A DNA stretch of 64,000 nucleotides from Chimaeribacter arupi (lineage in GTDB: Bacteria; Pseudomonadota; Gammaproteobacteria; Enterobacterales; Enterobacteriaceae). The first letter of the stretch is position 1, and each line of letters begins with the position of its first letter. Location: positions 1 through 64,000 of the forward strand of contig NZ_PJZI01000023.1 of assembly GCF_002858805.1 (NCBI RefSeq). Reading direction: 5' to 3'. This document shows, piece by piece, positions 1-64,000 of the stretch. The notes beneath the pieces were generated by a model. That model was not told the DNA's origin. It worked only from the letters and a program-made list of their open reading frames with translations, and made no database searches. The position numbers and the translations under genes were made by a program.

Positions 1-151
1 TAAAGCCAAACACGGAATGCGTTCGGTGGATGAGGGTGTCACGGCCATTAATGAAGGCTGCACGGTATTAGGATTCGGTTTTATGGATAAAGAGGAATTA
101 GGCCAGAAACTGGTGGAAGCCTGGCGTAAAAAATTCGGCCAGACACCATGA
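1..151 (+). CDS. Glycine-rich SFCGS family protein, C-terminal end (partial)
   Basis: An open frame runs from the window edge to a TGA at 149-151 and gives about 49 residues ending GQTP. It contains GFGFMDKEELGQKLVEAW, typical of the end of the small SFCGS family (the EF_0830/AHA_3911 type, from memory). That family lies directly before DUF4312, DUF4311 and DUF4310 genes in other bacteria, which is the order here. The stop overlaps the next start by ATGA, so the two are translationally coupled. The family's namesake cysteine motif would lie upstream of the window and cannot be checked. A role as a IIB-like soluble component of a transporter is inference. Confidence 0.72.
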   Translation, partial: KAKHGMRSVDEGVTAINEGCTVLGFGFMDKEELGQKLVEAWRKKFGQTP

Positions 152-444
152 AACAGATCTATACCACCACGGTTCAGGTACAGGGAAAAGGCCCGACCAA
201 AGCCGCCGCCTTTTCCGCGGCCTTAAGCCAGGTGCAGCAGGCAGTAATGAACTCCACGGAGACGGTGTTATTACGTATTGAGCCGCAGGATCTCCGGGTA
301 ATAACGGCAGAGGAAACCATCACGCGGGAAAAATTCCTGTTCTTCTTTCTGCCGCGTGAAAAGCGCCAGTATGCCGTCACGCTGGATATTACGGTCAACG
401 TTACCGCCATTAATACCGGGCAGGTGACGTTCGCCACCCCTTAA
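148..444 (+). CDS. DUF4312 family protein
   Basis: This 98-residue protein starts at an ATG overlapping the previous stop by 4 bases. It has no signal peptide and no clear membrane span. The only very hydrophobic patch is FLFFFLP near residue 66, followed by a beta-rich stretch (YAVTLDITVNVTAIN). Length, sequence style and position between SFCGS and DUF4311 genes identify DUF4312 (EF_0831/AHA_3912 type). The function is unknown; a small cytosolic partner of the two following membrane proteins is inferred from invariable gene order. It is part of one operon running to about 4952 or beyond. Confidence 0.78.
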   Translation: MKQIYTTTVQVQGKGPTKAAAFSAALSQVQQAVMNSTETVLLRIEPQDLRVITAEETITREKFLFFFLPREKRQYAVTLDITVNVTAINTGQVTFATP

Positions 445-472
445 ACACGGGAACGAGAGATAAGGAGTCCTG

Positions 473-1249
473 ATGTTTTTTATTATTCTGCTTAAATCGC
501 TGATTATCGGCGGGCTGGTGGGGGTCGGCGTGGGTGCCGGCGCGGCGCGGATGTTCCATGCGCCGACGGTGCAGGGCATGGGGGCCTTCCGTACGCTCGG
601 CGAGCTGAACGCCTGCGAGGGCGATCCGGCATCCCACTTCTCCTTCGGCCTCGGCTTCTTCTTCAACGCCTGGGCCTCCTCCGTGGCGGCCGGGGCCTTC
701 ACCCAGGATGTTGACCACCGCATCATCCCCAACTGGGGGGCGGCGGCGATCATGATGAAAAACCGCAACCTGGCGGAAACCCTGCACGACCCGCGCAAAA
801 TGGCGCTGGCCTGTGGGCTTATCGGCATGGTGGTGGTGGCGTTTCTCAATACTACCGCCTCGGCGGTGCCGGCGGCGCTTCAGGTCACGGCGGTGAAAGT
901 GCTGGTGCCGGCCGCCAACCTGCTGGTGAACACCGTGATGCCGGTGATCTTCTGGCTGGCGGCGATTGATGCGGGCCGCCGCTCCGGCTTCTGGGGCACG
1001 GTGTTCGGCGGGCTGGCGCAGCTTATCATGGGGAACGCCGTACCGGGGTTGGTGCTCGGCATCCTGATCGGCAAAGGCGTGGAAGAGAGCGGCTGGAACC
1101 GCGTCACCAAAATCATGATGGCGGTGATTGTGCTGCTGTTCGTGCTGAGCGGCTTCTTCCGCGGCTTTGATATGAAGCTGCTGCAATCCTTCACCCTCGG
1201 CGTGCCCGGCTGGCTCGAGCACATCCATAACACCCTGAGCGGGAAATAA
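473..1249 (+). CDS. DUF4311 family membrane protein (putative transporter subunit)
   Basis: This 258-residue, strongly hydrophobic protein follows a good ribosome site (AAGGAG, 7 bases before the ATG). Probable membrane segments are near residues 3-25 (glycine-rich LIIGGLVGVGVGAG), 55-75, 102-125, 138-165, 173-205 and 212-235. The family is DUF4311 (EF_0832/AHA_3913 type), always paired with DUF4310. Together they resemble, in size and layout, the two membrane subunits of a mannose-type or galactitol-type PTS permease, but I see no clear homology to a named IIC or IID. The neighbouring amidohydrolase, DgaE and DgaF genes suggest uptake of an amino-sugar-acid-like compound. Confidence 0.82.
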   Translation: MFFIILLKSLIIGGLVGVGVGAGAARMFHAPTVQGMGAFRTLGELNACEGDPASHFSFGLGFFFNAWASSVAAGAFTQDVDHRIIPNWGAAAIMMKNRNLAETLHDPRKMALACGLIGMVVVAFLNTTASAVPAALQVTAVKVLVPAANLLVNTVMPVIFWLAAIDAGRRSGFWGTVFGGLAQLIMGNAVPGLVLGILIGKGVEESGWNRVTKIMMAVIVLLFVLSGFFRGFDMKLLQSFTLGVPGWLEHIHNTLSGK

Positions 1250-1251
1250 TC

Positions 1252-1926
1252 ATGACGACCCTTATCACCGAAAAAGCAGCTCCGCAGGAGAAAGCCGGGT
1301 TCTGGTACGCCGACTGGTCTTTCCCGATCTTTGTCGGCTTGCTCTCCTCCGGGGTGTTTGCCGGTACCCACATGTACTACCTCTACGGCATCGGCGCGTT
1401 TAACGAAGTGGCATTTGTGTCGATGCTGCGCGCCGGGATGGACACCGGCGTCTACGGCGCGGTGGCGGCTTTCGGGGCGAGCTTCCTGTTCGCCCGCATT
1501 ATTGAAGGCTCGCTGGTCGGCGTGCTGGACATCGGCGGCGCGGTGCAGACCGGCGTCGGGCTGGGCATCCCGGCGCTGCTGCTCGGCGCGGGCATCGTCT
1601 TCCCGGTGGAGAACTTTATCGCTTCGCTGATCACCGGGCTGGTGGCCGGGCTGGCGATTGGCTACCTGATTATCCTGGCGCGCAAATTCACCATCAACCA
1701 GAGTAACTCCACCTACGGCGCGGATGTGATGATGGGCGCGGGCAACACCTCCGGGCGTTTCCTCGGGCCGCTGATTATCCTGTCAGCGATCACCGCCTCG
1801 ATCCCGATCGGCATCGGGTCGCTGCTGGGCGCGCTGCTGTTCTACCTCTGGCAGAAGCCGATCACCGGCGGGGCGATCCTCGGCGCGATGATCTTTGGCG
1901 CGCTGTTCCCGGTGACGCTCTCCTGA
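1252..1926 (+). CDS. DUF4310 family membrane protein (putative transporter subunit)
   Basis: This 224-residue integral membrane protein begins 2 bases after the DUF4311 stop. A soluble N-terminus of about 20 residues is followed by glycine and alanine-rich spans near residues 25-45, 60-80, 85-110, 120-145, 165-190 and 195-220. The DUF4310 family (EF_0833/AHA_3914 type) is the constant partner of DUF4311. Its stop overlaps the amidohydrolase start (TGATG), so transport and catabolism are coupled. The transported substrate and energy source are unknown; PTS-like function is inferred from context only. Confidence 0.82.
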   Translation: MTTLITEKAAPQEKAGFWYADWSFPIFVGLLSSGVFAGTHMYYLYGIGAFNEVAFVSMLRAGMDTGVYGAVAAFGASFLFARIIEGSLVGVLDIGGAVQTGVGLGIPALLLGAGIVFPVENFIASLITGLVAGLAIGYLIILARKFTINQSNSTYGADVMMGAGNTSGRFLGPLIILSAITASIPIGIGSLLGALLFYLWQKPITGGAILGAMIFGALFPVTLS

Positions 1927-3071
1927 TGGCGGCCGCGATGAAAGATCTGATCCTGCGCCGGGCGCGGCTGGCAGACGGCAGCGTCATCGATCTGGCGGTG
2001 CAGAACGGCCGGATCGCCGCGCTGGGGACGTTGCCGGAGATGATGGCGGCGGAAAACACCGTGGATCTGGCGGGCGGGGTGTACCTGAGCGCCGGCTGGA
2101 TCGACAGCCATGTGCACTGCTACCCGGCTTCGCCGATCTACCACGACGAGCCGGATCGCGTCGGCATCGACGGCGGCGTCACCACCGTGGTGGATGCAGG
2201 CAGCACCGGCGCGGATCAGGTGGGGGATTTCCACCGCCTGACCCGCACGGCGCGCACACAGGTGCTGGCGCTGCTGAACATCGCCCGCACCGGCATCGTG
2301 ACGCAGAACGAGCTGGCGGACATGGCGCAGATCGACGGCGCGGCGGTGAAACAGGCGATCGGCGACTACCCCGGCTTTATCATCGGGCTGAAAGCGCGCA
2401 TGAGCAGCAGTGTGGTGGGGGAGAACGGCCTGCGGCCGCTGATCCGCGCCAAGCAGATCCAGCATGAGAATGGCGATGTGCCGCTGATGGTGCACATCGG
2501 CAACGATCCGCCTGATCTGGACGGCATCGCCGATCTGCTGACCGCGGGTGACATCATCACCCACTGCTACAACGGCAAACCGAACCGCATCCTGACGCTG
2601 GAAGGCGCGCTGCGCGGCGCAGTGCGTAAGGCGCTGGATCGCGGTGTGCGGCTGGATGTCGGCCACGGCAGCGCCAGTTTCAGCTTTGCGGTGGCGCGGC
2701 AGGCGATTGCGCTCGGCATTCTGCCGCACACCATCAGTTCCGACATTTACTGCCGCAACCGCCTGGACGGGCCGGTACACAGCCTGGCGGCGGTGATGTC
2801 CAAATTTTTGGCGCTCGGCATGACGCTGCCGCAGGTGATTGATTGCGTCACGGTAAACGCCGCCCAGTCGCTGAAACTCACCGGGCGCGGGCGGCTGGCG
2901 GTGGGGGAAACGGCTGACCTCACGCTGTTTGCCCTCAACGACACGCCGCAGATCTACGCCGATGCTGACGGGGCCGCCATGAATGCGCCGCAGCAGCTGG
3001 TGCCGCTGGCGGCGGTGGTCGCCGGGGCGCTCTATCCAACCCAAGAAGGGAATGTCTATCATGTCTTCTGA
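1926..3071 (+). CDS. Amidohydrolase/deacetylase family metallohydrolase
   Basis: A 381-residue enzyme of the amidohydrolase superfamily (EF_0837/AHA_3915 type). Visible metal-site features are the HVH motif near residue 62 (GWIDSHVHCYPAS), a candidate carboxylated lysine in GLKARMSS near residue 156, and histidines in MVHIGNDPPD (about 190), THCYNG (about 213) and DVGHGSASF (about 246). SDIYCRNRLDGP follows as the probable catalytic-aspartate strand. It probably hydrolyses an amide, N-acyl or cyclic bond in the incoming compound before the DgaE and DgaF steps, though the exact substrate is unknown. The start overlaps the DUF4310 stop, and the end overlaps the next gene by 11 bases. Confidence 0.85.
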   Translation: MAAAMKDLILRRARLADGSVIDLAVQNGRIAALGTLPEMMAAENTVDLAGGVYLSAGWIDSHVHCYPASPIYHDEPDRVGIDGGVTTVVDAGSTGADQVGDFHRLTRTARTQVLALLNIARTGIVTQNELADMAQIDGAAVKQAIGDYPGFIIGLKARMSSSVVGENGLRPLIRAKQIQHENGDVPLMVHIGNDPPDLDGIADLLTAGDIITHCYNGKPNRILTLEGALRGAVRKALDRGVRLDVGHGSASFSFAVARQAIALGILPHTISSDIYCRNRLDGPVHSLAAVMSKFLALGMTLPQVIDCVTVNAAQSLKLTGRGRLAVGETADLTLFALNDTPQIYADADGAAMNAPQQLVPLAAVVAGALYPTQEGNVYHVF

Positions 3072-4206
3072 TGCGCTGTCTGATAACAACACCGTTTCCC
3101 CCCACGAAAAATACCGGCTGAAACAGGTGATTAACGCCTCCGGCCGCATGACGATCCTGGGCGTCTCGACGCCGGAGCCGGCAGTGGCCGCCGCGGTGGA
3201 GTATGGCCTCGGCCACTTTTTCGAGATGAAGGATCTGGTGCTGAAAACCGGTGCCTATATTGCCGGGCTGCTGAACGTGGAGGATGCGGTGATCGTCTCC
3301 TGCGCCTCGGCCGGGATCGCGCAGTCGGTGGCGGCGGTGATCGTCAAAGAGAGCGATCATTTGCTGGTGAACCTGCACAGTGCCGCCCATCAGGAGCCGG
3401 ACGAAATTGTGCTGCCGAAAGGGCATAACGTGAATTACGGCGCGCCGGTCGGCACCATGGTGGCGCTGGGCGGCGGAAAGGTGGTCGAAGCCGGCTACGC
3501 CAATGAGTGCTCGGCGGCGCAACTGGCCGCCGCCATTACCCCGCGCACCGCAGCGCTGCTCTACATCAAATCGCACCACTCGGTACAGAAAAGTATGCTG
3601 ACGGTCGCAGAGGCAGCAGAGGTGGCACACCGCCACCAGTTGCCGCTGATTGTGGATGCGGCCGCAGAAGAGGATCTCACCTGTTATTACCAGATGGGTG
3701 CGGATCTGGTGATCTACAGCGGCGCGAAAGCGCTGGAAGGCCCGTCGAGCGGGCTGGTCATCGGGCGCGCAACTTATGTGGCCTGGGTGCGCCGCCAATC
3801 GGAAGGCATCGGCCGGGCGATGAAAGTCGGCAAAGAAGGCATCCTCGGGCTGACCGAAGCGATTGAGCGTTACGTCCACCGCGTGCCGGTGAGCGGGCAG
3901 CAACTGGTGGAGAAAATGACGCCGTTTATTGAGCGCCTCAACACCCTGCCGGGCGTGACGGCACGCGTGGTATGGGACAGCGCCGGGCGCGATATCGCCC
4001 GTACCGAGATCGCCTTTGATGAGGCAGCGCTGGGGCTGCGCACCGGCGAGATTGTGCAGCGGCTGAAAACCGGGAAGATCGCCATCTATTTCCGCGGTTA
4101 CCGCGCCAATGAGGGCAAGATCGAGGTCGATGTGCGCAGCGTCACCCCGGAGCAACTCACGACCCTTTACACCTGCCTTGCCACCCTGCTGGAGAAACGC
4201 CCGTGA
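3061..4206 (+). CDS. dgaE: DgaE family PLP-dependent ammonia lyase
   Basis: A 381-residue PLP enzyme of the SelA-like fold. The motif YSGAKALEGPSSG carries the probable PLP lysine at about residue 223. The named relative DgaE converts D-glucosaminate-6-phosphate to 2-keto-3-deoxy-6-phosphogluconate plus ammonia in Salmonella. I chose the ATG at 3061 because AAGAAGGG lies about 10 bases upstream; in-frame starts at 3052 and 2983 have poorer spacing or non-conserved residues. The gene overlaps the amidohydrolase by 11 bases and the aldolase by 4 (GTGA). The true substrate may differ from glucosaminate because the transporter here is not the Dga PTS. Confidence 0.85.
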   Translation: MSSDALSDNNTVSPHEKYRLKQVINASGRMTILGVSTPEPAVAAAVEYGLGHFFEMKDLVLKTGAYIAGLLNVEDAVIVSCASAGIAQSVAAVIVKESDHLLVNLHSAAHQEPDEIVLPKGHNVNYGAPVGTMVALGGGKVVEAGYANECSAAQLAAAITPRTAALLYIKSHHSVQKSMLTVAEAAEVAHRHQLPLIVDAAAEEDLTCYYQMGADLVIYSGAKALEGPSSGLVIGRATYVAWVRRQSEGIGRAMKVGKEGILGLTEAIERYVHRVPVSGQQLVEKMTPFIERLNTLPGVTARVVWDSAGRDIARTEIAFDEAALGLRTGEIVQRLKTGKIAIYFRGYRANEGKIEVDVRSVTPEQLTTLYTCLATLLEKRP

Positions 4207-4952
4207 AACCGACCTCATTAACCCCAAATTATTACCGTGACCGTGTCTGCCTCAATGTGCTGGCGGGCAGCAAAGCCAATGCGCAGGCGGTGTATGACGC
4301 GGCAGAGGGGCATGTGCTGGTGGGCGTGCTCTCGAAAAATTACCCGGATGTGGCGTCAGCCGTGGCGGATATGCGTGGCTACGCGGCGCTGATTAATAAC
4401 GCGGTATCGGTCGGGCTGGGGGCGGGCGATCCGCGCCAGTCGGTGATGGTCGGGCAGATTGCGGCCGCGCTGCAACCGCAGCATGTGAACCAGGTCTTCA
4501 GCGGTGTGGGCAGCAGCCGGGCGCTGCTGGGCCAGCCTGACACGGTGGTCAATGGGCTGATTTCGCCTACCGGCCGCGTGGGCTGGGTGACGATTTCCAC
4601 CGGGCCGCTGAGCAGCGGGCAACCGGCAGCGACAGTGCCGGTAGAAACGGCGATTGCGATGCTGAAAGAGATGGGCGGCAGCGCGGTGAAATACTTCCCG
4701 ATGGGCGGGCTGGCCACGCGGGAGGAGTTCGCTGCCGTGGCGCGCGCCTGTGCGGCGCAGGATTTCTGGCTGGAACCTACCGGCGGCATCGATCTGGAGA
4801 ACTTCACGCCGATCATGGCGATCGCGCTGGAGGCCGGGGTCAGCAAAATCATCCCGCATGTCTACAGTTCTATTATCGACAGCCAGAGCGGTGACACCCG
4901 GCCGGCGGCGGTCGCGGCCCTGCTGGCACAATTGCGCGCACTGGTGGGCTAA
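4203..4952 (+). CDS. dgaF: DgaF-like KDGP aldolase
   Basis: A 249-residue class I aldolase (EF_0839/AHA_3917 type) expected to cleave 2-keto-3-deoxy-6-phosphogluconate into pyruvate and glyceraldehyde-3-phosphate. The segment GSAVKYFPMGGL near residue 160 holds the likely Schiff-base lysine, and LEPTGGIDLENF near 195 is a phosphate-binding region. Translation starts at a GTG that overlaps the DgaE stop (GTGA). It sits directly after dgaE, as in the Salmonella dga operon. It supplies the entry to central metabolism for this cluster. Confidence 0.87.
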   Translation: MKPTSLTPNYYRDRVCLNVLAGSKANAQAVYDAAEGHVLVGVLSKNYPDVASAVADMRGYAALINNAVSVGLGAGDPRQSVMVGQIAAALQPQHVNQVFSGVGSSRALLGQPDTVVNGLISPTGRVGWVTISTGPLSSGQPAATVPVETAIAMLKEMGGSAVKYFPMGGLATREEFAAVARACAAQDFWLEPTGGIDLENFTPIMAIALEAGVSKIIPHVYSSIIDSQSGDTRPAAVAALLAQLRALVG

Positions 4953-4976
4953 GCCTTCTTACACAGGAGAAACGCC

Positions 4977-6143
4977 GTGAAAACACGCACCGCCCTTTGT
5001 CTGGTACTGGCGATGGTCAGCGCGCCGCTGCACGCAGAGACCGCGCGCTTCGCTTATGTCGGCACCTATAACCCCAACGGCGAAGGCGTCTACCGCTTCA
5101 CCGTCAATGCCACCGACGGCCGCCTCAGTGAGCGAGCACTGGTCAGCCGCGTCAGTAACCCGGCGCAACTGGTGGCGAACGCCGCCGGCACGCTGCTGTT
5201 TGTGGGCAGCGAGGTCGCGGATTTCAACGGCGGGCAGCAGGGCGGGCTGAGTGCTTACCGCATCAACCCACAGGACGGCAGTTTAACGCTGCTCAACCAG
5301 GTGATGTCCGCCGGGCAGGGGCCGGTCTGGCTGTCGTTGACACCGGATGAAAAATTCCTGCTGGTGGCGAACTATATCAGCGGCAGCGTCGCCAGCTTCC
5401 CGGTGGCGGGTGACGGGAAACTTGGCGCGGCGGTGTCGGTGCAGCAGCAACAGGGCGAGCCGGGTGCCGCCAGGCCGGCCGCCGCAGTGCCGGGGAGTTT
5501 CGCCATCAGCGACCATAACGGGCCGCACGCCCATATGATCGAGAGCGATCCCAGCGGGCGTTTCGCCTTCTCCACCGATCTGGGGCTGGACAGGATCTAC
5601 CAGTGGCGGCGCGATCCTGAAACCGGCGCGCTGACGCCGAACGATCCGCCGTTCATCCCGGCCGCCTCGGCCGGTGCCGGGCCGCGCCATCTGGTGTTCC
5701 ACCCGTCGGGCGACACGCTGTTTGTGATTGCGGAAGAGGCCTCAGTGGTGACCAGCTACCGCCTCAACCGCGATACCGGCACGCTGACGCCGCTGAACAG
5801 CCTTTCATCGCTGCCGCCGGCCTACCAGGGCACCAGTTTTGCCGCCGGGTTGCTGCTGGGGCGTGACGGCAAAAACCTCTATGTCGCCAACCGCCTGCAC
5901 AACAGCATCGCCCAGATCGCCGTCACGCCCGAAGGCGGGATGCGCTGGGTCGCGGAGGTGTGGACGCGCGGCGATTACCCCCGCAGCCTGACGCTCGACC
6001 CGGCCGGGAAAACGCTTTATGTCATGAATCAGAAAAGTGACAACATAACCCGCTTCCAGGTCGATCCGGCGCATGGCACACTGACTTTCGCCGACGAGTA
6101 CACCCCGGTCGGCAGCCCGTCCCAGCTGATTATGGTGCCCTGA
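4977..6143 (+). CDS. Secreted lactonase family beta-propeller protein
   Basis: A 388-residue protein with a clear Sec signal peptide (KTRTALCLVLAMVSAPLHA, cleavage before ETARFAY), so the mature part is periplasmic. The remainder has repeated blades such as GTYNPNGEGVYRF, NGPHAHM and GPRHLVFHPSGDTLFV, typical of the 6-phosphogluconolactonase-like (PF10282) seven-bladed propeller. It starts at a GTG after ACAGGAG. A periplasmic location means a phosphorylated lactone is unlikely to be its substrate. Opening a sugar or aminosugar lactone before uptake is the natural inference from its place in the operon. It lies 24 bases after dgaF. Confidence 0.82.
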   Translation: MKTRTALCLVLAMVSAPLHAETARFAYVGTYNPNGEGVYRFTVNATDGRLSERALVSRVSNPAQLVANAAGTLLFVGSEVADFNGGQQGGLSAYRINPQDGSLTLLNQVMSAGQGPVWLSLTPDEKFLLVANYISGSVASFPVAGDGKLGAAVSVQQQQGEPGAARPAAAVPGSFAISDHNGPHAHMIESDPSGRFAFSTDLGLDRIYQWRRDPETGALTPNDPPFIPAASAGAGPRHLVFHPSGDTLFVIAEEASVVTSYRLNRDTGTLTPLNSLSSLPPAYQGTSFAAGLLLGRDGKNLYVANRLHNSIAQIAVTPEGGMRWVAEVWTRGDYPRSLTLDPAGKTLYVMNQKSDNITRFQVDPAHGTLTFADEYTPVGSPSQLIMVP

Positions 6144-6195
6144 GGCAGCGATGCTGCCCTCCGGTGCGAACAGTTATCCCAACCCTGGAAGGATT

Positions 6196-8112
6196 ATGGT
6201 GCGGTTTCCCTATCAACGTCTGGCCAATCTGTTTGATGCCTTGCAGGATGAGATCCTGCCGCAGGAGGAGCTGGCGAAACGCTTTGACGTCTCCACCCGC
6301 ACCGTGCGGGCGGACATCACGGCACTTAACGAGATCCTGATCCGCTATGGCGCGCAGTTTGTGCACACGCGCGGCAGCGGCTACCAGCTCCGGGTAGAGG
6401 ATGCGGTTCGCTTCAGTGCGCTGCGCCAGCCTGCGGCCGCCGCGCCGCAAATCCCGCGGACGGCGGCTGACCGGGCGACCTGCCTGCTGGTGCGGTTTCT
6501 CACCTCGCCGTTTTCGCTGAAACTGGAAGACCTGGCGGATGAGTGGTACGTGAGCCGCGGCACACTGCAAAGTGACATGGCGGAGGTGCGGGAGTATCTC
6601 AGCCGTTATCCGCTGACGATTGAAACCAAACCGCGCTACGGCATGAAACTGTTCGGCAGCGAAGTGGCGATCCGCGCCTGCCTGACCGATCTGCTGTTCC
6701 AGCGGCAGGATGAGCACAGCGCCGGGTTGCTGCATTCACCGGCGGTGCTGGCAGTGGCGCAGATGCCGGCGCTGGCCGCCGCGCTGCATCAGGGCGTGTC
6801 ACAGGCGGGGATCCGGTTGACGGACGAGGGCGAGCACTATCTGGCGCTCTACTGCGCGGTGGCGCTCCGGCGCATTTGTGACGGCTACCCGCTCTCCGAT
6901 TTCCAGGCCGACGAAGGGGATGAGGCGGTGCGGCAGGTCTCCTCAGCGCTGGCGGCCCAGTTGCGCCAGTGGGCAGGGAAGGAGATTGCCCCGGCGGAGG
7001 AGGCGTACCTGCGGGTAAACATCGCTGCGCGGCACGTCCAGGCGGTGCAGCCTACGGAGATCAATGCCGACGATGAGGAGGCGCTGGTGGATTACCTGCT
7101 CTCTTACATCAATGCGCACTATAACTACGATTTGCAGGGTGACGAGCAGTTGCGCGCCGACCTGCTGACGCACATCAAAACCATGATCACCCGGGTGAAA
7201 TACCAGATAGCCATCCCGAACCCACTGCTGGCGAACATCAAACAGCACTACCCGATGGCCTATGACGTCACGCTGGCGGCCCTGTCAAGCTGGGGAAAAT
7301 ATACCCCCTACAGCCTGAGCGAAAACGAGATCGGGTTTCTGGTGCTGCACATCGGCGTCGGGCTGGAGCGCCACTACAACATCGGCTACCAGCGCCACCC
7401 GCAGGTGCTGCTGGTGTGCGACACCGGCAATTCCACCATCCGCATGATCCAGGCGCAGGTCAGCCGCAAATACCCGCAGCTGGAGATCACCCGCATCATC
7501 ACGCTGCGCGACTATGAGCAGCTCAGCCAGATTGACGAGGATTTTGTGATCTCCACGGCGCGGCTGGCGGAGCGCAACAAACCGGTGGTGGTGATGTCAC
7601 CGTTCCCGACCGAATTCCAATTGGAACAGCTCGGCAAGCTGGTGCTGGTGGATCGCACCCGCCCCTATATGCTGGAGAAATTTTTTGATGCCGGGCATTT
7701 CCTGATCCTCGACCAGCCGCTGAGCCAGGAGGAACTGTTCCGCCGGGTGTGCGGCCAACTGGAGCTGGAAGGGGTGGTGGACGGCGATTTTTATGCCTCG
7801 GTCACGGAGCGGGAGGCGATTGTCTCTACCATGCTGGGCGAGGGCATCGCGCTGCCGCACGCGCTGGGGTTACAGGCGAAAAAAACCGTGGTGGTGACGG
7901 TGCTCTGCCCGCCGGGCATCGCCTGGGGGCAAGGGGAGACGGCGCAGGTGATTTTCCTGCTGGCGATAAGCAAAGCCGATTATGAGGAAGCGATGGCGAT
8001 CTATGACCTGTTCGTCACCTTTGTGCGTGAGCGCTCGGCCAGCCGGTTGCTCGCCAGCCGCGATTTTGCCAGCTTTAAAGCGATTGCCGGCGAAAGCCTG
8101 AGCCGGATTTAA
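6196..8112 (+). CDS. PRD-domain transcriptional regulator (HTH-PRD-PRD-IIB-IIA)
   Basis: A 638-residue regulator of the MtlR/LicR type, often labelled a BglG-family antiterminator. Domains in order are an N-terminal HTH (ELAKRFDVSTRTVRADITAL, about 20-45), a second winged/Mga-like region, PRD1 (about 195-290), PRD2 (about 295-395, with LLTHIKTMI and LVLHIGVGLERHY histidines), a IIB-like domain with VLLVCDTGNST (about 403) and a C-terminal IIA-like domain with GEGIALPHA (about 550). DNA binding by the HTH fits activation better than RNA antitermination. In PRD1 the usual helix histidine appears to be tyrosine (LALYCAVALRRI). The start at 6196 begins MVRFPYQRLANLF, as I recall for relatives; an in-frame ATG at 6151 would add 15 residues. 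It probably senses substrate through phosphorylation and controls this operon. Confidence 0.85.
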   Translation: MVRFPYQRLANLFDALQDEILPQEELAKRFDVSTRTVRADITALNEILIRYGAQFVHTRGSGYQLRVEDAVRFSALRQPAAAAPQIPRTAADRATCLLVRFLTSPFSLKLEDLADEWYVSRGTLQSDMAEVREYLSRYPLTIETKPRYGMKLFGSEVAIRACLTDLLFQRQDEHSAGLLHSPAVLAVAQMPALAAALHQGVSQAGIRLTDEGEHYLALYCAVALRRICDGYPLSDFQADEGDEAVRQVSSALAAQLRQWAGKEIAPAEEAYLRVNIAARHVQAVQPTEINADDEEALVDYLLSYINAHYNYDLQGDEQLRADLLTHIKTMITRVKYQIAIPNPLLANIKQHYPMAYDVTLAALSSWGKYTPYSLSENEIGFLVLHIGVGLERHYNIGYQRHPQVLLVCDTGNSTIRMIQAQVSRKYPQLEITRIITLRDYEQLSQIDEDFVISTARLAERNKPVVVMSPFPTEFQLEQLGKLVLVDRTRPYMLEKFFDAGHFLILDQPLSQEELFRRVCGQLELEGVVDGDFYASVTEREAIVSTMLGEGIALPHALGLQAKKTVVVTVLCPPGIAWGQGETAQVIFLLAISKADYEEAMAIYDLFVTFVRERSASRLLASRDFASFKAIAGESLSRI

Positions 8113-8115
8113 CCG

Positions 8116-8388
8116 CTACTCTTCGTCGAAGCCGGAGTTAAACAGCTCCACCACCGCGTTCAGCGCATTGACCTCATCGGGGCCGGTGGCCTCGATCTCA
8201 ATGCGCTGGCCTTTGGGCGAGTCGAGCATCAGCAGGGCGATCACGCTGCTGGCCTCCGCCTCCATGCCTGCGTCGTTGCGCAGCATCACTTCGGCGTCAA
8301 AGCTCTGCACCAGCTCAAACAGTTTCATCGCCGGCCGGGCGTGCATGCCGAGCCGGTTTTTGATCTCCACCGTGTGTTTCACCGTCAT
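8116..8388 (-). CDS. npr: Phosphocarrier protein NPr (nitrogen PTS HPr)
   Basis: A 90-residue HPr-like protein. His16 in [13 protein letters not shown] is the phosphorylation site, and the rest ([19 protein letters not shown]) matches the HPr fold. In the nitrogen PTS, NPr carries phosphate from EI-Ntr (PtsP) to EIIA-Ntr (PtsN). Its start overlaps the end of rapZ by 4 bases, and it is the last gene of the rpoN-hpf-ptsN-rapZ-npr unit. It converges with the PRD regulator with only 3 bases between their stop codons, so the accessory operon is inserted right at this edge. Confidence 0.95.
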
Positions 8389-9239
8389 AATTTACGTTTT
8401 TCCAGCGTGCGATGGCGGGATTGCACGTTCTTCCCGCGGGAACGGAAATAATCCGCCAGTTGCTCCGCCACATACACCGACCGGTGCTTGCCGCCGGTAC
8501 AGCCGATGGCGACGGTGAGGTAACTGCGGTTATTGGTTTCGAGCATCGGCAGCCACTGTTCAAGGTAGCTGCGCGTCTGGTAAATGAAGTTATGCACTTC
8601 TGTATGCCGGTCAAGGAAGGCGGCGACCGGGCGGTCCAGGCCGGTCATCGGGCGCAGTTTCGGGTCCCAATGCGGGTTGGGCAGGAAACGTACGTCAAAC
8701 ACATAGTCGGCATCAATCGGGATGCCGTGCTTGAAGCCAAAGGATTCGAACACCATCGTCAGCTCGCGCTCGCGTTTGCCCAGCAGGCGGGTACGCAGCA
8801 TTTCGGCCAGCTCATGCACTGACATCTCCGAGGTGTCGATCAGCAGGTCGGCGCGTGAGCGCAGCGGCTCCAGCAGCTCGTTCTCCTCATCAATGGCGCT
8901 CTCCAGCGACAGGTTGCGGGCGGAGAGGGGATGCAGGCGACGGGTATCGCTGTAACGGCGGATCAGGGTGTTGCGGTCCGCATCAAGGAACAGCAGTTGC
9001 GGTGAAAAGCTCTCCGGCAGCTGGGACATGGCGTGCTCAAAGATTTCCGGTGTTTCCGGCATGTTGCGCACGTCAATGCTGACGGCGGCGGAGGTGTTGC
9101 GTTCCACCAGCGCGTGCGCCAACTGCGGCAGCAGAACCACCGGCAGGTTATCGACGCAGTAAAAGCCCATATCTTCAAGCGCACGCAAGGCAACAGATTT
9201 ACCCGAACCGGAACGGCCGCTGACTATCATCAGCACCAT
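8385..9239 (-). CDS. rapZ: RNase adapter protein RapZ
   Basis: A 284-residue protein with a Walker A motif at residues 8-15 ([16 protein letters not shown]) and the conserved C-terminal domain ([16 protein letters not shown]). RapZ binds the small RNA GlmZ and glucosamine-6-phosphate and directs RNase E to cleave GlmZ, which controls glmS expression. The length equals the E. coli protein. It lies between ptsN and npr, the standard order. Confidence 0.97.
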
Positions 9240-9312
9240 GTGTCACTCCCCCTGGCAATTCACTCTTGGCATGTTAATTACCGGCGCCGGCGGCAGAGCC
9301 CGGCGTTGCCGG

Positions 9313-9777
9313 CTATTCGGTAATGATCTGGTACAGCTCTTCGTCACTCTGGGCGGCACGCAACCGGCGGCAGACGTTTTTGTCCGCCAGCCGTTTTGCC
9401 ACCAGCGACAGGGTATGTAAATGGGTTTTGCATTGATCGGCCGGGACCAGCAGGGCAAACAGCAGATCCACCGGCTGGTTGTCGATGGCGTCAAACGGGA
9501 TCGGCTGATCGAGGCGAATAAAGACCCCCACCGCGCGCAGCGTGTCCTCCTCCAGCTTGCCGTGGGGGATCGCGATGCCGCTGCCGATGCCGGTACTGCC
9601 CATCCGCTCGCGGGTCAGTACCGCCTCAAACACCACCTGCGGCGGCAGGCTGAGCTGTTTCGCGGCCAGTTCGCTGACGATTTCCAGGGCGCGTTTCTTG
9701 CTGGAGCAATGGACGCCGCTTTTGGTGCACTCTGCGCTGAGCACAGTGCTTAACTGCATAACCGTATCGTTTATCAT
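9313..9777 (-). CDS. ptsN: PTS IIA-like nitrogen regulatory protein PtsN
   Basis: A 154-residue EIIA of the fructose/mannitol type. His72 in GIAIPHGKLEEDTLRA is the phospho-acceptor. PtsN regulates potassium transport (KdpD, TrkA) and other targets according to its phosphorylation state. I chose the ATG at 9777, which follows GAAAGATGAG and aligns with known N-termini. A GTG at 9789 would add 4 residues. The protein stops at QIITE, several residues shorter at the C-terminus than E. coli PtsN, which has an acidic tail. Confidence 0.95.
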   Translation of the reverse strand: MINDTVMQLSTVLSAECTKSGVHCSSKKRALEIVSELAAKQLSLPPQVVFEAVLTRERMGSTGIGSGIAIPHGKLEEDTLRAVGVFIRLDQPIPFDAIDNQPVDLLFALLVPADQCKTHLHTLSLVAKRLADKNVCRRLRAAQSDEELYQIITE

Positions 9778-9818
9778 CTCATCTTTCACTTAAGCGCTCG
9801 GGTCACGCCTGATGGCTT

Positions 9819-9850
9819 ATCGGCCCGTTACCGCAGGGCAACGAGCCGAT
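9819..9850. repeat. Interrupted inverted repeat between hpf and ptsN
   Basis: ATCGGC-CGTT and AACG-GCCGAT arms flank a 10-base centre, forming a stable hairpin in the roughly 110-bp gap between hpf and ptsN. There is no T run on either strand, so it is not a standard terminator. It may act as a processing or mRNA-stability element within the rpoN operon. Confidence 0.4.
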
Positions 9851-9886
9851 TGTCAGGCGATGTAGCGCAACTGGCTACAGTGAGTT

Positions 9887-10174
9887 TCAGTGCTGTTTTA
9901 GCTTGTCTTTGTGTTTATTGAGCTGCCGGGACAGCTTGTCAATCAGGCCGTCAATGGCCGCGTACATGTCCTCATGTTCCGAGGTGGCGTGCAACTCGCC
10001 TCCATTCACGTGCACCGTTGCTTCGGCAATTTTGTGCACTTTCTCCATGCTGAGAACCACATAGACCTGGTTGATCCTGTCGAAAAATTGCTCAAGCTTG
10101 GCAAATTTCGTGGTGACAAAGTCGCGCAGGGGCTCAGTGATTTCAACGTGGTGTCCGGTGATGTTGAGCTGCAT
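9887..10174 (-). CDS. hpf: Ribosome hibernation promoting factor
   Basis: A 95-residue short-form HPF that begins MQLNITGHHVEITEPLRDFV and contains the conserved VHVNGGELHATSEHEDMYAAID segment. HPF binds the 30S A and P sites and promotes 100S dimer formation in stationary phase. It lies 23 bases after rpoN in the same direction, the normal arrangement. Confidence 0.97.
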   Translation of the reverse strand: MQLNITGHHVEITEPLRDFVTTKFAKLEQFFDRINQVYVVLSMEKVHKIAEATVHVNGGELHATSEHEDMYAAIDGLIDKLSRQLNKHKDKLKQH

Positions 10175-10197
10175 AATGTCTTCCTTCTCTGTTTAGG

Positions 10198-11631
10198 TCA
10201 AACCAGTTGTTTGCGTTGGTTCGACGGCGGGATGGACAAAGACTCTCGGTATTTTGCAACAGTACGACGGGCTACCATGATCCCCTGGTCGGAAAGCAGG
10301 GTCGCCAGCTTGCTGTCACTCAGAGGTTTCGCGGGGTTTTCAGCCGCAATTAATTTCTTCACCAGGGCACGGATGGCGGTAGAAGACGCCTCGCCGCCGC
10401 TGTCTGTGCTCACGTGGCTTGAGAAGAAATACTTCAGTTCAAAAATGCCGCGCGGGCTGTGCAGGAACTTCTGCGTAGTCACGCGGGAAATGGTGGACTC
10501 ATGCATATCAACGGCCTGGGCGATGTCCGCCAGCACCATCGGTTTCATGTACTCCTCACCCTTCTCAAAGAATGCCTGCTGCTGCTCCACGATGCAGCGC
10601 GTCACTTTCAGCAGCGTCTCGTTGCGGCTCTCCAGGCTCTTGATCAGCCATTTGGCTTCCTGGAGGTTGCTGCGGATGAACTGGCCGTCGCTGTCGCTGC
10701 GGGTGGAGCCGCCCAGCGCCGCATACTGCTGGTTAATTTTGAGGCGCGGCACGCTGTCCGCGTTCAGCTCCACCGTCCAGACACCCTGGTGCTTGCGCAC
10801 CAGCACATCCGGGATCACATACTCTGATTCGCCGGTGTTGATCGACTGGCCGGGGCGCGGGTCCAGCGACTGGATCAGCTGCATCGCCCCTTTAAGTGTA
10901 TCCTCTTTTAGCCGGGTCGAACGCATTAAGCTCCTGAAATCGTGATTGCCGAGCAGATCCAGGTGTTCGCTGACAATCAGTTTCGCTTCCGCCAGGTAGG
11001 GGAGGCCGGGCACAAACTGCGAGAGCTGGATCAGCAAACAGTCGCGCAGGTCACGCGCGGCGACGCCAATCGGGTCGAAGCGCTGCACGCGTTTCAGCAC
11101 CGCTTCCACTTCGTCCATCGTGACGTTGTCGTCGCCGATGCTTTCGAGGATCTCATCCAGTGTGGCGGTGAGGTAGCCGGTATCGTCCACCGCATCCACA
11201 ATGGAGGTGGCAATGGCGGCGTCGGTGTCGGAGAAGGGGGTGAGATCCACCTGCCACATCAGGTAGTCCTGAAGGGTCTGGGTGGTTTCGCCCTGGTAGA
11301 CCGGCAGCTCGTCATCGCTGTAGTCGGTGCCGGTCCCGGACGGGGTGCCGGCGGTGTAGATCTCATCCCAGGTGGCATCCAGCGGCAGCTCCTCGGGCAT
11401 ATCCTTCTGCTCGAGGGCTTCGCGGGTGTCGAGGGCCTCGCTGTCGGTGCTCTCCCTGGCGTCGATTTCGTCGTGAATGTCCGTCTGTTCAAGCAGCGGG
11501 TTGCTCTCTAATGCCAGTTGGATCTCCTGCTGCAGTTCAAGCGTGGAGAGCTGCAGCAGCCGGATGGCCTGCTGGAGCTGGGGAGTCATGGCCAGTTGCT
11601 GGCTAAGCCTGAGTTGCAAACCTTGCTTCAT
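10198..11631 (-). CDS. rpoN: RNA polymerase sigma-54 factor
   Basis: A 477-residue sigma-54. The N-terminus is the glutamine and leucine-rich activator-interaction region ([20 protein letters not shown]). An acidic linker follows at about residues 50-110, then the core-binding domain. The C-terminus has the HTH and the RpoN box ([14 protein letters not shown]). It directs transcription from -24/-12 promoters, including nitrogen genes. The gene is followed by hpf, ptsN, rapZ and npr, and is preceded by lptB in the same direction. Confidence 0.98.
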
Positions 11632-11678
11632 AGAATGGATTCAATGTCCTTACGGGTAACGGCGCCGGAAGCAGCCAA

Positions 11679-12404
11679 TCAAAGGCGGAACTCTTCGCCG
11701 AGGTAGACGCGTTTTACCTGCTCATCGGCCAGGATATCGCTGGGTGAGCCGTGGGCAATCAGGTGCCCCTGGCTGACGATATAGGCGCGTTCACAGACGT
11801 CGAGGGTTTCCCGCACGTTGTGGTCGGTAATCAGCACGCCCAGGCCGCTGTCGCGCAGGTGCTCAATGATTTTTTTAATGTCGATCACCGAGATTGGGTC
11901 AACCCCGGCGAAAGGCTCATCCAGCAGGATGAATTTCGGGTTGGCGGCCAGCGCACGGGCGATCTCCACCCGGCGGCGTTCCCCGCCGGAGAGCGCCTGG
12001 CCCAGGCTGTCGCGCAGATGGGTGATGTGGAACTCTGCCATCAGCTCATCGGCGCGGTCACGGCGCTGCTCGCTGGTGAGGTCATCACGGATTTCCAGCA
12101 CGGCCATCAGGTTGTTATAGACGCTGAGGCGGCGGAAAATAGAGGCCTCCTGCGGCAGGTAGCCGATGCCGCGGCGCGCACGCGCGTGCAACGGCAGCAG
12201 GCTGATGTCCTCGTCATCGATGATGATCCGCCCGGCGTCCCGCTGCACGATGCCGACCACCATGTAGAAGGTGGTGGTCTTGCCGGCGCCGTTCGGGCCG
12301 AGCAGCCCGACAATCTCACCGGAGTTGACCGTCAGGCTGACGTCCTCCACCACTTTACGGCTTTTATATGATTTGGCGAGTTTTTCTGCGATTAAGGTAG
12401 CCAT
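11679..12404 (-). CDS. lptB: LPS export ABC transporter ATPase LptB
   Basis: A 241-residue ABC ATPase. Walker A is [13 protein letters not shown] near residue 37, the signature is [15 protein letters not shown] near 139, and Walker B is [13 protein letters not shown] near 158. LptB works with LptFG to extract LPS from the inner membrane and with LptC and LptA to move it to the outer membrane. It follows lptA by 6 bases, so lptC, lptA and lptB are one unit. Confidence 0.98.
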
Positions 12405-12410
12405 AGCGAA

Positions 12411-12962
12411 TCAGTTACTCTTCTTCTGGGTGCCGGACGTGTTGCCCTTGTCCTGGAGCTGCGTCGGGATTAACACAGTGGTAACACGTTTGCCCTCATC
12501 ACTGAAGGCCTCCATCTGCTGTTTTTGGACCAGATAGGTAATGCGGTCACCTTTCACGTTGCTGTCCAGCTGCTCCAGATAGGCGTTGCCGGTCAGGGTG
12601 ACGAAGTCATTGGCCAGCTCATAACGCATCTTCTGCGAGTGGCCCTTCACCGGTTTGCCGTTTTCCTGCAACTGGAAGAAGGTGACCGGGTTACCGTAGG
12701 CTTCGATCACTTCTTTGCCTTGCTGGCCCTGCGGGCGGATCACCACCACTTTGTCGGCTTTGATCTCAATGCTGCCCTGTTTGGCGACCACGTTGCCGGT
12801 AAAGGTCACGGTGTTGCCTTCCATGTCCAGCGCCTGCTGGGCGGAGTCGATATGGATTGGCTGGCTGGTGTCATCTTTCAGCGCAAAAGCCGGCACGCTC
12901 ACAGCCAGAAGCGAACTGACCATCAGCAGGTTACGGAGTGGGGGTTGAATTCTGGATTTCAT
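12411..12962 (-). CDS. lptA: LPS transport periplasmic protein LptA
   Basis: A 183-residue periplasmic protein with a signal peptide ending at SVPAFA before LKDDTSQP. The body carries the OstA/LptA beta-jellyroll pattern (NTVTFTGNVVAKQGSIEIKADKVVV). LptA forms the bridge between LptC and LptD. Its start overlaps the end of lptC by 32 bases, which implies translational coupling. Confidence 0.97.
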   Translation of the reverse strand: MKSRIQPPLRNLLMVSSLLAVSVPAFALKDDTSQPIHIDSAQQALDMEGNTVTFTGNVVAKQGSIEIKADKVVVIRPQGQQGKEVIEAYGNPVTFFQLQENGKPVKGHSQKMRYELANDFVTLTGNAYLEQLDSNVKGDRITYLVQKQQMEAFSDEGKRVTTVLIPTQLQDKGNTSGTQKKSN

Positions 12963-13509
12963 AGTAGGTGTTTACCTTTTCGATCAGCTGTGCTGTTTTG
13001 TTCCGCAAATTGCCGCGCATTTTCAAACCTTTGGAGGTGAAGGCCGCCCCGTAGAGGGTCACTTCATCATCCGAGGAGACATCCTGGGTCACCAGGTTTA
13101 CCTGGGCATTGTCCGTGTTGATCCGCTGCAATTGCGACGTCGCGGTCAGGCTGGTGACCTCAACATGGCCATACAGGTAGAGCATCCGGTCTTTGGTCAG
13201 CTTGGCACGATCGGCGCGAACCGACCAGGTCGGTACGGTATTGGCATCGTAAAGTGTCATGACCGGGGTGGTGAACCAGCTCAGTTCGTCCGTGGTGTAG
13301 TATTTCACTTCGTCCGCCACCAGTTTGTAGTTCAGCTTGCCGGTCGGGTCATAGACCACGGTCACGGTATGCTGGCTCTGGTAGGTCGGATCCTGGGTGT
13401 TCAGCGCGGAAGGCGCGGCATCGTCATCGCCGTCCGTCAGGTTCAGGCCGATAAGGATCAGGGCGGCGAGGCCGAGCAGCAGGGTGAGCCACAATTTTGG
13501 TCTGCTCAT
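12931..13509 (-). CDS. lptC: LPS export protein LptC
   Basis: A 192-residue bitopic inner-membrane protein. A single N-terminal membrane helix at about residues 7-23 (LWLTLLLGLAALILIGL) anchors a periplasmic jellyroll domain. LptC receives LPS from LptB2FG and passes it to LptA. The gene overlaps kdsC by 4 bases upstream and lptA by 32 bases downstream. Confidence 0.97.
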   Translation of the reverse strand: MSRPKLWLTLLLGLAALILIGLNLTDGDDDAAPSALNTQDPTYQSQHTVTVVYDPTGKLNYKLVADEVKYYTTDELSWFTTPVMTLYDANTVPTWSVRADRAKLTKDRMLYLYGHVEVTSLTATSQLQRINTDNAQVNLVTQDVSSDDEVTLYGAAFTSKGLKMRGNLRNKTAQLIEKVNTYYEIQNSTPTP

Positions 13510-14072
13510 ATGGAAAGCCCCCTGGCATCCTCCAGCTTGCCCTGCGCCAGCAGAATCAGGTCACACAGCTCACGCACCGCGCCCTTGCCGCCGCTGATGC
13601 GGGTGGTGTAGTGCGCGCGCGGCAGCAGCATCGGGTGGGCATCGGCCACCGCCACCGCCAGCCCGGATTCTGCCATCACCGGCCAGTCGATCAGATCATC
13701 ACCGATATAGGCTACCTGATCGGCCCGCAGCGCCAGTTTCTCCAGCAGCTCGCGGAACGCCAGCAACTTGTCGGACTGCCCCTGGTAAAGGTGGCGGATG
13801 CCGAGCGTGGCGGCCCGGTCTTCCAGCAGCTTCGCCGAGCGGCCGGTAATAATCGCGACCTCGACATCCGAGGTCAGCAGGCAGCGGATGCCGTACCCGT
13901 CACGCACGTTGAAGGCTTTCAGCTCTTCGCCGTGGTTGCCCATATAGATCAGGCCATCGGACATGACGCCATCCACATCACAAATCAGCAGGCGAATCTG
14001 CCGTGCACGGTCGAGCACCCCGGCACTGACCGGGCCGTAGCAGGTATTCACTGTTGCTGTAGTCTCACTCAT
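13506..14072 (-). CDS. kdsC: 3-deoxy-D-manno-octulosonate 8-phosphate phosphatase KdsC
   Basis: A 188-residue HAD-family phosphatase with the nucleophile motif LLICDVDGVMSDG near residue 34 and the magnesium motif VAYIGDDLIDWPV near 133. It dephosphorylates KDO-8-phosphate to KDO for LPS core assembly. It lies between kdsD and lptC in one operon, with 15 bases to kdsD. Confidence 0.97.
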   Translation of the reverse strand: MSETTATVNTCYGPVSAGVLDRARQIRLLICDVDGVMSDGLIYMGNHGEELKAFNVRDGYGIRCLLTSDVEVAIITGRSAKLLEDRAATLGIRHLYQGQSDKLLAFRELLEKLALRADQVAYIGDDLIDWPVMAESGLAVAVADAHPMLLPRAHYTTRISGGKGAVRELCDLILLAQGKLEDARGLSI

Positions 14073-14087
14073 TTACCCTTTCCTTCA

Positions 14088-15074
14088 TTAAACTACGCCA
14101 GCGCGCAGCATGTCATGCATATGTACCACACCCAGCAACTGGTCGCCATCGGCAACCATCAGGGCGGTAATATGCCGGGATTGCATGATGTTCAGGGCAT
14201 CCACCGCCAGCGCGCCGGGGCGGACCCGCAGGCCGCCGGGCGTCATCACATCGGCGATGCGCGCCTGGTTGAAGTCGATGCCCATATCAATAATGCGGCG
14301 CAGGTCGCCGTCGGTGAAGACGCCCTCAATTTTCATCAGGTCGTCACAAATCACGGTCATACCGAGATTTTTACGCGTGATCTCCAGCAGCGCATCGCGC
14401 AGGGAGGCGTCCCGGCTGACGTGCGGAAGTTCATTGCCGCTGTGCATGATATCACTGACGCGCAGCAGCAGCTTGCGGCCCAGTGCGCCGCCGGGGTGGG
14501 AGAGGGCGAAATCCTCGGCCGTGAAGCCGCGCGCCTCCAGCAACGCCACCGCCAGTGCGTCGCCCATCACCAGCGCCGCAGTGGTGCTGGTGGTGGGGGC
14601 CAGCCCCAGCGGGCAGGCTTCCTGCGGGACATGCACGCAGAGGTGGATGTCCGCCGCTTTGCCCATCGCGCTCTCGGGGTTGCCGGTCATGCAGATAAGC
14701 GGCACCTGCAACCGTTTCAGCACCGGCACCAGCGCCAGGATCTCGTTGGATTCACCGGAGTTGGAGAGGGCGACCACCACGTCCTGCGCGCTCACCATGC
14801 CGAGGTCGCCGTGGCTGGCCTCGCCGGGGTGCACAAAAAAGGCCGGTGTGCCGGTGCTGGCAAACGTGGCCGCCAGTTTGCGGCCGATGTGGCCTGATTT
14901 GCCCATGCCCATCACCACCACTTTGCCGGGGCAGTAGAACATCATCTCACAGGCACGGGTAAAGTCATGGTTGATGTACTGGTCCAGTTGGGCCAGGCCC
15001 GCCCGCTCAATCTGCAACACGGTTTTACCGGCCTGTTCGAAGTTGAAACCGGGTTGGAGTTCAAAATTCGCCAT
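14088..15074 (-). CDS. kdsD: D-arabinose 5-phosphate isomerase KdsD
   Basis: A 328-residue enzyme with an N-terminal SIS sugar isomerase domain (VVVMGMGKSGHIGRKLAATFASTGTPAFFVHPGEASHGDLG) and two C-terminal CBS repeats (VSDIMHSGNELP and IADVMTPGGLRV). It converts ribulose-5-phosphate to arabinose-5-phosphate, the first KDO precursor. The length matches E. coli KdsD. It is between yrbG and kdsC, all in the same direction. Confidence 0.97.
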   Translation of the reverse strand: MANFELQPGFNFEQAGKTVLQIERAGLAQLDQYINHDFTRACEMMFYCPGKVVVMGMGKSGHIGRKLAATFASTGTPAFFVHPGEASHGDLGMVSAQDVVVALSNSGESNEILALVPVLKRLQVPLICMTGNPESAMGKAADIHLCVHVPQEACPLGLAPTTSTTAALVMGDALAVALLEARGFTAEDFALSHPGGALGRKLLLRVSDIMHSGNELPHVSRDASLRDALLEITRKNLGMTVICDDLMKIEGVFTDGDLRRIIDMGIDFNQARIADVMTPGGLRVRPGALAVDALNIMQSRHITALMVADGDQLLGVVHMHDMLRAGVV

Positions 15075-15092
15075 GATGATATCCTGACTGTT

Positions 15093-16070
15093 TTACAGGG
15101 CGGGGCCGGCCGGAACACGCAGCAGCCACGCAAGATAAGCCATAAAGCCGCACAATAACAGCGCGCCTGCCAGGCGGCCAATACGGTGGCGGCGCATCAG
15201 ACAGAGGCCGGCCAGCACGCCGCTGACCGCCAGCATCACCCAGTAATCGCGCTGAAAAGCCTCGGGCGCAAACTGGCCGGGCGCGATCAGGGCCGGGATG
15301 CCGAGCACTATACAGAGATTAAAGATATTGGCGCCTATGATATTTCCTAAAGCAATATCATCCTCGCCTTTCAGTGCGCCCGCGACCAGCGTGGCCAGTT
15401 CCGGCAGGCTGGTGCCCACCGCAATCACCGTCAGCCCAATCACCAGCTCGCTGACGCCGAAATAGCGGGCGATCACCGTGGCGTTGTCCACAATCATCCC
15501 GGCGGAAAGCGGCATCATGATAAAGGCCAGCACCAGCCAGAGCACCGCCACGGTGCTGCTGCTGTCCTGCGGCAGTTCGGCCATCTGCTCTGCCGTCAGC
15601 GGGTCACTGCCTTCCCGCTGCGCCAGCCGGGCAATTTTCAGCGACATCAGGCAGAAGAAGGCGGCCCCCAACAGCAGGATCACGCCGTCGAGCCGCGTGA
15701 GCTGTAAATCTGACAGCACAAACCCGCACATCACAGTGATTGCCAGCATCAGCGGCAGCTCACGCCGCAAAATCGCCGACTGTACCCGCAACGGGTGGAT
15801 CAGCGCCGCGCCGCCGAGGATCAACAAAATATTCACAATGGTGGAACCCAGGGCGTTGCCGATCGCCAGATCGCGCTGGCCGCCCACGGCGGCGGTGGCT
15901 GACACCACCAGCTCCGGCAGGGAGATGCCGATGCCCACAATCGTCATGCCGGTGACCAGCGGCGGCACCCCAATTGCGCGGGCCAGCACGGCTGCACCAT
16001 ACACCAGACGATCAGCCGCGTAACATAGGAGAAGTAAACCAACGATCAATAGTACGGTCGCAAGCAGCAT
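15093..16070 (-). CDS. yrbG: Calcium/sodium antiporter YrbG
   Basis: A 325-residue cation exchanger with about ten membrane helices. The two inverted alpha repeats are visible as GIGISLPELVVSATAAVGGQRDLAIGNALGSTIVN and AVGTSLPELATLVAGALKGEDDIALGNIIGANIFN. The family is CaCA (NCX-like). It heads the yrbG-kdsD-kdsC-lptCAB transcription unit and is divergent from mlaF, with a 286-bp gap that must hold both promoters. Confidence 0.95.
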   Translation of the reverse strand: MLLATVLLIVGLLLLCYAADRLVYGAAVLARAIGVPPLVTGMTIVGIGISLPELVVSATAAVGGQRDLAIGNALGSTIVNILLILGGAALIHPLRVQSAILRRELPLMLAITVMCGFVLSDLQLTRLDGVILLLGAAFFCLMSLKIARLAQREGSDPLTAEQMAELPQDSSSTVAVLWLVLAFIMMPLSAGMIVDNATVIARYFGVSELVIGLTVIAVGTSLPELATLVAGALKGEDDIALGNIIGANIFNLCIVLGIPALIAPGQFAPEAFQRDYWVMLAVSGVLAGLCLMRRHRIGRLAGALLLCGFMAYLAWLLRVPAGPAL

Positions 16071-16356
16071 GCGGAGTCCTTTATTCGGTATAATCCCCTG
16101 TTCGTTGGTGAATCAGAAGGTCAAAACCTATTGTCCGAATCAATGATAAACTGACTAAAGCCGGCCGCGAACCCGCACCGGCGATAACGCTAAGATTTAT
16201 CCGCTAATTTTGACCCTGCAGGCCATAAAAGTAAAACGTAGGGCAAGTGTAGCGGGAACCGCAGTAAGGTTTTGTAAAAATACGGCGCGCTGGCGCCTTT
16301 GCTTTAACATCAGGGGTATCGTCTCGGCGAAACAGACCCCAAAAGGGACCGCAAGA

Positions 16357-17160
16357 ATGAACCAGAAGGCATCGAATCTGGTGGAGATCAAAGGCATCAG
16401 TTTTGTGCGCGGCGATCGCCCCATCTTCGAAAAAATCAATATGACGGTGCCGCGCGGCAAAGTCACCGCCATCATGGGCCCCTCCGGTATTGGTAAAACC
16501 ACGCTGCTGCGCCTGATTGGCGGGCAGCTCGCGCCTGACGAGGGTGAGATCTGGTTTGATGGGGAGAACATCCCCACGCTCTCACGGCGCAAACTCTACG
16601 CAACACGCAAGAAAATGAGCATGCTGTTCCAGTCCGGGGCGCTGTTTACCGATCTCAATGTGTATGAAAACGTGGCTTTCCCATTACGTGAGCACAGCCA
16701 GCTTCCGCCGGAACTGCTGCACACCACAGTGATGATGAAACTGGAGGCCGTCGGGCTGCGCGGGGCAGCAAAACTGATGCCCTCCGAACTCTCCGGCGGG
16801 ATGGCCCGGCGTGCGGCGCTGGCCCGCGCCATCGCCCTTGACCCCATGCTTATCATGTTCGATGAGCCGTTTGTCGGCCAGGACCCGATTACCATGGGGG
16901 TGCTGGTGAAGCTGATTGATGAGCTGAACCATGCACTGGGCGTCACCTGCATTGTGGTGTCGCACGATGTGCCGGAAGTGCTGAGCATTGCCGACTACGC
17001 CTATATTGTGGCGGAGCAGCACGTGGTGGCCGAAGGGACGCCGGCCGAGCTGCAAGCCAATACCGACCCCCGTGTGCGCCAGTTCCTCGACGGCATTGCC
17101 GACGGGCCGGTGCCGTTCCGTTTCCCTGCCGGTGATTACAAAGCCGGGCTGCTAGGATGA
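16357..17160 (+). CDS. mlaF: Phospholipid ABC transporter ATPase MlaF
   Basis: A 267-residue ATPase with Walker [17 protein letters not shown] (about residue 42), signature [14 protein letters not shown] (about 143) and Walker [14 protein letters not shown] (about 165). MlaFEDB keeps outer-membrane lipid asymmetry by moving phospholipid between MlaC and the inner membrane. I start it at the ATG at 16357 ([13 protein letters not shown]), which matches known proteins. A longer in-frame reading from 16210 lacks conservation. It is the first gene of mlaFEDCB. Confidence 0.97.
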
Positions 17161-17176
17161 GGGAGTCAATACACTG

Positions 17177-17959
17177 ATGTTTATTCGTGCACTGGCGTCA
17201 TTAGGACGCCACGGAATTTCGTTGTGCCTTTCCTTCGGGCGCGCCGGGCTGATGATGTTCGGCGCGCTGGCCGGGGTGCCGCAGCCGCGCAAGCATGGGC
17301 CGCTGCTGGTGAAACAGCTTTACAGCGTCGGCGTGATGTCGCTGCTGATCATTGCGGTGTCGGGGCTGTTTATCGGCATGGTGCTGGGGTTACAGGGCTA
17401 CCTGATCCTCACCACGTACAGCGCGGAAAGCAGCCTGGGCATGATGGTGGCGCTGTCGCTGCTGCGGGAGCTGGGGCCGGTGGTCACCGCGCTGCTGTTT
17501 GCCGGGCGCGCCGGGTCTGCCCTGACGGCGGAAATCGGCCTGATGAAGGCCACTGAGCAGCTCTCTAGCATGGAGATGATGGCGATCGACCCGCTGCGGC
17601 GGGTGGTGGCACCGCGCTTCTGGGCAGGGCTTATCAGTATGCCGCTGCTGACGGCGATTTTCGTCGCCGTCGGTATCTGGGGCGGCTCGCTGGTGGGGGT
17701 GGACTGGAAAGGTATCGACAGCGGCTTCTTCTGGTCAGCGATGCAGAACGCCGTTGACTGGCGGCAGGACCTGGTGAACTGCCTGATTAAAAGCCTGGTC
17801 TTCGCCATTACCGTGACCTGGATTGCGCTGTTCAACGGGTACGATGCGGTACCGACCTCACAAGGGATCAGCCGGGCAACGACCCGTACCGTGGTGCACT
17901 CGTCATTGGCGGTGCTGGGATTGGATTTTGTGCTGACGGCACTGATGTTTGGGAACTGA
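17177..17959 (+). CDS. mlaE: Phospholipid ABC transporter permease MlaE
   Basis: A 260-residue permease of the MlaE/YrbE family with about five membrane helices. The conserved core [33 protein letters not shown] is at about residues 95-128. It is the membrane domain of the Mla complex and lies 16 bases after mlaF and 2 bases before mlaD. Confidence 0.97.
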
Positions 17960-17961
17960 TA

Positions 17962-18498
17962 ATGCAAACGAAAAAGAGTGAAATCTGGGTTGGGATATTC
18001 ATGCTGATCGCGCTGGGCGCGGTCTTATTCCTCTGCCTGAAAGTGGCCAATATTACGTCGATGCGCACTACGCCGACGTACCGTATCTACGCCACCTTTG
18101 ACAACATCGGCGGCCTGAAAGCCAGCTCACCGGTGAAAATCGGCGGCGTGGTGGTTGGCCGGGTGGCTGACATTACCCTCGACAAAGGCTACTCGCCGCG
18201 TGTGGCGATGGACATTGACGAAACCTATAACCAGATCCCGGACACCAGCTCGCTGGCGATCCGCACCTCCGGCCTGCTGGGCGAGCAGTATCTGGCGCTC
18301 AACGTCGGGTTTGAGGACCCGGACATGGGCACGGCTATCCTGAAAGAGGGAGGCACAATCCAGGACACGAAATCAGCGATGGTGCTGGAAGATCTGATCG
18401 GCCAGTTCCTGTACAAAAGCGGTGGCACTGATGACGCCGCCAAACCGGGCGCAGAGGCGGCAGCTCCGGCTGCTGCCCCGGCCGCGCCCAGCAATTAA
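17962..18498 (+). CDS. mlaD: Phospholipid-binding MCE protein MlaD
   Basis: A 178-residue inner-membrane MCE protein. One N-terminal helix (WVGIFMLIALGAVLFLCLKVA) anchors a periplasmic MCE domain (TYRIYATFDNIGGLKASSPVKIGGVVVGRV). The C-terminus is an alanine and proline-rich tail (GAEAAAPAAAPAAPSN). MlaD forms the hexameric ring that takes lipid from MlaC. Confidence 0.97.
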   Translation: MQTKKSEIWVGIFMLIALGAVLFLCLKVANITSMRTTPTYRIYATFDNIGGLKASSPVKIGGVVVGRVADITLDKGYSPRVAMDIDETYNQIPDTSSLAIRTSGLLGEQYLALNVGFEDPDMGTAILKEGGTIQDTKSAMVLEDLIGQFLYKSGGTDDAAKPGAEAAAPAAAPAAPSN

Positions 18499-18510
18499 GA
18501 GGAAACCTGC

Positions 18511-19140
18511 ATGTTTAAACGTTTATTGATGGTGGCGTTACTGGTGGTGGCCCCGCTGGCAAACGCAGTAGATCAAACCAACCCGTACCGGGTCATGGAA
18601 GAGGCGGCGCAGAAAACCTTTACCCGCCTGAAAAGCGAGCAGCCGAAAATCAAGCAGGATCCGAACTACCTGCGTGAGGTGGTGCGTCAGGAATTGCTGC
18701 CTTATGTGCAGGTGAAATATGCCGGTGCGCTGGTGCTGGGCCGCTACTACAAAGAGGCGACCCCGGCGCAGCGTGAAGCCTACTTCAAGGCATTCGAGGA
18801 CTATCTGGCCCAGGCGTATGGCCAGGCACTGGCGCTCTACCACGGCCAGACCTACCAGATCGCCCCGGACCAGCCGCTGGGGGATGCGAACATCATCGCC
18901 ATCCGCGTCACTATCGTGGATAACGGCGGCCGCCCGCCGGTACGCCTCGATTTCCAATGGCGTAAAAACAGCAAAACCGGCAACTGGCAGGCGTATGACA
19001 TGATCGCCGAAGGGGTGAGCATGATCACCACCAAGCAGAACGAGTGGGCAGACATCCTGCGCCAGCAGGGCGTTGACGGCCTGACCGCCCGCCTGAAAAG
19101 CGCGGCCGCCCAGCCGATTACCCTCGACCAGCAGAAATGA
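18511..19140 (+). CDS. mlaC: Phospholipid-binding protein MlaC
   Basis: A 209-residue periplasmic protein with a signal peptide ([15 protein letters not shown] before VDQTNPY). The body matches the Tol_Tol_Ttg2/MlaC family ([32 protein letters not shown]). It shuttles phospholipid between the MlaA-porin complex in the outer membrane and MlaFEDB. It overlaps mlaB by 4 bases. Confidence 0.97.
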
Positions 19141-19448
19141 TGAGCGACGCCTCGCCGTTACAGTGGGAATCCCTGCCGCAGACGCTGGTGCTGAAAGGGG
19201 ATCTTGACCGTGAAACGCTGCTGCCGTTGTGGCAGCAGCGCCACACGTTGCTGGCTGACAAACGGGTGCTTGACCTCTCGCAGCTTGACCGGGTGGACTC
19301 CACCGGCCTGGCGATGCTGGTGCATCTGCGTGACGAAGCGGAAAAACGCGGCACCCCGCTGACGCTGACCGGCATTACCGACCGGCTGGAAACGTTGATT
19401 ACGCTTTACAATCTGGATGAGATAATCCCTGTTAACGCGGCGACTTAG
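19137..19448 (+). CDS. mlaB: STAS domain protein MlaB
   Basis: A 103-residue STAS domain protein. The segment [20 protein letters not shown] near residue 50 includes the conserved Ser-Thr-Gly where a phosphorylated residue sits in related anti-anti-sigma proteins. MlaB stabilises and activates MlaF. The ATG at 19137 overlaps the mlaC stop; a second ATG follows directly at 19140. Confidence 0.95.
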
Positions 19449-19484
19449 CCGCGTTTTTCCGCCGGTTTACAGCACAATACCGTT

Positions 19485-19521
19485 AAAGCCCCTGTAAGAA
19501 AGCCTTTGCAGGGGCTTTTTC
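19485..19521 (+). terminator. Terminator after mlaB
   Basis: AAAGCCCCTG and CAGGGGCTTT arms around a 14-base loop are followed by a T run. It ends the mlaFEDCB transcript, and ibaG starts about 75 bases later. Confidence 0.85.
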
Positions 19522-19595
19522 TTTGTTTAAGAGTACGCCGGATTCAACTAAGATGGTCGGCTGATATGATCCCCTTTTAGACAGAATCGACTCCT

Positions 19596-19850
19596 ATGGA
19601 TACTCAAGAAATCAAAGATGTTCTGATGCAGGCGCTGACACTGCAAGAAGCCCATGTTACCGGTGACGGCAGCCATTTTCAGGTGATCGTGGTCGGTGAG
19701 CAGTTCGCCGGGATGAGCCGCGTGAAAAAACAGCAGAGCGTCTATGCCCCGCTGATGGAATACATCGCCGACAACCGCATCCATGCCCTGTCTATCAAAG
19801 CCTTTACGCCGGAAGAGTGGAAGCGTGACCGCCTGCTGAACGGCTTCTGA
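19596..19850 (+). CDS. ibaG: BolA family iron metabolism protein IbaG
   Basis: An 84-residue BolA-family protein nearly identical in pattern to E. coli IbaG ([44 protein letters not shown]). It partners with monothiol glutaredoxin Grx4 through a shared Fe-S cluster. It is followed 67 bases later by murA, the conserved order. Confidence 0.96.
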
Positions 19851-19899
19851 TGCCGGGCGCCGGTGCCCGATCCGCCCTTTGCGATCCTTATAAAGTTAA

Positions 19900-21183
<1,284 letters not shown>

Positions 21184-21202
21184 GCCTCCGCCAGACGGCG
21201 AT

Positions 21203-21240
21203 AAAAAAGCCGGCTCAGGGAAACCTGGCCGGCTTTTTTT
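21203..21240. terminator. Bidirectional terminator between murA and degS
   Basis: An A run, a stem of AAGCCGGC/GCCGGCTT with an inner CAGG/CCTG helix, and a T run lie between the converging murA and degS genes. Flanking A and T runs let it work for both strands. Confidence 0.88.
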
Positions 21241-21269
21241 ATGGGTCCGCGTAGAGGGCGCGCCCGCGC

Positions 21270-22337
21270 TTACTGGGACGGGTACTCCTGAATCGTGACC
21301 TGCAGCGTCTGTTTGTGGCCGTTACGCATAATCTCCACCGGGATCACGGAGCCGGGGCGGATTTCCGCAACCTGATCCATGGTTTCAATCGCGGAGATGG
21401 CCGGTTTGTGGTTCAGGCTCACAATCACGTCATTGACCTGCATCCCTGCTTTGGCCGCCGGGCCGCCCGGCGTCACTTCATTCACCACAATACCCTGGAT
21501 GCGATCCAGCCCGCTGTTCGGCGTGTGCATCGGGCTGATTTCCCGGCCGCCGATGCCGATATAGCCCCGGATCACCCGGCCGTCGCGGATCAGTTTCTCC
21601 ATGACTTTGGTGGCCAGCGCGGTCGGGATGGCGAAGCCGATGCCTTCCGGCGTTTCGCCGTCGTTGCTTTTGTCGAACGACAGGGTGTTGATGCCGACCA
21701 GCTCGCCCAGCGTATTCACCAGCGCGCCGCCGGAGTTGCCGCGGTTGATGGAGGCGTCGGTTTGCAGGAAGTTCTGCCGCCCGGACGGGCTGAGGCCGAT
21801 GCGCCCGGTGGCGCTGATGATGCCCTGGGTAATCGTCTGGCCGAGGTTATAGGGGTTGCCGATCGCCATCACCACATCGCCGACGCGTGGGATGCGGTGG
21901 GTATTGATCGGGATCACCGGCAGGGCCGCGGCGTCAATTTTCAGTACTGCCAGATCGGTCAGGCTGTCTGAGCCAACCAGCAGCGCCTCAAACACCCGGC
22001 CATCCTGCAACGCCACAATGATCTGCTCGGCATCGTTGATCACATGCTTGTTGGTCAGGATGTAGCCTTTGTCATTCATGATCACGCCGGAGCCGAGGGT
22101 ACGGATCTCCAGCTCATTGCGGGACGACGTGCCCATACTGCGGTTATAGACGTTGACCACCGCCGGGGCAGCGTGGCGCACCCCCTGGTTGTAGCTGAGG
22201 GGTTGCTCATCATCGCCGCTGAATTGCGCCGGAAACAGGGATTCGGCCATCGGCAGCCGCAAGGCCGGCAAGGCGAACAGCAAAATGCCGGCAACAATTA
22301 AGCCCAACACAATAGAACGCAGTAACTTAGCAAGCAT
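21270..22337 (-). CDS. degS: Outer membrane stress sensor protease DegS
   Basis: A 355-residue membrane-anchored serine protease. An N-terminal helix (SIVLGLIVAGILLFALPAL) is followed by a trypsin-like domain with the triad in TNKHVIND, LTDLAVLKID and NRGNSGGALVN, then one PDZ domain (about 260-350). DegS senses misfolded outer-membrane proteins and cleaves RseA to release sigma-E. It lies 89 bases downstream of degQ in the same direction. Confidence 0.97.
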   Translation of the reverse strand: MLAKLLRSIVLGLIVAGILLFALPALRLPMAESLFPAQFSGDDEQPLSYNQGVRHAAPAVVNVYNRSMGTSSRNELEIRTLGSGVIMNDKGYILTNKHVINDAEQIIVALQDGRVFEALLVGSDSLTDLAVLKIDAAALPVIPINTHRIPRVGDVVMAIGNPYNLGQTITQGIISATGRIGLSPSGRQNFLQTDASINRGNSGGALVNTLGELVGINTLSFDKSNDGETPEGIGFAIPTALATKVMEKLIRDGRVIRGYIGIGGREISPMHTPNSGLDRIQGIVVNEVTPGGPAAKAGMQVNDVIVSLNHKPAISAIETMDQVAEIRPGSVIPVEIMRNGHKQTLQVTIQEYPSQ

Positions 22338-22426
22338 CGGCTCAGGTCATCAGGGGGTCGGATGGGGGCGAGGATAGCATGAAGTTTTAGGGCACGGCAG
22401 CGCGCCGTGCCCACTTTTAACGGAAA

Positions 22427-23791
22427 TTATCGCAGCAACAAATAGATATTGTCGTTGCCGCGCACCACATTCAGCGCCACCAGCTGCGGTTTGGCGTCCA
22501 GCACTTTGCGCAATTCCGACAGCGTACGGGTGCGCTCACGGTTCACGCCAATGATCACATCGCCCTTTTGCAGGCCGATGGCCGCCGCCGGGGAGGAGGG
22601 TTCCACACTCACCAGCGTGATGCCTTTGTCACCGGCCTGGGTCGTGCCGTCGCTCATCGCGGCGCCCTGCAAGGCGGGCGAGAGCGGCAGGGCAGAGGCG
22701 ATCTCCGTGCTGGTTTGCAGCGTCACGTTGACGTCCATCGGCTTGCCGGCACGCAACAGGCCGATGCGGACGGTTTTGCCCGGCCCGGTGGTGCCCACTT
22801 TGGCGCGCAGTTCCGCGAAACTCTCGATGGTCCGGCCATTCAGCGACACCAGCACATCACCCGCTTTGATACCGGCTTTGGCGGCGGCGGAGTCCGGCAG
22901 CACTTCGTTAACAAACGCCCCGCGCTGGGCATCAAGATTAAAGGCTTTGGCCATATCGGCATTCATCTCACTGCCTTTAATGCCGAGCATACCGCGTTTC
23001 ACTTCCCCGAACTCAATCAGCTGTTTGCTGAGATTCTGCGCCATGTTGCTGGGAATGGCGAAACCGATGCCGATGCTGCCGCCGCCCGGCGCCAGGATCG
23101 CGGTGTTGATGCCGATCAGTTCGCCGTTCAGGTTAATCAGCGCGCCGCCGGAGTTGCCGCGGTTAATCGAGGCATCGGTCTGGATAAAGTTCTCCAGCCC
23201 CTCAAGGTTCAGGCCGCTGCGCCCGAGTGCAGAGATAATGCCTGAGGTCGCGGTCTGGCCGAGGCCGAACGGGTTACCGACGGCGATGGCAAAATCCCCG
23301 ACCCGCAACTGGTCGGAATCCGCCATGCGGATGGCCGTCAGGTTTTTCGGGTCTTTCAGTTGCAGCAGGGCAATATCGCTCTGCTCATCCTTGCCGAGCA
23401 GTTTGGCGTCATATTCGCGCCCATCGTTAAGCTGCACCTGGATCTTTTCTGCATTGTTGATCACATGGTTATTGGTCAGCACATAGCCTTTGGCGGCGTC
23501 AATAATCACGCCGGAGCCCAGCCCTTCAAACGGGGTGATGCTCTCGTTGTCTGAGGGGCCATTCGGGCCAAAGAAATATTTGTACTCTTCCGGCAGGCGC
23601 TGATGCTCAACCTGCGTGCCATACACATGCACGCTGACCACCGCCGGCAAGGTTTTCGCCAGCATCGGGGCCAGGCTCGGCAGCGGCTGCCCGTCAACTT
23701 CGACCGGCAATGCAGACGCACCCGCCTGCGGCATGGACAGGCCGAGGCCAAGGGCGAGGCTCAGGGCACTGGCTAGTAATTTTATCTTCAT
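22427..23791 (-). CDS. degQ: Periplasmic serine endoprotease DegQ
   Basis: A 454-residue periplasmic protease with a signal peptide (IKLLASALSLALGLGLSMPQAGA). The protease domain has TNNHVINNAEK, DEQSDIALLQL and NRGNSGGAL, followed by two PDZ domains. The single N-terminal LA loop (YFFGPNGPSDNES) is shorter than in DegP, which supports DegQ. I start at the ATG at 23791, with GGGAGAG upstream, because an in-frame extension to 23839 would spoil the signal peptide. Confidence 0.95.
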   Translation of the reverse strand: MKIKLLASALSLALGLGLSMPQAGASALPVEVDGQPLPSLAPMLAKTLPAVVSVHVYGTQVEHQRLPEEYKYFFGPNGPSDNESITPFEGLGSGVIIDAAKGYVLTNNHVINNAEKIQVQLNDGREYDAKLLGKDEQSDIALLQLKDPKNLTAIRMADSDQLRVGDFAIAVGNPFGLGQTATSGIISALGRSGLNLEGLENFIQTDASINRGNSGGALINLNGELIGINTAILAPGGGSIGIGFAIPSNMAQNLSKQLIEFGEVKRGMLGIKGSEMNADMAKAFNLDAQRGAFVNEVLPDSAAAKAGIKAGDVLVSLNGRTIESFAELRAKVGTTGPGKTVRIGLLRAGKPMDVNVTLQTSTEIASALPLSPALQGAAMSDGTTQAGDKGITLVSVEPSSPAAAIGLQKGDVIIGVNRERTRTLSELRKVLDAKPQLVALNVVRGNDNIYLLLR

Positions 23792-23971
23792 CGGTGGGCT
23801 CTCCCGCAACCTGCGGCAAAAAACGCTAAGAAAAGACAATAACCTGTTACGCGATGATGTCGTAGCGGCAACACACCTGCGCGCTCAACAGGGTATCTTT
23901 TAACAATAAGGGACTGATTTTCGGTTGTCATGTCTGACGTGCGAAATTGACGGGCTGTGAGGAAAGGTGAG

Positions 23972-23994
23972 GCCGGCAGCAGGGGGCTGCCGGC
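23972..23994. other. Strong GC hairpin downstream of zapG
   Basis: Nine-base arms GCCGGCAGC and GCTGCCGGC around AGGGG lie 10 bases after the zapG stop. On the minus strand only a short interrupted T stretch follows, so termination may be partial or Rho-aided. The rest of the 213-bp gap to degQ holds no gene I can support. Confidence 0.5.
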
Positions 23995-24004
23995 GTGCAG
24001 CGAA

Positions 24005-24406
24005 TCAGTTACGGCGCGTGCGGTCACCCCGCAACAGGCCGGAGGCGCTGTCGGAGTAGTCGCGCGGCATCTCGACCGGTGCCTGGTCGTTATCTGCTTC
24101 GGCTTCCGTCAGGCGGTAACGGAACGGGTTGTCCTGCGTCGGCATGTCCGGCAGCAGGTTGTTGGAGCTTTTCGCCATGTGCTGATAGAGCTGGCGATAG
24201 TCAGTTGCCATGTTGTCCAGCAGTTCCGCACTGCGGGCGAAGTGGCTGACCAGCTCCTGGCGGTACTCTTCCAGCTCGGTTTTGCTTTTTTCCAGTTCCG
24301 TTTGCAGTACCTGTTGTTGCCGCAATTTACGGTTGCCGAAACGCATCGCCAGCGCGCCGATAATCAGGCCGACGACTAAACCAATAAGTGCATACTCCCA
24401 GGTCAT
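24005..24406 (-). CDS. zapG: Cell division/envelope protein ZapG (YhcB, DUF1043)
   Basis: A 133-residue protein with one N-terminal membrane helix (WEYALIGLVVGLIIGALAM) followed by a coiled coil (KLRQQQVLQTELEKSKTELEEYRQELVSHF) and a basic C-terminus. It matches E. coli YhcB/ZapG, which links division and envelope synthesis. I start at the ATG at 24406 (MTWEYAL), the conserved N-terminus; an in-frame extension to 24463 is not conserved. It is divergent from zapE. Confidence 0.96.
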   Translation of the reverse strand: MTWEYALIGLVVGLIIGALAMRFGNRKLRQQQVLQTELEKSKTELEEYRQELVSHFARSAELLDNMATDYRQLYQHMAKSSNNLLPDMPTQDNPFRYRLTEAEADNDQAPVEMPRDYSDSASGLLRGDRTRRN

Positions 24407-24642
24407 AATGACTCCTATGTTACTCTCGTTGTCCAGTAGGGCTTTTTCACTTAACTTTTTCACTTAATAATGCTCACTATAACCGTTAACCTTGTCTCAG
24501 TGGAATCCTGACGGGTCTGAACCTGAGGGAAGGCGAATTTTTCATAAGCAACACAGCAGGCAACTGCGGCGAAATCGGGGGGATCAGGCTCCGAAGCGCG
24601 GCGAAACACCGATAACTTTTTTCTCACGGAACGTCGAAAAAC

Positions 24643-25758
24643 ATGCAATCCATTACGCCCCTTGCACGCTATCACCAGGCGCTGGACGCCGGGGATTACC
24701 AACCGGATGACGTGCAGCGTCAGGCCGTCACGCAACTTGATGCCATCTACCATGCGCTGATTGCGCAAAAACCGGAGGCACCGCGTGCGTCCGGCGGCCT
24801 GTTCGCCCGGCTGATGGGCAAAAAACCGGCTCCGCAAGCGCCGGTGCAGGGGCTGTATATGTGGGGCGGTGTGGGGCGCGGCAAAACCTGGCTGATGGAC
24901 ATGTTTTTCCACAGCCTGCCGGGTGAGCGGAAAATGCGGCTGCACTTCCACCGGTTTATGCTGCGGGTGCATGAGCAGCTCACGCAGTTGCAGGGGCAGG
25001 AGAACCCGCTGGAGACAGTGGCGGACCGCTTCAAGGCTGACACCGATGTGCTCTGCTTCGATGAGTTTTTCGTCTCTGACATTACCGACGCCATGCTGCT
25101 GGCGACCCTGTTGCAGGCGCTGTTTGCGCGCGGCATCACGCTTATCGCCACGTCCAACATTCCGCCGGACCAGCTCTACCGCAACGGCCTGCAACGCCAG
25201 CGCTTCCTGCCGGCCATTGACCTCATCAACGCCCATTGCCAGGTGATGAACGTGGACGCCGGCATCGACTACCGCCTGCGCACCCTGACCCAGGCCAACC
25301 TCTGGATCTCGCCGCTGGGGCCGGCGGCAGAAGACCAGCTCGGCAGCATGTTTGCGCGGCTGGCCGGCAAACCGGGGGAGCCCGGCCGGGTGCTGGAGAT
25401 TAACCACCGCCCGTTGCCGGTGCTGACGGAGGCAGAAGGCGTGGTGGCGATCGACTTCCACACCCTGTGTGAAGAGGCGCGCAGCCAGCACGATTACATC
25501 GCGCTCTCGACGCTCTACCACACGGTGCTGGTGCACAATGTGCGGGTGATGGACAGCCACAACGAAAACGCCGCCCGCCGCTTCCTGGCGCTGGTGGATG
25601 AGTTCTATGAGCGCCACGTCAAACTGGTGGTGTCCGCCGACGCCGGGATGCATGACATCTACCGCGGCGACCGGCTGAAATTTGAGTACCAGCGCTGCCT
25701 GTCGCGCCTGCAGGAGATGCAGAGCGAGGAGTACCTGCGCCTGCCGCATCTGCCCTGA
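24643..25758 (+). CDS. zapE: Cell division ATPase ZapE
   Basis: A 371-residue AFG1-like AAA ATPase. Walker A is GGVGRGKTWLMDMFF near residue 75 and Walker B is LCFDEFFVSDI near 140. ZapE binds FtsZ and affects Z-ring stability. It starts after an ACGGAACG stretch at MQSITPLARYHQAL and is divergent from zapG across 236 bp. Confidence 0.96.
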   Translation: MQSITPLARYHQALDAGDYQPDDVQRQAVTQLDAIYHALIAQKPEAPRASGGLFARLMGKKPAPQAPVQGLYMWGGVGRGKTWLMDMFFHSLPGERKMRLHFHRFMLRVHEQLTQLQGQENPLETVADRFKADTDVLCFDEFFVSDITDAMLLATLLQALFARGITLIATSNIPPDQLYRNGLQRQRFLPAIDLINAHCQVMNVDAGIDYRLRTLTQANLWISPLGPAAEDQLGSMFARLAGKPGEPGRVLEINHRPLPVLTEAEGVVAIDFHTLCEEARSQHDYIALSTLYHTVLVHNVRVMDSHNENAARRFLALVDEFYERHVKLVVSADAGMHDIYRGDRLKFEYQRCLSRLQEMQSEEYLRLPHLP

Positions 25759-25822
25759 TCGCGGCCTTTTCTCTGCCTGCCGGACAGCGGGCAGAATTTA
25801 TGCATTTACGCCAAAAAAGCAG

Positions 25823-26450
<628 letters not shown>

Positions 26451-26462
26451 TCGGGATTATAG

Positions 26463-26858
<396 letters not shown>

Positions 26859-26890
26859 TTTCTGGCTGCTCACGCAGCGGAAACAACGTC

Positions 26891-26919
26891 AAAAACCCGG
26901 TGTCTCACCGGGTTTTTTT
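26891..26919 (+). terminator. Terminator after rpsI
   Basis: AAACCCGG and CCGGGTTT arms around a 6-base loop are followed by a T run, ending the rplM-rpsI transcript. The remaining 270 bases to sspA contain no ORF I can support; they should hold the sspA promoter and a long leader. Confidence 0.9.
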
Positions 26920-27191
26920 ATGCCCGCAATCCGGCCGTTGCTCTCCTTATTTGCCGGATGACATACAATTCACGCTGAAATCACCGTTGCCCCGCCACAA
27001 AACAGGCAAAATCTGGTAAACTAACAACACTTTTGCGCCCGAGCGCCGAGCAGTTTTGTTGGTTCTTTGCCCTGAGGATCGCCTGTTCTTCAGGCTGGTC
27101 TGCGAGGCTGCTGGCTGGCGATGCATGATTCAGGATAGCAGCCTGATCGTTGGCTATTCGCACTGTTTTCTAGATAAACTTGGAGGTTTAC

Positions 27192-27833
27192 ATGGCTGTC
27201 GCTGCCAACAAACGTTCGGTAATGACGCTGTTCTCTGGCCCGACCGACATCTTTAGCCATCAAGTACGTATCGTACTGGCGGAGAAAGGTGTCAGTGTCG
27301 AGATCGAGCAGGTAGATATGGGAAATCTGCCGCAGGATCTGATTGACCTCAACCCTTATCAATCTGTACCAACGCTGGTTGATCGTGAACTGACGCTGTA
27401 TGAATCCCGCATCATCATGGAATACCTGGATGAGCGTTTCCCACACCCGCCGCTGATGCCGGTTTACCCGGTTGCGCGTGGCGAAAGCCGCCTGTGGATG
27501 CGCCGCATCGAGAAAGACTGGTATTCGCTGATGTACAAAATCGAACAGAGCAGCGGCCAGGAAGCAGAAGCAGCCCGTAAACAGCTCCGTGAAGCGCTGA
27601 TTGAAATCGCGCCGGTCTTTACGTTGAAGCCTTTCTTCTTAAGTGATGAATTCAGCCTGGTAGATTGCTACCTGGCACCGCTGTTGTGGCGTCTGCCGCA
27701 ACTGGGCATTGAGCTTACCGGCGCCGGCTCCAAAGAGCTGAAAGGGTACATGACCCGCGTCTTTGAACGTGATGCCTTCCTGGCGTCGCTGACTGAAGCT
27801 GAACGCGAAATGCGTTTACATACTCGGGGTTAA
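27192..27833 (+). CDS. sspA: Stringent starvation protein SspA
   Basis: A 213-residue glutathione S-transferase-like protein (TLFSGPTDIFSHQVRIVLAEKGV) that binds RNA polymerase and helps stationary-phase acid tolerance. I use the ATG at 27192 after TTGGAGGT. It is followed 5 bases later by sspB in one operon. Confidence 0.97.
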   Translation: MAVAANKRSVMTLFSGPTDIFSHQVRIVLAEKGVSVEIEQVDMGNLPQDLIDLNPYQSVPTLVDRELTLYESRIIMEYLDERFPHPPLMPVYPVARGESRLWMRRIEKDWYSLMYKIEQSSGQEAEAARKQLREALIEIAPVFTLKPFFLSDEFSLVDCYLAPLLWRLPQLGIELTGAGSKELKGYMTRVFERDAFLASLTEAEREMRLHTRG

Positions 27834-27838
27834 TTCAG

Positions 27839-28330
27839 ATGGAGATGTCGCACATGTCTCCGCGTCGTCCGTACCTGTTGCGTGCGTTCTATGACTGGTT
27901 GCTCGACAACCAGCTGACGCCGCACCTGGTGGTGGATGTCACGCGCCCAGGTGTTATGGTACCGATGGAGTTTGCCCGTGACGGCCAAATCGTGCTGAAC
28001 ATTGCACCGCGCGCGGTAGGGAATCTGGAGTTGGGCACGGACGACGTCCGTTTCAATGCCCGCTTCGGGGGTGTGCCGCGTCAGGTGAATGTTCCGATTG
28101 CCGCTGTGTTGGCGATTTACGCCCGTGAAAACGGGGCCGGTACCATGTTCGAGCCGGAACCTGCCTACGAAGAAGAAGGCATGTTTGAGGCGCCTGGGGA
28201 AGAGGGCGCCGCGCCAGAGCCTACCATGTCCGTGATTGACGGCGATCGTCCCGATAACAGCAATGATTCGGATGACGAACCGCCGCAACCGCCACGTGGC
28301 GGCCGCCCGGCCCTGCGGGTCGTGAAGTAA
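27839..28330 (+). CDS. sspB: ClpXP adaptor SspB
   Basis: A 163-residue adaptor. The N-terminal domain (RRPYLLRAFYDWLLDNQLTPHLVVD) binds ssrA tags. A disordered acidic linker leads to the C-terminal ClpX-binding module PPRGGRPALRVVK. It delivers ssrA-tagged proteins and the RseA fragment to ClpXP. A terminator follows. Confidence 0.97.
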   Translation: MEMSHMSPRRPYLLRAFYDWLLDNQLTPHLVVDVTRPGVMVPMEFARDGQIVLNIAPRAVGNLELGTDDVRFNARFGGVPRQVNVPIAAVLAIYARENGAGTMFEPEPAYEEEGMFEAPGEEGAAPEPTMSVIDGDRPDNSNDSDDEPPQPPRGGRPALRVVK

Positions 28331-28346
28331 CCCTTCATACCGCATC

Positions 28347-28377
28347 AAAAAGCCCCGCTCCGGCGGGGCTTTTTTTA
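28347..28377 (+). terminator. Terminator after sspB
   Basis: AAAGCCCCGC and GCGGGGCTTT arms with a short loop are followed by a long T run, ending the sspAB transcript. Confidence 0.92.
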
Positions 28378-28410
28378 TGGCGCGACGTTTTATGTCTGGC
28401 AGGACGGCAA

Positions 28411-28438
28411 TAAAAAAGGGGCCGTGAAGGCCCCTTTC
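28411..28438 (-). terminator. Terminator after gltD
   Basis: On the minus strand a GGGGCC/GGCCCC stem with a 5-base loop is followed by six Ts, 28 bases beyond the gltD stop. It faces the sspB terminator between the two converging operons. Confidence 0.88.
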
Positions 28439-28465
28439 GGTGGAGTGCGCGGTAAGAGACGCCGC

Positions 28466-34355
<5,890 letters not shown>

Positions 34356-35048
34356 ATCAGGAACCTCCCCAGGCTCTACGTGACTCTTGACTGCCGACGG
34401 CAAGGGGCAAATCTTCAGGAGGGGCAGGCGGTTACCTGCATGACCGGCACGTAATTACGCGGCCTGACGTCCTCCGTCGATGGCCTCTTGTGATGGCGCT
34501 CACAAGCGGGTTATGACTTGTTTAATGAGGGAGTCTTCAATAACTGCATAAGTATGACGAGTTGTTGCCCCGTCGAGAATGCTTCCAGCGGATGTCCAAC
34601 TTAGCGAGAAAGAACAGGCAGGTCAAATGTGTATTTAAGATATGCGTTTTTGTGATTTTAATGAGTTAATTCTATGAAATATAAGAAAAATAGAGGTGTT
34701 TTTATCGGTCAGAAACTCGCCGCCGGGGTGGGTTGGTTGTGAGCTGTATCACTATAGTGCAAGGCCCAAATCTCTGCACCATGCTAGTGCGGGTAATAAT
34801 GGCAGAATTATATTCTGGTAAACCCCCGTTGTATGTGGTTTGACACTGTTTTTTACCCCTTCATTTTCTCTCATGATCCCCCTGAGGCAGATAAGAAGAA
34901 TTCATCAGGCCAGAGATGAATTAATTATCGTTTATAGTGAATTTTTATTCCGGAGGTGTCGCGGTGGGGAGGGACTTGACCGGCATCATAATAGGAAAAG
35001 TGATTTGCCGCTAAAGTGTTGGGCTTTTTCTGAGGCAAAAATACCATC
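34356..35048. other. AT-rich divergent intergenic region between gltB and yhcC
   Basis: This 693-bp stretch has no convincing gene and is much richer in A and T than its surroundings from about 34600 to 34990. On the minus strand TTGACC, a 17-base spacer and TAAGTT (about 34603-34631) form a possible gltB promoter with a leader near 240 nt. Upstream of that are two palindrome-like boxes listed separately. Start signals for yhcC are unclear. Confidence 0.5.
34745..34791. promoter_or_regulatory. Two NtrC-like boxes upstream of gltB
   Basis: TGTATCACTATAGTGCA (34745-34761) and TGCACCATGCTAGTGCG (34775-34791) each resemble the NtrC site TGCACC-N5-GGTGCA. They match 9 and 10 of 12 fixed positions and are spaced 30 bp centre to centre, about three helical turns. 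The first contains the perfect palindrome CACTATAGTG. I found no -24/-12 sigma-54 promoter nearby, so the binding protein is uncertain (Lrp or Nac are alternatives known at gltB). Confidence 0.35.
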
Positions 35049-35993
35049 ATGCAACTGCCCGACTTAGTCAATATGTTCGGCCCTTATTTACAGCGCCGCT
35101 TTGGCGAGAAAGTCCATAAACTGACGCTGCACGGCGGCTTTAGTTGCCCCAACCGGGACGGCACCCTGGGGCGCGGCGGCTGCACGTTCTGCAACGTCGC
35201 CTCCTTTGCCGATGAGGCGGCCGCGCAGCTCAGCATTGCGGAGCAGCTGGCGGCGCAGGCTGCCAGGGTCAACCGCGCACGCCGTTACCTCGCCTATTTC
35301 CAGGCCTACACCAGCACCTATGCAGAAACCCAGCTGCTGCGGCAAATGTACCAGCAGGCTTTGCAGCAGGCGGATATGGTCGGGTTGTGTGTCGGCACCC
35401 GGCCGGACTGCGTGCCGGACGCGGTGCTTGACCTGCTGGCCGGCTACCGGGCGCAGGGGTATGAAGTGTGGCTGGAGCTGGGGCTGCAAACCGCCCATGA
35501 CGCCACCCTGCGGCGCATAAACCGCGGCCATGATTTCCGCTGTTACCAGCACACCGTGCAGCGCGCCCGGTCACGGGGCATTCTGGTCTGCGCTCACCTG
35601 ATCGTGGGGCTGCCCGGTGAAACCGGCCCGATGGCACAACAAACGCTGGATCGCGTGCTGGAGAGCGGCATCGACGGCATAAAACTCCACCCGCTGCACA
35701 TCGTCACCGGCAGCACGCTGGCGCGTGCCTGGCAGGCCGGGCGGCTGGCTGCGTTGCCGCTGGAGGAGTATGTACAGATTGCCGGTGAGCTGGTGCGCCA
35801 TACCCCGCCGGAGGTGATCTTCCACCGCCTCTCTGCCAGCGCCCGGCGGCCCACGCTGTTGGCCCCGCTGTGGTGTGAAAACCGCTGGACGGCGCAGGTG
35901 GAACTCCACCGTTATCTGCAACAGCATGGCGGGCAGGGCGCGGCGCTGCCGGGCGATCGCCGGTTTTGGCCGCCGGCCACGAAATTTGCGTAA
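35049..35993 (+). CDS. yhcC: TIGR01212 family radical SAM protein YhcC
   Basis: A 314-residue radical SAM protein with three cysteines in SCPNRDGTLGRGGCTFC near residues 33-48 that bind the 4Fe-4S cluster. Glycine-rich SAM-binding segments follow (GLCVGTRPDCVPD, LELGLQTAHD). The family is Elp3-like and conserved beside arcB and gltB; its exact reaction is not known to me. It is divergent from gltB and 104 bases before arcB. Confidence 0.92.
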   Translation: MQLPDLVNMFGPYLQRRFGEKVHKLTLHGGFSCPNRDGTLGRGGCTFCNVASFADEAAAQLSIAEQLAAQAARVNRARRYLAYFQAYTSTYAETQLLRQMYQQALQQADMVGLCVGTRPDCVPDAVLDLLAGYRAQGYEVWLELGLQTAHDATLRRINRGHDFRCYQHTVQRARSRGILVCAHLIVGLPGETGPMAQQTLDRVLESGIDGIKLHPLHIVTGSTLARAWQAGRLAALPLEEYVQIAGELVRHTPPEVIFHRLSASARRPTLLAPLWCENRWTAQVELHRYLQQHGGQGAALPGDRRFWPPATKFA

Positions 35994-36097
35994 TATCTCG
36001 CAGCCTGAAGAAACTCTTGCCGGGCCAGGCGGTTGGTGCCCGCCCTGCCGGGCAAAGTACGGTATGATTTACCGCAAGATGTTAGACAGGAGCAGGT

Positions 36098-38437
36098 ATG
36101 AAGCAAATCAGGGCATTGGCCCAGTATTATGTGGATCTGATGGTGAAGCTGGGGTTAATCCGGTTCTCACTGTTGCTGGCCTCGGCGTTGGTGGTGCTGG
36201 CGATGATCGTCCAGATGGCCGTCACCATGCTGTTGCGCGGTCAGGTCGAGAGTATCGATGTGGTGCGCTCGATCTTCTTTGGCCTGCTGATCACCCCGTG
36301 GGCGGTTTACTTTCTGTCTGTGGTGGTCGAGCAACTGGAAGAGTCGCGGCAACGGCTTTCGCGGCTGGTGGACAAGCTGGAAGAGATGCGCCACCGCGAC
36401 CTGGAGCTGAACCACCAGTTGCAGGAGAACATCACCCAGCTTAACCAGGAGATCACTGACCGTATCCGGGCGGAAGAGGCGCGCCTTGCGGTGGTGGACA
36501 AGCTGAAGCTGGAGATGGCGCACCGTGAACAGGCCCAGATTGAACTGAGCCAGCAATCGGCACTGCTGCGCTCTTTCCTGGATGCCTCGCCCGATCTGGT
36601 CTATTACCGTAATGAAGACAAAGAATTCTCCGGCTGCAACCGGGCGATGGAGCTGCTGACCGGCCGCAGCGAGAAACAGCTGATCGGCCTGACGCCGTAT
36701 GATGTCTACACGCCTGACATCGCCGCCAAAGTGGTGGAGACCGACGAAAAAGTCTTCCGCCATAACGTCTCGCTGACTTACGAGCAGTGGCTGGTCTACC
36801 CGGACGGGCGCAAAGCCTGTTTCGAGCTGCGCAAAGTGCCGTTTTATGACCGTATCGGCAAACGCCACGGGCTGATGGGCTTTGGCCGCGATATTACCGA
36901 GCGTAAGCGCTACCAGGACGCGCTGGAGAACGCCAGCCGGGAGAAGACCACCTTTATCTCCACCATCAGCCACGAGCTGCGTACGCCGCTTAACGGCATT
37001 GTTGGCCTTAGCCGTATTCTGCTCGATACTGATCTGAATGATGAGCAACACAATTACCTGAAGACGATCCACGTCAGCGCCATCACCCTCGGCAACATTT
37101 TCAATGACATCATCGAAATGGACAAAATTGAACGCCGTAAAGTGCAGTTGGACAACCAGCCGGTCGATTTCACCGGCTTCCTGGCCGATCTGGAAAACCT
37201 GACCGGCCTGCTGGTGCAGCCGAAAGGGCTGAAGTTTGTGATGGAGCCACACCCGCCGCTGCCGGAAAAAATCCTCACCGACGGTACCCGGCTGCGCCAG
37301 ATCCTCTGGAACCTGATTGGCAACGCGGTGAAATTCACCCAGCAAGGGCAGATTGTGGTGCGTGTCTGGCATGAGCCGCATAACCGCCTGCGCTTTGAGG
37401 TGGAAGATTCCGGCATGGGTATCCCGCAGGATGAGCAGGACAAAATCTTCGCCATGTATTACCAGGTGAAAGATCAGCACGGCGGCAAGCCCGCCACCGG
37501 CACCGGCATTGGCCTGGCGGTATCACGGCGGCTGGCACAGAGCATGGGCGGCGACATCACCGTGCGCAGCCAGCCGGGGCACGGCTCTTGCTTCACCCTG
37601 ACCATCACCGCGCCGTCGCTGGAAGAAAAACCCGCCAGCCGCGAGGAGCCGGAAGCCTTGCCGCTGCCGGCGCTGCATGTGTTGCTGGTCGAAGATATCG
37701 AGCTGAACGTGGTGGTGGCCCGTTCAGTGCTGGAGAAGCTCGGCAACAGCGTGGAGGTGGCCATGAACGGCCATGATGCGCTGGCGATGTTTAATCCGGA
37801 TGAATTTGACCTGGTGCTGCTGGACATCCAGCTGCCGGACATGACCGGGCTGGATATTGCCCGCACCCTGCGTGAACAATATGTTGATCAGGTGCTGCCG
37901 CCGCTGGTGGCCCTGACGGCCAACGTGCTGAAAGACAAAAGCGAATACCTTGAGGCAGGCATGGATGACGTCCTGAGCAAACCGCTCTCCGTCCCGGCGC
38001 TGACTGCCATGATTAAACATTTCTGGGATCATCCCCCACGCCATTCCGGCAAAAAAATGGAGCCAAAAAGTATGCAAACCAACGAGTCACTTCTTGATGT
38101 CGCGATGCTGGAGCAGTACATGGAGTTGGTCGGGCCGCAGCTTATCCACCAGAGCCTGGAGATGTTTGAGCAGATGATGCCGGGCTACCTGGCGGTGCTG
38201 GATTCCAACATGACCGCGCGTGACGAGAAAGGGATTGCTGAAGAGGCGCATAAAATCAAAGGGGCGGCAGGGTCGGTGGGGCTGAAGCACCTTCAGCAAC
38301 TGGCACAGCAGATCCAGACGCCGTCACTGCCAGCCTGGTGGGACAACGTGCAGGATTGGGTCGATGAGCTGAAACAAGAGTGGCCGCAGGATGTGCAGGT
38401 ACTACGTGAATGGGTCGCGAAAGCGGAACAGGCGTAA
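36098..38437 (+). CDS. arcB: Aerobic respiration control sensor kinase ArcB
   Basis: A 779-residue tripartite hybrid kinase. Two membrane helices (about 22-78) lead to a coiled-coil linker, a PAS domain (about 155-270), a histidine kinase with His292 in ISHELRTPLNG, a receiver with Asp576 in LLLDIQLPDM, and a C-terminal HPt with His718 in EAHKIKGAAGS. It phosphorylates ArcA under low oxygen in response to the quinone pool. Domain layout and length match E. coli. Confidence 0.98.
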   Translation: MKQIRALAQYYVDLMVKLGLIRFSLLLASALVVLAMIVQMAVTMLLRGQVESIDVVRSIFFGLLITPWAVYFLSVVVEQLEESRQRLSRLVDKLEEMRHRDLELNHQLQENITQLNQEITDRIRAEEARLAVVDKLKLEMAHREQAQIELSQQSALLRSFLDASPDLVYYRNEDKEFSGCNRAMELLTGRSEKQLIGLTPYDVYTPDIAAKVVETDEKVFRHNVSLTYEQWLVYPDGRKACFELRKVPFYDRIGKRHGLMGFGRDITERKRYQDALENASREKTTFISTISHELRTPLNGIVGLSRILLDTDLNDEQHNYLKTIHVSAITLGNIFNDIIEMDKIERRKVQLDNQPVDFTGFLADLENLTGLLVQPKGLKFVMEPHPPLPEKILTDGTRLRQILWNLIGNAVKFTQQGQIVVRVWHEPHNRLRFEVEDSGMGIPQDEQDKIFAMYYQVKDQHGGKPATGTGIGLAVSRRLAQSMGGDITVRSQPGHGSCFTLTITAPSLEEKPASREEPEALPLPALHVLLVEDIELNVVVARSVLEKLGNSVEVAMNGHDALAMFNPDEFDLVLLDIQLPDMTGLDIARTLREQYVDQVLPPLVALTANVLKDKSEYLEAGMDDVLSKPLSVPALTAMIKHFWDHPPRHSGKKMEPKSMQTNESLLDVAMLEQYMELVGPQLIHQSLEMFEQMMPGYLAVLDSNMTARDEKGIAEEAHKIKGAAGSVGLKHLQQLAQQIQTPSLPAWWDNVQDWVDELKQEWPQDVQVLREWVAKAEQA

Positions 38438-38505
38438 CCGGAACGGGGCAGCGTAAGCAGGCCGGGGGCCGAAAAAACGCTGTGCCGCAGCATCAGAAAA
38501 AAGTG

Positions 38506-38543
38506 GGGGTCATAGAAAAAAATGACCCCAGCCTAAGCCGGGG
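38506..38543. other. Overlapping hairpins between arcB and the elbB-position gene
   Basis: GGGGTCAT and ATGACCCC (loop AGAAAAAA) form one hairpin. The second arm also pairs as ACCCC with a downstream GGGGT, so the two structures exclude each other. On the minus strand a T run follows the first hairpin, but no gene ends there. The rest of the 337-bp gap (38438-38774) is AT-rich towards its right end with no ORF I support. Confidence 0.45.
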
Positions 38544-38774
38544 TGCGCGAATACTGCGCCAACACCAGGGAAATCGGTCACCCACGAAGATTCTTATCAG
38601 AGGGTTTTCGGTATCGCAGGTTTTGGTAACTTTTCACAATAAAATTTTACTGTTTTTCAACAATAGCAAAAGACGCCGCGTTTGTTCAAGGAAACATTAA
38701 AATCTGTGATGTAGATTAGTCTTTATTCGTACAAAACTTCAAGCAGTTGTTTTAAGAAATTTCGGAGGCGGAAA

Positions 38775-39422
38775 ATGAAAAGGATTGGGGTTGTCATCTG
38801 TGGAGACGCTTTTTCAGATAAAAATGAGATCAATGAAACAGAATTAGTCATAAACACGCTGAAAAACCACGGCGCCACGGCGACTTTTTTCACTTTTTTA
38901 TCAGATCAAGCTATTGATAATAAAGCTAATAATCAAACGGCAGAAAAGGAGGGAAGCAAGGTAGCAGATCTCTTCACTGGACTGACCTCCTACCCCTTGT
39001 CAGACCTCTCAGAAAGAGAAAAATTTATGCCGGAGGCACTTCTTATTTTATCTGCAAACGGTGTACCGGTTTACTTTAAAACGAAAGAAAATAGTATCGA
39101 ACAGACGCCGTCGAGCCAGGCTTATATGGACTTCTTCACGGAAATATATAAGCAAGAGTTAACAATAGGTCTGGTGGGGAAATGTGCTGCCCTGGCGCCC
39201 TTGCTGGCGCAGGCTCCGGTCAGGGTCACATTAGGGAACGATCCCGATTGCGCGGAACTGATTGAGGAATTAGGCGGTGAAGCAGTGATTTGTCCTGCGG
39301 ACGACATCGTGATTGACGATGATCACCGCATAATGACCACACCGGGCTTTCTGGCAGGCGGTTCTGTTGCAGATATTTCACAAGGAATTGATAAGCTCAT
39401 AACACGTATTTTAGGTGCGTGA
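38775..39422 (+). CDS. Divergent ElbB-like (DJ-1/PfpI superfamily) protein
   Basis: A 215-residue protein in the conserved elbB position between arcB and mtgA, with a good site (GGAGGCGG) before the ATG. The last 70 residues align well with ElbB ([40 protein letters not shown]). The first 130 differ strongly. The family motif VPGGFGAAKNLS is replaced by [11 protein letters not shown], and the nucleophile-elbow cysteine of GFMCIAPAML becomes glycine in [11 protein letters not shown], with a cysteine two places later. The first 400 bases are much more AT-rich than the neighbours. It is probably a non-canonical or inactive homologue of glyoxalase ElbB; origin by transfer or rapid decay is inference. 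Confidence 0.75.
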
Positions 39423-39424
39423 TT

Positions 39425-40153
39425 ATGTGGCGCAAACAGCATCCCTGGGGTGCACGCTTTTGGCTACGCGGCCTTAAATGGCTGGCAGGCGGGATAATTA
39501 CGCTCTGGGCAGGCCTGATCCTGATCTTTTCCGTGATGCCGGTCCCGTTTTCTGCCGTGATGCTGGAACGCCAGCTGAGCGCCTGGTTTACGGGTAACGT
39601 TAGCTACGTTGCCCATTCCGACTGGGTGCCGATGGAGGAAATCTCCCCGGCGATGGCGCTGGCGGTGATGGCGGCAGAGGACCAGCGCTTCCCGGAACAC
39701 TGGGGGTTTGATGTCGCCGCGATCCAGTCAGCGCTGTCACATAATGAGCGCCGGGGCAGTTCGCTGCGCGGGGCATCGACGCTGACCCAGCAAACCGCGA
39801 AAAACCTGCTGCTGTGGGATGGGCGAAGCTGGGTGCGTAAAGGGCTGGAGGCCGGGCTGACCGCCGGGATTGAGCTGGTCTGGACAAAGCGGCGCATCCT
39901 GACGGTTTACCTTAACATCGTGGAGCTGGGCGACGGGGTATTTGGGGTGGAACAGGCCGCACGCACCTATTTCCATAAACCTGCCAGCCGCCTGACTGCC
40001 TCTGAAGCCGCATTACTGGCCGCCGTGCTGCCCAACCCGCACCGCTATAAGGTCACGGCCCCCTCAGCCTATGTACGGGGCCGCCAGCAGTGGATTTTAC
40101 GCCAGATGCGGCAACTGGGTGGGGAAGGGTTCCTGCGGGCACACCAGTTATAG
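39425..40153 (+). CDS. mtgA: Monofunctional biosynthetic peptidoglycan transglycosylase MtgA
   Basis: A 242-residue GT51 glycosyltransferase with one N-terminal membrane helix ([21 protein letters not shown]). The catalytic segment is [16 protein letters not shown] near residue 82, and [13 protein letters not shown] and [16 protein letters not shown] are the other conserved motifs. It polymerises lipid II. I use the ATG at 39425; a GTG at 39419 overlaps the previous stop and would add two residues. Confidence 0.96.
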
Positions 40154-40234
40154 TGCGGGCACAGGGAAAAGCAGCCGGGCGATACGCGCCCGCTGTTTTC
40201 CACGGAAATCCGCTTCTTTAATGCGGTGAGCCCG

Positions 40235-40342
40235 GCCACTGAGCGTACTCCTGCCACTCAGGCAAGGCCTGCCATTAAGGTAAGCCTGACCATTCAGGCA
40301 AGCTCCGCTATTAAGGCAACCCTGCGGCATTAAAACCCGCCC
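40235..40342. repeat. 18-bp tandem repeat, about six degenerate copies
   Basis: Units start at 40235, 40253, 40271, 40289, 40307 and 40325. The consensus is GCCATTAAGGCAAGCCTG; the central four are most alike and the outer two are degenerate. Eighteen bases equal six codons. An unbroken minus-strand frame through it would give hexapeptide repeats such as CLNGQA, YLNGRP and CLSGRS, but that frame has no clear start or homologue. The repeat lies between the converging mtgA and dolP genes; the rest of the 359-bp gap (40154-40512) holds only the dolP-side terminator. Confidence 0.75.
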
Positions 40343-40465
40343 GGTGACCGGCATCCGCGCTGCCGGCCACCTTCCCCCGGCCGGTGCCTTGATGCTGCCG
40401 GCCATATCCGCTCTCTCAGGGACGGATGCCCCAACGCGGCCTCTGTGGTTACCCCCAAAAAATGC

Positions 40466-40498
40466 ATAAAAAAACGGGTGCCGTGATGGCACCCGTCA
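40466..40498 (-). terminator. Terminator after dolP
   Basis: On the minus strand an ACGGGTGCC/GGCACCCGT stem with a 5-base loop is followed by a T run, 15 bases beyond the dolP stop. Confidence 0.9.
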
Positions 40499-40512
40499 GC
40501 AGTCACGCGCGG

Positions 40513-41088
40513 TTATTTCAGGTCGGTAAAGGCGGTGGTGACATGTTTCACCCCGCTGACCTGGCTGGCAATCTGCGCGGCGGACTGGCCTTCCTTTGGC
40601 GTTACCAGCCCCAGCAGGAACACTTCGCCATTCTCGGTAGTTACTTTGACGTTTGAGGATTTCACCGTGTCGCTGGTCAGCAATTGCGAACGGACTTTGG
40701 TGGTGATCCAGGTGTCTGACGAGGCGGTGCCCAGGCTTACCGGGGTGCCCTGACGAATTTCGTTATAGACTTCGCGTGCGCCGTCTACACCCATCGCGAT
40801 TTGCTTGGCGCGGGTCGCGAGGTCAGTGGTCGGGGCCTGGCCGGTCAGCAGCACTTTGCCCTGATACGCCGTGACCACCACGCGCGCCTCTTTCTTAAGT
40901 TGCTGGTCTTTGCTCAGGGCGTTGCTGACACGCGCTTCCAGCGTTTCATCATCAACCTGGGTGCCCACAGTGCGGGGGTCCGTCGCGGTTTTGGTGGCTA
41001 CGGCCGCGCTGCCAACCACCACAGCGCCGACGCAACCCTGCAACAGCAGGGCGCTGCACAACACAGCCAGTGTTAATCGAACCTTCAT
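40513..41088 (-). CDS. dolP: Division/outer membrane stress-associated lipoprotein DolP
   Basis: A 191-residue lipoprotein with the lipobox LLLQGC at Cys19 and two BON domains (about 45-115 and 120-190; DTWITTKVRSQLLTSDTVKSSNVKVTTENGEVFLLG). DolP (YraP) helps outer-membrane integrity and BAM function and localises to division sites. It lies 9 bases after diaA. Confidence 0.96.
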   Translation of the reverse strand: MKVRLTLAVLCSALLLQGCVGAVVVGSAAVATKTATDPRTVGTQVDDETLEARVSNALSKDQQLKKEARVVVTAYQGKVLLTGQAPTTDLATRAKQIAMGVDGAREVYNEIRQGTPVSLGTASSDTWITTKVRSQLLTSDTVKSSNVKVTTENGEVFLLGLVTPKEGQSAAQIASQVSGVKHVTTAFTDLK

Positions 41089-41097
41089 TGGTGCTCC

Positions 41098-41688
41098 TTA
41101 ATCATCCTGGTGAGGAAACAGGGTGTTATCTATCAGATCACACAGGCAATTCACGGTGAGCATATGCATCTCCTGAATGCGTGCGCTGCGGTGGGAGGGA
41201 ATACGGATCTCGACATCCTGTTGGCCGAGTAATCCCGCCAGTTCGCCGCCATCGTACCCGGTGAGCGCGACAATCGTCATGTCACGGGTGACCGCTGCTT
41301 CAACCGCTTTCACAATATCACGGCTGTTGCCGCGGGTCGAAATAGCCAGCAGCACGTCCCCGGCGTGGCCCAGGGCGCGGACCTGTTTGGCATAGACCTC
41401 ATCATGCAGCCGGTCGTTGGTGATGGCGGTTAACACAATGTTGTCCGCACTGAGGGCAATGGCGGGCAGGCTGGGGCGCTCAGTCTCAAAACGGTTGATC
41501 ATGCTGGCGGCAAAGTGCTGGGCATTGGCGGCAGAGGTGCCGTTGCCGCAGCAGAGGATTTTGTTACCGTTCAGCAGGGATTGCACCAGCGTCAGAGCCG
41601 CACGGGAGATGGCATCGGGCAGGGCTTCCGCCGCTGCGATCTGGGTTTGGATGCTTTCGGTAAAGCAGGCTTTGATTCTTTCCAGCAC
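41098..41688 (-). CDS. diaA: DnaA initiator-associating protein DiaA
   Basis: A 196-residue SIS-domain protein related to phosphoheptose isomerase GmhA ([46 protein letters not shown]). DiaA binds DnaA as a tetramer and promotes replication initiation. It is between yraN and dolP, the conserved order. Confidence 0.96.
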
Positions 41689-41739
41689 GTGAGTTAATCC
41701 AGTCAGTAAAAGGGCCGGGCGGGAGCACCGGTTAACATA

Positions 41740-42108
41740 TCATTCCGCATTGAAGGCATTGGGCAACCATTCCAGGCATTCGCCGGTGATGGCCAGCACA
41801 TCAAAACGGCAAGGTGAGGTGTCAAAACTGGCCTGCCGCCGGGCCAGCCAGACGCTGGCCGCATACAACAGGCGCTGACGCTTCTGCCGGGTGATGCTGG
41901 CAGCCGCACCGCCGAACGCGGCGCTGCGCCGGTAGCGTACCTCCACAAATACCCAGGTATCCCGGTCACGCATGATGAGGTCCAGCTCACCGCCGCGTAC
42001 CCTGACATTGGCAGCCTCAAACCGCAGGCCGGCCCGTTCCAGATAGCGGCGTGCCTGTTGCTCATAGGCGATGCCGGTGTCGCGTGTCCCTGGGGGGGAG
42101 GTCAGCAT
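41740..42108 (-). CDS. yraN: UPF0102 family protein YraN
   Basis: A 122-residue endonuclease-fold protein ([49 protein letters not shown]). The E, D and ExK-like residues are typical of the UPF0102 restriction-like fold. The cellular role is not established. It lies between lpoA and diaA. Confidence 0.94.
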
Positions 42109-42172
42109 GGCGTCTGTCCTGTCTTCATGCTGAGGGGAAAAGCAGCGGTTGTCTACTTCCCCTCTTCACCCG

Positions 42173-42193
42173 GCCGGGGCAACGCGCCCCGGC
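42173..42193. other. GC hairpin between lpoA and yraN
   Basis: Eight-base arms GCCGGGGC and GCCCCGGC enclose AACGC, 9 bases beyond the lpoA stop. There is no T run, so it could slow or partly stop transcription or protect the mRNA end rather than act as a full terminator. Confidence 0.45.
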
Positions 42194-42201
42194 GCGGGCC
42201 A

Positions 42202-44238
42202 TCAGTTGGCGGCGACCAGCGCGCCGCCGCGGTATTGCAGCCACGGCAACTGGCGGTGGATCACACAGTCACTGTTGGCGCTCAGGCCACCGGTGGTGCC
42301 GGGCAACTGGAAGCCGGGGATCTGGCGGAGTTCAGCGAAATGATTCGCCAGCGTCCAGGCATCCATTCCCATTGCATAGAGCCGTACCAGCGAGTAGTCA
42401 TTGCGGAATTGCGCGCTGGCCTGCTGCATCAGCTGCGGGTTGGCCCCGGCCAGCAGTGGGATGTCGCTGAACTGCAACCCTTCCATCTCCAGCCGGTAAT
42501 CCGGGCCGGCCCCGGCCTGATAGCTGCGGGAGCTGGCGTAGAGCGCGGTTTTGCTGCGGGAGCTGGTGGACATGTCGATCATCGGCTTGATCAGCGTCAT
42601 CTCATCCTGCGTGGCGATGATGTAGACCGCATCCACATTGCCGGACGGCGCAGCAGAGGCGCTGATCTGCGCATCGGTCGGCGGTGCCGGAATGGTAATG
42701 CCGCCGATGGTCACGCCCTGCGGCTCCGCAGGCGCGGCGACCGGGGCCGGGTTAACCGGCGTGCCGGTCAGGCGGATGCCTGCGCCGCTGTTGATTGCCT
42801 GCTTGAGTTCGCCGGTGGAGCCAAAGCCCTGTTTCAGCACTGTCTGGCCGCCCTGTTTTTGCCACTCATCGGCAAAGGCGGTGGCAATCCGGTCGCCCAG
42901 GCTGCCGCGCGGGGCCAGCACCAGCGGCATCTGTTTGTGTTGCGCCCAGATATGGCGGGCTGCGTCGCGCGCCTCATCTTCCGGCGACAGCGCGAAATAG
43001 CAGAGGTTCGGCAGGTTAGTGACCTTCTCCGGCTGGTTCAGCGCCAGGATATTCAACGGCGTCTGGGTGGTGGCGAGCTGCTCAACGTGGCTTTTCAGCA
43101 GCGGGCCAACCACCAGCGTGGCGCCATCCTGTTGCGCCTGCGCCAGCAACGCGGGCAGCGGCTGGCTGTCGGTGTCATACACTTTGACCTGTGTATTACT
43201 GACGGCCGGGGCCGGGGCGACCGGAGCAGGGGCCGGTTCAGCCGGGGCGGCTGCGGTATCAGCGGGTGGTGCCGACGGGCTGACGGCCGCATCCGGGTCA
43301 GCCGGGGCCGCGTTCGGGTCAGCAGGTGCGGCGGCCGGGTCAGCCGGGGCAGGTGCAGCGGCCGGTGGGGTGGCCTGTACACCATTCTGCGCCGCCATAA
43401 AGCCCTGCTGGATGGCGTTGCCGAACACCTGCGCCTGGCCGCTCAGCGGCAGGAACAGGGCAACTTTCGCGGTGGAGGCCTGCTGGAAGTTGAGCACATT
43501 ATTCAGCTGGGTCGGCAAGGTTTTGGCGGCCGGGTTTTGCGGGTAGCGGGTCTGCCACTCCCGGATGCCGGATTTCAGGGCGTCCGGGTTTTGCATATTG
43601 TCCTGATAAACCCGCAACAGGTCGAGCCAGCCCTGCAACACATTCTCATCCGCATTGATCGCCAGCGTGCTGAGATCCTGCGGGGTCAGCTGGGTCAGCG
43701 CCATCCAGGTACGGTCGAGGTTGTCCTGATGCGGCTGGCCGCTCAGCGTTGGTTCCTGCGCAATGTACGCGCGGATCAACGGCAAACCGGGGCGCGCCTG
43801 GCTGGCAGCAATCAGCGCCTGATAGTAACGGGCGCGCTGGCTGGCAGAGAGCAGATCCGGGTGGAGGGCGTCCAGCGTGCCGGCGGCGGCCGGGGCGTTG
43901 CCCTGGGCCAGTTGCAGTTCGGCGGTCAGCAGTTGCTGTTCCTGCCGTTGGACATCACTGAGCGTCTGCGGTAGTTTGCCGAGCTGTTCGGCTGCCTGCG
44001 GCAGCTTCTTCTCATTCAGCAGGGCGCGAATGGCGAGTAATTGCCAGTCAGCCTTGTTATCATCGCCGCTTTGCTGCATCTGTTGCAGATAGTAATCAGA
44101 ACCGGCGGTTGCCGCGTCCTGGATGTTGACGGCCGGGGCCTGGGTTGACGGGCCTTGACAGCCGGCAGCAATCAGGGCGGCCAGCAGAACAGGCACAAAG
44201 CGCCCTTTACGGCGTCGAACGACATGTGAGGAAAGCAT
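42202..44238 (-). CDS. lpoA: Penicillin-binding protein activator LpoA
   Basis: A 678-residue outer-membrane lipoprotein with a lipobox at Cys27 (ALIAAGCQG). A TPR-like N-terminal domain (to about 270) is joined to a periplasmic-binding-like C-terminal domain ([23 protein letters not shown] onwards). Within the latter, about 60 residues are almost only Ala, Pro, Asp and Glu ([16 protein letters not shown]), encoded at about 43195-43383. LpoA activates PBP1a. I start at [12 protein letters not shown] (44238); it is divergent from rsmI. Confidence 0.96.
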
Positions 44239-44300
44239 ACTGTATCCAGTGATGTTTTTTTCAAGATGCTCAATATTAAATCGGCATTCCGGACGAAACA

Positions 44301-45185
44301 ATGAATCAACACGATCAGGCAGTGATTTCTGCATCAACGCTTTATGTAGTGCCGACCCCTATCGGCAATCTGGGTGACATCACCCAGCGGGCGCTGGCGG
44401 TTCTTCAGGGCGTGGATCTGGTTGCTGCTGAAGATACGCGCCATACCGGCCTGCTGTTACAACATTTTGCAATAAATGCGCGACTCTTCGCACTTCACGA
44501 CCACAATGAACAGCAGAAAGCGGAACTGCTGCTGGCGAAATTGCAGGAAGGGCAGAGCATTGCGCTGGTGTCTGATGCAGGCACACCGCTGATTAACGAT
44601 CCGGGCTACCACCTGGTGCGCCGCTGCCGTGAGGCCGGTATCCGTGTGGTGCCGTTGCCGGGGGCCTGCGCCGCCATCGCGGCGCTCTCTGCCGCCGGCC
44701 TGGCCTCAGACCGCTTCTGCTATGAAGGGTTCCTGCCTGCCAAAACCAAGGCGCGCAAGGATACGCTACAGGCGTTGATTGAGGAACCGCGCACCCTGAT
44801 CTTTTACGAGTCCACCCACCGGTTGATCGACAGCCTGAGCGATATGGTGACGGTGCTGGGGGCCGATCGGTACGTGGTGCTGGCGCGTGAGCTGACCAAA
44901 ACCTGGGAGTCTATCCACGGCGCGCCGGTGGGCGAGCTGCTGGCCTGGGTATTGGAAGATGAGAACCGCCGCAAAGGCGAGATGGTGCTGATTGTGGAAG
45001 GCCATAAGGCCACCGAAGAGGCGCTGCCTGCCGAGGCACTGCGTACGCTGGCGTTGTTGCAGGCGGAATTGCCGCTGAAAAAGGCGGCAGCGCTGGCGGC
45101 GGAGATCCACGGTGTGAAGAAGAATTCGCTCTATCGTTATGCCCTGGCGCAACAAGAGGGTGACATTCAGGACGAAACCGCCTAA
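44301..45185 (+). CDS. rsmI: 16S rRNA (cytidine(1402)-2'-O)-methyltransferase RsmI
   Basis: A 294-residue tetrapyrrole-methylase-fold enzyme ([50 protein letters not shown]). It methylates the ribose of C1402 in 16S rRNA. Its last codons contain the rnpB promoter. Confidence 0.98.
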
Positions 45186-45188
45186 TAT
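45160..45188 (+). promoter_or_regulatory. rnpB promoter inside the end of rsmI
   Basis: GTGACA, a 17-base spacer and TAATAT give a near-consensus sigma-70 promoter. The -10 begins with the rsmI stop codon TAA, and the RNase P RNA begins 8 bases after it. Confidence 0.75.
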
Positions 45189-45195
45189 GCGCGCC

Positions 45196-45572
<377 letters not shown>

Positions 45573-45582
45573 TCCATATAGA

Positions 45583-45616
45583 AAAGCCCGGATCAGGCAA
45601 CTGATCCGGGCTTTTT
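45583..45616 (+). terminator. Terminator after rnpB
   Basis: AAAGCCCGGATCAG and CTGATCCGGGCTTT arms with a 4-base loop are followed by Ts, ending the rnpB transcript. Confidence 0.92.
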
Positions 45617-45778
45617 GCTGTTTGCGTAAGCCTGCTCCCCGGCACAGCTCAGGTTGCCGGGCATCGTGCATCACGCTGTTTTTCTGGTTTATTCACGTTC
45701 TGGTTTATCAACGTACAGGTGCTGTGTGCAGGCAATGCCTGTCTTAACCTGCCGCAAGGGCGGCGGGAAATTGGGTAA

Positions 45779-46483
45779 TCAGGTCGGCAAATCAATCAGC
45801 AGGGCGCGCATCGCACTCTCGGCCACGATAGTCAGGCTCTGCTCTTTATAGATAAATGCCCCGTCGCCGCAGGCCAGCAATTGCTGTTCATCCCCGGCGG
45901 CGTTATGCGCCTGCACCCGGCCATGAATCGATTGCAGGTAGGCGCGCGGCCCGTGGATACTCAGGGTGTGGCGCTCACCCGCGTGCAGGTCAAGCTGGTG
46001 CACCCAGGCCTGCTGGCGCAGTTGCAGGCTGCCGTCCGCGCCGTCCGGCGAGGCGATCAGCTGGCAAGGGGCGCTGCGCAACGCCAGGTGTTGCAGGGCA
46101 TCGCTCACCCGCTCCGGGCAGGCGTCGAGCCAGAGCTGCATCCGCGTCAGCGGCTGGTCAGAACTGACGTTCTGTTCGGTGTAGGTCACATCCTGCCGGG
46201 TGGCCAGCAGCAGTGCCTCACCGGCCTGCGCACGCAGATGGTTGCCGAGGCTGTCGCGGTATTCCGCTTCGCCCTGCAATATCAGGTTCAGCACATCCAC
46301 CCTGGGGTAGCTGCGCGGTTGCAGGGCGGCACCGGGGGCCAGCACTTCCTGGTTCAGGACGCGCAGCGCGGCATAGCCCATGAGTTTGGGGTCAAAATAG
46401 TGGCCGAACGAGAAGGTGTAGCGGGCTTTAAGCCAGCCAAAGTCCGCTTTCCCGCACTGTGTGGCTGCTCTGCAAGTAATCAT
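45779..46483 (-). CDS. yhaK: Pirin family protein YhaK
   Basis: A 234-residue bicupin very similar to E. coli YhaK (CGKADFGWLKARYTFSFGHYFDP, VLNQEVLAPGAALQPRSYPRVD). YhaK has been described as responsive to reactive species, but its reaction is unknown. I start at the ATG at 46483; the in-frame extension to 46498 is not conserved. It is divergent from the regulator yhaJ, as in E. coli. Confidence 0.93.
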   Translation of the reverse strand: MITCRAATQCGKADFGWLKARYTFSFGHYFDPKLMGYAALRVLNQEVLAPGAALQPRSYPRVDVLNLILQGEAEYRDSLGNHLRAQAGEALLLATRQDVTYTEQNVSSDQPLTRMQLWLDACPERVSDALQHLALRSAPCQLIASPDGADGSLQLRQQAWVHQLDLHAGERHTLSIHGPRAYLQSIHGRVQAHNAAGDEQQLLACGDGAFIYKEQSLTIVAESAMRALLIDLPT

Positions 46484-46589
46484 GACTGAGGCTCTCATTA
46501 TTCAATAGGGAAATGGTAAGCGTCTGGACGCCGGATTGTTAGCCAGTTAATCTGGTTGGCATATTCAAAAATCCTGACAGAGAAGAATC

Positions 46590-47492
46590 ATGGCCAAAGA
46601 TCGGGCATTGACGCTGGAAGCGTTACGCGTAATGGATGCAATAGATCGCCGCGGCAGTTTTGCCGCCGCCGCGGATGAACTGGGCCGTGTGCCGAGTGCC
46701 CTGAGCTACACCATGCAGAAGCTGGAAGAGGAGCTGGACGTGGTGCTGTTTGACCGCTCAGGCCACCGGACAAAATTCACCAATGTCGGGCGGATGCTGC
46801 TGGAGCGCGGCCGGGTGCTGCTGGAGGCGGCCGACAAGCTGACCACCGATGCCGAAGCGCTGGCGCGCGGCTGGGAGACGCACATCACCATCGTCTGCGA
46901 GGCGCTGTCGCCTGCCGTGCAGCTGTTCCCGCTGATTGAGCGGCTGGCGCAAAAAGCCAACACCCAGGTGTCGTTGCTGACCGAAGTGCTGGCCGGGGCG
47001 TGGGAGCGGCTGGAGCAGGGGCGGGCGGACATCGTTATCGCGCCGGACATGCATTTCCGCTCCTCGTCCGAGATCAACAGCCGCAAGCTGTATAAGCTGA
47101 TGAGCGTCTACGTGGCCGCGCCGGACCACCCGATCCACCAGGAGCCGGAGCCTTTGTCAGAGATTACCCGCGTGAAATACCGCGGCATCGCGGTAGCAGA
47201 CACCGCCCGCGAGCGCCCGGTGCTGACGGTGCAGTTGCTCGACAAACAGCAGCGGCTGACGGTAAGTACCATTGCGGAGAAGCGGCAGGCGTTGCTGGCG
47301 GGGCTGGGGGTGGCCACCATGCCTTACCCGATGGTCGAGCAGGACATCGCCGAGGGGCGGCTGCGGGTGGTGAGCGCGGAGTACAACCGTGAAACGGACA
47401 TCATCATGGCGTGGCGGCGTGACAGCATGGGCGAGGCGAAAGCCTGGATGCTGCGCGAAATCCCGAAACTGTTCCAGCACCTTCAGCAATAA
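46590..47492 (+). CDS. yhaJ: LysR family transcriptional regulator YhaJ
   Basis: A 300-residue LysR regulator with an N-terminal winged HTH (DRRGSFAAAADELGRVPSALSYTMQKLEEEL) nearly identical to E. coli YhaJ. The C-terminal effector domain includes ARERPVLTVQLLDKQQRLTV. YhaJ responds to aromatic compounds such as dinitrotoluene products in E. coli and probably controls neighbouring quinone and pirin genes. It is divergent from yhaK across 106 bp. Confidence 0.95.
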   Translation: MAKDRALTLEALRVMDAIDRRGSFAAAADELGRVPSALSYTMQKLEEELDVVLFDRSGHRTKFTNVGRMLLERGRVLLEAADKLTTDAEALARGWETHITIVCEALSPAVQLFPLIERLAQKANTQVSLLTEVLAGAWERLEQGRADIVIAPDMHFRSSSEINSRKLYKLMSVYVAAPDHPIHQEPEPLSEITRVKYRGIAVADTARERPVLTVQLLDKQQRLTVSTIAEKRQALLAGLGVATMPYPMVEQDIAEGRLRVVSAEYNRETDIIMAWRRDSMGEAKAWMLREIPKLFQHLQQ

Positions 47493-47537
47493 TGGCGGCG
47501 GGGCCGGGCATCACTGCCCGGCCCCGCGCGTTTTCCC

Positions 47538-48557
47538 TTACAGCCCGTCGGTTTCCCCGTCACGCTCCGGCGTACCAAAGCGCGTATCGCGCCCATGTTC
47601 TGCCAGCAGATCCTGTTCCGGCCCGATGGAGATCACCCCCGCCGGGTTGATGGTTTTATGGCTGCGGTAGTAGTGGTTGCGGATGTGCGCCAGATCCACC
47701 GTCTCCTCAATGCCCGGCATCTGGTAGATGTCACGCAGGAAGCCGTAAAGGTTAGGATAATCGCTGATCCGGTGGCGATCGCACTTGAAATGGGTGACAT
47801 ACACCGGGTCAAACCGCACCAGCGTGGTCCACAGCCGCAGGTCAGCCTCAGTGAGCTGGTTACCGGTCAGGTAACGTTTGAAACTCAGGATCTGTTCCAG
47901 CCGATCCAGCGCCTCAAATACCCCTTCCACCGCCGTGTCATAGGCCGCCTGGCTGGTGGCAAACCCGGCTTTGTAGACGCCGTTGTTCACCTTGTCATAG
48001 ATCCAGCTGTTGAGATCGTCGATCTCACCGCGCAGCGCTTCCGGGTAGTAATCCCCGGCGCGGGCGCCCACGGCATCAAACGCGCTGTTGAACATGCGGA
48101 TAATGTCAGCGGACTCGTTGCTGACGATGGTCTGCTGCTGTTTGTCCCACAATACCGGCACCGTCACGCGGCCGGTGTAATCCGGCTGGGCTTTCAGGTA
48201 GAGCTGATAAAGATAGTCAAGCTGGTAGAGGGAGTCGCCGGTGGCGGCCGGGAAATCACTGCCGAACGTCCAGCCGTTTTCCAGCATCAGCGGATGTACC
48301 ACCGACACCGGGATCAGCGTCTCCAGCCCTTTCAGTTTGCGCATCAGCAGAGTGCGGTGCGCCCACGGGCAGGCGAGGGAGACATACAGGTGGTAGCGAT
48401 CCGGCTCGGCGCGGAAGCCGCCGCGCCCATGCTCACCCGCTTCACCGTCCGCGGTGACCCAGTTACGGAACTGTGAGGTGGAGCGCTTGAAATGGCCGCC
48501 GGTTGATTTGGTGTCATACCAGGTATCCTGCCAGACACCGTCAACTAATTGTCCCAT
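47538..48557 (-). CDS. yqjG: Glutathionyl-hydroquinone reductase YqjG
   Basis: A 339-residue Xi-class glutathione transferase. Cys63 in SLACPWAHRTLL is the catalytic residue that reduces glutathionyl-hydroquinones. It is about 11 residues longer than the E. coli protein at the C-terminus. It converges with yhaJ and is 97 bases after yqjF, which may share its promoter. Confidence 0.96.
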   Translation of the reverse strand: MGQLVDGVWQDTWYDTKSTGGHFKRSTSQFRNWVTADGEAGEHGRGGFRAEPDRYHLYVSLACPWAHRTLLMRKLKGLETLIPVSVVHPLMLENGWTFGSDFPAATGDSLYQLDYLYQLYLKAQPDYTGRVTVPVLWDKQQQTIVSNESADIIRMFNSAFDAVGARAGDYYPEALRGEIDDLNSWIYDKVNNGVYKAGFATSQAAYDTAVEGVFEALDRLEQILSFKRYLTGNQLTEADLRLWTTLVRFDPVYVTHFKCDRHRISDYPNLYGFLRDIYQMPGIEETVDLAHIRNHYYRSHKTINPAGVISIGPEQDLLAEHGRDTRFGTPERDGETDGL

Positions 48558-48654
48558 GATTCTCTCCTTCCTTCAGTATTCGCGGGGGGCAAAAGGGCAA
48601 GGCGGGAACGGCCCGGCACTTACCCTTATCATGTGCTGCGTTAAGTGTAGCGGA

Positions 48655-49074
48655 TCACGCCCGGCTTAAGGTTTTGGCGGCCAGCAGGCGCTTTTTCAGC
48701 AGCGCGTCCAGGCTGAAACCACCGGCACCGGCCACGCTCAGCGCCAGGAAGCCCCCTGCAATCGACAGGTTCTTCATAAACATCATCTGGTTCATGCCAT
48801 CAGCAAAGTTACTGTGGAAGATAAGCGCCGTCAGCACCGTGAAGATGGCAGTGATAAACGCCGTTGTACGGGTCAGGAAGCCGAACAGGATGGCCAGGCC
48901 GCCGCCGAACTCCAGCAAAATGGTCAGGGGCAACATAAAGCCGGGCACGCCCATGCTTTCCATATACTGCTGGGTGGCGCTGTAGCCGCCGATTTTGCCG
49001 TAACCCGCCGTGATAAACAGGATTGGCATCAGGATGCGTGCCGCCAGCAGACCGGTATCTTCTAATTTCTTCAT
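48655..49074 (-). CDS. yqjF: DoxX family membrane protein YqjF
   Basis: A 139-residue four-helix membrane protein of the DoxX family (ARILMPILFITAGYGKIGGY, LEFGGGLAILFGFLTRTTA). The function is uncertain; it sits beside the quinone-related yqjG as in E. coli. The start at MKKLEDTGLL matches relatives; ATGs at 49077 and 49089 are in-frame alternatives. Confidence 0.92.
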   Translation of the reverse strand: MKKLEDTGLLAARILMPILFITAGYGKIGGYSATQQYMESMGVPGFMLPLTILLEFGGGLAILFGFLTRTTAFITAIFTVLTALIFHSNFADGMNQMMFMKNLSIAGGFLALSVAGAGGFSLDALLKKRLLAAKTLSRA

Positions 49075-49300
49075 CATCTTCTTCACCATTATTTTGCCGG
49101 GGCAATCTGCACCCGTGTGGGGTATTGTGCGCCTCAGGCCAGCAATGACGCGGCATCAGGCTGTTTCGCTATTCGATGGAGAGAAGTGTAGGGGAGGCGT
49201 GAAAAAGATGTAAGCAAGGAAAACTGCTGGATAACATCAAAAAAACTGACTAAAGGTTAAAGCAGGAAAACGGAGGGAAAAGAACACGGTAGCGCACCGG

Positions 49301-49585
49301 CTACCGTGGGGAGAGGGTATTGCGGATCAGTTTAACGGTGCCCCAGATGCCGATGGCACGGCGGCCCCACTGCATCACCTTATTCGGGTGACGGGCGGTA
49401 TACACCGCCATCAGGCTGGAACCAATCGCCAGGTACTTTTTCATACCCATCAGCTTGATCCAGCCCCGGTCATAGGGGGCGGTTGCCACCAGCCACTGAT
49501 CACACTCATCCGTCAGATCCGCGCGCTGCTGCTGAATCAGGTAGAGCAGGCGCAGTTTTTCGGCATGGCGTTCACGGGGTCTCAT
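49301..49585 (-). CDS. yqjK: YqjK-like family protein
   Basis: A 94-residue basic protein (RERHAEKLRLLYLIQQQRADLTDECDQW) with one weak hydrophobic segment near KKYLAIGSSLMAVYTA. It matches YqjK in length and position, overlapping yqjE by 4 bases. The function is unknown. The 226-bp gap to yqjF holds nothing I can support. Confidence 0.88.
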   Translation of the reverse strand: MRPRERHAEKLRLLYLIQQQRADLTDECDQWLVATAPYDRGWIKLMGMKKYLAIGSSLMAVYTARHPNKVMQWGRRAIGIWGTVKLIRNTLSPR

Positions 49586-49989
49586 GGAATTTTCTTCTCC
49601 AGCAGGGCGCGGTCAATCTGCAACTGACGGCGTGTGGCCCCGAGCAGCGTGGAGCGTTTGGCTTTCACCAGTGTCCAGATGCCGACCCCCAGCGCCAGTG
49701 CCAGCAGAATGCCGGTGGTTATCCACAACGCCGGCTGGCGGTAAGCCGGGTCGATCGCCCAGAAGATCAGTACCAGTAAACTGACCAGGCCAAAGGCCAG
49801 CAGGATTAATGAGATACCGGTCATCAGCAGCAACTGCACCAGGTGGGATTTCTCCTCCTCCAGTTCCAGTACCGCCAGCTTCACGCGGGTTTCAACAATG
49901 CCAACCACGGTGGTGACAACACGGTGCGCAACATCCAGGGCCCCTTTCGCCGGGCCCTGGGAATCAGTGGGTTTGCGATAATCCGTCAT
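49582..49989 (-). CDS. yqjE: Phage holin family / YqjE membrane protein
   Basis: A 135-residue protein with a charged N-terminal helix (VGIVETRVKLAVLELEEEKSHL) and two membrane helices (LLLMTGISLILLAFGLVSLLVLIFWAI and ALWITTGILLALALGVGIW). It fits DUF1469/YqjE. The ATG is 1 base after the yqjD stop. It probably works with YqjD at the inner membrane; the exact role is unknown. Confidence 0.93.
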   Translation of the reverse strand: MTDYRKPTDSQGPAKGALDVAHRVVTTVVGIVETRVKLAVLELEEEKSHLVQLLLMTGISLILLAFGLVSLLVLIFWAIDPAYRQPALWITTGILLALALGVGIWTLVKAKRSTLLGATRRQLQIDRALLEKKIP

Positions 49990-49990
49990 A

Positions 49991-50296
49991 TCAGCGTCGT
50001 GCAATCAGAACGCCGATGATGACGCCGACAGCAGCCCCGATGCCGACCCCTTTCCACGGGTTATCATGGACATAAGAATCCGCCTGGCTGGCGATCTCCT
50101 TGGTCTGGTGGACAACTTTGTCACTGGTGTCGCTCAGGCGCACGCGGGTATCTTTCAGCGTGCTTTCAGCACGGCTGCGAAGTCTGTCCCATTCGGCCAG
50201 CGGCTTCTCCGAAGAGGAGCGAAGCACATCTTCCAGCGTATCGGCCAGTGACTTGAGTTCTGCACGTAAACTATCCGAGGTGTAATCTTTTGCCAT
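49991..50296 (-). CDS. yqjD: ElaB/YqjD/DUF883 family membrane-anchored ribosome-binding protein
   Basis: A 101-residue tail-anchored protein: an amphipathic coiled coil (LRAELKSLADTLEDVLRSSSEKP) followed by the C-terminal anchor DNPWKGVGIGAAVGVIIGVLIARR. E. coli YqjD binds ribosomes in stationary phase and places them at the membrane. It is the first of the yqjD-yqjE-yqjK coupled set. Confidence 0.95.
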   Translation of the reverse strand: MAKDYTSDSLRAELKSLADTLEDVLRSSSEKPLAEWDRLRSRAESTLKDTRVRLSDTSDKVVHQTKEIASQADSYVHDNPWKGVGIGAAVGVIIGVLIARR

Positions 50297-50440
50297 CAGG
50301 TGACTCCTTCATTTACAGGACGGTCTTTTTAACATAGAGGATTTCCGGCGGTGCGCAAATGCGATTAATCTGGTTGATTCTTCACGCTTTTCACCGCGCC
50401 GTCACGCAGCCGGAAGGGGGCTCAGGCCCACCCGGCCGGG

Positions 50441-50815
50441 TTATTGCCCGGCTTCGCGCAGCTCCGCTATCGCCTCTTCCAGTTTTTGCTGGCGTACGGC
50501 AATTTTTTCCTTATCGCCGCTCGCCTGTGCTTCCTTCAGATCTTGCTGCCGTTCTGCGACCTCCTGCTGCTTTTCCTTTACCTTATCGGCTTTTTCCGCC
50601 GACAGGCTCTGGGCAGTGCAGTTGGCTTTGACCGCCGTCAGCGCCTTTTGCAGGCCATTCAGCCGGTCAGCCTGGCCCTGTTCACGGGCGTGGGCCATCT
50701 GCTGTTCGATCGCCTGCGCCTTGCTCTCGCAGGTTTCGACCGGTGCCGCGACACACGCCGCTGAAAACAGCGACAGCGAAAGGAAGAGTGTCAGGGGGGC
50801 GTGAAACGTCATCAT
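50441..50815 (-). CDS. yqjC: DUF1090 family periplasmic protein YqjC
   Basis: A 124-residue secreted protein with a signal peptide (LTLFLSLSLFSAACVAAPVETC) and a long charged coiled coil (KADKVKEKQQEVAERQQDLKEAQASGDKEKIAVRQQKLEEAI). It matches DUF1090. E. coli YqjC is linked to acid stress; the mechanism is unknown. Two adjacent ATGs (50815 and 50812) follow AAGGAACC. Confidence 0.92.
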   Translation of the reverse strand: MMTFHAPLTLFLSLSLFSAACVAAPVETCESKAQAIEQQMAHAREQGQADRLNGLQKALTAVKANCTAQSLSAEKADKVKEKQQEVAERQQDLKEAQASGDKEKIAVRQQKLEEAIAELREAGQ

Positions 50816-50939
50816 CCGGTTCCTTATTTATGTCCGGGCGGGGCAACAACTTCCACCCGCCACAGCGTTAAGCATAGACGGGAATTACGCATCCCCCCAA
50901 AAAAACAGGCTTTTTCGGAAAAGTTTTGTGTCACAGGCC

Positions 50940-50966
50940 AAAAAAAACGCGCCGTGGCGGCGCGTC
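50940..50966 (-). terminator. Terminator after mzrA
   Basis: On the minus strand an ACGCGCC/GGCGCGT stem with a short loop is followed by eight Ts, separating yqjA-mzrA from yqjC. Confidence 0.9.
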
Positions 50967-50989
50967 TGCAGGCAGAGGGGCAGTACCGG

Positions 50990-51376
50990 CTAGCCGGTAC
51001 GCAGCTGATCATGGGTCAGCTTCTTTACCCAGGTTTGCTCGGCACTGACGGCGCGCTGCTCCACGATATAACCCTGGGGAAGGATCACCGAGAGCGCCTC
51101 ACGTGCGGCCTGCTGCTGCTGGGGCGAGGCCAGCCGGATTATCAGGGTGTCATTTTCCGGCGTAATGCTTTTGATGCGGATGCCGCGCTGGTCCAGGTTC
51201 TGGTAAACGAAAAAGCCGTCCGGCAGGGTCAGCCCGTGCCGCTCAGGGCGGATAGAGAGCGCGTTCTCCTGGCTGTTGCCGCGCGGCAGGGCCAGCAGGC
51301 CCAGCACGGCGAAGGCCACCATCAGGCAAACCAGCCACTGCCAGCGCAACGGGGAGCTCAGGTACGGGAGCTTCAT
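50990..51376 (-). CDS. mzrA: EnvZ/OmpR regulon moderator MzrA
   Basis: A 128-residue inner-membrane protein with one N-terminal helix ([18 protein letters not shown]) and a periplasmic domain ([40 protein letters not shown]). MzrA connects the Cpx response to EnvZ/OmpR by contact with EnvZ. It overlaps yqjA by 4 bases, so the two are one unit. Confidence 0.93.
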
Positions 51377-52050
51377 ACATTATTTCCTTTGTCTGAACTG
51401 CCTTGCCGCTTACGCCACAGCACCACCAGCGAGCCAATCAGGCCCAGCACCAGCAGCACCAGCGGCAGCATCATCAGGCAGAACATCAGTTGATCTTCAT
51501 ATTTTAAAAACAGCGGCGTCTTGCCGAGGAAAAAGCCCATCGTGGTCAAAATCACGACCCACAGGAAGCCGCTCATCCAGTTAAAGAACTGGAAGCGGCC
51601 GTTGCTGAGGCCGGAAAGCCCGGCAATGGTGGGCAGCAATGTGCGCACGAAAGCCAGGAAACGGCCAATCAGCAGGGCAGACAAGCCATGCCGGTGAAAC
51701 AGGTTATGCGCCCGCTGGTGGTACTGGGCAGGCAGGTGCGACAGCCAGCTCTGCACCAGGCGCGTATTGCCGAGCCAGCGCCCCTGGATGTAACTGAGCC
51801 AGCAGCCGAGGCTGGCGGCAGTGGTCAGGATCACCAGCGTCAGCGGGAAATTCATAGTGCCTTTGGCGATCAGCACACCTACCAGAATCAGCAGGCTGTC
51901 ACCCGGCAAAAAGGCCGCCGGCAGCAGGCCGTTTTCCAGGAACAGGATAATAAACAGTAAGATATAAATGGCCCAGACCAGCGTGGGGTCGGCCAGCAAG
52001 TCAAAATTTTGGTGCCACAATGCGTGCAGCAGCTCTTTGATGATATCCAT
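51373..52050 (-). CDS. yqjA: DedA family membrane protein YqjA
   Basis: A 225-residue DedA-family protein with the conserved motifs [20 protein letters not shown] and [28 protein letters not shown], and four to six membrane helices. YqjA supports proton-dependent alkaline and osmotic tolerance and cell division in E. coli. I start at [12 protein letters not shown] (52050); an in-frame extension to 52095 is not conserved. Confidence 0.95.
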
Positions 52051-52313
52051 GTAGCGCGTCCGGAAACTCCATAACTTTTTAAGCCCGGTTTCCACAGTGA
52101 CATCCTGTGCTGTGTTTCTTACCGGCCGATTAACGGGCGGAGGGCGGAGGTATCACGGGAGGGCCGTGACGTAACTTTCCCGCGTATTATCCGCGGGTTA
52201 CCTGTTTTGGCGGCATTTATCTTAAAAACGGGTAAAAAAAGTGGTCTAACTGTAACAAAAACCGTCAGAACGAAACAGCGGTAATCACACGGCTTCAATC
52301 ATGTTTACACTGC

Positions 52314-52360
52314 ATTGTATTAAGGCGGAAAAAAGCCGGACAGGTTTTACATAAATTGAC
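52314..52360 (-). promoter_or_regulatory. Candidate CpxR-activated promoter of yqjA-mzrA
   Basis: On the minus strand GTCAA-TTTAT-GTAAA (52346-52360) fits the CpxR box GTAAA-N5-GTAAA at 9 of 10 positions. A -10 TACAAT lies at 52314-52319 with no good -35, placing the box about 46 bases before the predicted start, a typical activator position. The leader would be near 255 nt. The rest of the 363-bp gap (52051-52413) shows no gene. Confidence 0.4.
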
Positions 52361-52373
52361 ATAAACGGCGGGC

Positions 52374-52399
52374 AGAAAAAAACCGGCTGACGCCGGTTT
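52374..52399 (-). terminator. Terminator after exuR
   Basis: On the minus strand an AACCGGC/GCCGGTT stem is followed by a run of Ts, 15 bases beyond the exuR stop. Confidence 0.85.
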
Positions 52400-52413
52400 C
52401 AGGGAGCTGGGGC

Positions 52414-53190
52414 CTATTTGGGCAGGCTCAGGTGGCTTTCCAGATGTACCACCGGGTTTTCGGCGAACAGGTAACGGTCAACGTTAAACTCGAAATCGTC
52501 GGTGGTGGCATGGAACAGCATCTGTTTGGTGTTCTCCAGGTGCTGCCACATCGCCAGCTTGGCGGCGTGCGGGTCTTTGCGCATCAGCGCTTTCAGGATC
52601 TGGTCATGATCCTCGCACCAGCTCTCAATTGACTTGTCATCAATGTGTTCATGCAGCTTCAGCCAGTAAGGGTTGTGCACCCGCTGGCTCCACATCTTCT
52701 CGACAATGGCGGCCAGGGCGCTGTTTTGGGTTGCCAGCGCCACCTGCACATGGAATTTCAGATCCCACTGCGAATCGCGGAAGCGATCCTCCTGCCGGGC
52801 GTGCTCCTGAATCTCCATCAGCTGCACAATATCCTGCTTGGTGACCTGCGTGGCGGCAAACTCCGCGATGTTGCTCTCAATCAGCTGGCGTGCCTGCAAC
52901 AGCTCGAACGGGCCGACGCTGGCAAACTCCATCTCGGCGCTCGGCATCACCAGGTGCTTCTGTTTGCTGGAAATGACATGGATGCCCGACCCTTTGCGCA
53001 CCTCCACATACCCTTCCACCTCCAGCATGATGATCGCTTCCCGCACCACGGTACGGCTGACGTTCATCTCTTCAGAGATATAGCGCTCTGCGGGCAGCTT
53101 TTCGCCCACCGGATAAACCCCGGACTCGATACGCTGTTTAAATTCTGCGGCCAGTTGCTGATAAAGCCGTCGCGATTCGGTGAATTCCAT
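52414..53190 (-). CDS. exuR: Hexuronate regulon repressor ExuR
   Basis: A 258-residue GntR/FadR-type repressor, equal in length to E. coli ExuR. The N-terminal winged HTH is [35 protein letters not shown], and the C-terminal FCD domain has metal-binding histidines ([26 protein letters not shown]). It responds to galacturonate and glucuronate and represses exuT, uxaC and uxaA. A separate promoter lies in the 210-bp gap to exuT. Confidence 0.97.
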
Positions 53191-53351
53191 GACAGTGCTC
53201 TTGGGTAAAGGTGAGTGGAAAAAGCCGGCGGTGATGATAGCAAGTTATGGCGGGCATGTTTACCCGAAGTCTTCCCTGCGCCATAACCTGTTATACCACT
53301 TTACTATAGCGCAGCGGCGGGGCGGGGCCTATGTCTCAGGGCGCAAAAATG

Positions 53352-53377
53352 AAAAAACCCGGCACACCGGCCGGGTC
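53352..53377 (-). terminator. Terminator after exuT
   Basis: On the minus strand a CCCGG/CCGGG-type stem (CCCGGCCGGTGTGCCGGG) is followed by six Ts, 24 bases beyond the exuT stop. Confidence 0.85.
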
Positions 53378-53400
53378 AGGGAAGGGCAGTCGCCGGGGCG

Positions 53401-54699
53401 TCAGGCTTTTGCCGTGGCCGGCAGCTCGGCCGCCGGTTGCAGTTCCGCGGCCGGGCGGTTTTGCAGCACCGTCCAGATAACCACCGCCCCCAGCAGGTCA
53501 AACACCGCCAGCGCAGCAAACAGCGGGCTGAAGCCCAGCGTATCCGCCAGCGCACCGACCACCAGGGCAAACATGGTGCTGGCCGTCCAGGCCGCCATGC
53601 CGGTCAGGCCGTTGGCGGTCGCGACTTCATTGCGGCCGAAGACGTCTGAGGAGAGGGTAATCAGCGAACCGGAGAGCGCCTGATGGGCGAAGCCGCCGAT
53701 GCACAGCAGCGCAATCGCCGCATACGGGCTGGTGAACAGGCCGATGGTGCCGGGGCCGATCATCAGCACCGCGCCCATGGTGACCACCAGTTTGCGCGAC
53801 ACAATCAGGTTCACGCCAAATACCCGCTGGAACAGCGGCGGCAGATACCCGCCGACGATGCAGCCGAGGTCAGCAAACAGCATCGGCAGCCAGGCGAACA
53901 TGGCGATCTCTTTCAGGTTGAAGCCGTAAGCCTTGAACATAAACAACGGGATCCAGGCGTTAAAGGTGCCCCAGGCCGGTTCCGCCAGGAAGCGCGGCAG
54001 GGCGATGCCCCAGAACTGGCGGTTTTGCAGGATCTGCCAGGCGCTCATCTTTTTGGCGTTATTGGTCTGGTGCTGCGCTTCCTGGCCGTCCAGGATGTAG
54101 CTGCGTTCTTCGTTGCTGAGTTTCTTTTGATCTTTCGGGTGTTTGTAGAAGATCAGCCAGCAGATCGCCCAGGCGAGGCTCAGCACACCGGTAATAATGA
54201 AGGCCATTTCCCAGCTGTGCGCCACAATCGCCCAGACCACCAGCGGCGGGGCGATCATCGCGCCGATTGAGGAGCCGACGTTGAAATAGCCCACGGCGAT
54301 TGAACGCTCCTTCGCCGGGAACCACTCACTGCTGGCTTTCAGCCCGGCCGGGATCATCGCCGCCTCGGCCATGCCGACCGCCCCGCGCGCCAGCGCCAGG
54401 CCGCCCCAGCTATTGGCCAGCGCCGTACACATACAGAAGATGGCCCACATCACGGCGAACATCGCATAGCCGATTTTGGTACCGAGCACGTCCAGAATAT
54501 AACCGGCGACCGGCTGCATCACCGTGTAGCAGGCCGAGTAGGCGGCGACGATATAAGAGTACTGCTGCGTGGTGATGTGCAGCGAGCTTTCGAGGGTGGG
54601 TGCCGCAACCGCAATGGCATTGCGCGTCAGGTAACCGAGCACGGTGCCGACGGTCACCAGCGCAATCATGTACCAGCGCAGCCCTTTGATCTTACGCAT
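53401..54699 (-). CDS. exuT: Hexuronate MFS transporter ExuT
   Basis: A 432-residue major facilitator of the anion:cation symporter family with 12 predicted helices. It is very similar to E. coli ExuT (MRKIKGLRWYMIALVTVG, WGGLALARGAVGMAEAAMIPAGLK, RFLAEPAWGTFNAWIPLFMFKAYGF). It imports galacturonate and glucuronate. The ATG at 54699 has GGGAG 8 bases upstream; a GTG at 54708 is less likely. It is divergent from uxaC. Confidence 0.97.
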   Translation of the reverse strand: MRKIKGLRWYMIALVTVGTVLGYLTRNAIAVAAPTLESSLHITTQQYSYIVAAYSACYTVMQPVAGYILDVLGTKIGYAMFAVMWAIFCMCTALANSWGGLALARGAVGMAEAAMIPAGLKASSEWFPAKERSIAVGYFNVGSSIGAMIAPPLVVWAIVAHSWEMAFIITGVLSLAWAICWLIFYKHPKDQKKLSNEERSYILDGQEAQHQTNNAKKMSAWQILQNRQFWGIALPRFLAEPAWGTFNAWIPLFMFKAYGFNLKEIAMFAWLPMLFADLGCIVGGYLPPLFQRVFGVNLIVSRKLVVTMGAVLMIGPGTIGLFTSPYAAIALLCIGGFAHQALSGSLITLSSDVFGRNEVATANGLTGMAAWTASTMFALVVGALADTLGFSPLFAALAVFDLLGAVVIWTVLQNRPAAELQPAAELPATAKA

Positions 54700-54930
54700 A
54701 TAACTCACTCCCAGTCATTTGATAGGCGATGGGTGCCGCGGGATGCGGCCCCAGAACACAACGGCCTTCCCAGGGAATGGCCGTTGGCGCTTCGTATAGT
54801 TTTTATGGGAGAAGCCCGGAAGCCGGGGCTTCTGCCGGCACGCACCGCTTAAGCACGCCGGAAAGGGGCTGCATCCGGCCCCGCCGTGGCAGGTAAGCGG
54901 AACCGGTGCAGCACAAAACGCAAGCACCTT

Positions 54931-54968
54931 AACTTGTCATACAGATTTAAAAGTTGAGTGACATCACA
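54931..54968. promoter_or_regulatory. ExuR-like operator and CRP-like site in the exuT-uxaC region
   Basis: AACTTGTCATACAGATTT (54931-54948) agrees at 13 of 18 positions with the ExuR/UxuR palindrome AAATTGGTATACCAATTT. Directly after it, GTTGAGTGACATCACA (54953-54968) has a perfect right half of the CRP site. E. coli exuT and uxaCA are under ExuR and CRP. The rest of the 482-bp gap (54700-55181) holds a second box at 55117 and no gene. Confidence 0.5.
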
Positions 54969-55116
54969 AAACCCATTTTTCAATTAGGGAATACTGCTAA
55001 CCATGCGGGAAGGGTGCGACAGCGCACGCATTTTTACCTTTTAAGCCGGAACGGCCCGGCCCGGCACGGTACAATCAGGAGACTGGGTGCCATAAGAAAG
55101 TGCTGGACGCCCCCCG

Positions 55117-55134
55117 GAATTGGTGTGATAACTT
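55117..55134. promoter_or_regulatory. Second ExuR-like operator near uxaC
   Basis: GAATTGGTGTGATAACTT agrees at 12 of 18 positions with the ExuR/UxuR palindrome, including the intact left half AATTGGT. It lies about 48 bases before the uxaC start, a good position for repression. Confidence 0.5.
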
Positions 55135-55181
55135 TATCCGCAACACGGACCCTGTTTCGAATGCAAGGTGAGGAACCTACT

Positions 55182-56594
55182 ATGTCGTCATTTATGACCG
55201 AAGATTTTCTGCTCGACAGTGAGTTTGCCAAACGGCTTTACCATGACTATGCCAAAGACCAGCCGATTTTTGACTACCACTGTCACCTGCCGCCGGAGCA
55301 GATCGCCCAGGACTATCAGTTCGCCAATTTGTATGACATCTGGCTGAAAGGCGATCACTACAAATGGCGGGCGATGCGCACCAACGGCGTGGCAGAACGC
55401 TTCTGTACCGGTGATGCCTCCGACTGGGAAAAATTCCTCGCCTGGGCCGATACCGTGCCGCATACCCTCGGCAACCCGCTCTACCACTGGACGCACCTCG
55501 AGCTGCGCCGCCCGTTCGGCATCACCGGCACGTTGCTGTCAAAAGAGACGGCGGAAGAGGTCTGGCAGCGCTGCAACGCGCTGCTGAGCCAGCCCGCCTT
55601 CAGCGCGCGCGGCATCATGCAGCAGATGAACGTGAAACTGGTCGGCACGACGGATGACCCGGCCGACTCGCTGGAACACCATAAAGCGATTGCCGAAGAC
55701 CACAGTTTTGACATCAAAGTGCTGCCGAGCTGGCGGCCGGACAAGGCGTTCATTATTGAAGCACCGGGCTTTACTGACTACCTGACCCGCCTGAGCGCCG
55801 CGGCGGACGTCGCCGTCTCCCGCTTCAGCCACTTGTGTGATGCGCTGACCGCCCGGCTGGATCATTTCGCCGCGCATGGCTGTAAAGTGGCAGACCACGC
55901 GCTGGACGTGGTGGTCTACGCCGAGGCCGATGACGCCACGCTGGACGGCATCCTCGCCCGCCGGCTGACCGGCACGCTGCCCACCAAAGAAGAGAGCGCC
56001 CAGTTCCGCACCGCGGTGCTGCTGTTCCTGGCAGCGGAATACCAGAAACGCGGCTGGGTGCAGCAGTACCACATCGGCGCGCTGCGCAATAACAACACGC
56101 GGATGTTACAGGCCATCGGGCCGGACATCGGTTTTGACTCGATCAACGACCAGCCGCTGGCGGAGCCGCTGTCCCGCCTGCTGGACGCCCAGGCGCGCAA
56201 CAATGCGCTGCCGAAAACCATTCTTTACTGCCTGAACCCGCGGGATAACGAAGTGATCGGCACGATGGTCGGTAACTTCCAGGGCGAAGGGATGCCGGGC
56301 AAGATGCAGTTCGGTTCCGGCTGGTGGTTCAACGACCAGAAAGACGGGATGCAGCGCCAGCTGACCCAGCTCGCCAACCTCGGCCTGCTGAGCCGCTTTG
56401 TCGGGATGCTCACCGACAGCCGCAGCTTCCTCTCCTACACGCGCCATGAGTATTTCCGCCGTGTCCTCTGCCAGATGATGGGCCGCTGGGTGGCCGACGG
56501 CGAAGCACCGGCGGACATCCAGTTACTCGGCAGCATGGTGAAAAACATCTGCTTCGATAACGCGAAAAACTATTTTGCGATTGAGCTGAACTGA
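55182..56594 (+). CDS. uxaC: Glucuronate isomerase UxaC
   Basis: A 470-residue isomerase, the same length as E. coli UxaC, in the amidohydrolase-related fold ([18 protein letters not shown] with its metal-binding Hx[34 protein letters not shown]). It converts glucuronate to fructuronate and galacturonate to tagaturonate. I use the ATG at 55182 ([11 protein letters not shown]); the upstream in-frame stretch is not conserved. It is followed by uxaA. Confidence 0.98.
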
Positions 56595-56657
56595 TGCCGT
56601 GGGCGGATCGCTCCGCCCGTTTATTCCTTGTCAGGCGACGGCCGTTAAAGGTTGATT

Positions 56658-58148
56658 ATGCAAAGCATCATAAAAATACACTCTCTGGATAATGTCGCAG
56701 TCGCCCTGCGCGATCTCGCCGCCGGTGAAACCGTCACGCTGCACGATCAGCGGCTGGTGCTGCCGCAGGCGGTGGCGCGCGGCCATAAGTTCGCCCTGCA
56801 ACCGATTGAGGCCGGGCAGCACATCATCAAATATGGCCTGCCGATCGGCCATGCGCTCACGGCAATTGCTGAAGGTGAGCACATCCATTCACAGAACGCC
56901 AAAACCAATTTAAGCGATCTGGATGAGTACCGTTACGTGCCGGACGCCGTGCCGCTGCCCACGCAACCGGCGGATCGCGAGGTGCAGATCTACCGCCGGG
57001 CCAACGGCCAGGTCGGCATCCGCAATGAGCTGTGGATAATCCCGACCGTGGGTTGCGTCAACGGCATCGCCCGCCAGATCCAGAGCCGTTTCCTGAAAGA
57101 GACAGAGGACGCGCCGGGCATCGACGGCGTGCACCTGTTCGGCCACACCCTTGGCTGTTCGCAGCTGGGGCAGGACCATGAGAACACCCGCACCATGCTG
57201 CAAAACATGGTGCGCCACCCGAATGCCGGCGCAGTGCTGGTGATCGGGCTGGGCTGTGAGAACAATCAGGTGGATGTGTTCCGCAGCACGCTGGGCGAGA
57301 TTGATGAATCGCGCGTGCGGTTTATGGTCTGCCAGCAGCAGGACGACGAAGTGGAAGCCGGGCTGGAGCAGTTGCGCGCGCTCTATCAGGTGATGCGTGA
57401 CGACCGCCGCGAGCCGGGCAGGCTCAGCGAGCTGAAATTCGGGCTGGAGTGCGGCGGCTCGGACGGCCTGTCCGGCATCACCGCCAACCCGTTGCTGGGG
57501 CGCTTCTCCGACTATGTGATCGCCAACGGCGGCACCTCGGTGCTGACTGAAGTGCCGGAGATGTTCGGGGCCGAACGCATCCTGATGAGCCGTTGCCGCG
57601 ACGAAGCGACCTTCGACAAAACCGTCAGCATGGTCAACGATTTCAAACGCTACTTTATCGCCCATAACCAGCCGATCTACGAAAACCCGTCGCCGGGCAA
57701 CAAAGCGGGCGGCATCACCACGCTGGAGGAGAAATCCTTAGGCTGCACCCAGAAAGCGGGGCAGAGCCAGGTGGTGGACGTGCTGAAATATGGCGAGCGG
57801 CTGCACACGCCGGGGCTGAACCTGCTAAGTGCGCCGGGCAATGATGCCGTCGCCACCAGCGCGCTGGCCGGGGCAGGCTGCCACATGGTGCTGTTCAGCA
57901 CCGGCCGCGGCACGCCGTACGGCGGGTTTGTCCCGACGGTGAAGCTGGCCACCAACAGCGAGCTGGCGGCCAAAAAACCGCACTGGATCGATTTCGACGC
58001 CGGGCAGTTGATCCACGGCAAGCCGATGGATCAGTTACTGGCGGAGTTTGTGGATCTGATCGTGGCGATCGCCGACGGCAAACTCACCTGCAACGAGCGT
58101 AACGACTTCCGTGAACTGGCGATCTTCAAGAGCGGGGTCACGCTGTAG
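56658..58148 (+). CDS. uxaA: Altronate dehydratase UxaA
   Basis: A 496-residue dehydratase with an N-terminal SAF domain (about 1-90) and a C-terminal catalytic domain (TVGCVNGIARQIQ, HTLGCSQLGQDHENT, GLECGGSDGLSGITANP). It turns altronate into 2-keto-3-deoxygluconate. The ATG at 56658 follows AAAGG. The intermediate enzyme UxaB is not in this window, so it must be elsewhere or be replaced. Confidence 0.97.
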   Translation: MQSIIKIHSLDNVAVALRDLAAGETVTLHDQRLVLPQAVARGHKFALQPIEAGQHIIKYGLPIGHALTAIAEGEHIHSQNAKTNLSDLDEYRYVPDAVPLPTQPADREVQIYRRANGQVGIRNELWIIPTVGCVNGIARQIQSRFLKETEDAPGIDGVHLFGHTLGCSQLGQDHENTRTMLQNMVRHPNAGAVLVIGLGCENNQVDVFRSTLGEIDESRVRFMVCQQQDDEVEAGLEQLRALYQVMRDDRREPGRLSELKFGLECGGSDGLSGITANPLLGRFSDYVIANGGTSVLTEVPEMFGAERILMSRCRDEATFDKTVSMVNDFKRYFIAHNQPIYENPSPGNKAGGITTLEEKSLGCTQKAGQSQVVDVLKYGERLHTPGLNLLSAPGNDAVATSALAGAGCHMVLFSTGRGTPYGGFVPTVKLATNSELAAKKPHWIDFDAGQLIHGKPMDQLLAEFVDLIVAIADGKLTCNERNDFRELAIFKSGVTL

Positions 58149-58297
58149 ATCGCACGATTGGGCCAACCGGGCAGCGGCCACGCGGTTGTCATGCTTACCC
58201 CCACTGGCTAAAATAGAAACAGCGTTTCATATCCGGCGCTCTCTCAGGGGGCGCCGTTTTCATTTGCGGCAGCAGCTTTTCGGGCGGGGCAGGGCGT

Positions 58298-58873
58298 ATG
58301 ACGTTTTACGGGTTCGCACAAGGCGTCGGGGTGCTGGCGTTTCTGGTCGGCATCACGATGTTTTTCAACCGAAATGACCGCCGCTTCAAGCAACAGCTCG
58401 CCACCTACAGCGCCATCATCGGCACCCACTATTTCCTGATGGGCGCGCACTCCGGCGCGTTCAGCGCCTGGCTCAGTGCCATCCGTACGCTGGCCGCGCT
58501 GCGCACCCGCAGCCTGTGGGTGATGTGGCTGTTCATCGCCCTGACGCTCGGGCTGGGGCTGGGCAATGCGCGCCACCTGATGGAAGTGCTGCCGATTTGC
58601 GGCACCGCCATCAGCACCTGGGCGCTGTTCCGCACCTCAGGGCTGACCACCCGCTGCGTGATGTGGTGCTCCACCTGCTGCTGGGTCGCGCACAATATCT
58701 GGCTCGGCTCGATTGGCGGCTCGCTGATTGAGGGCAGTTTCCTGCTGATGAACGGCCTGAATATTATCCGGTTCTACCGACTGCAACGGCGCGGCATCGA
58801 CCCATTCAAAGTCGAGAAAGCGTTAAAACAGGAAGAAGAGGGTGAAACGCTGCCTTCCGGCAAAGCGGGCTAG
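58298..58873 (+). CDS. ygjV: YgjV family inner membrane protein
   Basis: A 191-residue membrane protein with about five helices, closely matching YgjV (GVLAFLVGITMFFNRNDRRFKQQLATYSAIIGTHYFL; EGSFLLMNGLNIIRFYRLQRRGIDPFKVEK). The function is unknown. In E. coli ygjV is also beside uxaCA and exu genes, so the synteny is conserved. Confidence 0.93.
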   Translation: MTFYGFAQGVGVLAFLVGITMFFNRNDRRFKQQLATYSAIIGTHYFLMGAHSGAFSAWLSAIRTLAALRTRSLWVMWLFIALTLGLGLGNARHLMEVLPICGTAISTWALFRTSGLTTRCVMWCSTCCWVAHNIWLGSIGGSLIEGSFLLMNGLNIIRFYRLQRRGIDPFKVEKALKQEEEGETLPSGKAG

Positions 58874-58904
58874 GCGTCACGGCGGGAAACGGGGGAAGGG
58901 AAGA

Positions 58905-58929
58905 AACCGGTATGCGGCGCATACCGGTT
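58905..58929. terminator. Bidirectional terminator-like palindrome between ygjV and ridA
   Basis: A near-perfect 25-bp palindrome with 12-base arms AACCGGTATGCG and CGCATACCGGTT lies between the converging ygjV and ridA genes. It has short A and T flanks only, so termination strength is uncertain. Confidence 0.6.
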
Positions 58930-58937
58930 AACGGCCA

Positions 58938-59324
58938 TCAGCGGCGGACAGCGATCGCTTCGATCTCGATCTTCACATCTTTCGGCAAGCGGGCCACTTC
59001 CACACAGGAGCGCGCCGGGAACGGGGCGTCATGCTCGTTGAAGAAGGCTTCATAGGTGGCGTTGACGGTGGCGAAGTCGTTCAGGTCTTTCACGAACACC
59101 GTGGTTTTGACGATATCCGCGACGTTCAGGCCCGCCTGTTCAACGATCGCTTTGACGTTCTCCAGCGACTGGCGCGCCTGGGCGGCGATGTCGTCCGCCA
59201 CGGCACCGGTTTTCGGGCAGACCGGGATCTGGCCGGAGGTAATAATCATACTGCCGAGGTCTACACCCTGGACATAAGGGCCGATGGCGGCCGGGGCGAG
59301 TTCAGTGCTGATAGTGCGGGACAT
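58938..59324 (-). CDS. ridA: 2-iminobutanoate/2-iminopropanoate deaminase RidA
   Basis: A 128-residue RidA trimer subunit (AIGPYVQGVDLGSMIITSGQIPV; ARSCVEVARLPKDVKIEIEAIA). The arginine in ARSCVEVA is the catalytic residue (Arg105 in relatives). It removes reactive enamines formed by PLP enzymes. It lies downstream of pyrBI in the same direction, the conserved order. Confidence 0.97.
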   Translation of the reverse strand: MSRTISTELAPAAIGPYVQGVDLGSMIITSGQIPVCPKTGAVADDIAAQARQSLENVKAIVEQAGLNVADIVKTTVFVKDLNDFATVNATYEAFFNEHDAPFPARSCVEVARLPKDVKIEIEAIAVRR

Positions 59325-59406
59325 GACTTCTCCTGGTTATGGGTTAAGCATCCAACGCATTATAAGGAGCGGGCGGCGCAATGCACAAGGCACGCCGCCG
59401 CGCCGG

Positions 59407-59871
59407 TCAGTCGTTATTCAGCACCACCTGGCGGCTGAACGCTTTCTCGCAATAGTTGCAGGTCAGGCGCACATCATCGCCACGGGACGTGACGCTGAAG
59501 CGGGAGGCCACCGGCTCGCTGCGGCTGATGCAGTTGCCGTTCGGGCAGCGCAGCACGCCGTGGATCTGCTCCGGCAGCGTCGGCATGATTTTGCCGACCA
59601 CGTCATACTCATCAATGCGGTTGACGGTGGCGTCCGGCGCGTAGAGCGCCAACTGGTTCACCTGCTGCTCGGTCAGGAAGGTGTTCTCAATTTTGATGAT
59701 GTCTTTGCGGCCCAGCGCGTTGGACGGCAGGTTCAGGCCGATGGTGATGCGCTGTTCGGTTTCCGTCAGCTTGAACAGCGTCAGCAGTTTGAACCCGATG
59801 CGCGCCGGGATGTGGTCAATCACCGTGCCGCATTTGATGGCTTCCACCTGCAATTTGTTTTCATGACTCAT
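59407..59871 (-). CDS. pyrI: Aspartate carbamoyltransferase regulatory subunit PyrI
   Basis: A 154-residue regulatory chain. The N-terminal allosteric domain binds ATP, CTP and UTP. Four zinc-binding cysteines are in [10 protein letters not shown] and [10 protein letters not shown]. It lies 13 bases after pyrB. Confidence 0.98.
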
Positions 59872-59884
59872 GGTTGCGCCTCCT

Positions 59885-60832
59885 TCAGGCCGTCAGATCA
59901 GCGGGTAATTCAGGGGTCAGGACCAGCGCCAGCAGCGCCTGGCGGGCGAAGATGCCGTTACCGGCCTGCTGGAAATACCAGGCGTACGGCGTTTTATCAA
60001 CGTCCGGCGTGATCTCGTCAATCCGCGGCAGCGGGTGCAGCACTTTGAGGTTATCGCGCGCGTTAGCCAGATCGGCGGCGCGTAACACGAACTGCGCCTT
60101 GACGTTGGCATATTCGGACGGGTCGAGCCGCTCTTTCTGCACCCGCGTCATGTAGAGGATGTCCAGCGCCGGCACCACCTCTTCAATATTGTCATGCAGG
60201 CTGTATTCAATGCCGCGCTCTTCCAGCATCGCGAGGATGTACTCCGGCATCGCCAGTGCATCCGGGGCGATGAAGTAGAAGCGGTTGCCTTCAAATTTCG
60301 CCAGCGCCTGGGTCAGTGAGTGCACCGTGCGGCCATATTTCAGGTCACCGACCATCGCGATATGCAGGTTATTCAGCCGCCCCTGGGTTTCGCGCAGGGT
60401 GAACAAGTCCAGCAGGGTCTGGGTCGGGTGCTGGTTTGCGCCGTCCCCGGCATTCAGCACCGGCACGCCGCCGGAGAACTCCGCCGCCAGCCGCGCCGCG
60501 CCCTCCTGCGGGTGGCGCATCACAATCGCGTCCACGTAGGTGCTGATCACTGAAATGGTGTCGGCCAGCGTTTCGCCCTTTTTCCCAAGCGACGTGTTGC
60601 TGCTGTCAGAGAAGCCGACCACCGACGCGCCCAGCCGGTGCATGGAGGTTTCGAACGAGAGGCGGGTGCGGGTGGACGCCTCAAAAAAACAACTGGCGAT
60701 CACGCTGTGCTTCAGCAGCTCCGGCTGGGGGCGCGCTTTCAGCGCGGCGGCGGTGTCCAGCACCAGCTCCAGCTCTGCACGGCTGAGATCGTTAATTGAG
60801 ATGATGTGTTTTTGATACAACGGGTTGGCCAT
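59885..60832 (-). CDS. pyrB: Aspartate carbamoyltransferase catalytic subunit PyrB
   Basis: A 315-residue catalytic chain with the carbamoyl phosphate motif [13 protein letters not shown] (about 51-63), [12 protein letters not shown] and the C-terminal HPLPRIDEI. It makes carbamoyl aspartate in pyrimidine synthesis. It is about four residues longer than E. coli PyrB at the C-terminus. It is preceded by a leader peptide and attenuator. Confidence 0.98.
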
Positions 60833-60930
60833 AGTTGCTCTCCTGTTCGTCCCCCTGCGCGGGGAATGCCGGTGTGTTCGGGCATCGGGTCTTTTGGGCG
60901 TGTGATATACGCGGGTGCCGGAACGCAGAC

Positions 60931-60960
60931 AAAAAAAAGCCCCTCAATGAGGGGCTTTCT
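60931..60960 (-). terminator. pyrBI attenuator
   Basis: On the minus strand AAAGCCCCTC and GAGGGGCTTT arms are followed by eight Ts, about 100 bases before pyrB. The leader peptide stop codon lies at the loop, so a ribosome close behind polymerase would block the hairpin when UTP is low. Confidence 0.9.
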
Positions 60961-61054
60961 GCGATCGGGCAACGGGAGGAAAAACGGCGTCGCGCCCCTG
61001 TGGGGACAGGGTGGTGCAGCGGTATTCAGCAACCAGAACAGCAACGTTTTTCAT
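60944..61054 (-). CDS. pyrL: pyrBI operon leader peptide
   Basis: A 36-residue peptide beginning MKNVAVLVAEYRCTTL and ending VARSQKAPH, with GGGAG 6 bases before its ATG. Its stop TGA falls in the attenuator loop. A pyrimidine-rich pause stretch (CCGTTTTTCCTCCCGTTG) lies before the hairpin. The peptide does not resemble E. coli PyrL in this frame. The +1 frame does recall the E. coli peptide ([14 protein letters not shown]) but lacks a good start and runs into pyrB, so I prefer this frame. Confidence 0.7.
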   Translation of the reverse strand: MKNVAVLVAEYRCTTLSPQGRDAVFPPVARSQKAPH

Positions 61055-61079
61055 GGATTCTCCCGGCAAATTGTCGCGC

Positions 61080-61107
61080 ATTATACGCACGCCGTTTTAC
61101 TCTGCAA
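61080..61107 (-). promoter_or_regulatory. pyrBI promoter
   Basis: On the minus strand TTGCAG, a 16-base spacer and a perfect TATAAT lie just upstream of the pyrL start, giving a leader transcript that covers pyrL and the attenuator. Confidence 0.75.
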
Positions 61108-61233
61108 GCGCAAACTACCGTCCTTGCAGTCATAACAAGCGTAACAGCGCAATCGATTGTCTGCCTGCTTTACGCAATATCATGCGTCAGCCGGAAACGT
61201 TACCCCGATCGCGGTAGCGTCACACACCCGGCG

Positions 61234-61239
61234 TATAAT
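61234..61239 (+). promoter_or_regulatory. -10 element of tabA
   Basis: A perfect TATAAT lies 33 bases before the tabA start. The -35 is weak, suggesting an activator or low basal expression. It completes the 439-bp divergent region 60833-61271. Confidence 0.45.
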
Positions 61240-61259
61240 GAAACGCTATTTCACTTTAA

Positions 61260-61736
<477 letters not shown>

Positions 61737-61745
61737 GCGCAGGCG

Positions 61746-63008
61746 TTATTTCACCACCGGCAGATCGGCAAAGCGGGTGGTGTAGGCGGGTGAGAGCATC
61801 GCCCGCCGCATCTGCCAGCTTTTCTGCACACCCTGGCCGGCGAACCACAGCGAGCCTTTGCCGGTGCGGTTCAGGTGGTCAACTACCTGCATCAGTGCTT
61901 CGCTGTTGGCGCGTGGGGCCAGCTCATCAAACAGGCCGAACTGCGCCACGCCCTCGTTATAAAAATCCCCCAGCATCACGCCCGCTTTCATATAGCGATA
62001 GCCTTCCAGCCAGATACGTTCAAACGCCTGCATCGCCAGCGCGATGATGTCGCGCGTGTCCTGGGTCGGCGTCTGGCATTGGGCGGTGGCGTGCGGGGTG
62101 TAGTGATCGCCCTGGGCGTCATGCGGGCTGGTGCGGATAAACACCGTGACCTGGCGGCAATAGCGGCGCTCGCCGCGCAGCTTCTCCGCCGCCCGCTCCG
62201 CAAAGGCGCACACCGCCTGGCGCACCTCCTCTTTGGCCGTAAGCCGGTGGCCGAAAGAGCGGCTGCACACAATCTGCTGCTTCGCCGCAGGCTCCAGCTC
62301 CAGCGCCAGGCAGGACTCGCCGCGCAGTTCGCGCACCGTGCGCTCCAGCACCACGCCGAACTGTTTGCGGATAAGCCCGGTATGGGCCTGTGCCAGATCG
62401 AGCGCGGTATGGATGCCCATCAGCATCAGCCGCTTGCTGAGGCGGCCGCCAATGCCCCACACGTCGGACACCGGCACCAGCGCCATCAGTTTACGCTGGC
62501 GCAGCGGGTCACTGAGGTCGACCACGCCGCCGGTTTTGCGCCACCGCTTGGCCGCATGGTTCGCCAGCTTGGCCAGGGTTTTGGTCTGGGCAATGCCCAC
62601 GCCGACCGTCACGTGTGCCTCTTTCTGCACCCGCGCCTGTACCCGGCGGCCATACTCCTCCAGCGGCATCAGCCGCGCCATGCCCTGCAACAGGAGCCAG
62701 CTCTCATCGATGGAGTAGATCTCGGTAGCCGGGGCCATCTCTTCCAGAATGGTCATCACCCGGTGGGAGATATCGGCGTACAGCGTGTAGTTGGAACTGA
62801 AGACATGCACGCCGTGCGCCCGGCAATACTCCCCCAGTTTGAAGTAGGGATCGCCGGTTTTCAGCCCCAGCCGCCGCGCCTGCGCATTACAGGCGATCAC
62901 GCAGCCGTCATTGTTGCTCAGCACCGCCACCGGCTGCCCCCACAAATCGGGCCGGAACACGGTCTCGCACGAGGCATAAAAGCTATTCACATCAACCAGG
63001 GCGAACAT
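61746..63008 (-). CDS. umuC: Error-prone DNA polymerase V subunit UmuC
   Basis: A 420-residue Y-family polymerase. Catalytic motifs are FALVDVNSFYASCE (residues 2-15) and EIYSIDESWLLL (about 100), and GVAQFGLFDE near 360 is the beta-clamp motif. It starts at the ATG at 63008, as in E. coli. Pol V normally needs UmuD' cut from UmuD, but no complete umuD is next to it; a 24-codon remnant takes that place. A LexA box lies 77 bases upstream, so SOS control is kept. Confidence 0.95.
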   Translation of the reverse strand: MFALVDVNSFYASCETVFRPDLWGQPVAVLSNNDGCVIACNAQARRLGLKTGDPYFKLGEYCRAHGVHVFSSNYTLYADISHRVMTILEEMAPATEIYSIDESWLLLQGMARLMPLEEYGRRVQARVQKEAHVTVGVGIAQTKTLAKLANHAAKRWRKTGGVVDLSDPLRQRKLMALVPVSDVWGIGGRLSKRLMLMGIHTALDLAQAHTGLIRKQFGVVLERTVRELRGESCLALELEPAAKQQIVCSRSFGHRLTAKEEVRQAVCAFAERAAEKLRGERRYCRQVTVFIRTSPHDAQGDHYTPHATAQCQTPTQDTRDIIALAMQAFERIWLEGYRYMKAGVMLGDFYNEGVAQFGLFDELAPRANSEALMQVVDHLNRTGKGSLWFAGQGVQKSWQMRRAMLSPAYTTRFADLPVVK

Positions 63009-63066
63009 AGTGGCGGCTGGCGGCAGGGGAGATGATGTGCATCCCACGAGGGCGGAAAAGCAGCAT
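62992..63066 (-). pseudogene. Probable umuD remnant
   Basis: A 24-codon frame with AGGAG 8 bases before its ATG starts MLLFRPRG, resembling the E. coli UmuD start MLFIKPAD, and ends inside umuC after GMHIISPAASRHYVRPG. It sits where umuD begins, between the LexA box and umuC. I infer a large internal deletion of umuD that kept the translation start. Whether the short peptide has any role, other than coupling to umuC, is unknown. Confidence 0.5.
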
Positions 63067-63084
63067 AAGCGTGGCTCCTGAGTG

Positions 63085-63127
63085 TACTGTATATAAAAAC
63101 AGTACCTTTGAAGCCCATTTTTATCAA
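63085..63127 (-). promoter_or_regulatory. LexA box and umuC promoter
   Basis: TACTGTATATAAAAACAGTA at 63085-63104 (+ strand reading) matches the LexA consensus at 18 of 20 positions and, from memory, equals the E. coli umuDC operator core. On the minus strand TTGATA (63122-63127), a 17-base spacer and TACTGT (63099-63104) form the promoter, whose -10 lies inside the box. Confidence 0.9.
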
Positions 63128-63140
63128 GATGCCACGTCAC

Positions 63141-63617
63141 TTATTCAATTAAGGGGATGAGTGCCCTCAGCAAGCCGGTTATCGTGCGGTGGCGTTCATT
63201 TATGCGTTCTACGCCGATAAAATCGCGGATTTCATAAACAGCGCTCTCCCGGTTAAAAAACAGGATATCCATGTCCGTTTCACCAACGACCACACCCTTT
63301 TTTAACGCATCAGGAAACAGGTCAGGCACGGCGTGTAAGTTGGCTGATTGTTTACGTAAATCCCGCTCATCCTCTTTATCAGCGAAATAACCAAATAACC
63401 GCACGCCGTTAAGATCAAAGCCATTCATTTGCTGCAAGAACGGCAGATAACTCCCAGCAAAATGATCGCCGCCCAGGGTGACTAATACCCGGTGACAGGC
63501 GCTGACCTGATCTTCACGAATCCCCGCCTGGTCTTCATACCCGGCATCCGCATAGGAGTGCGCTATGTCATGCAGCGCAGCAATAAGCGTCACGAGTTCC
63601 TGTCTTTCACTGTTCAT
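63141..63617 (-). CDS. SMI1/KNR4 (YrhA-like) family protein, possible immunity protein
   Basis: A 158-residue acidic protein without signal or membrane segments. The pattern YLPFLQQMNGFDLNGVRLFGYF, then GVVVGETDMDILFFNRESAVYEIRDF, fits the SMI1/KNR4 (SUKH) and YrhA-like families, many members of which protect against polymorphic toxins. I choose the ATG at 63617, with AGAGG upstream; the in-frame stretch to 63755 is not protein-like. No toxin is visible in the window. Confidence 0.65.
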   Translation of the reverse strand: MNSERQELVTLIAALHDIAHSYADAGYEDQAGIREDQVSACHRVLVTLGGDHFAGSYLPFLQQMNGFDLNGVRLFGYFADKEDERDLRKQSANLHAVPDLFPDALKKGVVVGETDMDILFFNRESAVYEIRDFIGVERINERHRTITGLLRALIPLIE

Positions 63618-63751
63618 GGTTGCCTCTGCGGATAAATTTTCCCTGTGGGGATGGGCCAATAAACGGATTTTGACTGCCCATACTCTACTGCCAATAAACC
63701 CCCGACAGCGTTGCTGCTCAGCATTTCCCTGGTGGAATAGAGCCGGTGAGG

Positions 63752-63904
63752 TCATTCAAAGGCACCGCAAGATGAGTAGTGGTGGGGATTAAGATCATAA
63801 TGCGTTTCTGCCTGCGCCAGTGCGTCCCAGGGCGAGAGAATCAGCGGGAAATCTTCTGGAGAAAGCGTACGTTCGATGTCACGGCGTTGATAGAGAGTAA
63901 ACAT
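63752..63904 (-). CDS. Small hypothetical protein
   Basis: A 50-codon frame starting MFTLYQRRDIERTLSPEDFP and ending SSCGAFE, with AAGGAT about 15 bases upstream. Composition looks protein-like (balanced, charged, SPWDALAQAETHYDL). I do not recognise it. It is in the same direction as, and 134 bases before, the YrhA-like gene, so the two may share a transcript. It could also be the remains of a longer gene beyond the window. Confidence 0.4.
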   Translation of the reverse strand: MFTLYQRRDIERTLSPEDFPLILSPWDALAQAETHYDLNPHHYSSCGAFE

Positions 63905-64000
63905 AGACGCCTGCTTATCCTTGCAGTATGTAAGGGTAAGAAGGGATATTACGCCGCTTCAGAAAAAAAGCATCAGGCGTGAGCATGATCAGGCACACAC

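Follow-up and report, generated by a model that had tools for sequence, protein, structure and literature searches.

The first 1,926 positions of the window, by which we mean the whole 64,000-nucleotide stretch of Chimaeribacter arupi DNA analysed here, hold the last part of an SFCGS gene together with the whole DUF4312, DUF4311 and DUF4310 genes. They raise the question of whether these genes encode a transporter and, if so, whether it is a branch of the PTS. A first-pass annotation had described four coupled genes for two soluble and two multi-span proteins, which was confirmed by ORFs, family profiles and hydropathy. It had also called the system unstudied. No paper on such a permease was found in the literature searched, but all four proteins are already placed by Pfam and NCBIfam in named families of unknown function.

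Layout, family membership and spread of the operon

The permease set forms the start of an operon extending to position 8112, with the following features, all on the forward strand:

2..151, + strand: SFCGS gene (EF_0830 family), last 49 codons and stop (ORF list, family profiles)
148..444, + strand: DUF4312 (EF_0831), 98 aa, no membrane segment (ORF, family profiles, hydropathy)
473..1249, + strand: DUF4311 (EF_0832), multi-span membrane protein, 258 aa (ORF, family profiles, hydropathy)
1252..1926, + strand: DUF4310 (EF_0833), multi-span membrane protein, 224 aa (ORF, family profiles, hydropathy)
1926..3071, + strand: amidohydrolase/deacetylase (EF_0837 family), probable N-deacetylase (family profiles)
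3061..4206, + strand: DgaE-family PLP ammonia-lyase retaining Arg314, Arg345 and Arg359 of the phosphate site (profiles, alignment)
4203..4952, + strand: KDG-6-phosphate aldolase, DgaF-type (family profiles)
4977..6143, + strand: lactonase, N terminus signal-peptide-like by eye (ORF, family profiles)
6151..8112, + strand: operon regulator with HTH, PRD and EIIA_2 domains and, by eye, an EIIB-like stretch (profiles); candidate phospho-sites conserved

The SFCGS and DUF4312 genes overlap by 4 bases (ATGA) and the DUF4310 and deacetylase genes by 1 base, with an in-frame ATG at 1938 as an alternative deacetylase start. SFCGS is truncated in the window because the contig (C38) begins at window base 1. 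The first part of the gene ends a neighbouring contig (C47), which shares a 77-base overlap with C38 and also carries a small stand-alone PRD gene. The unit exceeds positions 1-1926, including both this upstream PRD gene and the operon to 8112. The identical 77 bases also terminate a further contig (C48), where they follow a glycosyltransferase-like reading frame that is unrelated; this copy is probably an assembly artefact.

The family matches of the four genes are not due to chance. Cut-offs were exceeded by DUF4312 (TIGR03578, E 8e-37, 125.5 bits versus 89.65), DUF4311 (TIGR03580, E 1.5e-150, 499.8 versus 301.1) and DUF4310 (TIGR03579, E 8.8e-119, 395 versus 215.45). The window part of SFCGS reached 80.2 of the 141.1 bits needed for TIGR03577; it matched PF14272 (E 1.9e-19) and passed the 27.3-bit cut-off of that family with 69.6 bits, as did the C47 part with 165.4. 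A simple hydropathy count gave five membrane segments each in DUF4311 and DUF4310, which is a lower bound, and none in SFCGS or DUF4312. The searches yielded no credible relative of DUF4312, its RecA and haemoglobin matches being taken for chance, and a viral scan found no relatives. A distant blastn search of 5,426 E. coli genomes gave no match to the DUF4311-DUF4310-deacetylase DNA, and the cassette was not found in E. coli K-12. Separately, a possible DUF4311 match was seen in an E. coli control genome, and two similar weak matches occurred elsewhere (L133 and L134), the former inside a gene taken for djlA.

The same ten-gene order was present in 55 of 85 loci, and in a further 27 it differed only by lack of the lactonase. 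Neighbouring genes were never more than 436 bases apart in 80 contig loci, Enterobacterales by title, which were the best 80 of 469 relatives. Both Pasteurellaceae-group loci read at length agreed with the cassette order. Bacillota and Fusobacteriota were each represented by one record (E. faecalis and Cetobacterium, respectively). A transport role, which had been suggested from the linkage to catabolic genes, appears likely given that this linkage holds in 82 of the 85 loci and that two of the proteins are multi-span.

Probable substrate and phosphorylation

The enzymes of the cassette point to an N-acylated 2-amino aldonate as substrate, and the earlier suggestion of Amadori-type compounds gained no support. 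Both components of a dga-type glucosaminate pathway were found, namely a DgaE-family lyase (TIGR01437, 575.8 bits versus 385.3) and a DgaF aldolase (NF047796, 369.5 versus 300); the lyase fell short of the Salmonella-type DgaE equivalog (NF047797, 363.1 versus 600). These two enzyme types are common to the Salmonella dga system, in which the enzymes act on glucosaminate-6-phosphate and uptake is coupled to phosphorylation (PMC9529869). However, DgaABCD of Salmonella are mannose-family PTS parts, none of which is recognisable in the cassette; the cassette additionally carries a deacetylase and, in many loci, a lactonase.

The three phosphate-site arginines of DgaE were kept in all 85 rows. In the window protein, Arg314/345/359 align to Arg301/332/346 of the solved enzyme, where a docked phosphate was placed (PMC9529869). 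In 82 of 85 loci the operon had no space left for a kinase gene, and searches of the 85 loci with two PfkB kinase queries found a match in only one (E. faecalis). A phosphate site in an operon with no room for a kinase suggests that phosphorylation probably takes place with uptake; whether the transporter itself yields the phosphorylated product, we regard as an evenly balanced question.

Additional context came from two near-identical Bartonella plasmids, in which an HPr-EI fusion gene carrying LHARP and GGATSH motifs comes after the cassette. Among all 49 features of one of them (NZ_CP104895), no PTS gene was found beyond HPr-EI and the regulator. A relative with 55% identity lies before ptsG in Caballeronia. 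The fusion may act on the regulator alone, whose domains include PRD and EIIA_2.

Possible distant relatives of the cassette proteins

Cys56 of SFCGS, encoded in the C47 part, was invariant (88 of 88 rows). The cysteine was invisible to the first-pass annotation, which had noted no PTS phosphorylation motif, since it lies outside the window. The stand-alone PRD protein had an invariant His50 (92 of 92 rows); its His104 was equally constant in the cassette, yet is not kept in E. coli YhfY, a protein that the PRD protein resembles and that matches TIGR03582 at 1.6e-6.

On weak-to-moderate profile evidence, SFCGS appears distantly related to YhfU and to the RpiB/LacAB isomerases, with the same cysteine. 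By hhalign, SFCGS and YhfU matched over 93 columns at E 8e-4 (7e-4 with more sequences). LacAB_rpiB was matched by 22 of 23 SFCGS and 6 of 10 YhfU members; in the family search with the SFCGS members, DUF1685, a spurious family, scored 8.7e-4. Weak matches to PF10941 (YhfU/DUF2620, gathering score 25), below membership, came from 10 of the 23 SFCGS proteins, the best at E 0.0037, and PF02502 (RpiB/LacAB) gave 12.4 bits in the one member tabulated, against a gathering score of 24.7, which amounts to resemblance only. The top PDB match was E. coli RpiB, with Cys56 aligned on RpiB Cys66, at an E of only 0.33 and next to nitrogenase at 0.55; RpiB was not found with a single SFCGS sequence as query. 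Compared alone with RpiB, SFCGS reached 0.0038, with the PTS protein UlaC close behind (0.0048 over 21 columns). An N-terminal Asp-Arg of SFCGS sits where RpiB has Asp-His, and we take these RpiB positions, like Cys66, to be catalytic. Fold and cysteine position are thus probably common to SFCGS, YhfU and RpiB/LacAB, but SFCGS is shorter and the pathway as read needs no isomerase step.

DUF4310 weakly matched the C-terminal half of YhfT, ranking first of 42 comparisons in both directions. E weakened from 2e-4 to 1.6e-3 (0.016 in reverse) once YhfT rows were added, and the unrelated control pair DUF4311-GntP attained 0.008. Pfam searches with E allowed up to 1 did not list PF10797 (YhfT, gathering score 26.1) for DUF4310 or DUF4311. 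A relationship between DUF4310 and YhfT is put forward on weak-to-moderate profile evidence. By eye, the N-terminal half of YhfT looked plausibly like DUF4311 (FH...FGL), but no such link is claimed: in profile comparison the pair ranked 5 or worse in local modes and came first in global mode only (E 0.078), which gave no support. A weak YhfT match in another genome (G154) was inside an RseP-like gene (named by eye).

As to the PTS, no EII, IIA, IIB, IIC or IID match was found in the four proteins with Pfam searched to E 1 and NCBIfam to E 0.001, nor any IIA/IIB/IIC/IID match for full-length SFCGS proteins, and profile comparison of the cassette proteins detected no PTS family above noise. SFCGS also lacks the IIB signature, C(x)5(S/T). 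Mannose-type permeases (IIC and IID) have the same two membrane and two soluble parts, but no sequence relation was detected: hhalign scores against ManY, ManZ, AgaC, AgaD, UlaA, SgcC, SrlA, SrlE and cellobiose IIC were within the range of other and reversed controls, the control set being small (13 named proteins plus 6 clusters, all run in reversed form too). Neither a membrane part homologous to known EIIC/EIID nor a dedicated pair of IIA phospho-His and IIB phospho-Cys/His was found, although the PRD with His50 is present. AlphaFold2 models had mean pLDDT values of 42.4 for DUF4310 and 43.5 for DUF4311 (62 and 68 close homologues as input, respectively).

Since SFCGS resembles YhfU, the PRD protein YhfY and DUF4310, weakly, the second half of YhfT, the cassette parallels the unexplained yhf operon of E. 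coli (PF10797, PF10941), to which it is perhaps distantly related. Both have a small PRD protein, a small soluble Cys protein, a multi-span protein, a PLP enzyme and no annotated kinase. However, the yhf operon has one membrane protein instead of two, no DUF4312, different enzymes (PTE family, Metalloenzyme superfamily, alanine-racemase-like) and an HTH/YhfZ_C regulator. PRD and YhfU were close to YhfT in 11 of 12 yhf loci examined, a PRD count apart from nine more YhfT matches, in two of which YhfU adjoins YhfT.

Proposed mechanism of transport

We tentatively favor a PTS-coupled permease without recognisable IIA/IIB/IIC parts, perhaps with a PRD/SFCGS relay, for an acylated aldonate. The PRD, SFCGS, DUF4312, DUF4311 and DUF4310 proteins would form the uptake system of the catabolic cassette. 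Its substrate would be an N-acylated 2-amino-2-deoxy-aldonate, with N-acetyl-D-glucosaminate (GlcNAc acid) as the likeliest candidate. The substrate's lactone would be opened by the lactonase, whose signal-peptide-like N terminus makes a periplasmic location probable. DUF4311 and DUF4310 would jointly form the membrane channel, the substrate would reach the cytoplasm as the 6-phosphate, and deacetylase, DgaE and DgaF would then release acetate, ammonia, pyruvate and glyceraldehyde-3-phosphate. The phosphoryl source would most likely be PEP via EI and HPr through a non-canonical relay, with the PRD protein (His50) in place of IIA and RpiB-like SFCGS (Cys56) in place of IIB; this particular relay we hold to be doubtful. 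The yhf operon (YhfY, YhfU and YhfT) may be a second branch of the same architecture. The earlier idea of a far-diverged PTS branch is thus backed indirectly, by the DgaE site in the absence of an operon kinase, the Bartonella HPr-EI, the PRD histidine and the SFCGS cysteine, but not by homology.

The absence of PTS homology would also make sense if DUF4311/DUF4310 were an ion-coupled secondary aldonate permease, with SFCGS and DUF4312 binding or gating, a kinase encoded elsewhere, and PRD and HPr-EI purely regulatory, which is a real possibility, if short of probable. The ong cluster handles the same proposed substrate and gives the same products up to KDG-6-phosphate with an SSS symporter, unphosphorylated intermediates, another deacetylase and deaminase, and KdgK phosphorylation as the last step (PMC9537276). 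Moreover, the E. faecalis cassette includes a KDG-kinase-like gene as well as a cellobiose-type EIIC, and in one genome (G004) a YhfT-family protein follows OprD porin and GH20 chitobiase genes with no YhfU; six decayed yhf genes were sought nearby and none was found (one chance match, E 0.96). The membrane part can therefore exist without the Cys protein, and the chitobiase neighbor is suggestive of transport. On the other hand, 82 of 85 loci have no kinase gene within the operon, and the phosphate site of DgaE is invariant. In yhf loci the PRD keeps its place close to YhfU/YhfT, and Pfam shows no PTS domain in YhfZ, the E. coli yhf regulator.

The lack of such a domain in YhfZ also weakens a further proposal, in which permease or substrate is phosphorylated by the EIIA_2 and EIIB-like domains of the regulator itself, making a PTS with borrowed IIA/IIB. 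The window regulator does have EIIA_2 (E 8.3e-18) with His/Cys candidates conserved over 84 rows, and so does that of Bartonella, but with E allowed up to 0.01 no EIIA_2 was found in the regulator of E. faecalis, despite SFCGS, DUF4311 and DUF4310 of that species being 66-76% identical to the window proteins; we consider this proposal very improbable. It is also improbable that SFCGS is a membrane-held RpiB-like isomerase or epimerase of a sugar acid, with DUF4311/DUF4310 as membrane enzyme or scaffold and no transporter: the RpiB-like match, the cysteine at the Cys66 place and Asp-Arg for Asp-His agree with it, but the 82 regular loci would then have an operon without its own transporter, and the two membrane proteins show high conservation, homologues sharing 68-99% identity with those of the window.

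New in this analysis are the SFCGS, PRD and DUF4310 parallels with yhf, the DgaE phosphate site with no room for a kinase, and the Bartonella HPr-EI. We think it unlikely, though worth stating, that a PTS-coupled permease of this kind would be a new class of PEP-driven group translocator, in which PRD, known so far as a regulator module, would be the His phosphocarrier, an RpiB-fold protein the Cys phosphodonor, and the membrane protein one with no detectable relation to any EIIC known. Such a class would span Enterobacterales, Pasteurellaceae, Bartonella and Enterococcus and, as yhf, E. coli K-12, Vibrio and Cetobacterium. If the favored reading is true, the PTS would gain a permease class with new A and B parts, and seven families (SFCGS, DUF4310, DUF4311, DUF4312, YhfT, DUF2620 and the EF_0829/YhfY PRD) would receive a first function. 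A testable role would be offered for the E. coli K-12 yhf operon, so far unexplained, and oxidised chitin sugars would have a route by way of phosphorylated intermediates in bacteria like Aeromonas, in which known ong enzymes are reported to have distant matches or none (PMC11653859).

Organization and conservation of the operon

Judged from its layout, window 1-8112 is a single operon. The reading frames and overlaps claimed in the first-pass annotation are real, and each frame could be assigned to a defined family.

Genes of the operon (window coordinates; all assigned by family match)
2-151: SFCGS/EF_0830, final 49 residues only
148-444: DUF4312/EF_0831
473-1249: DUF4311/EF_0832
1252-1926: DUF4310/EF_0833
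1926-3071: deacetylase/EF_0837
3061-4206: DgaE family
4203-4952: DgaF aldolase
4977-6143: lactonase, with a signal-peptide-like N terminus
6151-8112: regulator with HTH, PRD and EIIA_2 domains

The window begins where its contig (C38) begins, and the remainder of SFCGS was found at the end of another contig of the assembly (C47), together with a gene for a stand-alone PRD protein and with a 77-base overlap between the two contigs. The identical 77 bases (window 1-77) occur at the ends or starts of three contigs, C38, C47 and C48, following an unrelated glycosyltransferase-like reading frame on C48; this sharing is probably an assembly artefact. Three bases past the operon end lie convergent genes (8116-9239), npr-like (HPr family) and rapZ-like by eye, which are probably incidental neighbours.

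Cassette order was analyzed in 85 loci with long flanks: 80 contig loci, which ranked highest among 469 relatives, plus five records of the plasmid collection. The order PRD-SFCGS-DUF4312-DUF4311-DUF4310-deacetylase-DgaE-DgaF-lactonase-regulator was observed in 55 loci, and the identical order minus the lactonase in 27. In the remaining three, Enterococcus faecalis placed the regulator first and had additional genes, an Aeromonas caviae KAM479 record (L039, 8926-10268) carried an internal deletion fusing DUF4310 at about codon 49 to DgaF at about codon 101 and is a decayed copy, and one locus (L079) reached the contig end before any regulator. Two loci of a family that we infer to be Pasteurellaceae (f27), read at length, both showed the nine-gene order. 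Three 'plasmid' records with the cassette (L036, L038 and L039) were chromosome-sized or resembled chromosome fragments. DUF4310 was matched in 42 of 295 sampled genomes of the order (one match being a mere 31-residue piece) and DUF4311 in 12 of 398 sampled genomes of the phylum, all 12 within the window's own family. Distant blastn with the DUF4311-DUF4310-deacetylase DNA gave no match among 5,426 E. coli genomes.

Possible relationship to the yhf operon and RpiB

For the PRD protein, E. coli YhfY matched the EF_0829 model with an E-value of 1.6e-6 (28.4 bits, under the 69.35 cut-off) and the cassette PRD profile with 3.1e-6. His50 of the cassette PRD was present in 92 of 92 aligned sequences and in all three aligned YhfY proteins; His104 was equally invariant (92/92) but absent from these YhfY proteins.

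Among the membrane parts, DUF4310 and YhfT were mutual top matches in 42 profile comparisons each way. The comparison set consisted of further membrane proteins, a number of EIICs of the PTS and controls with reversed sequences. E-values were 2.1e-4 and 3.6e-3 in the two directions (runners-up 0.025 and 0.036), and the alignment covered approximately YhfT 219-313, the beginning of its second half. With 21 instead of 13 YhfT sequences the values became 1.6e-3 and 0.016, first place being kept; a pair taken as unrelated, DUF4311-GntP, reached 0.008. These profiles weakly suggest that DUF4310 may be related to YhfT. Profile comparison gave no link between DUF4311 and YhfT, and AlphaFold2 produced no usable model for DUF4310 or DUF4311.

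For the soluble parts, SFCGS and YhfU profiles matched with an E-value of 8e-4 over 93 of 121 columns (reversed controls 0.06 and 0.16), and with 0.02 when query and template were swapped. DUF2620, the YhfU family, was matched by 10 of 23 SFCGS proteins (best 0.0037), and the SFCGS family by 2 of 10 YhfU proteins (best 0.029). Both sets also matched LacAB_rpiB (22/23 SFCGS proteins, best 0.001; 6/10 YhfU proteins, best 0.045). Against PDB, the SFCGS profile gave two matches, E. coli RpiB (0.33) followed by nitrogenase (0.55), with SFCGS Cys56 aligned on RpiB Cys66; a single SFCGS sequence did not recover RpiB. The top of seven PDB matches for the YhfU profile was 2ppw (0.11), which we read as RpiB-like, and two ribose/galactose isomerases ranked fourth and fifth after two unrelated chains. 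SFCGS alone against the RpiB profile gave 0.0038, and the PTS protein UlaC 0.0048 over 21 columns. A joint SFCGS+YhfU profile, which takes the kinship of both families as given, matched RpiB at 2.1e-4, centred on the shared cysteine (next control 0.025). The individual E-values are weak, 8.7e-4 being attained even by an unrelated family, DUF1685, and the case leans on reciprocity and on this cysteine, found in 88 of 88 SFCGS sequences and, at the equivalent position, in 10 of 10 YhfU proteins.

YhfU and a small PRD protein shared the operon with YhfT in 11 of 12 loci examined at length. No kinase is annotated in the E. coli yhf operon, and Pfam gave no PTS domain in its regulator YhfZ. The PRD protein there is thus probably not a partner of the regulator, which is our best argument that the small PRD protein acts together with the permease. 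In the twelfth locus (L190, 999-7355), YhfT lies approximately 840 bases past a GH20 chitobiase gene, itself preceded by an OprD porin gene. This genome (G004, 96% complete) had no PRD near YhfT and no YhfU anywhere, so the membrane part can exist without the cysteine protein. The neighbourhood is suggestive of amino-sugar transport, although it may be due to chance; the nearest relatives of this YhfT are 62-63% identical, one of them inside a nearly complete yhf operon.

Candidate substrate and predicted phosphorylation on entry

Lactonase (present in 55 of the 85 loci), deacetylase, DgaE and DgaF would form a route from an N-acyl-aminoaldonate down to pyruvate. NCBIfam model names include the Aeromonas loci AHA_3911-3917, the prefix presumably denoting Aeromonas hydrophila. 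The known GlcNAc-acid (ong) route is described as using an SSS symporter, unphosphorylated intermediates and KdgK (PMC9537276), whereas the pathway of the cassette is predicted to be phosphorylated. Two Aeromonas strains are reported to have distant or no matches to OngB/OngC (PMC11653859). On these grounds N-acetyl-glucosaminate is the favoured candidate substrate. For E. faecalis EF0839, earlier work suspected amino-sugar metabolism and noted a possible fitness effect (PMC7701990), and its promoter fragment was recovered in a urine screen (PMC2912369).

The substrate of Salmonella DgaE is described as glucosaminate-6-phosphate produced by a PTS, and docking by hand placed its phosphate close to Arg301, 332 and 346 (PMC9529869). 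The window DgaE is alignable to this enzyme nearly end to end, with Arg314, 345 and 359 at these positions (columns read off the alignment), and all three were arginine in 85 of 85 distinct sequences covering at least 75% of the query. DgaF is, by family assignment, a KDG-6-phosphate aldolase. In the 80 contig loci, no gap between neighbouring genes exceeded 436 bases, the distance from lactonase to regulator; DgaF lay at most 314 bases before the lactonase or, in lactonase-free loci, 260 bases before the regulator. The operon interior is thus too tight for a kinase gene. Two PfkB-type queries run against the 85 loci found a kinase frame only in E. faecalis. Alongside the KDG-kinase-like gene, that cassette (L036, 11548-18263) encodes a MupG-like protein and an EIIC of the cellobiose type, and DgaF was found there as just a partial frame. 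Since DgaE and DgaF appear to take phosphates, yet the regular operon leaves no space for a kinase gene, phosphorylation probably occurs on entry.

On two Bartonella plasmids, an HPr-EI fusion gene directly follows the cassette (L037, 8047-10062; L186, 15405-17420); the plasmids are near identical and were therefore counted as one event. The HY406 fusion retains LHARP and GGATSH, which we take to be the HPr and EI motifs. All 49 features of NZ_CP104895 included no annotated sugar kinase and no PTS gene besides the regulator and the fusion. The fusion might serve the regulator alone, which has PRD and EIIA_2 domains there. In Caballeronia, a 55%-identical relative is immediately upstream of ptsG, and the four-part permease would thus sit like a IIBC permease.

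Implications for the permease

The suggestion of a diverged PTS branch gained indirect support: PTS-like working is our favoured reading, but by sequence the system does not qualify as a PTS permease, and no PTS membrane protein stood out against DUF4310 or DUF4311 in profile comparisons. As to the permease being unstudied, full-text searches under family, EF/AHA locus or product names (subscription papers being mostly outside) turned up no study of the permease, PMC11135667 being a paper that names EF0838, and among the papers listed for yhf gene names no title concerned E. coli YhfT or YhfU function; all parts were, however, already named families of unknown function. The permease genes are real, conserved and unexplained, and the families themselves are not a new discovery. 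What appears new is the putative tie to the yhf operon and the RpiB-like match of SFCGS, including its cysteine. New, too, is the convergence of the DgaE phosphate site, the kinase-free operon, the HPr-EI gene and the PRD histidine, which hint at a PTS-coupled permease of unfamiliar parts.
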